From positions 1 to 35,831 of the IMG/VR virus record IMGVR_UViG_3300025070_000110: DNA of 35,831 bases; one strand, given 5' to 3'. The translations under genes and the position numbers were made by a program. The stretch's first letter is position 1. Every line of letters starts with the position of its first letter. The notes beneath the pieces are model-generated. The model made no database searches, was not told where the DNA came from, and was given only the letters and a program-made list of their open reading frames with translations. Below, piece by piece: positions 1 to 35,831 of the stretch. Source of the stretch: a virus.

Positions 1-26
1 CTCATCAGCTCCACTACCGCAGACCA
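1..26 (+). promoter_or_regulatory. Leader repeat ahead of first gene
   Basis: The window opens with CTCATCAG followed by CTCCACTACCGCAGACC. This is a copy of the composite repeat seen again at 1493-1529 and 5589-5613. It ends about 20 bases before the ATG at 47, with no Shine-Dalgarno sequence between. The 5' part of the repeat (TCT) would lie outside the window. Function is unknown; a phage promoter or a translation leader are the two likeliest readings. Confidence 0.5.
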
Positions 27-46
27 CACCCACCACCAACAAACTC

Positions 47-394
47 ATGAGAAAAATTGAAGCACAAATGAACGCCGCTGTTCGCAGTCGTCGGGATTGG
101 CATTCAGGCAACACCAGCGTTGACAACACAGATCATGGTGTCGTGATCAGGCTGCATGGTCATAAGATCTGCGTCCTTAATGATCACAACGAATCAGGCA
201 GAACACAGCTCGCCATCACTGACGCAGGGTGGCAAACCACCACCACAAAGTCACGCATCAATGCGCTTCTCGCTGAGTTTACAAAAGGAGCTCGTGTCTA
301 TCAATCAAAGTTTGAATGGTACTTGAGTGAATCAGCCGATAAGCCTGTTGTGTCAATGGAAAGTGGGGAAGCCTACCTAGTAGAAGGCTATTGA
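47..394 (+). CDS. Hypothetical early phage protein (115 aa)
   Basis: This is the first gene of the window, 115 aa, preceded by a C/A-rich leader without a Shine-Dalgarno sequence. The N-terminus is basic (MRKIEAQMNAAVRSRRDW) and is followed by an NTxVD stretch and an RLHGHKI motif. From memory, this layout resembles small proteins common in T7-like and other tailed phages, none with a known function. No signal peptide, membrane segment or catalytic motif is visible. By position it is an early gene, perhaps one that takes over the host, but that is inference. The stop is followed closely by the next gene. Confidence 0.75.
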   Translation: MRKIEAQMNAAVRSRRDWHSGNTSVDNTDHGVVIRLHGHKICVLNDHNESGRTQLAITDAGWQTTTTKSRINALLAEFTKGARVYQSKFEWYLSESADKPVVSMESGEAYLVEGY

Positions 395-402
395 TCATCA
401 CC

Positions 403-415
403 TCCACTCACGCAG
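403..415 (+). promoter_or_regulatory. TCCACT-type leader motif
   Basis: TCCACTCACGCAG lies 2 bases before the ATG at 418. It belongs to the same motif family as the copies at 10-22, 1286-1298, 1505-1517, 5601-5613, 8464-8476 and 10862-10874. Its position supports 418 as the start of the downstream gene. Mechanism is unknown. Confidence 0.4.
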
Positions 416-417
416 CC

Positions 418-636
418 ATGAAAGTTTTTCCTATGACTATCTCTGACGCATCACCACGCCTGAAGTTTCTTATTAAACAACTAGAAGCAAAAGCGGGCGT
501 TACTTCATATGATTTTATCCTTGAAAATCCTGACTTGTTTAATCGATCAATGATCAAAGAAGCGGACATGCTCGATGATATGTGGACAAACGAGATACGC
601 AATGCTTTCGATAATCGCGCTGCTGAATCATCCTAA
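418..636 (+). CDS. Hypothetical small early protein (72 aa)
   Basis: A 72-aa protein with no recognised family. The ATG at 418 was chosen because the TCCACT-type motif ends 2 bases before it, as at other genes here. An in-frame ATG at 433 would give 67 aa, and the reading frame extends upstream to a TTG at 391. The sequence is charged and probably helical (SPRLKFLIKQLEAKAG near the N-terminus; acidic patches around residues 45-55). A short spacer and a strong terminator follow, so it ends the first small transcription unit. Confidence 0.6.
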   Translation: MKVFPMTISDASPRLKFLIKQLEAKAGVTSYDFILENPDLFNRSMIKEADMLDDMWTNEIRNAFDNRAAESS

Positions 637-691
637 CCCGTGCATTCTAGTAAGCATTAGTAACTCATCCCCACTAAATAATACATAGCGA

Positions 692-716
692 CCCTGCGAT
701 TTTTCGCGGGGTTTTT
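692..716 (+). terminator. Rho-independent terminator
   Basis: CCCTGCGA (692-699) pairs with TCGCGGGG (704-711) around a TTTT loop, with one G-T pair, and is followed by TTTTT. It closes the transcription unit of the two small genes at 47-636. Confidence 0.85.
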
Positions 717-756
717 ATTTGAAAAGAATAGGCAGGGGTGACCCGACACACATTCA

Positions 757-788
757 TCTCTCATCAAAAGAGCGCTACCAGCCCCTGC
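757..788 (+). repeat. TCTCTCATCA + ACCAGCCCCTGC composite repeat
   Basis: TCTCTCATCA (757-766) is followed after 10 bases by ACCAGCCCCTGC (777-788). The same pair occurs at 1493-1529. A looser version (TTCATCA, then ACCAGCCCCTGC at 1078-1089) lies inside the gene at 1028. A one-mismatch copy of the second element is at 2148-2159 in the RNA polymerase gene. Confidence 0.5.
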
Positions 789-845
789 AAAAGCAAATAA
801 GCCAGCCTTGTGTGTCTTGATACCTGGACAATCATTGACGGCCAC

Positions 846-873
846 TTGCACGCCCACAGATGAGCGTTAATAT
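846..873 (+). promoter_or_regulatory. Candidate sigma70-type early promoter
   Basis: TTGCAC (846-851) and TAATAT (868-873) are separated by 16 bases, close to a bacterial -35/-10 pair. It is the best such match in the early non-coding region and lies upstream of the 74-aa gene, the 57-aa gene and RNA polymerase. A perfect 12-base palindrome (870-881) overlaps the -10. Assignment is from sequence alone; transcription start mapping would decide. Confidence 0.4.
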
Positions 874-881
874 GATCATAT
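870..881. promoter_or_regulatory. 12-bp palindrome, possible operator
   Basis: ATATGATCATAT is a perfect inverted repeat overlapping the candidate -10 box. MarR-family regulators bind palindromes and this phage carries a MarR-like gene at 4151, so it could be an operator. That link is speculative. Confidence 0.25.
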
Positions 882-1027
882 CGAGAGGCACCGGGACAGC
901 AAACCCACCGCCAACGAAAGCCCGAAGAGCAGGGGGGCAATAGGGTTCCACCCGCAATTCTTTTCATTAGTTGTGCAAAGCTTCTCGATTTCTTTTTTTC
1001 ATTTGTTTCTCCTACGTGAGCTTAAAC

Positions 1028-1252
1028 ATGAACAACGTTCCAGCAGTTCACTTTCTCCACGAAACAATTCATCAATCACCAGCCCCTGCAATTGGTTCAC
1101 GGTGTAACAGACCACAAGCACTACGTGCCAATAAGGTATTTAGCGCTACAGTAATTTCAGGCGGTAAGAAGTACGGGAAGCAAGTAAGTCCCATTATTCA
1201 TAATCCGCATATAAAACATGCTGGTGTTGGTATCATTTGGAACCAGTTTTAG
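1028..1252 (+). CDS. Hypothetical early protein (74 aa)
   Basis: A 74-aa protein of unknown family. The ATG at 1028 is preferred over upstream in-frame alternative codons (from 971), which would add an improbable Phe-rich extension. The middle and C-terminal part (RPQALRANKVFSATVISGG, then KKYGKQVSP) reads like a genuine compact basic protein. One ACCAGCCCCTGC repeat lies inside the coding region (1078-1089). It is the first gene after the candidate early promoter, so it is probably expressed at once on infection. No function can be assigned. Confidence 0.55.
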   Translation: MNNVPAVHFLHETIHQSPAPAIGSRCNRPQALRANKVFSATVISGGKKYGKQVSPIIHNPHIKHAGVGIIWNQF

Positions 1253-1285
1253 GCATTATGACTTATAGTGATAAGCATTGTCATC

Positions 1286-1298
1286 TCCACTAACACAG
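1286..1298 (+). promoter_or_regulatory. TCCACT-type leader motif
   Basis: TCCACTAACACAG lies 7 bases before the ATG at 1306 and is preceded by TCATC, the end of the TCTCTCATCA element. It is identical to the motif before the RNA polymerase gene (1505-1517). Confidence 0.45.
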
Positions 1299-1305
1299 CT
1301 CAGTG

Positions 1306-1479
1306 ATGATCAGCTACCTGTGCAGATACAAAGACCACCAGGGGAAAGAGCACAGGGCTGTTTTCATTTGTAGGGATGCATTTCATGCACGACTTACTTT
1401 TGAGGAAATGGTCGGTTCGGATTCAGCTCACCTAATTGGCATTCTTCCTGTCCGAGACAGTAAGGACATGTGGGAATAG
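1306..1479 (+). CDS. Hypothetical small early protein (57 aa)
   Basis: A 57-aa frame. It begins ATG ATC AGC TAC (a GTG is directly upstream in frame) and ends at TAG 1477-1479. It is preceded by a TCCACTAACACAG leader, as other genes here are. The protein starts MISYLCRYKDHQGKEHRAVF, has a FEEM segment in the middle, and ends SKDMWE; composition is typical of a small soluble phage protein. It sits between the 74-aa gene and RNA polymerase. No family is recognised. Confidence 0.6.
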   Translation: MISYLCRYKDHQGKEHRAVFICRDAFHARLTFEEMVGSDSAHLIGILPVRDSKDMWE

Positions 1480-1492
1480 GCCCACTTTTTAA

Positions 1493-1529
1493 TCTCTCAT
1501 CAGTTCCACTAACACAGACCAGCCCCTGC
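1493..1529 (+). promoter_or_regulatory. Full composite repeat ahead of RNA polymerase
   Basis: TCTCTCATCA (1493-1502), TCCACTAACACAG (1505-1517) and ACCAGCCCCTGC (1518-1529) follow each other without a gap larger than 2 bases, after a T-rich run. The RNA polymerase ATG is 6 bases further on. It is the most complete copy of the repeat family. A phage promoter or a translation element are both possible. Confidence 0.5.
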
Positions 1530-1535
1530 TTTTAC

Positions 1536-3893
1536 ATGACTTCTGATTTCGATCTCATCTCCCGCCAGCTTCGGAGAGAAATTGAACAAGGCGACATTGC
1601 TCAATCAAGGCTAAAAACCAAGACCAGAGCAGCTGAAGACAAAAGCTATGCGTCTTCTACTGTTTACGGTCAACAAATGGTCAAGTCAGCTTTTTCGCTA
1701 ATCGCGAAGCAACTGGCTATCAATTTAAAGACTCTTGGTCGTGGTCAAGGTGCCGTTGATGGTGCCACTGTTTTCAAGCACCTGAAGGATGCAGATCTTG
1801 AAGTAACCGGTGCCCTTACAGCCAAAGTGCTACTAGATGTGCTCGGTAAAAAAGATCACCAAGTACCTTCTCAACTACAGATCACGGTTCCAATTGGGTC
1901 AGCAATTGAGACTGAGCAGAAACTTTGTTGGTATCTAAGCCAAGACAAAGATCTTTTCAAGAGAACAGAGCAAAGCTTTCACGGCAGCACAGGCACCCGT
2001 CAAAAGGCCACTGTCTTTCGTTTGAAATTCAACGAGGCCGGACTTGTTTGGAAACCTTGGGGTTCAACTGTTCAGCACAAGGTCGGTTCATGGGCACTAC
2101 GAGCCCTGATCGAATCAACTGGATGGGTCTATACAGATTTGATCTGGACCAGCCCCCGCAAATCCAAAACAGTAATCCGATTCACTCAAGAATTTCTGGG
2201 TTTAAGGGACTCAATTATGGAACGGGCTTTAAGCCTCTCCTATTGTTTGTATCCCATGCTTTGCGCTCCAGCACTGTGGACAAATGAGCAACGTGGGGGG
2301 TACTTGACCGAAGAGATCAGGGGCACATCACCCATGATTCGCAAGGCAAGTTTTGATGGCCCACCTAAGCAGGGAAACGTGCCGATTGATTTTCTAAACA
2401 ATATCAACGCACAAAAACTGCGCATCAATCATCAGGTTCTTGATGTTGCCGAATGGTGCTATGAGAACCGTCGACAAGTGGACAAGTTCAGAATCTCTGA
2501 TGCTTTACCACTGCTCGATCCGTTCCTTGGTGACCCAATAACTGAGCCGCAACGCTTCAAAGATTGGAAGCGTGAACAGCGCAAGATCAACGACTTCAAT
2601 GCTCAGCTCTTTCAGTACAACTGGAGAGTCACCGAGACATTGTTTGTTGCTCGGATGTACAAGAATGAACCTTCATTCAGAATCCCTTGGAGCTTTTGCT
2701 ACAGGGGAAGAATCTATCCGCTATGTACAGGGCTCAATCCACAAGGTACAGACTTTGACAAAAGCCTGTTTTACTTTGCAGATGAAGGTCCAGTTAATGA
2801 GTATTGGATAGCCTGGAGCGTAGCAACCTGCTTCGGGCACGATAAATTGAGTCATGATGATCGTGTGAATTGGACTAGAGAAAACAAATCTCTCATCAGT
2901 CGAATCGCTGATGATCCAATTTCTAATATCTCAGAATGGGAAAAGGCAGACGAGCCCTGGTGTTTCCTCGCCTCGGTATTTGAATATGCTGCTTGTTGTA
3001 TCAACTTCACCAAGACCACATCTGGACTTGGAATTGGATTAGATGCAACCCTATCTGGGCTTCAACATCTCAGTTCACTTACCAAAGACAAGGTAGCTGG
3101 TGCCCAATGCAATCTGATTTCTAATGGTGAGAACAGGCCAAACGATGGTTACAAAACCGTCGCTGAAGCCTCTTTGAAATACATTAAAGATCCAGAAATA
3201 CATCCTTACATCACACGTTCTGTTACCAAAAGATGCGTGATGACGAAGGTTTACGGGTGTTCCAGAGACTCAGCTCGTACCTACATCAGACAAGCACTTA
3301 AGAAATCTGGGTTTGATATTTCAATACCTGGACGTTTAGGTGAAATTGTTGATGCTATCTACAAGCACGCAATGCCTGAAGTCTTTGAAGGTCCAGTGAA
3401 GGTAATGGATTGGCTCCAAGAGTCTGCTACTACCTTGCTAAAAGAGCGAGGACAAGAAACTATTGAATGGGTCACACCTTCAGGGTTTCGTGTTGTTCAA
3501 GACATTCGTCACCCCAAAACCAAAAGAATCAAGACTCAGTTAATGGGTCAGGTTCAAAAGTTTATGGTCGGTGACGGTTACGGCGGTGTTGATTACAAGG
3601 GTCATAAAGCTGCGATTGCACCTAATTTTGTGCATTCACTAGATTCTGCTCTGATCCAGCTGACCTTTGCCTATTGGGATCGTCCTTTCTCCGTAATCCA
3701 TGATTGCGTTTTAGTTCGCTCCTGTGACACAGCTGAGATGATGTCCGACATCAGAATGCATCATGCTGAGATCTATAAAGGAGATCCTTTGTATGATTTT
3801 GCAGATCAACTAGGACTTGAACGTCCTGAGCATTTGATGAAGAACACCTTAAATATCGACGATGTTAACAATTCACCTTATTTTTTTTGCTGA
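1536..3893 (+). CDS. T7-like single-subunit DNA-dependent RNA polymerase
   Basis: This enzyme transcribes the middle and late genes of T7-like phages. The 785-aa product is shorter than T7 gp1 (883 aa) but has all core motifs: YRGRIYP near residue 395; catalytic Asp503 in GLDATLSGLQH (T7 Asp537); K565-R-C-V-M-T-K-V-Y573 (T7 Lys631 and Tyr639); APNFVHSLDSA; and IHD with Asp723 (T7 Asp812). The C-terminus ends in aromatics (YFFC), similar to the T7 'foot'. The ATG at 1536 is chosen because the leader repeat ends 6 bases upstream; the frame runs back to a GTG at 1470 inside the previous gene. Its stop overlaps the next ATG by one base. Confidence 0.97.
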   Translation: MTSDFDLISRQLRREIEQGDIAQSRLKTKTRAAEDKSYASSTVYGQQMVKSAFSLIAKQLAINLKTLGRGQGAVDGATVFKHLKDADLEVTGALTAKVLLDVLGKKDHQVPSQLQITVPIGSAIETEQKLCWYLSQDKDLFKRTEQSFHGSTGTRQKATVFRLKFNEAGLVWKPWGSTVQHKVGSWALRALIESTGWVYTDLIWTSPRKSKTVIRFTQEFLGLRDSIMERALSLSYCLYPMLCAPALWTNEQRGGYLTEEIRGTSPMIRKASFDGPPKQGNVPIDFLNNINAQKLRINHQVLDVAEWCYENRRQVDKFRISDALPLLDPFLGDPITEPQRFKDWKREQRKINDFNAQLFQYNWRVTETLFVARMYKNEPSFRIPWSFCYRGRIYPLCTGLNPQGTDFDKSLFYFADEGPVNEYWIAWSVATCFGHDKLSHDDRVNWTRENKSLISRIADDPISNISEWEKADEPWCFLASVFEYAACCINFTKTTSGLGIGLDATLSGLQHLSSLTKDKVAGAQCNLISNGENRPNDGYKTVAEASLKYIKDPEIHPYITRSVTKRCVMTKVYGCSRDSARTYIRQALKKSGFDISIPGRLGEIVDAIYKHAMPEVFEGPVKVMDWLQESATTLLKERGQETIEWVTPSGFRVVQDIRHPKTKRIKTQLMGQVQKFMVGDGYGGVDYKGHKAAIAPNFVHSLDSALIQLTFAYWDRPFSVIHDCVLVRSCDTAEMMSDIRMHHAEIYKGDPLYDFADQLGLERPEHLMKNTLNIDDVNNSPYFFC

Positions 3894-4042
3894 TGTCTGG
3901 TATCCCACCGAACACTAGAACTGATGACCGTATCATTTATTACGTGATGCATGAGCAGTACCAAAGAGCTGAAATCCTTGTTGCCATTGCGGAACAGCTG
4001 GAAGAAGCCTTTTTTGCTGCACCTTTGCTGACTGCGGAATGA
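3893..4042 (+). CDS. Hypothetical 49-aa protein coupled to RNA polymerase
   Basis: The ATG overlaps the RNA polymerase stop (TGATG), a layout typical of translational coupling. The 49-aa product starts MSGIPPNTRTDDRIIYYVMH. It is predicted helical and acidic in its second half (AEILVAIAEQLEEAFF). No family is recognised. It could be a small protein acting with the polymerase, but only adjacency supports that. Confidence 0.5.
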   Translation: MSGIPPNTRTDDRIIYYVMHEQYQRAEILVAIAEQLEEAFFAAPLLTAE

Positions 4043-4150
4043 TGCTCCCTAAAGTGCGGGATATGCGTTTATGCATTTTTTGCCTTGTTTGAGATCAGTT
4101 GTGGTAGTGAAATCGAATTAAAATGGGCTTGGACCCATTAGAGAGGTGTT

Positions 4151-4567
4151 ATGCCCTCCCCAAAGCCACAGCTCACGTCAGATGATTGTTTCCGCGCTTA
4201 CCTGCTAATCGAGCTGCTTCGTTCCACTGGTGAACGTGAGTTTCCGCTGCAACTAGCCTCAACACTTTTTTATGTGATGTCCCACGACGGCTGTCGTATG
4301 GGTGATCTAGCCACGGCTACTGGTCTCTCATCGTCTTCAGTCACACGGAACGTCCAATGGCTAGGAGAGCAGCACAGGCTTGAAGATCGGGAAGGGCTGA
4401 AGCTGATCCGGCGTGAGCAAGATCCAGAAGATTACAAAAGGTTTCGATTGTTTCTTACTCCAAAAGGGAAGCAATGGGTAAACCTGATCGGCAACATTAA
4501 ATCCATGTCCTTCAAAGAGGTTGAAAGTCATGACCAAGACCAGTGGGAAAGTCAAGACTTGGGGTGA
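4151..4567 (+). CDS. MarR-like winged-helix transcription regulator
   Basis: A 138-aa protein with the layout of MarR-type regulators: N-terminal helices (residues 10-45, including FRAYLLIELL), a helix-turn-helix around residues 49-72 (MGDLATATGLSSSSVTRNVQ), and a wing with charged residues (residues 80-100) leading to the F-L-T-P-K-G-K segment typical of MarR proteins. A GAGG Shine-Dalgarno lies 4 bases before the ATG, unusual among the early genes here. It overlaps the integrase start. By position it may regulate the integration decision or early genes. Whether it binds DNA or a ligand cannot be told from sequence. Confidence 0.75.
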   Translation: MPSPKPQLTSDDCFRAYLLIELLRSTGEREFPLQLASTLFYVMSHDGCRMGDLATATGLSSSSVTRNVQWLGEQHRLEDREGLKLIRREQDPEDYKRFRLFLTPKGKQWVNLIGNIKSMSFKEVESHDQDQWESQDLG

Positions 4568-5396
4568 GGCCCTTGACTTCACTTTTCAAAACCGTTGGAA
4601 ACGCACCAGATCAGCAAAAACTGCGCTTATCAATGCCGGTCATGTGACCGAATTTGGTGGCCGCTCATTTCCACTAAGGCGAATGAGTAGTCTTGCGTGG
4701 TGGATAGAGCTCAGGTCTGAACTTGAAGAGCAGGGCAAATCAAACGCCACTGTGAATCGGATCAGGTCAGCAGCTTCCACCGTCCTGAAGTACACCCACA
4801 CCGCTGGGTTGCACGACGTGAAGTGCCCGAAGTTTGAAAGAGCTAAGGAGTCCGAATGTCGGCAGACCTACTTCACAAAGGACGACACCCAGAACATGGC
4901 TGCAATCGCCCGTGACCTATGGGGCGACCGTTGGGGCAACAACCTGGCAGACATCATGCTGGTGGCCTTCTATGGCGGATTCAGGCAAGCAGAACTGCTT
5001 AACCTTCGTCCAGCGGATTACGACCAGGCGCTTGATCACTTAGTGATTGGCGGAAAACCCTGGAACATGACGAAATCCGGCAAGGTCCGCAAGATTGCCG
5101 TCAACCCCGCAATACAACCGATCATTCTCGACCGCTTGCAGAACAATCGTCTTTTCGGAGAGGATTGGCGCAACAAAGATCAGCTCTATGGAGCGTTTAA
5201 AAAGGTACGAAATCGGGCTGGGTTTACTGAGGACTATGTATTTCACAGTCTTCGGCACGGATTCGGCACTGCGTTAGGTGCAGTGGCACACCCACGCATT
5301 GTTCAAGAGGCCCTCGGTCACACGACCATTGAGATGGCTCTCAAATACTGCAAAGCCAGTGACACGGCCACTAGATCTGCCCTTATGGCAATCTAA
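4530..5396 (+). CDS. int: Tyrosine-family site-specific integrase
   Basis: A 288-aa phage integrase. The N-terminal half (to about residue 100) is a SAM-like core-binding region (VNRIRSAASTVLKYTHTAG). The catalytic domain has a complete active set: Arg152 in GGFRQAELLNL, a beta-hairpin Lys in MTKSGKVRK, His239-x-x-Arg242 in HSLRHGFG, His264 in EALGHTT and the nucleophile Tyr273 in ALKYCK. The ATG at 4530 is used, with AGAGG about 10 bases upstream; a TTG at 4521 is an in-frame alternative. It overlaps the MarR-like gene and is followed 80 bases later by half of a tRNA-Leu gene, a probable attP. No residue is missing, so the enzyme may be active. Confidence 0.95.
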   Translation: MTKTSGKVKTWGEALDFTFQNRWKRTRSAKTALINAGHVTEFGGRSFPLRRMSSLAWWIELRSELEEQGKSNATVNRIRSAASTVLKYTHTAGLHDVKCPKFERAKESECRQTYFTKDDTQNMAAIARDLWGDRWGNNLADIMLVAFYGGFRQAELLNLRPADYDQALDHLVIGGKPWNMTKSGKVRKIAVNPAIQPIILDRLQNNRLFGEDWRNKDQLYGAFKKVRNRAGFTEDYVFHSLRHGFGTALGAVAHPRIVQEALGHTTIEMALKYCKASDTATRSALMAI

Positions 5397-5478
5397 AGCG
5401 ACTAGCACACCCCTCAAACACCCTGTTTTTGGTCGGTGTACTACTCAAACGACGGATCCTCAATTGCTGAGATCCCAG

Positions 5479-5520
5479 GCCCATCTGGCGGAATTGGTAG
5501 ACGCGCTGGTTTTAGGTACT
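5479..5520 (+). other. Candidate attP: 5' half of a tRNA-Leu(UAG) gene
   Basis: The stretch reads as the first half of a leucine tRNA: acceptor strand GCCCATC (5479-5485), D-arm with AATTGGTAGACGC, and anticodon loop TTTAGGT with UAG at 5513-5515. After GGTACT the sequence stops matching a tRNA: no matching anticodon strand, TTCGA or 3' acceptor follows. It is therefore a fragment. P-SSP7 is known to carry a 42-bp match to a host tRNA-Leu gene just after its integrase, and this is the same arrangement. The exact core length needs the host sequence. Confidence 0.85.
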
Positions 5521-5559
5521 GCTGAAATCGTGTCCCACTTACGCAACTGAAGAGCACCT

Positions 5560-5583
5560 GGGGGAGTCACATCCCCCTTTTTT
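5560..5583 (+). terminator. Rho-independent terminator after integrase/attP
   Basis: GGGGGA (5560-5565) pairs with TCCCCC (5572-5577) around GTCACA, followed by six T (5578-5583). It separates the early/integration unit from the DNA metabolism unit. Confidence 0.9.
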
Positions 5584-5588
5584 ATTGG

Positions 5589-5613
5589 TCTCTCATCAGT
5601 TCCACTTAGACAG
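5589..5613 (+). promoter_or_regulatory. Composite repeat; candidate phage promoter
   Basis: TCTCTCATCA (5589-5598) and TCCACTTAGACAG (5601-5613) follow directly after the terminator, 20 bases before the next gene. A promoter is expected exactly here, since the long DNA metabolism unit starts at this point. The flank ATTGGTCTCTCATCA (5584-5598) can be aligned by eye with the published Syn5 RNA polymerase promoter core (ATTGGGCACCCGTAA, recalled from memory) at about 10 of 15 positions. This is suggestive only. Confidence 0.45.
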
Positions 5614-5633
5614 ATAACTAACACGCATAACTA

Positions 5634-5789
5634 ATGAGCCTTTTTCATTACTCCGAGATGACATATGACGAGCTCACAAGTGCTGTGACCCTCGAAAAAG
5701 CTTGCCAATTAAGTCAAGCAGAGATCGATGAATTAACTGATGAGGAGTTCACTGAATTTCTTGCATGTTGTTCCATCTATGAAGACTAA
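5634..5789 (+). CDS. Hypothetical acidic 51-aa protein
   Basis: The first gene of the DNA metabolism unit; it begins MSLFHYSEMTYDELTSAV and ends CCSIYED. It is strongly acidic (clusters EIDELTDEEFTEF at residues 30-43) and probably helical. There is no Shine-Dalgarno; the leader repeat lies upstream. Function is unknown. Small acidic proteins in T7-like phages often bind host proteins or mimic DNA, but nothing specific shows that here. Confidence 0.6.
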   Translation: MSLFHYSEMTYDELTSAVTLEKACQLSQAEIDELTDEEFTEFLACCSIYED

Positions 5790-5833
5790 ATATCCAATCA
5801 ACATATCTAACCAACTCACCCACAATTTCACCC

Positions 5834-6406
5834 ATGGCTAACCGCTACCAGTTTAAAACCACCCTTACTGGCTTTATCAATGTCTTTGAGGATTCAGGTC
5901 AATTCAACAATCGAGGGTTCAAATACACCCTTCCCAAAGACATCATTGCTGAGATGGAAGAAGAGCGAGAAGGTATTCTCGACTGGTGTAAAACCAAGGC
6001 TAAAGGTAAAGTTCTCGTCGATTTTGCCCCTTGGGAGCGTTCCGAAGAAGGACTTGTTTCGTACAGCTATAGCAATGAAAGCCGCAATCCTGAGCCTGTG
6101 TTTGTTGATTCCACGGGATCTCCTATTGAAAAGTCTGTATTACGTGACCTAAGAAAAGGCACGGAAGTAAACATGATCGTGAGCCATAAACCATCGATGC
6201 CTCCTGGCAAGATCGGCTCAAAGCTAGTTGTTCATGGGATCCAAATCGTCAAGCTTGCCACCGGAAATGGCGCATTAGACAGTGGCTCACTCTCAGAGGA
6301 TGAAGTGACAGCGATGTTTGGCAAAGTCGATGGCTTTACCCAAGACGAACCAGCTGTTCGTGAGCTGGTTGCTAGTGCTGCTTCAGAGGATAGCTACGAC
6401 TTCTGA
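5834..6406 (+). CDS. T7 gp2.5-like single-stranded DNA-binding protein
   Basis: A 190-aa SSB that would coat single-stranded DNA and bring together helicase and polymerase at the fork. It starts MANRYQFKTTLTG and has an OB-fold-like body (residues 5-145). The C-terminus is acidic with a terminal Phe (SEDSYDF), as in T7 gp2.5, where that tail contacts gp4 and gp5. T7 gp2.5 is 232 aa, so this one is somewhat shorter. The leader is pyrimidine/A-rich (ending CACCC before the ATG) with no Shine-Dalgarno. The stop overlaps the ATG of the endonuclease. Confidence 0.88.
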   Translation: MANRYQFKTTLTGFINVFEDSGQFNNRGFKYTLPKDIIAEMEEEREGILDWCKTKAKGKVLVDFAPWERSEEGLVSYSYSNESRNPEPVFVDSTGSPIEKSVLRDLRKGTEVNMIVSHKPSMPPGKIGSKLVVHGIQIVKLATGNGALDSGSLSEDEVTAMFGKVDGFTQDEPAVRELVASAASEDSYDF

Positions 6407-6756
6407 TGAATTACCGCTCCGGCCTAGAGGAGCGCTTTGCAAACTTACTTGATAAAAAAGCTATTCCTTACCTTTACGAAGTAGATCGCATTAAGTACAC
6501 CATTCAATCTAAATATACCCCTGACTTTTCATTAAAGAATGGGGTAATCATAGAGACGAAAGGGTTCTTCAAAGGTAGCGATCGAAGCAAGCATCTTGCA
6601 GTAAAGGCTCAGAATCCTGAGCTTGATATTAGATTTGTTTTTCAGCGCAATAATACATTATCTCGGAAAAGTTCCACAACATATGGAGATTGGTGCGATA
6701 AGCACGGTTTCCAGTGGTGCATCTTTCCCAATATTCCACCCACTTGGTTTCTATGA
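6406..6756 (+). CDS. T7 gp3-like endonuclease I (Holliday-junction resolvase)
   Basis: A structure-specific nuclease that cuts branched DNA and, in T7, also degrades host DNA. The 116-aa sequence matches T7 gp3 closely: YRSGLEE (catalytic Glu8), YTPDF (Asp40), IETKG (Glu50, Lys52), HL near residue 63, then PELDIRFVF and GDWCDKHG. These are the PD-(D/E)XK residues known from T7. T7 gp3 is 149 aa; the difference is a shorter N-terminus and the missing basic C-terminal tail. It overlaps the SSB stop and the next small ORF by single codons. Confidence 0.95.
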   Translation: MNYRSGLEERFANLLDKKAIPYLYEVDRIKYTIQSKYTPDFSLKNGVIIETKGFFKGSDRSKHLAVKAQNPELDIRFVFQRNNTLSRKSSTTYGDWCDKHGFQWCIFPNIPPTWFL

Positions 6757-6893
6757 ACGATGGACTAGTAATGCTCCGCCTTGATGCTTTCATCGCGGAG
6801 CTTGAGGTAGAAGGTTTTCCGATTGATTACATCATGGATGAACTTTATGAGTATTTAGAAATCTACGATGAACTCCAACTACCCGCAAAATGA
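6753..6893 (+). CDS. Hypothetical acidic 46-aa protein
   Basis: The ATG overlaps the endonuclease stop (ATGA) and the frame ends 26 bases inside the primase-helicase gene. The 46-aa product starts MNDGLVMLRLDAFIAELEVE and continues with an acidic, Tyr-rich helix (DELYEYLEIYDEL). No family is recognised. The tight overlaps on both sides support it as a real gene, translationally coupled to its neighbours. Confidence 0.55.
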   Translation: MNDGLVMLRLDAFIAELEVEGFPIDYIMDELYEYLEIYDELQLPAK

Positions 6894-8493
6894 ATGTATT
6901 CGACATGAATCTTGCCCGGTGTGTCCGAGTAGTGATGCCTTCGCTGTCTATTCTGATAATGGTGGCTACTGCTTCTCATGCGGATACTATCGGCGAGGTG
7001 ACAGCGATGACAGTTTGCACAGTCAATTACACCACCAACAAAGTCATCAAATGCAGGCAACCGAAAGTTTTTCCTATCAAGGGGACTATGCGGGAATCAG
7101 AACCAGGAAACTCACAGAAGAAACCTGCCGGAAATTCAACGTCAAGGTTTCATCTGGACCTGTAGTCAGATTTCCTTACTATTCTGGTGGTCAGGTCGTT
7201 GCTTATAAAGAGCGCGATCAACAAAAGAACTTCACCTGGAAAGGTAAGAACGTAGACCAGCAGCTATTTGGTCAGCAGTTATTTGGTAGTGGCAAAACTA
7301 TTGTCATTACTGAGGGCGAATTTGATTGTCTTTCAGTTTGGCAGGCCAGAAATAATTGGCCAGTGGTGAGCATCCCAAATGGTGCTCAGTCAGCCAAAAA
7401 AAGTTTGCAAGCCCAGCTGAAATTCCTTCTCGGATTTTCTGAAATTGTTCTCATGTTTGATGGGGACTCAGCAGGCCAACAGGCTATGGAGGAGTGCGTT
7501 GCGCTCTTTCCCTCTGATCAAGTTTTCATCGCAACTATTGCTGGTTATAAAGATGCCTCCGAGGCTCTTATGGCTGGTGATGGTGAGGCAATTCGCCAAG
7601 CTTATTACAACAAACGCTCCTATGTCCCGCAAGCAATCATCGACGGTCGAGACCTTTTCGATCTCGTGTCTACGCCCCTCCATGGCCGCGATGCTGATTA
7701 CCCTTACCCTTCTCTCAATACCATTACAGGTGGCCTTAGGCGTGGGGAGTTGGTTACCTACACAGCGGGAAGTGGGACGGGAAAAAGTACCGTATGTGGT
7801 GAAATCGCAGTCTCTTTGATTAATCAAAATCAAAAGGTTGGATTTATCGCCTTAGAGGAAAGCGTTCAGCGCAGTGGCCTAAGACTCATGACTGTGGCTG
7901 CAAACAAACCATTACACCTTGACAATCAAATCGATGAACAGCATTTCCGTAAAGCCTTCGATAGTACTCTCGGCTCTGGTCGGGTATTCATGCGGGATGG
8001 CTTCGGTAGTGTTGATCCTGACGCTCTGTTAAATGACATCCGCTTCCTTGTTAAGACAAACGGGGTTGAATGGGTCATTCTTGATCACCTCAGCATTTTG
8101 CTGTCAGGTAATGATTCACATGACGAGCGTAAAATGATCGACATTGTAATGACAAAGCTGAGATCATTTGTTCAGGAATGTAATATTGGGATGATATTAG
8201 TCTCTCATCTCAAACGTATCCAAGGTGACAAAGGTCATGAAGACGGTGCGCGTGTATCTATGTCACAACTTCGCGGATCTGGATCAATAGCTCAACTAAG
8301 CGATCTTGTTATCGCCTTGGAACGGGACATAAGTAAGGGCGACAATCGCTCAAAACTTGTCACCTTGAAAAACAGGTTTAATGGCCAGACAGGCCCGAGT
8401 GGAGACCTTGCTTATGACAAGGAGACAGGACGCCTCACAACCGCTTTATTCGACCCAATCGATTCCACTACCACAACCGACTATGAATTTTAG
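6868..8493 (+). CDS. T7 gp4-like primase-helicase
   Basis: This 541-aa bifunctional enzyme makes RNA primers and unwinds the replication fork. Domains in order: zinc-binding Cys16-x2-Cys19 and Cys35-x2-Cys38; TOPRIM primase with Glu149 in VITEGEFDC and Asp198-Gly-Asp200 in FDGDSAG; RecA-like helicase with Walker A G301-S-G-T-G-K-S307 and Walker B WVILDHLS; further C-terminal motifs including VSHLKR and QLRGSGSI. The tail ends in an acidic segment with a terminal Phe (DYEF), as in T7 gp4, where it contacts the polymerase. T7 gp4 is 566 aa. The last codons contain the leader motif for the next gene. Confidence 0.97.
   Translation: MNSNYPQNECIRHESCPVCPSSDAFAVYSDNGGYCFSCGYYRRGDSDDSLHSQLHHQQSHQMQATESFSYQGDYAGIRTRKLTEETCRKFNVKVSSGPVVRFPYYSGGQVVAYKERDQQKNFTWKGKNVDQQLFGQQLFGSGKTIVITEGEFDCLSVWQARNNWPVVSIPNGAQSAKKSLQAQLKFLLGFSEIVLMFDGDSAGQQAMEECVALFPSDQVFIATIAGYKDASEALMAGDGEAIRQAYYNKRSYVPQAIIDGRDLFDLVSTPLHGRDADYPYPSLNTITGGLRRGELVTYTAGSGTGKSTVCGEIAVSLINQNQKVGFIALEESVQRSGLRLMTVAANKPLHLDNQIDEQHFRKAFDSTLGSGRVFMRDGFGSVDPDALLNDIRFLVKTNGVEWVILDHLSILLSGNDSHDERKMIDIVMTKLRSFVQECNIGMILVSHLKRIQGDKGHEDGARVSMSQLRGSGSIAQLSDLVIALERDISKGDNRSKLVTLKNRFNGQTGPSGDLAYDKETGRLTTALFDPIDSTTTTDYEF
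8464..8476 (+). promoter_or_regulatory. TCCACT-type leader motif inside gp4 3' end
   Basis: TCCACTACCACAA lies 6 bases before the ATG at 8483 although it is also primase-helicase coding sequence. The surrounding 18 bases are nearly the same as at 10862-10881 before the exonuclease gene. Confidence 0.45.
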
Positions 8494-8773
8494 AGCCGTT
8501 CTTTTCACCAAACAGGATTGCCTGCCCTGCATCACTACTAAAGATGCACTCAATAAAGTTTTGAAGCTCAACCCAGCTTGTGGTAACTACATTGCCACGT
8601 TGGAAAAAGAAAACCACTCTGCTCTTGTTGCAGCTTATGGGCTTGAGATGTATCCAACTCTCCTTGTTGTTGATGACAACGGGGAAGAGGTAGGCCGTTT
8701 TACTGGCGGCAAAAAAGTCCGCGAGTACCTCCCAGGAATCTTATCCACCCTGCGAATACTGGAATGCGCTTAG
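8483..8773 (+). CDS. Thioredoxin/glutaredoxin-like protein
   Basis: A 96-aa redoxin. The active-site motif Cys13-Leu-Pro-Cys16 follows the first beta strand (RAVLFTKQD), and a cis-Pro loop is at Pro58 in MYPTLLVVDDNGEEV, as in thioredoxin folds. It overlaps primase-helicase by 11 bases and DNA polymerase by 10. Two roles are possible: reducing the phage ribonucleotide reductase encoded about 3.5 kb downstream, or replacing the host thioredoxin that T7 polymerase uses as processivity factor. The position directly before the polymerase suits the second, the CxxC motif the first. An upstream in-frame extension to 8381 is coding sequence of gp4 and not used. Confidence 0.85.
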   Translation: MNFRAVLFTKQDCLPCITTKDALNKVLKLNPACGNYIATLEKENHSALVAAYGLEMYPTLLVVDDNGEEVGRFTGGKKVREYLPGILSTLRILECA

Positions 8774-10530
8774 TAGCAGACATCGAGACCAATGGACTGC
8801 TCAGGCAAACCAATCCTGTCATTCATTGTTTGGTAACACAGGACATCGATACCGGGGAAGTGATCCGGTATGACGATTCAGGTTCTTACCCCCCTATTAA
8901 ACAAGGGCTAACCAATCTCATGGTGGCTGATGAAATATGGGGGCATAACTGGATTGGATTTGACCAGTCCTTTATCCGTGAGATCTATCCGTTCTACGAG
9001 CCCAAGGGCAAGACCTATGACACGCTCATTCTGTCTCGTTTGTTTTTCACTGATCTTCTTGATCGGGATTTTAGGCGCAAACCTGCCTTGATGCCTGCAA
9101 ACCTGTATGGGCGTCATAGTTTAGAGAGCTGGGGGCATCGTCTATCTTGTCATAAATCTGAGTATGGCAAAACTCTAGAGAATGACTGGTCTATCTACAC
9201 ACCAGAGATGCTGGAATACTGCGTCCGAGACGTAGAAGTCAGCGTCAAGGTTGTAGAGATGTTCCTTCCCAAGATGGAACAGTACAAAGACTGCATCGCA
9301 ACGGAGCACAAGGTTGCTGAGATTATGTCTTGGCAAGAATCTATGGGTTGGCCATTTGATGTAGCTGCTGCTCATCAACTCGAAGGAAAGCTACGAACTG
9401 AACTCGACTCACTCTCAGACGAGATGAGATCAACATTCCTCTTTGTAAATGGTGGAGTGTTTACGCCTAAGCGCAATAACTCAACACAGGGTTATGTCGA
9501 AGGGGCGGCAATGTGCAAACTCAAAGAGTTCAGTCCTACAAGCCGTGACCATGTGGCGTGGGCTTTCGAGACCTTCCGAGGATGGACGCCTAAAGAACGT
9601 ACAGATTCAGGTCGAGCCAAGATTGATGACAAGGTACTTAAAGAGATCGGTACGCCTGAAGCTCTTAAGTTTTCTCGCATCTTGGAACTACAGAAACACC
9701 TTGGACAACTGTCTGAAGGTAAGAACGCATGGCTCAAATTAGAAAACAATGGTCGATTACATCATTCCTGCATTCTTAATACTAATACGGGGCGAATGGC
9801 CCATATCCGTATTAATGCTGCCCAAGTCCCTAGTGCTCCTGAATATCGATCCTTATTCGGTCCAGGTGAGGGAAGAGTTCAGGTCGCTGCTGACGCCTCT
9901 GGTTTGGAATTACGTTGTCTTGGTAGTTATCTTGCTGTCTTTGATGATTTTAAATTCTCGAAGGAAGTAGTCGAAGGTGACATTCATACAGCTCTGGCCA
10001 AGATCTATAAGACCACAAGATCGCTGGGCAAAAATGTAACTTATGCGACGATCTATGGCGGGGGCAACATGAAGTTAGGTCTGACGGCTGGTGCTTCAAA
10101 AGAGAATGCAGCCAAGAGGGGTAAAGAGATTCGGAACAGTATCTTGAAAAACCTTGATGGCTTTGCTGATCTCTCATCAGCTATAGCCGAGCGAGCCAAA
10201 TCTGGTGTGCTCAAAGGTTTAGACGGAAGACCTATCCGTTTACAAGGTAAGGCTCACGCTTCACTGAACTATTTACTTCAGAGTGCGGGCGCAATTATAT
10301 GTAAATTGTGGCTTATTCGTACCCACGAGCTACTACAAGAGGCCGGGGTTGATTATTACCCATTGGGCTTCATTCATGATGAACAACAGCTCTCCGTCGC
10401 TCCTGGTGACGCTGAGAAGGCTGCATTTTGTCTAGTCGCGGCCATGAAGGACGTGCAACACCAACTAAACTTTAAATGTGAATTAGATGCAGAGTCTGTT
10501 ATCGGCAACAATTGGGCGGAATGTCATTAG
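8764..10530 (+). CDS. T7 gp5-like DNA polymerase (family A)
   Basis: The 588-aa replicative polymerase has an N-terminal 3'-5' proofreading domain (Asp6 and Glu8 in VADIETNG; FDQSFI; a Tyr/Asp pair in YCVRDVEV) and a polymerase domain with Asp377 in ADASGLELRCL, the K-x3-Y finger region around KNVTYATIYGGG, and His538-Asp539 in FIHDEQQ. The C-terminus NNWAECH parallels T7 (NWAICH). T7 gp5 is 704 aa. Much of the difference lies in the thumb, where the T7 thioredoxin-binding insert is replaced by a segment about 35-40 residues shorter. The start overlaps the redoxin stop. Confidence 0.97.
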   Translation: MRLVADIETNGLLRQTNPVIHCLVTQDIDTGEVIRYDDSGSYPPIKQGLTNLMVADEIWGHNWIGFDQSFIREIYPFYEPKGKTYDTLILSRLFFTDLLDRDFRRKPALMPANLYGRHSLESWGHRLSCHKSEYGKTLENDWSIYTPEMLEYCVRDVEVSVKVVEMFLPKMEQYKDCIATEHKVAEIMSWQESMGWPFDVAAAHQLEGKLRTELDSLSDEMRSTFLFVNGGVFTPKRNNSTQGYVEGAAMCKLKEFSPTSRDHVAWAFETFRGWTPKERTDSGRAKIDDKVLKEIGTPEALKFSRILELQKHLGQLSEGKNAWLKLENNGRLHHSCILNTNTGRMAHIRINAAQVPSAPEYRSLFGPGEGRVQVAADASGLELRCLGSYLAVFDDFKFSKEVVEGDIHTALAKIYKTTRSLGKNVTYATIYGGGNMKLGLTAGASKENAAKRGKEIRNSILKNLDGFADLSSAIAERAKSGVLKGLDGRPIRLQGKAHASLNYLLQSAGAIICKLWLIRTHELLQEAGVDYYPLGFIHDEQQLSVAPGDAEKAAFCLVAAMKDVQHQLNFKCELDAESVIGNNWAECH

Positions 10531-10882
10531 CACTAAGCGTCTGGGTGATCTGGCTGAACAATGGGTATGTCTCTTAGCTGCCTGGAAAGGGGCTGAGGTC
10601 TTCCCAAACATTAACTCGACAGGGGCAACTGATCTACTGATGATCATTGATGGTCGAACTATCCAGATCGACGTTAAATGTGATCAGATTCGTCATTCAA
10701 CTGGTAGGTGGGTCAATACCCATAGCGGTTGTGTTTCTGCACCTGTCTATCCCGTAGCTGTTACCCCTGGTGGTGACATTTGCTCTTGGACTGTCCGCTG
10801 GATCCAGGGCCGTGAACCTTCGGGCTTGTCCGATTTCTGGTCTAAAGATTACAGCCTCACTTCCACTACCACAGCCGAATGA
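10487..10882 (+). CDS. PD-(D/E)XK-like nuclease, small
   Basis: A 131-aa protein between the polymerase and exonuclease genes. The sequence resembles Holliday-junction/restriction-type nucleases: KRLGDLAEQWVCLLAA helix with a conserved-looking Glu, then GATDLLM and IQIDVKC, giving an Asp-(n)-Asp-x-Lys core as in PD-(D/E)XK enzymes. The likely role is DNA processing. The ATG at 10487 lies 44 bases inside the polymerase gene; no better in-frame start is visible, and the conserved part begins only near residue 17, so the true start could be a non-ATG codon near the polymerase stop. It overlaps the exonuclease by 4 bases. Confidence 0.7.
   Translation: MQSLLSATIGRNVISTKRLGDLAEQWVCLLAAWKGAEVFPNINSTGATDLLMIIDGRTIQIDVKCDQIRHSTGRWVNTHSGCVSAPVYPVAVTPGGDICSWTVRWIQGREPSGLSDFWSKDYSLTSTTTAE
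10862..10874 (+). promoter_or_regulatory. TCCACT-type leader motif before exonuclease
   Basis: TCCACTACCACAG lies 4 bases before the exonuclease ATG and is also coding for the nuclease C-terminus (STTTAE). The match with 8464-8476 is striking because both are in coding sequence of unrelated genes. Confidence 0.45.
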
Positions 10883-11604
10883 AAACAACGATTCTTCTTG
10901 ATGCAGACTTCTTCTTCTATCGCGCCGCCTCTTCATCAGAAGATGAACTTGACTTCTCCCATGATGTCACTGTTGTTGTCGGGTCTTTCTCCAAGGGAAA
11001 AAGCATTATTAATCGCGAGATTGAAAATCTCCTAACTCGCTTTGATACCGACAAGATTATTTTATTTTTCACAGCACCAGACAATTTCCGTAAGGATGTT
11101 GATCCTGAGTACAAAGGCAATCGGACTAAGCGAAAGCCTTGTGGATATAAAAAATTAGTTAATTGGGGCAAGGAAACTTGGCCCTCACAAACCTATCCCC
11201 GATTAGAAGCAGATGATGTTCTTGGCATTGTCGCCACGAATGGTTCAATTGACGACTTTGTTCTGGTCTCGCCAGATAAAGACATGCAGCAAATTCCTTG
11301 TCGACTTTATGATCTCAAAACCGAATACACACAGACTCCAGAAGCAGCTGAATACAAACTCTGGGAGCAGACGCTCACCGGGGATGCTACTGACGGCTAC
11401 AAAGGTTGCATCGGCGTGGGGCCGAAACGTGCTGCGCAGATCCTCAAGAAAGCAAAAGGTAAGTACTGGGAAGTAGTTGTTGAAGCATTTAAGGAAGCAG
11501 GTCAAACAGAGGCAGACGCTCTCCGTAACTTGCAACTAGCTCGAATACTTCAAGCACAGGACTACGACACCAAAACACAAACACCAATTCTATTCACACC
11601 ATGA
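10879..11604 (+). CDS. T7 gp6-like 5'-3' exonuclease
   Basis: A 241-aa nuclease of the FEN/5'-3' exonuclease family that in T7 removes RNA primers and degrades host DNA. Visible motifs: LLDADFFFYRA at the N-terminus (first metal-binding Asp), RLEADDVLG (metal-binding acidic cluster near residue 112), SPDKDMQQIP, and TGDATDGYKGCIGVGPKRAAQIL, a helix-three-turn-helix with metal-binding Asp residues. T7 gp6 is 300 aa. The stop overlaps the next ATG (ATGA). Confidence 0.95.
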   Translation: MKTTILLDADFFFYRAASSSEDELDFSHDVTVVVGSFSKGKSIINREIENLLTRFDTDKIILFFTAPDNFRKDVDPEYKGNRTKRKPCGYKKLVNWGKETWPSQTYPRLEADDVLGIVATNGSIDDFVLVSPDKDMQQIPCRLYDLKTEYTQTPEAAEYKLWEQTLTGDATDGYKGCIGVGPKRAAQILKKAKGKYWEVVVEAFKEAGQTEADALRNLQLARILQAQDYDTKTQTPILFTP

Positions 11605-11876
11605 ACAAAGGTCCTTCCTATTACCAGCGTGGAAACACAGAAGTCTGGGATTTTATCCGTGAACAGGAGCTGAACTATCACCTGGGATGTGCTGTCAAGT
11701 ACATCGCTCGTGCAGGGCATAAGGAATCCAAAATTCAAGATCTCACCAAAGCTATCCACTACTTACAAAATGAACTGGAAAACACAATTGATGCGTCAAG
11801 CTCAAGAATTTCGTACGACGTTCAAAATAAAGAATACTACATCGGCAAGGACGATTCAGAAATGTTTGATCGATGA
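11601..11876 (+). CDS. DUF3310-like small phage protein
   Basis: A 91-aa protein with the layout of the DUF3310 family common in phages: SYYQRGNTEVWDFI, then NYHLGCAVKYIARAGHK and DLTKAIHYLQNEL. The family is often annotated as a nucleotide kinase-like protein without good proof. Position between exonuclease and MazG/RNR suggests nucleotide metabolism. It overlaps the exonuclease stop by 4 bases and the MazG-like gene by about 86 bases in another frame. Confidence 0.8.
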   Translation: MNKGPSYYQRGNTEVWDFIREQELNYHLGCAVKYIARAGHKESKIQDLTKAIHYLQNELENTIDASSSRISYDVQNKEYYIGKDDSEMFDR

Positions 11877-12129
11877 AGAGTGGTCTGAGTTTCATGAGGC
11901 TTATCACTTTAAATCTAAAGAATGTCAAGCTAAAGAGTTAGGTGATGTTGTCTTTACTTGTTATCAATATGCTTGTAATGAAGGTTGGGATCTTGATGAG
12001 ATTATGGATCGTATTTATAAATCAAATATGTCCAAGCTCGATGAGAACGGTGAGCCAATCTTTCGTGCAGACGGCAAAGTTCTTAAGTCACAGTTTTATT
12101 CCGAACCTATTTTAATTGATTTACTATGA
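11791..12129 (+). CDS. MazG-like nucleotide pyrophosphohydrolase
   Basis: A 112-aa all-alpha NTP pyrophosphohydrolase of MazG type. The metal site is visible as EEWSEFHEA (ExxxE-type pattern near residue 30) and KELGDVVFTCYQYA (ExxD near residue 52), followed by DEIMDRIYKSNMSKL, a conserved-looking C-terminal element. It could hydrolyse NTPs or dNTPs, altering host nucleotide pools. An ATG at 11770 would add 7 residues; 11791 is used because the family's N-terminal helix begins there. It overlaps the RNR alpha gene by ATGA and the DUF3310-like gene by about 86 bases. Confidence 0.8.
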   Translation: MRQAQEFRTTFKIKNTTSARTIQKCLIDEEWSEFHEAYHFKSKECQAKELGDVVFTCYQYACNEGWDLDEIMDRIYKSNMSKLDENGEPIFRADGKVLKSQFYSEPILIDLL

Positions 12130-13499
12130 AAAAAGACTACATCGCTCGCACAGGTCGAGTGCGTTCATGGATGGACAATCCAGATTCAAAATTACCGGTG
12201 AGCTGCACGGTTTACATCTGCGAAGACGCAATGGAGGGAAGAAATGGAATTGAGAGCAGCTGGCGCTACGTTAGCCATGCCTTACGGAATGCGGCAGGAG
12301 TCGCTGTCCATTTATCTAAACTCCGTCCAAGGGGTACAGAGAATGGAAAGGGTCTCGTCTCTTCAGGCCCAGTGTCGTTTGCAAGGATTTACTCTGGACT
12401 TAACGAAACTCTAAGAAGGGGTGGGCACTACAAAAATGGTGCTTGTGTTTGCGTACTAGATCTCAATCATGATGATGTAGAAGAGTTTATTGATGCAACT
12501 CGGGCTGAGCTCCCTTGGATCAAAAAGTGTCTGCAAGTTACGCCTGAATGGTGGGAACAAACATCAGTAAATTTGAAGGAAAAAATTCTTCAGGCACTTA
12601 AGGCTGGAGATGTCTGGCTAACTAAAGTTAAGTACGACCAGAAAGGTAATCGTGTTTTTTCTAATGTTTGCCAGGAGATCTTCTTGCCTCACAGAGGTAG
12701 TTGTTTGCTTACCCATGTAAATCTTGGGGCCTGTGATATCGATGACTTATATGATGCCTTTTATGAAGGGATGCTTGAACTGTGTAACTTGCATCCTACT
12801 ACCGGTGTCGGTGAGACAGGGGAGTATCTCGATCCATCAGAAGATAAACAGGTCGGTCTGGGGATGCTTGGACTTGCCAATTTCCTTTCCATTCATGGAG
12901 TAAGTTATGCCGCTTTTGGTGAAGCACTCACACTCGTTGACGATGAATCAGCTGCCTGGACTCCAGCGCTTTGTATTGCTCGTAGTCTGCGGAGTGCTAT
13001 TAACAATGCAGCTAATGTTGCTCGTGCTCATGGCATGGACAGAGCATTTACAATCGCGCCTACAGCATCATGTTCATACCAATACGTTGACCTTAAAGGA
13101 AATACAACAGCACCTGAGATCGCCCCACCCATCAGCAGAAATGTAGATCGCGACTCAGGCACCTTCGGTGTCCAGAGCTTCTCATATGGGGATTGCGAAA
13201 TCGCCAGTGAAGTCGGGTGGGAAAATTACAAGGCAGTTGCAAACGGCATCTGCCAATTACTTGAAAATACAGGAATGTTCCATGGCTATTCATATAACCA
13301 TTGGAGCGATTTCGTCACCTACGACGAGGAATTTATTCAGGACTGGTTTAACAGTCCGCAGACATCACTCTATTACGCACTACAAGTCAGCCCAGATACA
13401 TTGAGGAAAGACGACGTGAGTTCGATTATGGATGAGGACTACGCAAATATCTTTGATTTTTCTGATGACAACGACTTCTGCTCCAGCTGCGCTGAGTAG
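12126..13499 (+). CDS. nrdA: Ribonucleotide reductase alpha subunit (class I type)
   Basis: This subunit makes deoxynucleotides from ribonucleotides for phage replication. At 457 aa it is much shorter than bacterial NrdA and lacks the N-terminal ATP-cone. Key residues are present: Cys27 in PVSCTVY (redox partner), Asn180-x-Cys182-x-Glu184 in SNVCQE (radical cysteine triad), Cys193 in GSCLLTHVNLG, the phosphate-binding APTASCS, the Tyr416-Tyr417 pair for radical transfer, and a C-terminal Cys452-S-S-Cys455. Tyr-Tyr and a beta gene behind it are class I features. Cyanopodovirus enzymes were long labelled class II, and a published reannotation (recalled) supports class I. Confidence 0.88.
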   Translation: MKKDYIARTGRVRSWMDNPDSKLPVSCTVYICEDAMEGRNGIESSWRYVSHALRNAAGVAVHLSKLRPRGTENGKGLVSSGPVSFARIYSGLNETLRRGGHYKNGACVCVLDLNHDDVEEFIDATRAELPWIKKCLQVTPEWWEQTSVNLKEKILQALKAGDVWLTKVKYDQKGNRVFSNVCQEIFLPHRGSCLLTHVNLGACDIDDLYDAFYEGMLELCNLHPTTGVGETGEYLDPSEDKQVGLGMLGLANFLSIHGVSYAAFGEALTLVDDESAAWTPALCIARSLRSAINNAANVARAHGMDRAFTIAPTASCSYQYVDLKGNTTAPEIAPPISRNVDRDSGTFGVQSFSYGDCEIASEVGWENYKAVANGICQLLENTGMFHGYSYNHWSDFVTYDEEFIQDWFNSPQTSLYYALQVSPDTLRKDDVSSIMDEDYANIFDFSDDNDFCSSCAE

Positions 13500-14211
13500 C
13501 TATACAAAAATCCTAAACCGTAAACGCTCTTGGACTCCTGTTCAGGGAGAGAAGGGGGTACTTGTAGAGGGCTCAGAGGCCACTCTAAAAAGATGTCTAG
13601 CCCTACGCACATTAGAGCTTCCCGTTAAGGAGATGCTCTCCCAAGGCTTAGAGAAAGACCTGCCAAATGACCCCGGAGTTATCCCTGCACTTCAATCAAA
13701 CATGTTGGATGAAGACAAGCATGATCTTGGTTTGTCGTTTGTCGTTCGTGCTCATGGTGTGGATGCATCCGCAGAGCGAGAAGCCCAGGCAATTCGTAAG
13801 GCTTGGCTTGCTGCACCCGAGCACCCAATCCTTAAAACAGCGATCCTAGAAAGGTCAGTTTTCTTTGTACTTCTACCGTTCTTTAGATTTAACGGAGACA
13901 TGATGATTAGAAGTCTTGCTAGCGATATTAGCCGAGACGAACAAACCCATGTTGCTCTCCATGGAATGGTTGCACACGATCTTGGTCTCTCATCAACTGA
14001 AGGGCTAAACAAACTACGAAAGGCAACAGTCTTGTGGGCAATGGATCTACTAGGTACAAACGAAAACAAGTATCTTGACAAAGACTTTTGGCTTAAGCAG
14101 TCAGATAGTCTTTACTCAAGAGGGAAGGCAGAAGGCTTGGCTGACACACAGCGATCCAGAATGCCAGCGTTTTTTGAGACCTCGAATATTAATTTACCGC
14201 AGTATGGATGA
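13465..14211 (+). CDS. nrdB: Ribonucleotide reductase beta subunit, Tyr-less
   Basis: A 248-aa ferritin-like protein that would supply the radical to the alpha subunit. Two metal-binding ExxH motifs are visible: Glu83-D-K-His86 and Glu159-Q-T-His162, with Glu129 in LERSVFF between them. The residue at the usual radical-Tyr position (four after the first His) is Leu90, so a classical tyrosyl radical is not expected there. It is short compared with bacterial NrdB (about 375 aa). The ATG at 13465 (35 bases inside alpha) is chosen because the frame upstream is the alpha gene; an ATG at 13432 is possible. The next gene begins 8 bases before its stop. Confidence 0.85.
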   Translation: MTTTSAPAALSSYTKILNRKRSWTPVQGEKGVLVEGSEATLKRCLALRTLELPVKEMLSQGLEKDLPNDPGVIPALQSNMLDEDKHDLGLSFVVRAHGVDASAEREAQAIRKAWLAAPEHPILKTAILERSVFFVLLPFFRFNGDMMIRSLASDISRDEQTHVALHGMVAHDLGLSSTEGLNKLRKATVLWAMDLLGTNENKYLDKDFWLKQSDSLYSRGKAEGLADTQRSRMPAFFETSNINLPQYG

Positions 14212-14356
14212 CACCAGTACTAAGGCTCTCTTGAGAGTCTTGGAGGAAGCATTTCCAGCAACAAATCCAATACCAACAAATACTTACGAATACATTATGT
14301 ATCGCGCCGGTCAACGGGCGGTCATTGATTACATCTATCAACTAATTGAGGAATAG
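14204..14356 (+). CDS. Hypothetical 50-aa protein
   Basis: A 50-aa frame starting MDDTSTKALLRVLEEAF at 14204, overlapping the RNR beta stop by 8 bases. The second half contains YIMYRAGQRAVIDYIYQLIEE, a helical segment. From memory, this YRAGQ-type helix recurs in small proteins near the portal gene in T7-like phages. Role unknown. Upstream in-frame codons (from 14075) lie inside RNR beta and are not used. Confidence 0.65.
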   Translation: MDDTSTKALLRVLEEAFPATNPIPTNTYEYIMYRAGQRAVIDYIYQLIEE

Positions 14357-14359
14357 CTT

Positions 14360-14830
14360 ATGTGTGGCGGCGGCGGCGGCGGCGGCGGTGAGTCCAAAAG
14401 GGACAAACAAGAACGCAAGGAACGTGAAAGAGAGATGGATATGCGGTATAGACGAGACCGCCAAAAAGCGGCTGAAGACCAAGCAAGAATGGAGCAACAG
14501 CAGAGAGACTTTGCTACTGAGCAAGCACGTATTGCAGCAATACCTCCAGTCCAAGCTCGTCAAAATATGTTTTACAGTGTGCCTGAGCCCGGTGCTCCTG
14601 GTGATGCTGTAGCACCAATGAATCCTGGAACGGGTGTCAATGAGACATTTGATTTGTCAGTTGCACCTCCTACGTTGGTTAATAACAATGTAAAGCCTAC
14701 GATTAAGACCAATGCAGTTGCCAGTAAGAAAAAGGCATCTAAAGGTTCTAAATTGACAATTGACAAAAATAGTTCTATCGGCTCTGGCAAAGGTAAGAGT
14801 TCTTCAACAGGCTTAAATATCCCTACTTAA
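14360..14830 (+). CDS. T7 gp7.3-like virion/tail assembly protein
   Basis: A 156-aa protein starting MCGGGGGGGGESKR, then a highly charged coiled-coil region (residues 12-52), a Pro-rich middle and a basic C-terminus ending STGLNIPT. The C-terminus resembles T7 gp7.3 (SVARSSGGGINI), a tail protein needed for adsorption, and the position just before portal is the same. The eight-glycine run is encoded by a GGC-type repeat (about 14364-14388). Homology to gp7.3 rests on position and tail only. Confidence 0.65.
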   Translation: MCGGGGGGGGESKRDKQERKEREREMDMRYRRDRQKAAEDQARMEQQQRDFATEQARIAAIPPVQARQNMFYSVPEPGAPGDAVAPMNPGTGVNETFDLSVAPPTLVNNNVKPTIKTNAVASKKKASKGSKLTIDKNSSIGSGKGKSSSTGLNIPT

Positions 14831-14831
14831 T

Positions 14832-16472
14832 ATGAAATCATCCGCACAAGCACGGTATCAGTTTGGTGTAGCGGAGAGAGAAGACTTTTTGGAGATGGGT
14901 CGTCGTTGTGCGGCACTCACTCTTCCTTACCTCCTTACCCCAGATGGTCATGGGAATGGTGAGCCACTCCCTACGCCTTGGCAATCGCAAGGCAGCAAAG
15001 GGGTCAACGTCTTAGCTTCAAAAATGATGTTGAGTCTTTTCCCTATAAATACAAGCTTTTTTAAGCTACAAATTAACGATGCTGAACTTCAAAATATGCC
15101 CGATATAGGGCCTGAAGTTCGTTCTGAAATCGACCTCTCTTTAAACAAGATGGAGAGGGTTGTAATGCAACATATCAATGAAACAAGTGATCGCTCACTT
15201 CTTCATGTTGCTATGAAACATCTTGTTGTTACTGGTAACTGCTTACTATTTCAAGGTAAAGATGCACTACGTGTTTTTCCTCTTGATCGTTATGTTGTAT
15301 GCCGTGATGGTAACGGCAAGGTTACAGAGATAGTTACAAGAGAGCTAGTAGACCGACAAGAGCTCGGTCCAGAGTTTCAGGCAACAACGGCTGACATGAG
15401 TGGCTCTGATTCCAATAGCCCTGGCGAGGACGGTCCAAAGCTAGGAGTAGCAACTGGAGCATACGGAAGCAAGAACGCTGAAGTGTTTACCCTTGTTAGG
15501 TATGTTGGTAATCAAGTTAAATGGCATCAGGAATGTGATGGCAAGATTATTAAAGGCAGTGAATCTAGTTCACCTTTAAAGCACACTCCCTGGACCCCAC
15601 TTAGATTCAATGTCGCGGACAATGAGTCATACGGTCGTGGTCGTGTTGAGGAGTTTTTTGGAGATCTTGCTGCTCTTAATGAACTGATGAAGGCGATGGT
15701 AGAAGGTTCAGCAGCGTGTGCCAAGATTATTTTCTTGGTGTCACCTTCTGCTACTACCAAACCTCAATCATTAGCAAGAGCAAGTTCTGGGGCTATCATC
15801 CAGGGCCGTCCAGAGGACGTTGGCGTTGTATCAGTGGGTAAATCTGCAGATTTCCAAACTGTTCAACAGATGATTGTATTGCTTACTCAGCGCTTGTCTG
15901 ATGCTTTCTTGATTCTGTCTGTTAGACAGTCTGAGCGCACAACTGCCAGCGAAGTCATGGCCGTTCAACAGGAGCTAAATGAGCAACTCGGGGGAATTTT
16001 CGGAAATCTAACTCAAGAATTGTTGAGACCTTATTTGTCTCGTAAGCTTTATATCATGAGTAAGGCCAAGCAACTACCTTCATTGCCCAAAGACTTGGTT
16101 ATGCCGACTGTTGTCGCTGGTCTTAATGGTGTTGGTCGGGGTCAAGATAAACAATCCCTTATGGAATTTGTTCAAACCCTTGGTCAAAGCATGGGTCCAC
16201 AGGCTCTCCAAACCTACATTCAGCCATCAGAATTTATTTCACGTCTTGCTGCTGCAAGTGGAATCGACGTAGTTGGTCTGGTGAAAACACAGGCAGAGCT
16301 ACAAAGCGAGCAGCAAGCTCAGCAACAGCAGGCGACACAAGAATCAATCATGGGACAGATGGGGCAACTAGCCAAGTCACCTATGGCAGAACAACTGATG
16401 GGACAACAAGGACCAAATGGAACAGAAGAAGAAGAGAGCACGGAGCCCCAAAGGCCAATTCAAGGGGAATAA
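14832..16472 (+). CDS. Portal (head-tail connector) protein, T7 gp8-like
   Basis: The 546-aa portal forms the ring through which DNA enters and leaves the capsid. T7 gp8 is 536 aa. Recognisable parts: RYQFGVAEREDFLEMGRRCA and LPYLLTPDG near the N-terminus, PWQSQGSKGVNVLASKMM, and ERTTASEVMAVQQELNEQLGG in the stem/crown region (SERTTASEV is typical of portal proteins of this group). The last 80 residues are Gln-rich. It starts 1 base after the previous stop and its 3' end overlaps the next gene by 56 bases. Confidence 0.95.
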   Translation: MKSSAQARYQFGVAEREDFLEMGRRCAALTLPYLLTPDGHGNGEPLPTPWQSQGSKGVNVLASKMMLSLFPINTSFFKLQINDAELQNMPDIGPEVRSEIDLSLNKMERVVMQHINETSDRSLLHVAMKHLVVTGNCLLFQGKDALRVFPLDRYVVCRDGNGKVTEIVTRELVDRQELGPEFQATTADMSGSDSNSPGEDGPKLGVATGAYGSKNAEVFTLVRYVGNQVKWHQECDGKIIKGSESSSPLKHTPWTPLRFNVADNESYGRGRVEEFFGDLAALNELMKAMVEGSAACAKIIFLVSPSATTKPQSLARASSGAIIQGRPEDVGVVSVGKSADFQTVQQMIVLLTQRLSDAFLILSVRQSERTTASEVMAVQQELNEQLGGIFGNLTQELLRPYLSRKLYIMSKAKQLPSLPKDLVMPTVVAGLNGVGRGQDKQSLMEFVQTLGQSMGPQALQTYIQPSEFISRLAAASGIDVVGLVKTQAELQSEQQAQQQQATQESIMGQMGQLAKSPMAEQLMGQQGPNGTEEEESTEPQRPIQGE

Positions 16473-16647
16473 CCCCGACAATCCCGAGCTCAATGATGCT
16501 TGGGAGCCAGAGCCTATTAAACCTTTAGCTCCTAAAGTTAAATACACCATTAAGCCCTCTGTTAGAGGGTCAGCTACGGCTGGTAAATACACAATGAATA
16601 AAAAGATCCGTCCGACCTTCGGCGGGTTAAACACCACGTCTAACTAA
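16417..16647 (+). CDS. Hypothetical 76-aa basic protein between portal and scaffold
   Basis: A 76-aa basic protein (MEQKKKRARSPKGQFKGNN at the start) read in another frame from the end of the portal gene. The body has PLAPKVKYTIKPSVRGS and a C-terminal KKIRPTFGGLN. The stop at 16645-16647 is directly followed by the scaffold ATG at 16648, which supports it as a real, coupled gene. No domain is recognised. It could be a minor virion or assembly protein. Confidence 0.6.
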   Translation: MEQKKKRARSPKGQFKGNNPDNPELNDAWEPEPIKPLAPKVKYTIKPSVRGSATAGKYTMNKKIRPTFGGLNTTSN

Positions 16648-17490
16648 ATGCCCACTATCGAATTTGACCCTTCCGAGGGTGTCACATCTGAACAACAAGC
16701 ATCTGAAGCCAACGCACTAGCGCAAGGTGAAAAGATTGCTGAAATGAATGAGGCTGATCGTAATAATCGGCTTCAACAGCAGGAAGATTCTCAAGAGCAA
16801 ACAGCTCTCATCGGTGGCAAGTTCAAGTCACAGGATGATCTTCTTAAAGCATATAACGAACTTCAAAAGAAATTAGGTACTCCTAATGACGAATCTACAG
16901 ATGAGCAGGTCGAAGAAGGGCTGCAAACCGAAGGGGAGCAAGAAGCCGAAGAAGTAAGTGTCGGCGAAGGCGCTGCTTACATGCTTGAGTTGTCCAAGGA
17001 ATATAGTTCCACGGGTGCTTTGTCTGATGAAGCCATGGAACGTCTTTCTTCCATGGATCAAAAGGATCTGATCAATTCATATTTTGAATATCAGTCCCAT
17101 ATGAATCAGCAGGCCGGTCAGCAGCAACTTGCTAATGATCAAGTACGAGACATCCAGAACTCTGTCGGTGGTGCTGAGGCTTATTCACAGCTTATTACTT
17201 GGGCATCACAAAACTTGAGCTCAGAAGAGATCAATGATTTTAATAGCATTACCAATGACGGTAATGTGGCTGCCGCAAGATTTGCAGTAGAAGCCCTGTC
17301 TAGCCGCTATAAGCAGGCTGAGGGCTACGAGGCACCGCTTGTTACCGGTAAGGCTGCTGGTAGTGGTATTAAGCCCTTCAGGAGTCAAGCAGAGCTCGCT
17401 CGTGCGATTGCTGATCCTCTTTATTCACAAGATCCTGCTTATCGTATGGATGTTGAAGCACGTCTGGCTAAGTCGAAAGACCTTCTGTAA
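16648..17490 (+). CDS. Scaffolding (capsid assembly) protein, T7 gp9-like
   Basis: A 280-aa scaffold that guides procapsid assembly and leaves before DNA packaging. It is strongly acidic and predicted to be largely helical, with Glu/Gln-rich segments at residues 1-60 and 78-105. Position between portal and capsid and length (T7 gp9 is 307 aa) fit. The C-terminal part (GSGIKPFRSQAELARAIADPLYSQDPAYR) is a pattern seen in T7-like scaffolds. Its stop is followed at once by the riboswitch. Confidence 0.9.
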   Translation: MPTIEFDPSEGVTSEQQASEANALAQGEKIAEMNEADRNNRLQQQEDSQEQTALIGGKFKSQDDLLKAYNELQKKLGTPNDESTDEQVEEGLQTEGEQEAEEVSVGEGAAYMLELSKEYSSTGALSDEAMERLSSMDQKDLINSYFEYQSHMNQQAGQQQLANDQVRDIQNSVGGAEAYSQLITWASQNLSSEEINDFNSITNDGNVAAARFAVEALSSRYKQAEGYEAPLVTGKAAGSGIKPFRSQAELARAIADPLYSQDPAYRMDVEARLAKSKDLL

Positions 17491-17564
17491 CTCCATAGTT
17501 CGTTCATCCGAAAGGACGCATCTACTCAGTGCATGGAACGGGGCCTGAGCCTATGGAGTTTCCA
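17491..17564 (+). promoter_or_regulatory. Glutamine-II (downstream-peptide motif) riboswitch
   Basis: A structured RNA directly after the scaffold stop. CGTTC (17501-17505) pairs with GAACG (17536-17540); inside it TCC-GAAA-GGA (17507-17516) forms a short hairpin; CTCAG (17525-17529) can pair with CTGAG (17545-17549), which crosses the first helix and gives a pseudoknot. The conserved blocks CGTTCATCC, GGACGCA and GGAACGGGG match my recollection of the downstream-peptide motif, shown to bind glutamine. An outer stem CTCCATAG/CTATGGAG (17491-17498/17551-17558) encloses all and contains the GGAG ribosome-binding site of the next ORF. A short ORF with YRG follows, as in the family. Confidence 0.88.
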
Positions 17565-17666
17565 ATGACTGACATTCAAGTCCAGCAAGCGGTTCGCCTT
17601 CAGAAGGCTGCCAAAAAACAAACTAAGCTCACCTATCGTGGTGTCCAGTACTTATTGTCTAAGTAA
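17565..17666 (+). CDS. 33-aa downstream peptide (YRG type)
   Basis: A 33-aa basic peptide starting MTDIQVQQAVRLQKAAKK and ending with LTYRGVQYLLSK. GGAG (17555-17558) lies 6 bases before the ATG, inside the closing stem of the riboswitch. Peptides after this RNA class in cyanobacteria are short and often have a LTYRG-x-x-Y element (related to DUF4278-type proteins), so the identification is strong. Some small cyanobacterial proteins under glutamine riboswitch control act on nitrogen metabolism (glutamine-synthetase inactivating factors, PirA). Whether this peptide binds GS, PII or something else is not known. Confidence 0.82.
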   Translation: MTDIQVQQAVRLQKAAKKQTKLTYRGVQYLLSK

Positions 17667-17903
17667 GCTTAAAAACTTTTCCTTATAAATTCCCAAGGAC
17701 GGTTATGGAATCTAGGACCGGAAAAGCCTAGATCCCCGGAGAGAGGGCACCTCAGTGTCGGACCCTCTCTTCATTTGCCATTCGAGCCCGGATAGTCCGA
17801 GACAACTCGTTTGGTGCTAGCGCCAAGTTGATGGCCCTAAATCAACAAACACATACGCGTAAGTGAGCTTCATATAAACAAACTTTTTTAATTTTATCTA
17901 ATC
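17667..17903 (+). promoter_or_regulatory. Structured leader of the capsid gene (five hairpins)
   Basis: No gene is seen in this 237-base gap. It folds by eye into serial hairpins: GGA(A)TCTAGG/CCTAGATCC (17707-17735); AGAGAGGG/CCCTCTCT (17740-17770) with an inner CAC/GTG; CGAG/CTCG (17783-17809) enclosing CGGA/TCCG; TTGGTG/CGCCAA (17811-17826); GTTGAT/ATCAAC (17827-17846). None is followed by a T run, so they are not typical terminators. An A/T-rich stretch leads to the capsid ATG, without a Shine-Dalgarno. A capsid promoter or RNA-processing site may be here, but no promoter is recognisable. Confidence 0.6.
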
Positions 17904-18905
17904 ATGGCTTTTCCTGATTATCCAATGGCCAGGCCGAACTCGGTCAATGGCAACCAATCAAATGCGTACGCTGATAAGTACGCAACAGCTTTAACCTTAT
18001 TCAGTGGAGAGGTGTTCAATGCCTTCAACTCCGCTACAATTTTCAAAGGACTTGTCCGTAACTATACACTTAGAGGCGGCAAATCAAAACAGTTCTTGAT
18101 GCAAGGGAAGCTCGGTGCGGGCTATCATACGCCTGGAACACCGATCGTAGCTGACGCTGCAATCAAGGCAAATGAAAAGACAATCATCATGGATGATTTG
18201 TTGATTTCTAGTCAATTTGTCTATGGACTTGATGAGATTTTGAGCCAGTATTCTCAACGCTCAGAGATTTCCAAGCAAATCGGTGAAGCTCTTGCCCTGC
18301 ACTACGATGATCGTATCGTGCGTGTGCTTGCTAAGGCAGCTACCGAAGCTTCTCCTGTTACAGGTGAGCCTGGTGGATTCCAAGTCAACATTGGCTCTGG
18401 TAACACCAACAACGCTCAAGCAATTGTTGACGGATTCTTTGAAGCCGCTGCAGTGCTCGACGAGCGCTCAGCACCCCAGGAAGGCAGGGCCTGTTGCCTT
18501 TCTCCTCGTCAATATTATTCTTTGGTTTCTAGCGTCGATACAGGAATCCTGAATCGCGAAATTGGAAACTCTCAAGGTGACATGAATAGCGGCAAGGGTC
18601 TCTACTCTATTGCTGGTATTCGTATCTATAAGTCCAATGTATTGGCAACTCAGTACGGTAAGGACGCAACTGATAATGCTTCTGTCACTGGCGAAAATAA
18701 CAGCTATGTGATTGATAACAGCAATCTTGCCGGACTGGTGTTTCATAAAGAAGCTGCTGGAACTGTTGAAGCTGTTGCTCCATCAATCCAGACCACAAGT
18801 AATGACTTCAATGTCCAATACCAAGGAGATTTGGTCGTGGGACGTTTAGCTCTCGGCTGCGCATCCTTGCGTACTTCAGTAGCTGGATCTTTCCAAGCTG
18901 CTTGA
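17904..18905 (+). CDS. Major capsid protein, T7 gp10-like
   Basis: The 333-aa HK97-fold shell protein (T7 gp10A is 345 aa). The N-terminal third aligns by eye with T7: ALTLFSGEVFNAFNSATIF, then GGKSKQFLMQGK, AYHTPG-like GYHTPGTPI, KTIIMDDLLISSQFVYGLDEILSQY and SEISKQIGEALALHYD. The C-terminus (VGRLALGCASLRTSVAGSF) is also characteristic. It has a long structured leader and its own terminator, consistent with the highest expression in the late region. Only one reading frame product is seen; there is no obvious frameshift extension. Confidence 0.97.
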   Translation: MAFPDYPMARPNSVNGNQSNAYADKYATALTLFSGEVFNAFNSATIFKGLVRNYTLRGGKSKQFLMQGKLGAGYHTPGTPIVADAAIKANEKTIIMDDLLISSQFVYGLDEILSQYSQRSEISKQIGEALALHYDDRIVRVLAKAATEASPVTGEPGGFQVNIGSGNTNNAQAIVDGFFEAAAVLDERSAPQEGRACCLSPRQYYSLVSSVDTGILNREIGNSQGDMNSGKGLYSIAGIRIYKSNVLATQYGKDATDNASVTGENNSYVIDNSNLAGLVFHKEAAGTVEAVAPSIQTTSNDFNVQYQGDLVVGRLALGCASLRTSVAGSFQAA

Positions 18906-18920
18906 TACAAATATAATTTT

Positions 18921-18947
18921 CCCCTGGGGCTTCGGCCCCTCGGGGTT
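18921..18947 (+). terminator. Terminator after the major capsid gene
   Basis: A GC-rich hairpin GGGGC-TTCG-GCCCC (18926-18939) extended by CCCC/GGGG (18921-18924/18942-18945), preceded by TTTT and followed by TTC. The stem is very stable but the T tract is short, so read-through into the tail genes is likely. T7 also has a leaky terminator directly after gene 10. Confidence 0.75.
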
Positions 18948-18967
18948 CATCATTCCCTAGAAAATAA

Positions 18968-19570
18968 ATGGCTACTATTAAGGCTACGAGACTAGCCGCA
19001 GTTAATCAAATTATCTCTAATGTGGGCCAGAGTCCACTAAATAATCTTGACAGTGGTAACCCTCTGGCAGAACTAGCTGAGGGAATCTTGGATGAAATCA
19101 CTCGTGCTGTACAAGCTGAAGGTTGGTCCTTTAACACTGAATATAATTACCCGGTTACACCTGATGCTCTTACCAAAGAGATTGGTGTTACTTCAAACAT
19201 GCTTTCAATAGATACTCAACCTCGTGATCGTATTCAAGTGGTTATCCGTGGTGGTAAATTGTATGACAAAGTAAACCATACTTCAACATTCAAAGACCCT
19301 ATTAAAGCTGACATTGTTTGGCTCGTCAATTTTGATGACATGCCAGAAGCTTTTAAAAACTACGTGACCACTAGGGCTGCAAATGTTTTTGCGGGTCGTA
19401 CTGTTGGCAGTCAGGAAGCTGTGAAATTTGGTGAGCGTGAGGAGTTAATGGCTCGTGCAAATTGCATTGAGTATGAATCACAACAGGGTGACTACACGAT
19501 ATTCTCTGACCGGTCCAATAATTTTACTTATAACGGCTTCCGTCCAGTTGATGCACTTGGGAGATATTGA
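18968..19570 (+). CDS. Tail tubular protein A, T7 gp11-like
   Basis: A 200-aa adaptor that joins the portal to the tail nozzle (T7 gp11 is 196 aa). N-terminus TRLAAVNQIISNVGQSPLNNL and the following AEGILDEITRAVQAEGWSFNTEYNY are the family's typical features; the C-terminal half has YVTTRAANVFAGRTVGS. It starts shortly after the capsid terminator and its stop overlaps the ATG of tail protein B. Confidence 0.95.
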   Translation: MATIKATRLAAVNQIISNVGQSPLNNLDSGNPLAELAEGILDEITRAVQAEGWSFNTEYNYPVTPDALTKEIGVTSNMLSIDTQPRDRIQVVIRGGKLYDKVNHTSTFKDPIKADIVWLVNFDDMPEAFKNYVTTRAANVFAGRTVGSQEAVKFGEREELMARANCIEYESQQGDYTIFSDRSNNFTYNGFRPVDALGRY

Positions 19571-22500
19571 TGGCTTCTATTTCACAGAAAATTCCTAATT
19601 TGTTAGGAGGTATTAGTCAGCAGCCTGATCCCGTTAAGCTCGATGGTCAGGTCAATGATGCTCGTAACATTACCCTAGATCCAACTTTTGGCTGTAAAAA
19701 GAGACCACCTCTCAAGTATGTCGCTGAGCTAGATAACGGCACAGCGATCCCTTCCTCAAGTCACTGGTTTCCGATCTTCAGAGACGAAACTGAGCGCTAT
19801 GTAGCCGCTGCCTACCAAAGCGGGGGTAATGGCGTTCTACGCGTCTGGAATGCGGACACAGGGGCTGAACAGACCGTTAATAGCTTTGGTGATTCTCTTG
19901 AATATATCAAGACCAGTGATCCATTAAATATCCATGAGCTAACTATTAATGATTACACCATGATCGCCAACTCTGAAAAGGTGGTCACGATGTCAACTAA
20001 CTCTGGAGTTGTAGATAATCCTGAAGCTTTAATTGTTATTAACGAGGTCGGTTACGATACCACCTATTCTGTTGATTTTATTAAATCATCTAACAATCAA
20101 AAAGTAAAAATTTATAAGGCTACTAAGCTCTCTATTAGTCCTAGCTCTTTTGAGGTCAATAATAATTCTTGTAGCCTAGGTGGTCAAAGTAACTATGTTG
20201 AGAATGGAACAGGCACACAGCAAGCTCTTGGATTTAGCATCCTTGCCAATTGCACTCCTACTCTTGTCACTACTCCGGTTCCAGGAATCCCATATCCAAC
20301 AGCTGTTGTATTAAAGAGCTCACAAGTTGAGGCAATCCAATTCGCCAACGTTGCACTTGGTGACCCCAATAATTATGGAGCAGGTAGTTATCTATATCAC
20401 ACTGCTACTGCCTCTACAGCAACAGGAACAATCTCTTTAAAGATTGAGTTTCGTGTTAATGGTAATAATAACGGTAATCATAATTATGCTTATTCAAATG
20501 TTGCCGTTACCGGCTATACCGACTCAAGCCTGACTGACAACAAAACTTGGAAGGTTGGTGATACTTTTTCCATTTCTTCGACACATTCGGTTTATCCTAT
20601 TACAGCAACACTTAGTTTTAAGGTAAACAATACCCAGAAAGGTCCAGATGGTCAGTCCTATTCTTACAAAAGTGTTTATGCTTCTGAAGTAAAACTCAAT
20701 TCTGGTGGTACAAACTGGCGGGTTGGTGATACTGTTTCTGTATCTCTTCAAGGGAAGCAATATACAATTACTGTTGAGGAAGAATCCTTTAGTTATGGGT
20801 TTGTTGCTGAGGCTACGGCCTCCTTTACTACCGTATCTTCTGGTGTCTTGAATATTGACGATATTGTTTCTGGCATTAAAACAGATATTGATAATATTGG
20901 CACGTATGACACAGAAACTGTTGGTAATGTTATACGTGTTAAACGTAATGACAACGGAGACTTTAACCTTCAGACAAGTGGAGGAACCACTAATAGAGCA
21001 CTATATGCCCTAAAAGAGGAAGTTTCTGATATTTCACAGCTACCTGCACAATGTATCAATAATGTTGTCCTAAAAATCAGAAACACAGCTGCTGCTACGG
21101 CTGATGATTATTTCGTAAAGTTTGAGGCAACCTCAGGTGATATTCCTGGTACAGGTACTTGGGTTGAGACTGTTAAGCCAGGCATTCCTACTGATCTAAA
21201 CATCTCCTCTATGCCCCATGTACTCATTCGTGAGGCTAATGGTCAGTTCAGTTTTCGCAGTCTTTCAAAGTCTGCTCAGAAAGAAGCTGCGACCTTTTAC
21301 GGTGAAACTGTAGACGATGATGATTTCCTGTTCTGGTCTGGCCGTGCTGTAGGGGATGAATCTACTAATCCTGCTCCAACCTTTGTCGACAAGACTGTGG
21401 TTGATATGTTCTTCTATCAGAACCGCTTAGGATTTCTATCAGGAGAGAATGTGATCCTGTCTCAAGCAGGTGACTATTACAATTTCTTCGGCGGATCTGC
21501 TATTGCTTTATCTGATGCTGATCCTATTGATCTCACTGCTACCTCAACCAAACCTTCAAGGCTAAAGCGTGCTCTTGGCACTTCCAAGGGTTTGTTGATG
21601 TTTGCTGAGAATAGCCAATTCTTACTCACAACCATTGACGCAGCTTTTGGTCCTTCTACTGTCAAACTAACTGAAATTTCTAACTACTCTTATACATCCA
21701 AAATTAAGCCTTTGGAGTCTGGAGTGTCAGTTATATTCTCTACTGAAGCAGATACTTTCTCTAAGGTATTCGAGATGGCTCTTGAGTCAATCGATAACCG
21801 TCCATTGGTTGCAGATAATACAAGAATCATTCCTGAGCTTATCCCCCCGAACCTGACTATCGCAGCAACCAGCCCTAACAATAGTTTTCTAGCCTTTGGC
21901 AATGGTAATAATGAATTGTATACCTTTTCATTTTTCAATGAAGGTAATAATCGTAGCATTGCGGGTTGGGCTATTTGGGAGTTTCCAAGTGATATTAAAC
22001 TATTTGATTTCACGCATGACACTTCTTTTACGGTCATGTATAACGCTACTAGCAATTCTCATGTGCTAAGTCGCATGGAGTTCTTGGATGACCCCGAAAC
22101 TGCTCCTATCAGTGTGTATGGAAGCAAGTTTGTCCCAAGACTGGATAATTTTATTTATGATACAGAAACAACAATTGTCACTACTGGTAATGTAGATAAA
22201 ATTACGTTTCCTGCTGGATTCTTTGTAGACAATTCTACTGTTTATATCATGGATTCCACTCAAGGTGTTTCCATTAGGTTCTTTAAATATACACCTGTTC
22301 TTGACACTGATGGCACTTATTATATTGAAGTCCCTTCTGACTTGCTTGATAGTGGATTTATTATTGGCTTAGCTTATAATATGCTTGTTAAACTACCTTC
22401 CTTCTTCCTAAAAGAGGATAAGAAGTCTGATCGTAGAAACATCCCGGTTTGTGAAAATGTATTTCTAGATATGCACTTGTCAGGAAGTGTAGATGTTCTT

Positions 22501-22734
22501 CTTGAGCGTGTGGGTTATGACAATAGGAGTCTAACTATTGCCCAGCCTGTAGCAGATGTTTATATCAGTGATTCGCCTGCTATCTCAAATGTATTGACCG
22601 ATGCAATCCCGGTCTTCTGTCTTGGATCATTGGCTTCACTAACTATCTCAGCAGATGGTCCACTTCCTGTAGCTTTATCTAGTTACTCATGGGAAGGACA
22701 TTATAACAATAGAGGTATTCTTCTCATTGACTAA
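19570..22734 (+). CDS. Tail tubular protein B (nozzle), T7 gp12-like
   Basis: A 1054-aa nozzle protein. The N-terminus (ISQKIPNLLGGISQQPD, then DARNITLDPTFGCKKRPPLKYV) matches T7 gp12, and the middle NRLGFLSGENVILSQAGDYYNFF and DPIDLTA are typical. T7 gp12 has 794 residues. The extra length lies mainly at about residues 220-460, where a WKVGDT / WRVGDT element recurs in two related beta-rich units (around residues 330 and 385). The ATG at 19570 overlaps the gp11 stop. Such inserts are likely surface-exposed decorations of the nozzle. Confidence 0.95.
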   Translation: MASISQKIPNLLGGISQQPDPVKLDGQVNDARNITLDPTFGCKKRPPLKYVAELDNGTAIPSSSHWFPIFRDETERYVAAAYQSGGNGVLRVWNADTGAEQTVNSFGDSLEYIKTSDPLNIHELTINDYTMIANSEKVVTMSTNSGVVDNPEALIVINEVGYDTTYSVDFIKSSNNQKVKIYKATKLSISPSSFEVNNNSCSLGGQSNYVENGTGTQQALGFSILANCTPTLVTTPVPGIPYPTAVVLKSSQVEAIQFANVALGDPNNYGAGSYLYHTATASTATGTISLKIEFRVNGNNNGNHNYAYSNVAVTGYTDSSLTDNKTWKVGDTFSISSTHSVYPITATLSFKVNNTQKGPDGQSYSYKSVYASEVKLNSGGTNWRVGDTVSVSLQGKQYTITVEEESFSYGFVAEATASFTTVSSGVLNIDDIVSGIKTDIDNIGTYDTETVGNVIRVKRNDNGDFNLQTSGGTTNRALYALKEEVSDISQLPAQCINNVVLKIRNTAAATADDYFVKFEATSGDIPGTGTWVETVKPGIPTDLNISSMPHVLIREANGQFSFRSLSKSAQKEAATFYGETVDDDDFLFWSGRAVGDESTNPAPTFVDKTVVDMFFYQNRLGFLSGENVILSQAGDYYNFFGGSAIALSDADPIDLTATSTKPSRLKRALGTSKGLLMFAENSQFLLTTIDAAFGPSTVKLTEISNYSYTSKIKPLESGVSVIFSTEADTFSKVFEMALESIDNRPLVADNTRIIPELIPPNLTIAATSPNNSFLAFGNGNNELYTFSFFNEGNNRSIAGWAIWEFPSDIKLFDFTHDTSFTVMYNATSNSHVLSRMEFLDDPETAPISVYGSKFVPRLDNFIYDTETTIVTTGNVDKITFPAGFFVDNSTVYIMDSTQGVSIRFFKYTPVLDTDGTYYIEVPSDLLDSGFIIGLAYNMLVKLPSFFLKEDKKSDRRNIPVCENVFLDMHLSGSVDVLLERVGYDNRSLTIAQPVADVYISDSPAISNVLTDAIPVFCLGSLASLTISADGPLPVALSSYSWEGHYNNRGILLID

Positions 22735-23197
22735 ATACTACCGTGCCGCGACTATCAAAGACGGGCTAGAAGTAGTTAACAACATAAGATACGAGGACAG
22801 AATGGAAGTCGAAGCAAGTGGGTACAGTCCCATTGACATTCCATTCTGGCTTTCTCTCAGCGAACACGCTACTGCAATTTTCAACGATAAAGGTGTGATT
22901 GCGGGTGTTGCTGGTGTTGTAAGACTAAGTGACCAAGTAGGTCTGATCTGGCTGCTATGTACTCCTGCCATTGAGGATGTTCCTATTACATTTTATAGGC
23001 AAGCTCAAATCTGGTTAAAGAACATACAAAAGGATTATCAACTCCTCTGGAATCATTGTGATGTCAGAAATAAAGCTCATCACCGCCTACTTAAATTCCT
23101 TGGCTTTAGTGCCATTAATAAGGTCTATATCCGCAACTACCCTTTCTATGAAATTGTGAAACTATGTGTACCGGAATCGAAACCGCCGCTGTTGTAA
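22727..23197 (+). CDS. Internal virion protein A, T7 gp13-like (GNAT fold)
   Basis: A 156-aa protein at the position of T7 gp13. It has an acetyltransferase-like pattern: the N-terminal YYRAATIKDGLEVVNNI, a beta hairpin GVIAGVAGVVRL, and LLWNHCDVRNKAHHRLLKFLGF, which matches T7 gp13 (LWNYVWVGNTSHIRFLKTIGA) and the GNAT acetyl-CoA region. It is probably an assembly factor rather than an enzyme. The only plausible start is TTG at 22727, since the first ATG (22803) would cut off the N-terminal strand. It overlaps gp12 by 8 bases and gp14 by 34. Confidence 0.8.
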   Translation: MTKYYRAATIKDGLEVVNNIRYEDRMEVEASGYSPIDIPFWLSLSEHATAIFNDKGVIAGVAGVVRLSDQVGLIWLLCTPAIEDVPITFYRQAQIWLKNIQKDYQLLWNHCDVRNKAHHRLLKFLGFSAINKVYIRNYPFYEIVKLCVPESKPPLL

Positions 23198-24036
23198 GCC
23201 TTTCTATAGCTGCTGTTTCAACTGCATCATCTATCGGCTTTGGGATATATCAACAGCAACAACAACAGGCTGCTGCCCAAGCTCAACGATCACAAGCTGC
23301 TGCTCAGATGCGTATGACGCAGATGCAAAATATGCAGCAACAACAGAACCAAATTCAACAGCAAACCCTACAACGTAGGCAACTTGCTCAGCAACAGAAA
23401 AGTCAACAGGATCAAGCTCGTCTCCAGCTCAATCAGCAGATCCGCTCTCAACTTCTTGCTAGACAGCAACAACAACAGCAGACCGATTTACAGATCCAGC
23501 AAGCTAATGCAAGTATCTTAAATCAATATCAACAGCAACAGCAGTCTGTACAGCAAGAGCGCGTTCAGATCATGCGTCGTAATGAGATTGATCGTCAGCT
23601 ATACCAGGGCTCTGTAGAGGAAGCTAGAGAGCAGATTACCCTAAACAATGAGGGTGCCAATCGCGCTCAACTTGCAGAGCAGGCAAAGCTAAATGAAGTG
23701 CGTAAGAAGGCTCTCTTTGAACAACAAAACCTTTTAGCAAAATCTATTGGTGCTAAAGGATCAATTCTTGCGCGTGGTCAATCTGGTCAGTCTATTGGTC
23801 TACTAACCATGGATGTAGATCGTCAGAAGGGATTCGCTGAAGCCCAAGAGATGGCCTCTCTTGACAGTGCTAGTGAGCAAGCTCTACTGAATATGGATGC
23901 TGCTTATCTCCAAGCGGAATCTCAGAATAATAAAGCTGAAAGTCAGATCGGCTTTAATCCAACCAACCCTTACCTACCTACCAACCCCAAGGCTCCACAG
24001 TTAGTCGGCCTGAATATAGACAACCCTTACGTTTAA
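23164..24036 (+). CDS. Internal virion protein B, T7 gp14-like
   Basis: A 290-aa ejection protein that in T7 forms a pore in the outer membrane. It starts MCTGIETAAVVSLSIAAVS, a short hydrophobic segment after Met-Cys, as in T7 gp14 (MCWMAAIPIAMAG). Residues 30-140 are extremely Gln-rich and coiled-coil-like, and the tail ends NLLAKSIGAKGSILARGQSG with a Pro-rich C-terminus. T7 gp14 is 196 aa. It begins inside the gp13-like gene and ends 4 bases before the gp15-like gene. Confidence 0.88.
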   Translation: MCTGIETAAVVSLSIAAVSTASSIGFGIYQQQQQQAAAQAQRSQAAAQMRMTQMQNMQQQQNQIQQQTLQRRQLAQQQKSQQDQARLQLNQQIRSQLLARQQQQQQTDLQIQQANASILNQYQQQQQSVQQERVQIMRRNEIDRQLYQGSVEEAREQITLNNEGANRAQLAEQAKLNEVRKKALFEQQNLLAKSIGAKGSILARGQSGQSIGLLTMDVDRQKGFAEAQEMASLDSASEQALLNMDAAYLQAESQNNKAESQIGFNPTNPYLPTNPKAPQLVGLNIDNPYV

Positions 24037-24040
24037 CAAT

Positions 24041-26848
24041 ATGGCGAGACAAGCAGATTTCGGCGGTACTCGCTTTCAAGGGTACGCCCAGTCCAGTAAT
24101 TCAACAGTCAAAGGTAAATCTAAATCCAAAGCTCTTGAGGGCCGTAAGAATCAAATCATTCAAGAGGCTGATACTAAGCGTCGGCAACAATTTCGTGAGC
24201 AGCAGGCTGCTACATCCTTTTTAAAGGGACAGCAAACAGCTGCTGAAGCAAATCAAAAGACCGGTCAGTTAGCTGACAGGCAAGCTCTTGATCTCTCACA
24301 AAATGCACAAAAAGCATCTTTAAAGCTTGAAGGTGATTTTCAGGACCGTAGTCTTCGTTTTGAAGAGATGCGGCTTAAGGCTGATCAACTAGACCGTACT
24401 ATTGACCTTAGTAACCAGAAAGCCAAGCTTACTTACGATGGTGTACTTGCTCAGGCTGATGCCCGTGAAGCCTCTGCCAATACAAAGCTTTTTGCTGATA
24501 CTATTGGAAGTCTTCTTAAGTTCAGTGGTAGCGTTGTTCAGTACAGTGCTGATAAATATAAACGGCAAGAGAAGGACAAAAATGATAAGACTTTAGTCGA
24601 GAATACATTTCCTTTAGAACGTGCTGATTTTGGCGGCAATAAGGATGCTATTGATTCTGAGAATGATTTTTCGGCTAATGAGCCTTCAGTTATTAGAGCT
24701 ACAGAAAAGGCTATTACGTCATCTACCAATGACAGGACAGAGCAAAGTCAACTAAGAGAGGAGCTATATACAAATAGCTATGGCCAGGTCTCTAGAAGTA
24801 ATGCTGTAGTTGCTGCTACTGATTTTCCTGTCTTCTTTTCTGCGTTTGTCGGAGATACTCGACGTTCATTCCGTCGTCTTAATGGAGAAAAATTCACTGT
24901 TGCCACAGCAAAGCCTGGCGACGTCCAAATTATTGTAGACCAGGCTAAAAGTGACTTTTACCGTCTCGCCGGTCTCGATGGCATGTCTGTGTCCGACAAG
25001 GCTCAGACTATTGTCCCTGTAGTTGTAGAGATCACCCGCTCTTGGGCACTTCAGGCTAATAAAGCTCTTAACACCGAAGCAGCCGCTGAACTTCTTCTAG
25101 CAGCCGAGCATGACACAACTAACATGCTGAATGCTGGGACAAAATCACCACAAGAAATTTATAACCTATCATCTGCTGCTTATTTCGGTTCAGGTGGTTT
25201 TGGAGGTCAAGAAGGTAAAGCTAGAGTTGATTCTACTCAAGATATGCTCGACTGGGCAGTCCGTAAAAAGCGCCCTCAATTTATTGAGAAACTTGCTCTG
25301 GTTGTTGACCATAAGGGTAGAAAGCTAGGTGACGTTTACGAAGAGATGTTCGACAATGCTCGTACTGGAGTAATTTCTCGTGAGATCGATGATATCCGAA
25401 GAGAATCTAATCTATCTCAAATCAGGGTTCAACAAATTGGACGCGACCGTATCTCTGCTCTTGCTCAGGAAGATGTTACGCCTGAAGATGAAGTTCGTAT
25501 TAATGCGGAAGCTGTTGAGTCTTATAGAGCATTACAAACATCTGAGGGAGATCTAAAGGCCGCGCAGTTAGAAAGCACACCTAATTATAGTCCATTTACA
25601 TTCCTTGAGCTTAAAAAAGAGCAGGCTGAAGGTAGAATCTTGCCGCAATCCTTTTTGCATAATCAGGCTGTTACTGGCCAGATTACAATGGAGCAAGCTA
25701 CAGAATTAGGATACGATCCTGATGGTGGTGTTAATGGTGAATCATTAGACACAGCATCTGCTAAAAGAGCTAGAGAGTTTGAATCGGAAATGGAAGCTCA
25801 GGGTAGTGCTGCTTTACTTACTGCTATTGAACTAAAAGGTAAAAGTAAATTCCTTGAAAGTGAAGCCTCTAAAATCCTAATGCAAGGAAAAGGTCTTGGT
25901 GTAAAGAAAGATATTGCGCGTAGGCTTAATCAGCGAGTAACCAGATTTATCCGAGATAATCCAGGGATTTCTGATTCTAAAATTAGTGAATATATCCAAG
26001 AGCAGGGAAAGCTAATTGGCAAAGAGGTGACATTTGAAATGGGTGTAGCCAAAGATGGGACTGAAAATACATTTAATTACACAATGGGCGGTACAGACAT
26101 TCGTGAAGTACTTCCAACTCTTACAGATGAAGAAGGCCAGAATGTTGTTGATTTTAGAAACTATACAGCCCAGCAAATTGGTACTCGTGCAGAAATAATT
26201 GATTTAGATACAGCTTATATTTTGTCTCCTCAGGCCGTCACGAGGGCTCAGATAGCTTTGTCGCAAGGTCAGGAAGTTGAGTCCGATGTTGTGGCTAAAG
26301 CAGCCGCTGTGGGTACTACTGTTGAGGTTCTTGTTGAGTCCCAGCGTAAAAACTATCAGCTTGAAAAGCCTGAACCAGTTGAAACTTCTGTCCAGACTAA
26401 CTATACGCCGCAGCCTGGTGACACGGGTAAAACTTTTGGTGATGTTAGTCAAGATGCATTTAGACGTGCATTAATAGGAAAGGAGTCATCTTTTGATCCC
26501 ACGGCTGAAAACGACCGTACAAAAGCCTTCGGTTTAGGTCAGCTACTTCCAGTAAATATTGGACCTTGGTCTCGTGAAATTCTTGGTTACACAGCTAGTC
26601 AACGTGAACTTTCGCGTAACCCTAGCCTTCAAGAACAAATTATAAACGGGAAAATAAATCAGTATTTTATGTCGCAGATGCGCCTTGGATATAAAGGAGA
26701 AGTCTTAATTCGTCGTGTTGCAGCAATGTGGTATGGCGGTCCCGGAGCTGTTGAACATTGGAATAATCCTAGATATCACGATAAATTTCCTAATGAACCA
26801 AATATGCAGCAGTACACACAAGACCTTTTCGATAGGTATCAAAACTAA
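24041..26848 (+). CDS. Internal virion protein C (gp15-like) with C-terminal lytic transglycosylase
   Basis: A 935-aa ejection protein. Residues 20-150 are charged coiled coil; the large middle section is helical and typical of the T7 gp15 tunnel protein (747 aa). The C-terminal 120 residues form a soluble lytic transglycosylase domain: ALIGKESSFDP with catalytic Glu815, KAFGLGQLLP and RRVAAMWYGGPGAV. This enzyme would open the cell wall during DNA ejection. In T7 the domain is at the N-terminus of gp16, so it has a different place here. The gp16-like protein encoded next shows no such domain. The next ATG follows directly after its stop. Confidence 0.9.
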   Translation: MARQADFGGTRFQGYAQSSNSTVKGKSKSKALEGRKNQIIQEADTKRRQQFREQQAATSFLKGQQTAAEANQKTGQLADRQALDLSQNAQKASLKLEGDFQDRSLRFEEMRLKADQLDRTIDLSNQKAKLTYDGVLAQADAREASANTKLFADTIGSLLKFSGSVVQYSADKYKRQEKDKNDKTLVENTFPLERADFGGNKDAIDSENDFSANEPSVIRATEKAITSSTNDRTEQSQLREELYTNSYGQVSRSNAVVAATDFPVFFSAFVGDTRRSFRRLNGEKFTVATAKPGDVQIIVDQAKSDFYRLAGLDGMSVSDKAQTIVPVVVEITRSWALQANKALNTEAAAELLLAAEHDTTNMLNAGTKSPQEIYNLSSAAYFGSGGFGGQEGKARVDSTQDMLDWAVRKKRPQFIEKLALVVDHKGRKLGDVYEEMFDNARTGVISREIDDIRRESNLSQIRVQQIGRDRISALAQEDVTPEDEVRINAEAVESYRALQTSEGDLKAAQLESTPNYSPFTFLELKKEQAEGRILPQSFLHNQAVTGQITMEQATELGYDPDGGVNGESLDTASAKRAREFESEMEAQGSAALLTAIELKGKSKFLESEASKILMQGKGLGVKKDIARRLNQRVTRFIRDNPGISDSKISEYIQEQGKLIGKEVTFEMGVAKDGTENTFNYTMGGTDIREVLPTLTDEEGQNVVDFRNYTAQQIGTRAEIIDLDTAYILSPQAVTRAQIALSQGQEVESDVVAKAAAVGTTVEVLVESQRKNYQLEKPEPVETSVQTNYTPQPGDTGKTFGDVSQDAFRRALIGKESSFDPTAENDRTKAFGLGQLLPVNIGPWSREILGYTASQRELSRNPSLQEQIINGKINQYFMSQMRLGYKGEVLIRRVAAMWYGGPGAVEHWNNPRYHDKFPNEPNMQQYTQDLFDRYQN

Positions 26849-29800
26849 ATGGAAGAACTTAATTTTACAGAAGAAGAAAAGGCTTATTGGGATAAGGTAA
26901 ATCAGCAAAACCGAGAAAGCTACCTCAGGGATAATCCTGAAGAAGACCCCGCCCTTCCAGAAATCACATCTGAGTCCTTAACAGATGAGGAATCTGCTGA
27001 AATTGATGCAGAGATAGAGCAGGAAGAAGAGGAAGAGTTTGAAGCAAGGCGTGACCTTAATTGGGTTGATAATGCCATGCTTGGTCTTAGGGATTCTATT
27101 GATGACAACTTTCAAGGGAATAGTCAAACTCGCGAAGAGATCGAAGAAAGGTTTATCGAGAAGCGTGGGGAACGAGAGAAACAGATTCAAAGTAATCCCA
27201 TCCGCCAAGTTCTTGCTGAAACAACCGGTGCTGTTGAGGGTGCTTCTGCTCAGACAATTGAAACTCTAGGTGAAACTGTTGAACTTGGAATTGATACTCT
27301 ACGTGCTGGTATTAAAACAGTTCTTCCTGGCCAAGAAGATCCCAAGAATATCCCTTGGAACGAAAACTATGAATGGGCTGATTGGGATCTAGGTACTGCC
27401 AATGCCAAAACACCTGTCGGTAAGTTTGCAGAACAGATGATTGCTGTTGTTATCGGCATGAAGGGGCTCAAGGCTGCTGGTGTTGGCGTTGGAGGTGGTA
27501 AGACTCTTCAAAGCCGTGTTGCATCGGAAACTTTCCGTGGTGCTCTTTATGACTTCTTTTCAGAGCCTGGTGAAGGAAACATGAGCAATCTTGTTCAATC
27601 AGGTCCCTTTGCTAATAACCTATCCAAAGCTCTTGCACATGATGAGTTTGATAATCCTTGGATTCGCAGACTCAAAAATATGATTGAGGGAGGTATTATC
27701 GGCACGGCAGTCGATGGCCTTCAAGAGGCATATGGAGCTTTTCGTGCTGGTAGGAAAGCCAAGCTTGACGCTTTAGCTGAGGGTGAAAGCCGAGCCAGAG
27801 CAGCAGAAAAAGCAGTTGAAGCCACTCGTAAATACGCTTATGGTGAACAACCTGAACTTGACCTTGGTAAGCCTGTAAAAGGTAAAAAGAAGAAGATTTC
27901 TTCAAAATCGGCAAGTGGCAATGTCTATGAAACCACTTCTCAACCTATTGACTACAAGCCACCTGAGCCTAAACAGGGTGAACTTGATCTTGATATTAGG
28001 GTAAATAAGCAAGGTGAACTTGACTTTGGCCCTGATCGCCCTGATCTCGATCCAGGTAATGCTGCTCGTAAGGCAGAAAACGTACAGAACAGTGGACGCC
28101 CTTCTACTGTAAGTACTGATAATCAAGTACGTCAGATTTGGGAATCTGATCCTAATAGAAAGACCCCATACGATGAACTTACAGACTTACAGAAATCAGA
28201 CTTAACTAAAGCATATAGAGCAAGCAATATGCTCGTTGAGGGTAAGCCTGCCCTCTTTGACCCCCAGGATCGCGTACAACAGACCCGAAAGTTCAATATT
28301 AATGAGTCTGTATCAAGCTTCTGGGAAGGCCCTCTAGGGTCTGGGAAGAGCCTTGTGAATGAGGCTGACATAAGTCGACTTAAAGACATAGATCAATTGA
28401 AATCATTTATCAAGGAGCAAATCCCTGATATTGACGTTGATTATCTAACTGCTCGCTTGCGTCGTCAGCCTGAAGAGCATGTACTAAAAACAATGCAATC
28501 ACTTGCACAGTTTGCAGATACTCGTAATCCAGCTTTGTTAGAGCCTCTGCGTTTTAAAAGTACTCTTGATATCAAAGGTGTTGATGCTGGTGGTGCTGTT
28601 GTTCTTGACACATTGGTCAATTCAGTATCAGAGCGTATTAGTTTTCTGGCGGAAGAAGCTTATCAACTAACTCAGTTTGATGTTCCTTTCAAACTACAAG
28701 CAAGACAGATTCTTGATCGTGGTGAAGCTTTGCTCACTATGAAAAAAGAGGCGACAAGGTTTTCTAGTGATAATCTAAAAAACTGGGGTGATGTTCCTCC
28801 TGATACTTTACGTGCTTTGGAAGCAGATAATGCAATTATCAGCAAAGTGTTTAGGGATATGCGTGAAGGATTAGAAGCTACTGACCCACTTGCGATAAAG
28901 CGCTTTCAGAAGCAATTTGGTAAGCTATCTATTGCTCTCGCTCATTCCAAAGGCGATCCTACGGCAATTACCAATGTAATCTATGGGATTGGCAAAGTAG
29001 GGTTCAAACGTGTTGAATCCGTTTATATAAATTCTCTTCTTTCGTCTCCTTTAACACATACACGTAACATAGCTGGTAACACTATCGCTATGGGCGAGCG
29101 TACTGCTTCAAGAACTGTTGGCAACCTATTAACTGGTGACTTTAAGGGCGCAAGACTTGGAGCTGCTTCTTTTGACTCTATTTATACTACTTTTGTTGAA
29201 TCTCTTGCTGTAGCTAAGTCTTCCTTTAACTCACCTTATGCAATAACGACGCCTAAATCAAACCTCACGAACTTTGTACTTGAGGACCGTAAGGCAATTG
29301 TTAACATGAGGAGGTCTGCTGGTCCCGCTGGTCGTATTGCTGGTGACTTAGCTCTTACTGCGTTTGATTTATTCAACAATATCTGGTTTAACTGGCCTGG
29401 TAAAGCTTTGCAAGCTGGTGATGATTTTACTAAATCTATGTTGGCACGTATGGAACTTCGATATGAAGCTGCCGTTGAGGCTGACAGGCTTGCAGGTGAA
29501 GGAGCTTCATTTAAGTCGAGGGAAGAGCTCTATCAGACGCTATCAACAAGAAAGCTATCTGCTTCTGGTGAGATTCTGGATCATAAACTTGTTAAAATTA
29601 CCGAAGATGCAGCTTTTCAGCGTGATTTAGAAGGCTGGGCTGGTTCTATGAGTGCAGGTGTTCAGAAATTACCTGGTGGTCGATTAGTTCTTCCTTTCTT
29701 TAGGACTGGTCATAATATATCTCGTTATGCTCTACAACTTTCACCACTAGCCAAATTGTCCTCTGAGCATCGCCATGTAATGAAATATGGGACTCCAGAT

Positions 29801-30979
29801 GAACAAGCGATTATGCGTGGTCGTATGGCTCTTGGATCAACCATAACTGGTATGGCAGCCATGTTGACGACTCAAGGTCTAATGACTGGTTATGGTCCAG
29901 AGCCTGGGCCTAGGCGAGAACAGTGGTTACAAGATCATGAGCCTATAAGTGTTTGGGTTGGTCCTTTTGACGAACTTATGAAGTCAAAAGAAGATAGAAA
30001 TTATAAAAAAGGTAAGTGGGTTTCTTTTGCCCCTTTACCTGGATTTGCAATTCTTTTATCTACTACATCTGACTTGGTAACTAATGCCGGTAAGTTAGCT
30101 CAAGGTGATTATGAATACTTAGCAGGTGCTCTTCCTTTCTTTGCTGCTAATGCGATTCTTGAGCAGCCAATGTTTCAAGGTGTTTTAAACATGGCTGAAA
30201 TATTTGACTTGCGTAATGAGACTCCTGAGGGACTTACTGCCAAGGTTTATGAAATGGGTAATACGGTTTTAGGTAATTCATCTGCTCGTCGTCACCTTCA
30301 AAGCCTTCTCTCATCAAACATGCACGAATACCAAACTTGGTATCAAACTGCTTTGAACAAGATGACTGGCGGCTTAGCTGCTCCTGCTATGGAAGCACTT
30401 GGTCTTGAGAGTGGAAAAGTACTTAAGCCAGACATTTTAACTGGCCTTGATATCCCTAATAAGTACAATAATCCTGTTAACAGTCTAAATCCATTTACTG
30501 TTATCGGTAAACATGCTAGTCCATTGTTAGATGAGTTTGCAAGGCTTGAATATCCAATTAATCTTGCCCATCCAAAAAGGATCGGTGGGGTAACTATGGA
30601 TCCCAGTGAAGAGCGACTTTATCGACTAGCTATGTATGACAATGGTAACTTTGCTAAACAACTTACAGACAAGTTGAGAAGTACTGATTTCCAACGTGCC
30701 TATAACAGTTGGCGAGACCGTGTAGAAGGTCGAGATGTCTTACCGGCAGAACCACGTAAGGAAAGTTCTTGGTATGGAATGCTTGATAAGCTTGTAGCAG
30801 CAGCTAATGAACGTGGGCGTAACGCTCTCGTAAAGGGTGATAACCCCGTATCTATTAACTGGAAAAATACTTATGCTGAACGTAGTGCAAAGCTAGGTTC
30901 AGGCAAAGAAGATCCTGCTAGCTTCGATGTAATTAATAATATTAAAGACTACGCCGCGTTTACTCAACCAACCAAGTAA
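26849..30979 (+). CDS. Internal virion protein D, T7 gp16-like
   Basis: A 1376-aa ejection protein (T7 gp16 is 1318 aa) that would form the channel across the periplasm and inner membrane. The N-terminus is acidic (residues 40-65 rich in Glu) and has no transglycosylase motif, unlike T7. Later segments include AEQMIAVVIGMKGLKAAGV, SVYINSLLSSPLTHTRNIAGN and FNNIWFNWPGKALQAGDDF, a pattern shared by gp16-like virion proteins. A short low-complexity PKQGELDLDIRVNKQGELDF repeat is near residues 375-395. A TCTCTCATCA copy lies in the gene (30307). Confidence 0.9.
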   Translation: MEELNFTEEEKAYWDKVNQQNRESYLRDNPEEDPALPEITSESLTDEESAEIDAEIEQEEEEEFEARRDLNWVDNAMLGLRDSIDDNFQGNSQTREEIEERFIEKRGEREKQIQSNPIRQVLAETTGAVEGASAQTIETLGETVELGIDTLRAGIKTVLPGQEDPKNIPWNENYEWADWDLGTANAKTPVGKFAEQMIAVVIGMKGLKAAGVGVGGGKTLQSRVASETFRGALYDFFSEPGEGNMSNLVQSGPFANNLSKALAHDEFDNPWIRRLKNMIEGGIIGTAVDGLQEAYGAFRAGRKAKLDALAEGESRARAAEKAVEATRKYAYGEQPELDLGKPVKGKKKKISSKSASGNVYETTSQPIDYKPPEPKQGELDLDIRVNKQGELDFGPDRPDLDPGNAARKAENVQNSGRPSTVSTDNQVRQIWESDPNRKTPYDELTDLQKSDLTKAYRASNMLVEGKPALFDPQDRVQQTRKFNINESVSSFWEGPLGSGKSLVNEADISRLKDIDQLKSFIKEQIPDIDVDYLTARLRRQPEEHVLKTMQSLAQFADTRNPALLEPLRFKSTLDIKGVDAGGAVVLDTLVNSVSERISFLAEEAYQLTQFDVPFKLQARQILDRGEALLTMKKEATRFSSDNLKNWGDVPPDTLRALEADNAIISKVFRDMREGLEATDPLAIKRFQKQFGKLSIALAHSKGDPTAITNVIYGIGKVGFKRVESVYINSLLSSPLTHTRNIAGNTIAMGERTASRTVGNLLTGDFKGARLGAASFDSIYTTFVESLAVAKSSFNSPYAITTPKSNLTNFVLEDRKAIVNMRRSAGPAGRIAGDLALTAFDLFNNIWFNWPGKALQAGDDFTKSMLARMELRYEAAVEADRLAGEGASFKSREELYQTLSTRKLSASGEILDHKLVKITEDAAFQRDLEGWAGSMSAGVQKLPGGRLVLPFFRTGHNISRYALQLSPLAKLSSEHRHVMKYGTPDEQAIMRGRMALGSTITGMAAMLTTQGLMTGYGPEPGPRREQWLQDHEPISVWVGPFDELMKSKEDRNYKKGKWVSFAPLPGFAILLSTTSDLVTNAGKLAQGDYEYLAGALPFFAANAILEQPMFQGVLNMAEIFDLRNETPEGLTAKVYEMGNTVLGNSSARRHLQSLLSSNMHEYQTWYQTALNKMTGGLAAPAMEALGLESGKVLKPDILTGLDIPNKYNNPVNSLNPFTVIGKHASPLLDEFARLEYPINLAHPKRIGGVTMDPSEERLYRLAMYDNGNFAKQLTDKLRSTDFQRAYNSWRDRVEGRDVLPAEPRKESSWYGMLDKLVAAANERGRNALVKGDNPVSINWKNTYAERSAKLGSGKEDPASFDVINNIKDYAAFTQPTK

Positions 30980-30995
30980 CTTATTTGTCTAGACT

Positions 30996-32441
30996 ATGGC
31001 AACTACATCCAATACTTATACTGGAGATGGGTCAACGACCCTCTTCAGTTTTACATTCCCCTATATTTCTGAAAGTGATGTCAAGGTACAACTTGACGGA
31101 ACTGCTACAACACAATTTACTTTTTCCAACGCCACTACTCTAGCTCTTACTACTGCACCTGCATCGGGTGTAACCATTACTATCTTTAGAGAAACCAATA
31201 TTGAAGATGTTGCGTCGGCATTTTATGCTGGTTCTTCAATTAAGGCTAAAGATCTAAACGATAACTTCATTCAGACTCTGTATGTCTCACAGGAAGTTTC
31301 TAATGAAGCATTAAGTACCCTAGGAGGTACTCTTATTGGTCAGCTCGATATGAGCAACCAAAAGATTGTAAGCCTAGGAACGCCTACAGCGGCTACTGAC
31401 GCTAGTACTCGCGGCTATGTAGACGGCTTAATCACTACACACCAAGCTCAAGTAGATGCAGCGGCAGCATCTGCTACAGCATCGGCCTCTTCTGCTTCTA
31501 GTTCGGCCACCTCAGCTACTAATTCAGCGACAAGTGCGAGTACTTCAAGCACTCAAGCTACAAACTCAGCTAATAGTGCAACAGCTAGCGCTAATAGCGC
31601 CACAGCATCGGCCAACAGTGCCACAGCATCGGCGAATAGCGCTACTACAGCTGCTAATGAAGCGGTTACGGCTACTACACAGGCTACAAACGCTTCAAAT
31701 AGTGCATCTACAGCTACGACCCAGGCTACAAATGCTTCCACTAGTGCTTCAGCAGCTGCTACAAGTGCAAGTCAAGCCTCTACATCAGAGACAAACGCAG
31801 CCAATAGCGCCACAGACTCGTCAAACAGTGCAACGTCAGCTGCTACTTCGGCAGCTTCTGCACTTGCAGCATTCGATAACTTTGACGATACCTATCTAGG
31901 AGCTAAGGCTGCTGATCCCACTGTTGATAATGATGGAGATGCGTTGACTGCAGGTGACCTGTACTTCAACACAACTAACGAGGTGATGAAGCTGTACACA
32001 GGAACTGCATGGGTAATTGCCTATGTACCTGGAGATGCAGCAAACATTACATTTACAGCAGCTGGTAACTTAGCCGGAACAAATGTACAGGCAGCTATCC
32101 AAGAGTTAGATACAGAAAAGATCCAAAAGACAAGTGCGACGGGTGCTGCAAAACTACCTAGTGGAACTGCAGCTCAACGTGACAATTCACCTGCTGCTGG
32201 TTATATCCGGTTTAACACTGATGTAACCCAATTTGAAGGTTATACAGGCACAGCTTGGGCAAGTGTCGGCGGTGGTGCAACAGGTGGCGGAAGTGATACG
32301 TGGGCTGTCGAACATGACAACACGATCACGCAATCGTACACAATTGGTACTGGTAAGAATGTTATTAGTGCTGGACCGTTGACGGTCAATAGCGGTGCAA
32401 CTGTCACCGTACCTTCAGGATCTAACTGGGTAATTGTTTAA
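30996..32441 (+). CDS. Tail fibre with T7 gp17-like N-terminal anchor
   Basis: The 481-aa fibre starts with the virion-binding domain of T7 gp17 type: TYTGDGSTTLFSFTFPYI, then ITIFRETNIEDVASAF and DLNDNFIQTLYVSQE. Residues about 155-290 are a low-complexity Ala/Ser/Thr/Asn coiled coil built of ANSATAS-type repeats. After that come YFNTTNEVMKLYTGTAW and YIRFNTDVTQFEGYTGTAWASVG beta elements, and a Gly-rich linker to a beta-helical C-terminus (GATVTVPSGSNWVIV). No receptor-binding domain is seen, so the distal parts are likely the following genes. Confidence 0.92.
   Translation: MATTSNTYTGDGSTTLFSFTFPYISESDVKVQLDGTATTQFTFSNATTLALTTAPASGVTITIFRETNIEDVASAFYAGSSIKAKDLNDNFIQTLYVSQEVSNEALSTLGGTLIGQLDMSNQKIVSLGTPTAATDASTRGYVDGLITTHQAQVDAAAASATASASSASSSATSATNSATSASTSSTQATNSANSATASANSATASANSATASANSATTAANEAVTATTQATNASNSASTATTQATNASTSASAAATSASQASTSETNAANSATDSSNSATSAATSAASALAAFDNFDDTYLGAKAADPTVDNDGDALTAGDLYFNTTNEVMKLYTGTAWVIAYVPGDAANITFTAAGNLAGTNVQAAIQELDTEKIQKTSATGAAKLPSGTAAQRDNSPAAGYIRFNTDVTQFEGYTGTAWASVGGGATGGGSDTWAVEHDNTITQSYTIGTGKNVISAGPLTVNSGATVTVPSGSNWVIV
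31460..31870 (+). repeat. In-frame ANSATAS coding repeats of the tail fibre
   Basis: Repeated GCTAATAGCGCCACAGC-type units encode the Ala/Ser/Asn coiled coil. The clearest copies are at about 31570-31645. Such repeats can expand or contract by slippage and change fibre length. Confidence 0.65.
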
Positions 32442-32443
32442 CT

Positions 32444-33919
32444 ATGACTATTAAAATTAACGGTACTAATACAACCGCACAACCAAGTATTACAGGAACA
32501 GATACTGACACGGGTCTGGTCTACGGAACAGATGAAGTCAGTATTGTTACTGGCGGCGTTGAGAAAATAAAAACCACTAACACTGGTTTTGATCTTAACC
32601 TTGATGCCAACACTGATTCTCTAACAATTGAAAACACAGCAGGTGATGGATTATATTTTGCTCCTGGTATGGGTCTTGATGATTGGAGTCGGCAAGTATT
32701 TAGAATTGAAAGAAAATCGCTGCAGGCATCACCTGGAGACGTGAGAGCTGCTGATGTTAATCTTCTTAGTATTGCTGCATCTGGTTCTGTTTATGGTGCT
32801 AGAAGTATGCTCGCAGGAGTGTCGCAAACGGATGCAGATCAGCCAGTTAGCACATACATACCAGATAACAATATTGGCTTTACAGCGTTTCAAGGCACAA
32901 CTGACCAAACAGGTTATCGTGCAAGAGTCCACTTGAGATGTTCAACTAGCGATGATGACGATCTTGCTTGTTTTTATTACACAGACTCGAATGATGCTAC
33001 AACACCTATTGATTATGATGCAGATCAAACATTAAGGATGACCGGTTCAGGCAGAATTAATTGTAAAAAAACTTTCTATGCAGGAAGAGTTGAGTCTGAC
33101 GAAGGTAGTCCTAATAGTGTTTATAATAGTTCTGCTACTGGGATATATGCTTACCAGGGTTCTGGTGAAGGCAATATAAGGATGATCGCATATTCAACAC
33201 CGTCATCAAGTCATAACAGTTTTTATGCAGAGACTGGAACATCAACTGCTAATGATGATGTTCAATTTAGAGTAAGAGCAACTGATGGGAAAATATATTC
33301 TGATGCTGGCGGCAGTGTTTCATCAGGTGCTGACTATGCCGAATCTTTTGAGTGGTTAGACGGTAACCCAGAAAATGAGGATAGAGTTGGATATAGTGTT
33401 GTTTTACAAGACGGTAAAATTAGAAAGGCACTAGATACTGATGCTACTTCACAAATCATAGGAATTATTTCTGCAGCGCCTGCTGTACTGGGTGATTCTG
33501 CTGATTTAAAATGGCAAGGACGTTATCTCAAAGACGATTTTGGGAGAGAAATAATGCAACATATTGAACTGCTCGTTTGGAATCATGGTGAAAATGAATA
33601 TCAGCCTGATAAGAATGATCTATTTAGGCTGCAAAGTTGTGACAGTTCTTGCGCAGTTTCCGAAATTGAAGAAAAACTTGCTAGTGGTGAAATTAAACAG
33701 TGGATGGTAGATCAAGATTTGAGAATTACGTCACAAGTCAGAACACCTAATCCAGATTTTGACCCATCTAGTTGTTATGTCCCAAGGTCTGAACGGCCTG
33801 AATGGGATCCAGTCGGCTTGATGGGTAAATTATGGATGAGACCAAATCAGCCCACTGGCGATCGTTGGTTAAAACTTAGAGATGGAAACAATGGACTTAC
33901 TTACTGGTTGGTGCGCTAA
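32444..33919 (+). CDS. Tail fibre protein with C-terminal Peptidase_G2-like self-cleaving chaperone
   Basis: A 491-aa structural protein. The N-terminal half is beta-rich (NGTNTTAQPSITGTDTDTG, like fibre shafts). The C-terminal 190 residues contain SGADYAESFEWLDGNPENEDRV and IGIISAAPAVLGDSADLKW, the pattern of the Peptidase_G2 (IMC) autoproteolytic chaperone that helps fibres trimerise and is then cut off. The active residues cannot be named securely from sequence alone. It starts 2 bases after the preceding stop. Confidence 0.8.
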   Translation: MTIKINGTNTTAQPSITGTDTDTGLVYGTDEVSIVTGGVEKIKTTNTGFDLNLDANTDSLTIENTAGDGLYFAPGMGLDDWSRQVFRIERKSLQASPGDVRAADVNLLSIAASGSVYGARSMLAGVSQTDADQPVSTYIPDNNIGFTAFQGTTDQTGYRARVHLRCSTSDDDDLACFYYTDSNDATTPIDYDADQTLRMTGSGRINCKKTFYAGRVESDEGSPNSVYNSSATGIYAYQGSGEGNIRMIAYSTPSSSHNSFYAETGTSTANDDVQFRVRATDGKIYSDAGGSVSSGADYAESFEWLDGNPENEDRVGYSVVLQDGKIRKALDTDATSQIIGIISAAPAVLGDSADLKWQGRYLKDDFGREIMQHIELLVWNHGENEYQPDKNDLFRLQSCDSSCAVSEIEEKLASGEIKQWMVDQDLRITSQVRTPNPDFDPSSCYVPRSERPEWDPVGLMGKLWMRPNQPTGDRWLKLRDGNNGLTYWLVR

Positions 33920-33921
33920 TT

Positions 33922-34560
33922 ATGCCTATTAAATTAAACGGGGCAACGTCTGGTTCGGTTGAACTGGGTGTGCCCGCAGCTATTGGATCGGACATCAGTT
34001 TTACATTGCCAAGTGCTGATGGAAATGCTGGTCAATTTCTTAAAACAGACGGTAGTAATCAGCTTACATTTACAAACGAGCTGCCAAATAATTATGCCTT
34101 CCTGCGCTACAAAGAAGCTGGTAGTGCCTTATCTAGAAATATAGGTACAACAGAAACAACTGACCCCGATATTTCAGTTACTACTACTGGGTATAAGCGT
34201 GGAGATATTATTATTGTATACGCTTATGTTCCTGTTGGTATTGCTTTAGCGTCAACTGATCAACAGAATTATGTGGGATTACACATTAGACCGAGGTTAT
34301 TTTCTGGCTCTACTGTTTTGCAAGGACAAGATACAAAAGTCTGGTTGCGAATGGATGGCCGCGCTACTAAAGAGGCAATGCAGTTAGGCTGTTGTTTTGC
34401 GTTCCTGCAACCAGATAGTACAACCTTTAATGACGGCGACGATATTACTTTTACCTGCACTTATCAACAGTATTCATTAGTAGCTTCGGGTTCTACTGGC
34501 GTATGTAATTGGCTCGGCAGGCGTCATTTTCAGCTATTTCATTATAGAAAGGAGATCTAA
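33922..34560 (+). CDS. Putative tail fibre/adhesin subunit (212 aa)
   Basis: A 212-aa beta-rich protein. The N-terminus (MPIKLNGATSGSVELGVPA, then FTLPSADGNAGQFL) is a short fibre-type repeat common in cyanophage tail proteins. The rest (YVPVGIALAS..., WLRMDGRATKE, DDITFTCTYQQYSL) looks like a jelly-roll distal domain. A likely receptor-binding piece, but no family is certain. It starts 2 bases after the previous gene and its stop overlaps the next ATG. Confidence 0.7.
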   Translation: MPIKLNGATSGSVELGVPAAIGSDISFTLPSADGNAGQFLKTDGSNQLTFTNELPNNYAFLRYKEAGSALSRNIGTTETTDPDISVTTTGYKRGDIIIVYAYVPVGIALASTDQQNYVGLHIRPRLFSGSTVLQGQDTKVWLRMDGRATKEAMQLGCCFAFLQPDSTTFNDGDDITFTCTYQQYSLVASGSTGVCNWLGRRHFQLFHYRKEI

Positions 34561-34925
34561 TGTCATACACAATTTCACAGCTAATGCAAGCTGCTCAGCA
34601 ACTTAATGCCACAGGCACTTTTGGTGTTGATGGGGTTAGTTGGAACGATATTACAGAAGAGGCGCTGCTAGTAGCATCTTCTGAACAAACTTTTGGTGTA
34701 GAGCCTTCTGTGTTTGTTGCACATCTACAAGCCAATGCTGTTTGGAATGATGTACGAACTACTCGCAACATTCGTCTTCAAGACTGTGATTGGACGGTCG
34801 GCAATGATTCCCCCTTGTCTGATACACAAAAAGATGTTTGGCAAACTTATAGACAAGCACTACGCGATGTGACTACACAAAGCAACCCAACAAACATCAC
34901 TTGGCCTACTAAACCGGGAGCATAA
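34560..34925 (+). CDS. Tail-fibre assembly chaperone-like protein
   Basis: A 121-aa protein. The C-terminal half (RLQDCDWTVGNDSPLSDTQK, then WQTYRQALRDVTTQ and NITWPTKP) is the pattern of Phage_tail_APC-type (pfam16778) tail assembly chaperones. A good Shine-Dalgarno (AAGGAGA) lies before the ATG, better than for most genes here. Probably it folds or attaches a neighbouring fibre; the partner is not identified. Confidence 0.75.
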   Translation: MSYTISQLMQAAQQLNATGTFGVDGVSWNDITEEALLVASSEQTFGVEPSVFVAHLQANAVWNDVRTTRNIRLQDCDWTVGNDSPLSDTQKDVWQTYRQALRDVTTQSNPTNITWPTKPGA

Positions 34926-34927
34926 AT

Positions 34928-35831
34928 ATGAGTACAATTAAAGTAAATAATATCGACCCACCTAATGTAGGTGAGGGCGTCAGTATTGACGGCTTGCAGA
35001 TGCCAACTGCTGGGGCGTTAAGTAACAGGAACCTCGTGATTAATGGGGATCATAGAGTGCATCAAAGAGGCACTAGCGTAAGCCTGACTGATGGTACTGC
35101 AACATTTCTTACCGATAGATTTCAAGCGTATGAAAGTACAGGCGGCTCGCTTAATATGGCAAATGTAGCTGAAGGCCCAGATAATTTTGTTAACTCTACA
35201 AAAATTACTGTTACATCTGCAGACACTAGCTTGTCTACAGGCCAGCAAACTTGGATCCGGCATCGTGTCGAAGGAAACAATATTGCACATTTAAATTGGG
35301 GATCATCAGCAGCGCAAACTGTTACCTTATCTTTTTATGTTCGTTCAAGTGTTACAGGGTCATTCTCTGTTTCACTTCAAAACTCAGCAGGCAATAGAGT
35401 ATACCCTGTTTTGTATACAATTTCAGCAGCAAATACCTGGGAAAGGAAAACTATAACTATTCCTGGAGAAACTTCGGGTACTTGGTATACGGATAACAGA
35501 ACAGGTATCACAATTTACTGGAGCTTTGGTATGGCTAGTAATTTGCAGGGTACTCCAGGTCAATGGAATAGCTCTTCTGCTAGAACTGCAACTGGTGAAA
35601 CACAGTTGATCGCTACTAATGGTGCAACTTGGCAAATCACTGGCGTCCAATTAGAGGTCGGTTCCAAGGCCACCCCTTTTGAACACGAAAGCTATGGTCA
35701 GACTTTGGCTAAGTGTCAGAGGTATCGATATCAAATAGACTTAGGAGATGAAAGTGCGCCACAACACTATCTAATGTCGCGGTTTGAGGCATCAGCGGGT
35801 CCTGCATATGCTTTTGTGCCATTCCCGGCTG
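34928..35831 (+). CDS. Tail fibre/receptor-binding protein, cut by window end
   Basis: The frame is open to the last base (301 codons), so it is truncated by the window. The start MSTIKVNNIDPPNVGEGV is a short cyanophage fibre N-terminus, followed by NRNLVINGDHRVHQRGT and a jelly-roll-like carbohydrate-binding domain with TLSFYVRSSVTGSF, WERKTITIPGETSGTWY and TGVQLEVGSKATPFEHESY, a signature seen in many cyanophage fibre domains. GGGAG lies 7 bases before the ATG. It is likely the distal host-recognition part. Confidence 0.8.
   Translation, partial: MSTIKVNNIDPPNVGEGVSIDGLQMPTAGALSNRNLVINGDHRVHQRGTSVSLTDGTATFLTDRFQAYESTGGSLNMANVAEGPDNFVNSTKITVTSADTSLSTGQQTWIRHRVEGNNIAHLNWGSSAAQTVTLSFYVRSSVTGSFSVSLQNSAGNRVYPVLYTISAANTWERKTITIPGETSGTWYTDNRTGITIYWSFGMASNLQGTPGQWNSSSARTATGETQLIATNGATWQITGVQLEVGSKATPFEHESYGQTLAKCQRYRYQIDLGDESAPQHYLMSRFEASAGPAYAFVPFPA

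Follow-up and report, generated by a model that had tools for sequence, protein, structure and literature searches.

Sequence comparison points to a structured, covarying RNA family with an exchangeable tRNA slot in the capsid leader of T7-like cyanophages

Results

Genetic organization of the capsid locus

The DNA analyzed (hereafter, the window) is the 35,831-base virus record IMGVR_UViG_3300025070_000110, which comes from a marine, T7-like phage. The gap between its scaffold and capsid genes forms a 237-nt capsid leader (17667–17903); to our knowledge, no promoter has been recognized in this gap in T7-like cyanophages. The features of the locus, including five serial hairpins, are summarized in Table 1. 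A glutamine-II riboswitch aptamer and a small “downstream peptide” ORF, belonging to a class described previously (PMC2864571), precede the leader.

Table 1. Features of the capsid leader and its surroundings in the window, and group I introns in related capsid loci.
Feature	Position	Strand	Details
Glutamine-II riboswitch aptamer (neighboring module, outside the element)	17498–17549	+	Rfam RF01704, 44.7 bits (gathering threshold 33)
Small ORF, “downstream peptide” type	17565–17666	+	MTDIQVQQAVRLQKAAKKQTKLTYRGVQYLLSK; read from the sequence
H-type pseudoknot (module 1)	17676–17733	+	S1 17676–17682 (CTTTTCC)/17720–17726 (GGAAAAG); S2 17710–17716 (ATCTAGG)/17727–17733 (CCTAGAT)
Stem 1	17710–17716/17727–17733	+	7 bp; read from the window
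Stem 2	17738–17747/17763–17772	+	10 bp, one G.U
Slot occupant (module 2), 10-bp hairpin	17738–17772	+	stem 17738–17747/17763–17772; loop 17748–17762 CACCTCAGTGTCGGA; inner CC:GG pairs
Slot/leader junction	17773–17776	+	
P1	17777–17815	+	17777–17780 (GCCA)/17812–17815 (TGGT)
Core (module 3)	17783–17809	+	P2 17783–17786/17806–17809; unpaired C 17787; P3 17788–17792/17796–17801; 3′ loop ACAA 17802–17805
Stem 3	17783–17786/17806–17809	+	encloses P3 hairpin 17788–17801; read from the window
P4	17811–17826	+	near-palindromic TTGGTG-CTAG-CGCCAA; shares 17812–17815 with P1, mutually exclusive
Stem 4	17811–17816/17821–17826	+	6 bp, one G.U
P5	17827–17846	+	GTTGAT (17827–17832)/ATCAAC (17841–17846); loop GGCCCTAA
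Stem 5	17827–17832/17841–17846	+	6 bp
Second palindrome	17854–17861	+	TACGCGTA; between the element and the start codon
Major capsid protein gene (T7 gp10-like)	17904–18905	+	tblastn, 79% identity to the major capsid protein of Synechococcus phage Syn5
Group I introns	L064 3868–4099; L116 3400–3627; L124 2708–2916; L152 986–1212; L154 2366–2594		RF00028
Group I introns	L117 1831–2057; L159 2690–2914; L189 and L192 3430–3654; L201 1085–1309		RF00028

The glutamine-II riboswitch, or downstream-peptide motif (RF01704), adjoins the hairpin element of the window, as it does in many relatives, and it had been suggested that riboswitch and hairpins form a single element. This proposal was not supported: the glutamine-II model has a sole match in the window, outside the hairpins, and many element-bearing leaders (Syn5 L081, L083, L022, L149, L196, L200 and L074), as well as the core-bearing roseophage leader L430, give no match to it. 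The upstream riboswitch is thus a separate module.

In related phages, small group I introns (Rfam RF00028, 75–99 bits, ~210–230 nt) split the major capsid gene at three or more different sites, accompanied by breaks in the protein. S-CBP2-like phages carry an abiF RNA (RF03085) 5′ of the capsid leader (L172, 2251–2287, 52 bits; L209, 2209–2247, 34 bits), a phage-borne relative of an abortive-infection RNA that possibly serves as a decoy or antidote.

Collection of capsid leaders and database searches

Capsid loci were fetched from IMG/VR with the capsid proteins of the window, Syn5, SS120-1 and S-CBP2, and named phages were added. After removal of near-duplicates, the 232 upstream regions yielded 143 nonredundant leaders. 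The alignment of the window subtype comprises 23 leaders and the core alignment (A3) 38 dissimilar copies. P3 pairing was used in finding the latter, so P3 counts are biased; pairing in P1, P2, P4 and P5 was not a selection criterion. The counts leave out the alignment of the largest subtype (A2), in which P3 and P5 are out of register, and those for module 1 come from a direct stem test that replaced a MAFFT alignment (A4).

A DNA similarity search with the leader returned no informative long match. When 4227 Rfam families were compared at relaxed thresholds with the leaders of the window, P-SSP7, L257 and L430, no credible match was found within the element; matches in other leaders were confined to tRNA occupants and the upstream abiF, and no family covers module 1 or the core (module 3). 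A Pistol ribozyme, considered because of the sequence GGGCCACGTTAAATA in L197, was rejected (no Rfam match at E values up to 3), as were twister and twister-sister ribozymes, considered from sequence fragments (no match). Among the results listed in searches of the open-access literature, no report of the element was found. Comparison of the 143 leaders shows a new, structured and strongly covarying RNA whose modules 1 and 3 match no Rfam family.

Conservation of the five hairpins

The original prediction placed at least five short stems in a row within 17702–17846, none with a T tract. All five can be read from the window, and no T/U tract follows any of them there; an intrinsic terminator was rejected on this ground. 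The predicted folding energy of the 237-nt leader is −61.4 kcal/mol, compared to −51.3±4.6 kcal/mol for shuffled sequences (z −2.2), and 6 of 200 shuffles folded as well as the leader; by itself, this is a weak and only suggestive sign of structure. Since the energy is only modestly better than that of shuffles, the question was settled by comparison of leaders. In the 23 aligned window-type leaders, 99.5% of the cells of P1, P2, P3 and P5 are paired (80% in shuffles) and 76 double-sided changes are present (23 in shuffles), with 10 of the 16 pairs altered on both sides. Sliding the partner columns by 1–3 positions reduced pairing to 30–43%. Covariation, set beforehand as the check that might refute the structure, was therefore found, the structure is conserved, and this comparative evidence is decisive for regarding the five hairpins as genuine.

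Two aspects of the predicted arrangement had to be revised. Each stem is conserved, but the five cannot all form simultaneously with P1, because P1 and P4 share a strand. Stem 1 does lie inside the predicted stretch, but it is part of an H-type pseudoknot (module 1) whose partner strand lies upstream of it. Module 1 was seen in close relatives, 5′ of the slot described below; both of its stems are retained in 21 of 23 of these, with compensatory changes (CTTTTCC/GGAAAAG, CTTCCGG/CCGGAAG, CTTTCCG/CGGAAAG and CCCCCTAT/ATAGGGGG), and 9 of 230 shuffles scored as high.

The hairpin core

The core, present in almost all leaders, has the pattern G-C-[P3 with UNCG or GNRA loop]-AYAM-C within helix P2, where P3 carries either a UNCG-like loop on 3–6 bp or a GNRA-type loop on a shorter stem. 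This pattern was found in 118 of the 143 leaders (0.35 expected from dinucleotide shuffles). P2 and P3 together show 104 double-sided changes versus 35 in shuffles among the 38 dissimilar copies, P3 being biased by selection. The unpaired core bases, C x AYAM, are near-invariant in cyano- and roseophages.

A covariance model of the core (R1) was run on whole genomes. It matched the capsid leaders of Syn5 (E = 2e-8), SS120-1 (3e-8), P-SSP7 (4e-5), roseophage CRP-125 (2e-5) and S-RIP2 (1e-3), and gave weak matches to those of S-CBP2 and S-CBP3 (E = 0.5 and 1), with one higher-scoring match inside the RNA polymerase gene of S-CBP2. Nothing significant was found in a T7 half-genome (E = 3.6) or in a T4-like stretch. 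The core of the window is divergent: with filtering off, its 9.7-bit match (17782–17810) was the best in the leader, and it was missed at the default filter. The low score is due to the single bulged A in P3.

R1 also matched immediately 5′ of the capsid gene in 37 of 43 roseophage-type loci. No T-arm (see below) is evident before the core in these phages, where a different upstream hairpin is found: in L382–L435, a conserved hairpin, GCC-TCTTTA-GGC, replaces the tRNA slot ~30 nt 5′ of the core. Since roseophages keep the core without an evident T-arm, tRNA processing cannot explain it there, and the core must serve a separate function, for which 5′-end protection and a regulator-binding switch are candidates.

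Alternative pairing of P1 and P4, P5 and palindromes

P1 is paired in 23 of 23 window-type leaders, its third pair being UA in 13, CG in 9 and AU in 1; a G.U occurs at pair 5-43. Pair 40-53 of P4 (AU 13, GC 9, UA 1) switches type together with this third pair. Strands A (GCCN), B (NGGU) and C (GCCN) thus covary three ways, with B able to pair with either A or C; such three-strand covariation is the direct signature of two alternative folds, which we predict for the leader RNA.

P5 is paired in all 23 leaders, with double changes in five of its six pairs. Its loop may form a pseudoknot (GGC, 17833–17835, with GCC of strand C, 17822–17824) that fits 41 of 43 leaders; random cross-group loops also pair often, so this is only suggestive. 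A model of the window subtype recovered Syn5 (E = 9e-23) and the window, both of which are in its seed. The largest subtype retains a GANAGA loop in P5, while the two strands of the stem change in step (GTGG/CCAC, GTAGG/CCTAC, GTCTG/CAGAC and others). P5 of this subtype reads GGGAnnGACCACAA and, for instance in L257 (~2976–2998), GGTGGGATAGACCACAA; both resemble the start of the T7 phi10 transcript (GGGAGACCACAACGG).

The leaders are rich in perfect palindromes (107 of at least 12 nt, compared to 8.3 in shuffled leaders; 334 of at least 8 nt, compared to 129), and nearly every palindromic center is used by those of at least 12 nt. The center of the P4 loop is self-complementary in 23 of 23 leaders. 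The element ends ~57 nt 5′ of the start codon in the window, and neither a terminator nor a sequestered start was seen.

The tRNA slot

In relatives of the window, the unit directly upstream of the core region is interchangeably a tRNA, a tRNA-like minihelix or a short hairpin; tRNAs of several types are its occupants in a second group of leaders. A T-arm hairpin occupies this slot in 74 of the 143 leaders, compared to ~0.5 in shuffles, and an acceptor-like stem usually closes it. Acceptor and T-stem together most commonly total 11–12 bp, and the distribution has its maximum at the 12 bp typical of tRNA (31 versus 7.3 expected), although the acceptor stems of some minihelices are only 3–5 bp. 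Many of the short minihelix linkers contain a D-loop-like UGGUG; such bases of the D-loop contact the T-loop in tRNA. Complete tRNAs were detected in the slot at default settings (Trp in L072, Cys-type in L195, Asn in L241) and at relaxed settings (Thr in L229 and His-type in L246, among others), some of the relaxed calls being surely loose. The TTG that opens the leader starts within 1–2 bases of the tRNA discriminator base.

The window-type hairpin, with the loop CACCTCAGNGTNGGA, is present in 31 of the 143 leaders. A scan of IMG/VR for this loop gave at least 120 stretches, 80 of which were fetched: 68 are followed on their own strand by a T7-like capsid gene at a distance of at most 600 nt, and in 70 the core is within 260 nt of the loop, usually ~21 nt downstream. 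The exact loop had 11 scattered matches in genome contigs among 85,000 cellular genomes, none of them cyanobacterial, and a cellular origin was rejected for this reason.

Natural swaps of the occupant were identified. The leaders of L063 (window-type hairpin) and L072 (complete tRNA-Trp) are 100% identical, and those of L009, L011 and L064 are 95–99% identical behind three different occupants. ARAGORN found no tRNA in the window, and the 15-nt loop of the window hairpin is not a canonical T-loop (TTCRANY/TGCAANY type); its helix has 10 bp plus two inner pairs, compared to mostly 11–12 bp in relatives. That this hairpin acts as a tRNA mimic is suggested by slot exchangeability.

Two further arrangements were observed at the slot. 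In P-SSP7 (L253, 20522–20690), it is immediately preceded by a glutamine-II riboswitch and an ORF for a short peptide (MKVTFVYRGVAYTRVIG), the 3′ end of the ORF overlapping the tRNA-like element. On the single contig comprising L270 and L072, a hairpin and leader start are followed by a complete tRNA-Trp and another leader start; the arrangement looks like the insertion of a tRNA unit through duplication.

Discussion

The comparisons above suggest that the scaffold-capsid gap encodes a modular cis-acting RNA whose upstream unit is a tRNA slot, filled by a tRNA, a tRNA-like minihelix or, in the window, a hairpin that replaces them. Exchangeability with tRNAs at a constant junction makes recognition as tRNA the best reading, with RNase P and RNase Z as the simplest candidates. 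As the best explanation, to which we give about even credence, host tRNA enzymes would cut at the slot and leave a capsid mRNA whose 5′ end is structured. The slot unit would be recognized by the tRNA-maturation enzymes of the host, with RNase P cutting on its 5′ side and RNase Z or another 3′ nuclease on its 3′ side. Cutting of the scaffold-capsid transcript would then produce a capsid mRNA starting near UUG, directly followed by the folded leader (the P1/P2/P3 core, P4 or P1, and P5). This leader might protect a monophosphorylated 5′ end against both RNase E and the 5′–3′ exonuclease RNase J, and very high capsid expression would thereby be uncoupled from scaffold expression. Cyanobacteria possess RNase P, RNase Z, RNase E and RNase J, the last of which degrades RNA that bears no 5′ triphosphate (PMC10989914); model hairpins consisting of acceptor stem, T-stem and T-loop suffice for RNase P cutting in vitro (PMC11143913). 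Of the roles originally proposed for the hairpins, RNA processing or stability sites for the capsid mRNA thus agree in kind with a conserved, covarying structure whose upstream unit is exchangeable with tRNAs and minihelices, the processing itself being presumed; a second structured regulator is likewise supported in kind by the conserved, covarying structure.

That C x AYAM is unpaired yet near-invariant, and that P1 and P4 are alternatives, suggests a function beyond that of a passive 5′ cap. The leader may instead be a regulatory switch, in which binding of a small ligand or of a phage protein (scaffold, capsid or RNA polymerase) to the C x AYAM core shifts the balance of P1 and P4 and sets capsid translation or mRNA decay, the slot being a separate module. 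Three-strand covariation of P1 and P4, core bases kept across cyano- and roseophages despite their different hosts, and the possible P5-loop pseudoknot all speak for such a switch, which we nevertheless consider rather unlikely: it has no obvious expression platform, given the distance to the start codon and the lack of a visible terminator or sequestered start, and a switch in the core leaves the exchange of tRNA, minihelix and hairpin unexplained. An action on transcription (pausing, cis antitermination or a promoter for the phage RNA polymerase) would recall T7, which has promoter phi10 in the same gap and whose phi10 transcript start P5 of the largest subtype resembles. However, compensatory changes preserve pairing and not sequence, and the Syn5 promoter sequence was found elsewhere in Syn5 but not in its capsid gap, which makes this explanation improbable.

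The slot might also be an attachment site or a landing site for tRNA genes, the tRNAs serving decoding or integration and the T-arm hairpins being remnants. Complete tRNAs do occur in it, and T7-like cyanophages encode integrases. Remnants should decay, yet the length of acceptor plus T-stem and the D-loop-like motif are kept; moreover, a non-tRNA hairpin with a constant loop, absent from cyanobacterial genomes in the 85,000-species scan, occupies the same place in many phages, and we regard a landing site as very improbable. Similarly little probability is assigned to the proposal that the palindromes let one leader RNA pair with another: it would fit their excess, the use of nearly every palindromic center and the self-complementary center of P4, but the P4 hairpin explains the stem part equally well, and we know of no precedent for such a homodimer in the mRNA leader of a dsDNA phage.

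The proposed processing at the slot can be compared with known systems. In T7, phage mRNA undergoes endonucleolytic maturation at RNase III sites, and gene 10 mRNA is very abundant. The T7 gene 10 leader resembles the present element in its genomic junction and as the structured 5′ end of a very abundant capsid mRNA, but the T7 gap contains promoter phi10 and R1 found nothing significant in T7. T7-type RNase III sites are cut at an internal loop within a long duplex; the leader helices are shorter than these signals, and P3 (2–6 bp) was judged too short.

In mitochondria, tRNAs lie between coding regions, and their proposed excision by tRNA-processing enzymes frees the mRNAs (PMC8601606, PMC4394434). 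The present element would work in a similar way, but it concerns a single junction of a phage, and its occupant may be a minihelix or a non-tRNA hairpin; it is not filed as a member of tRNA punctuation, because the window hairpin lacks the T-loop and because excision is presumed. C4 antisense RNA and M3 RNA (PMC11143913) are phage RNAs that RNase P cuts, and the present element resembles them as a phage RNA with tRNA-like features and a proposed RNase P substrate, but those are small regulatory RNAs, whereas here the 5′ leader of the capsid mRNA carries swappable occupants. The cyanophage leader RNAs PhotoRC-II, wcaG and manA (PMC2864571) are likewise structured cis RNAs found by covariation. 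They belong to other genes, and the capsid leader has no Rfam match to any of them.

Our general proposal, advanced tentatively and with slightly more doubt than belief, is that T7-like cyanophages use tRNA punctuation, the capsid mRNA having its 5′ end marked by an exchangeable unit (tRNA, mini-tRNA or evolved hairpin) behind which lies a new, bistable RNA family shared with roseophages, so that host tRNA-processing enzymes would help to set the capsid:scaffold ratio. T7-like cyanophages are among the most abundant viruses in the ocean. The conserved leader and tRNA slot would offer a directly testable answer to how far more capsid than scaffold is made from one gene block, for which the natural slot swaps provide a sharp genetic handle. 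The element would represent a new RNA family beyond Rfam, with minimal tRNA mimics kept by selection, and phage tRNA genes may persist as processing signals, beyond their role in decoding.
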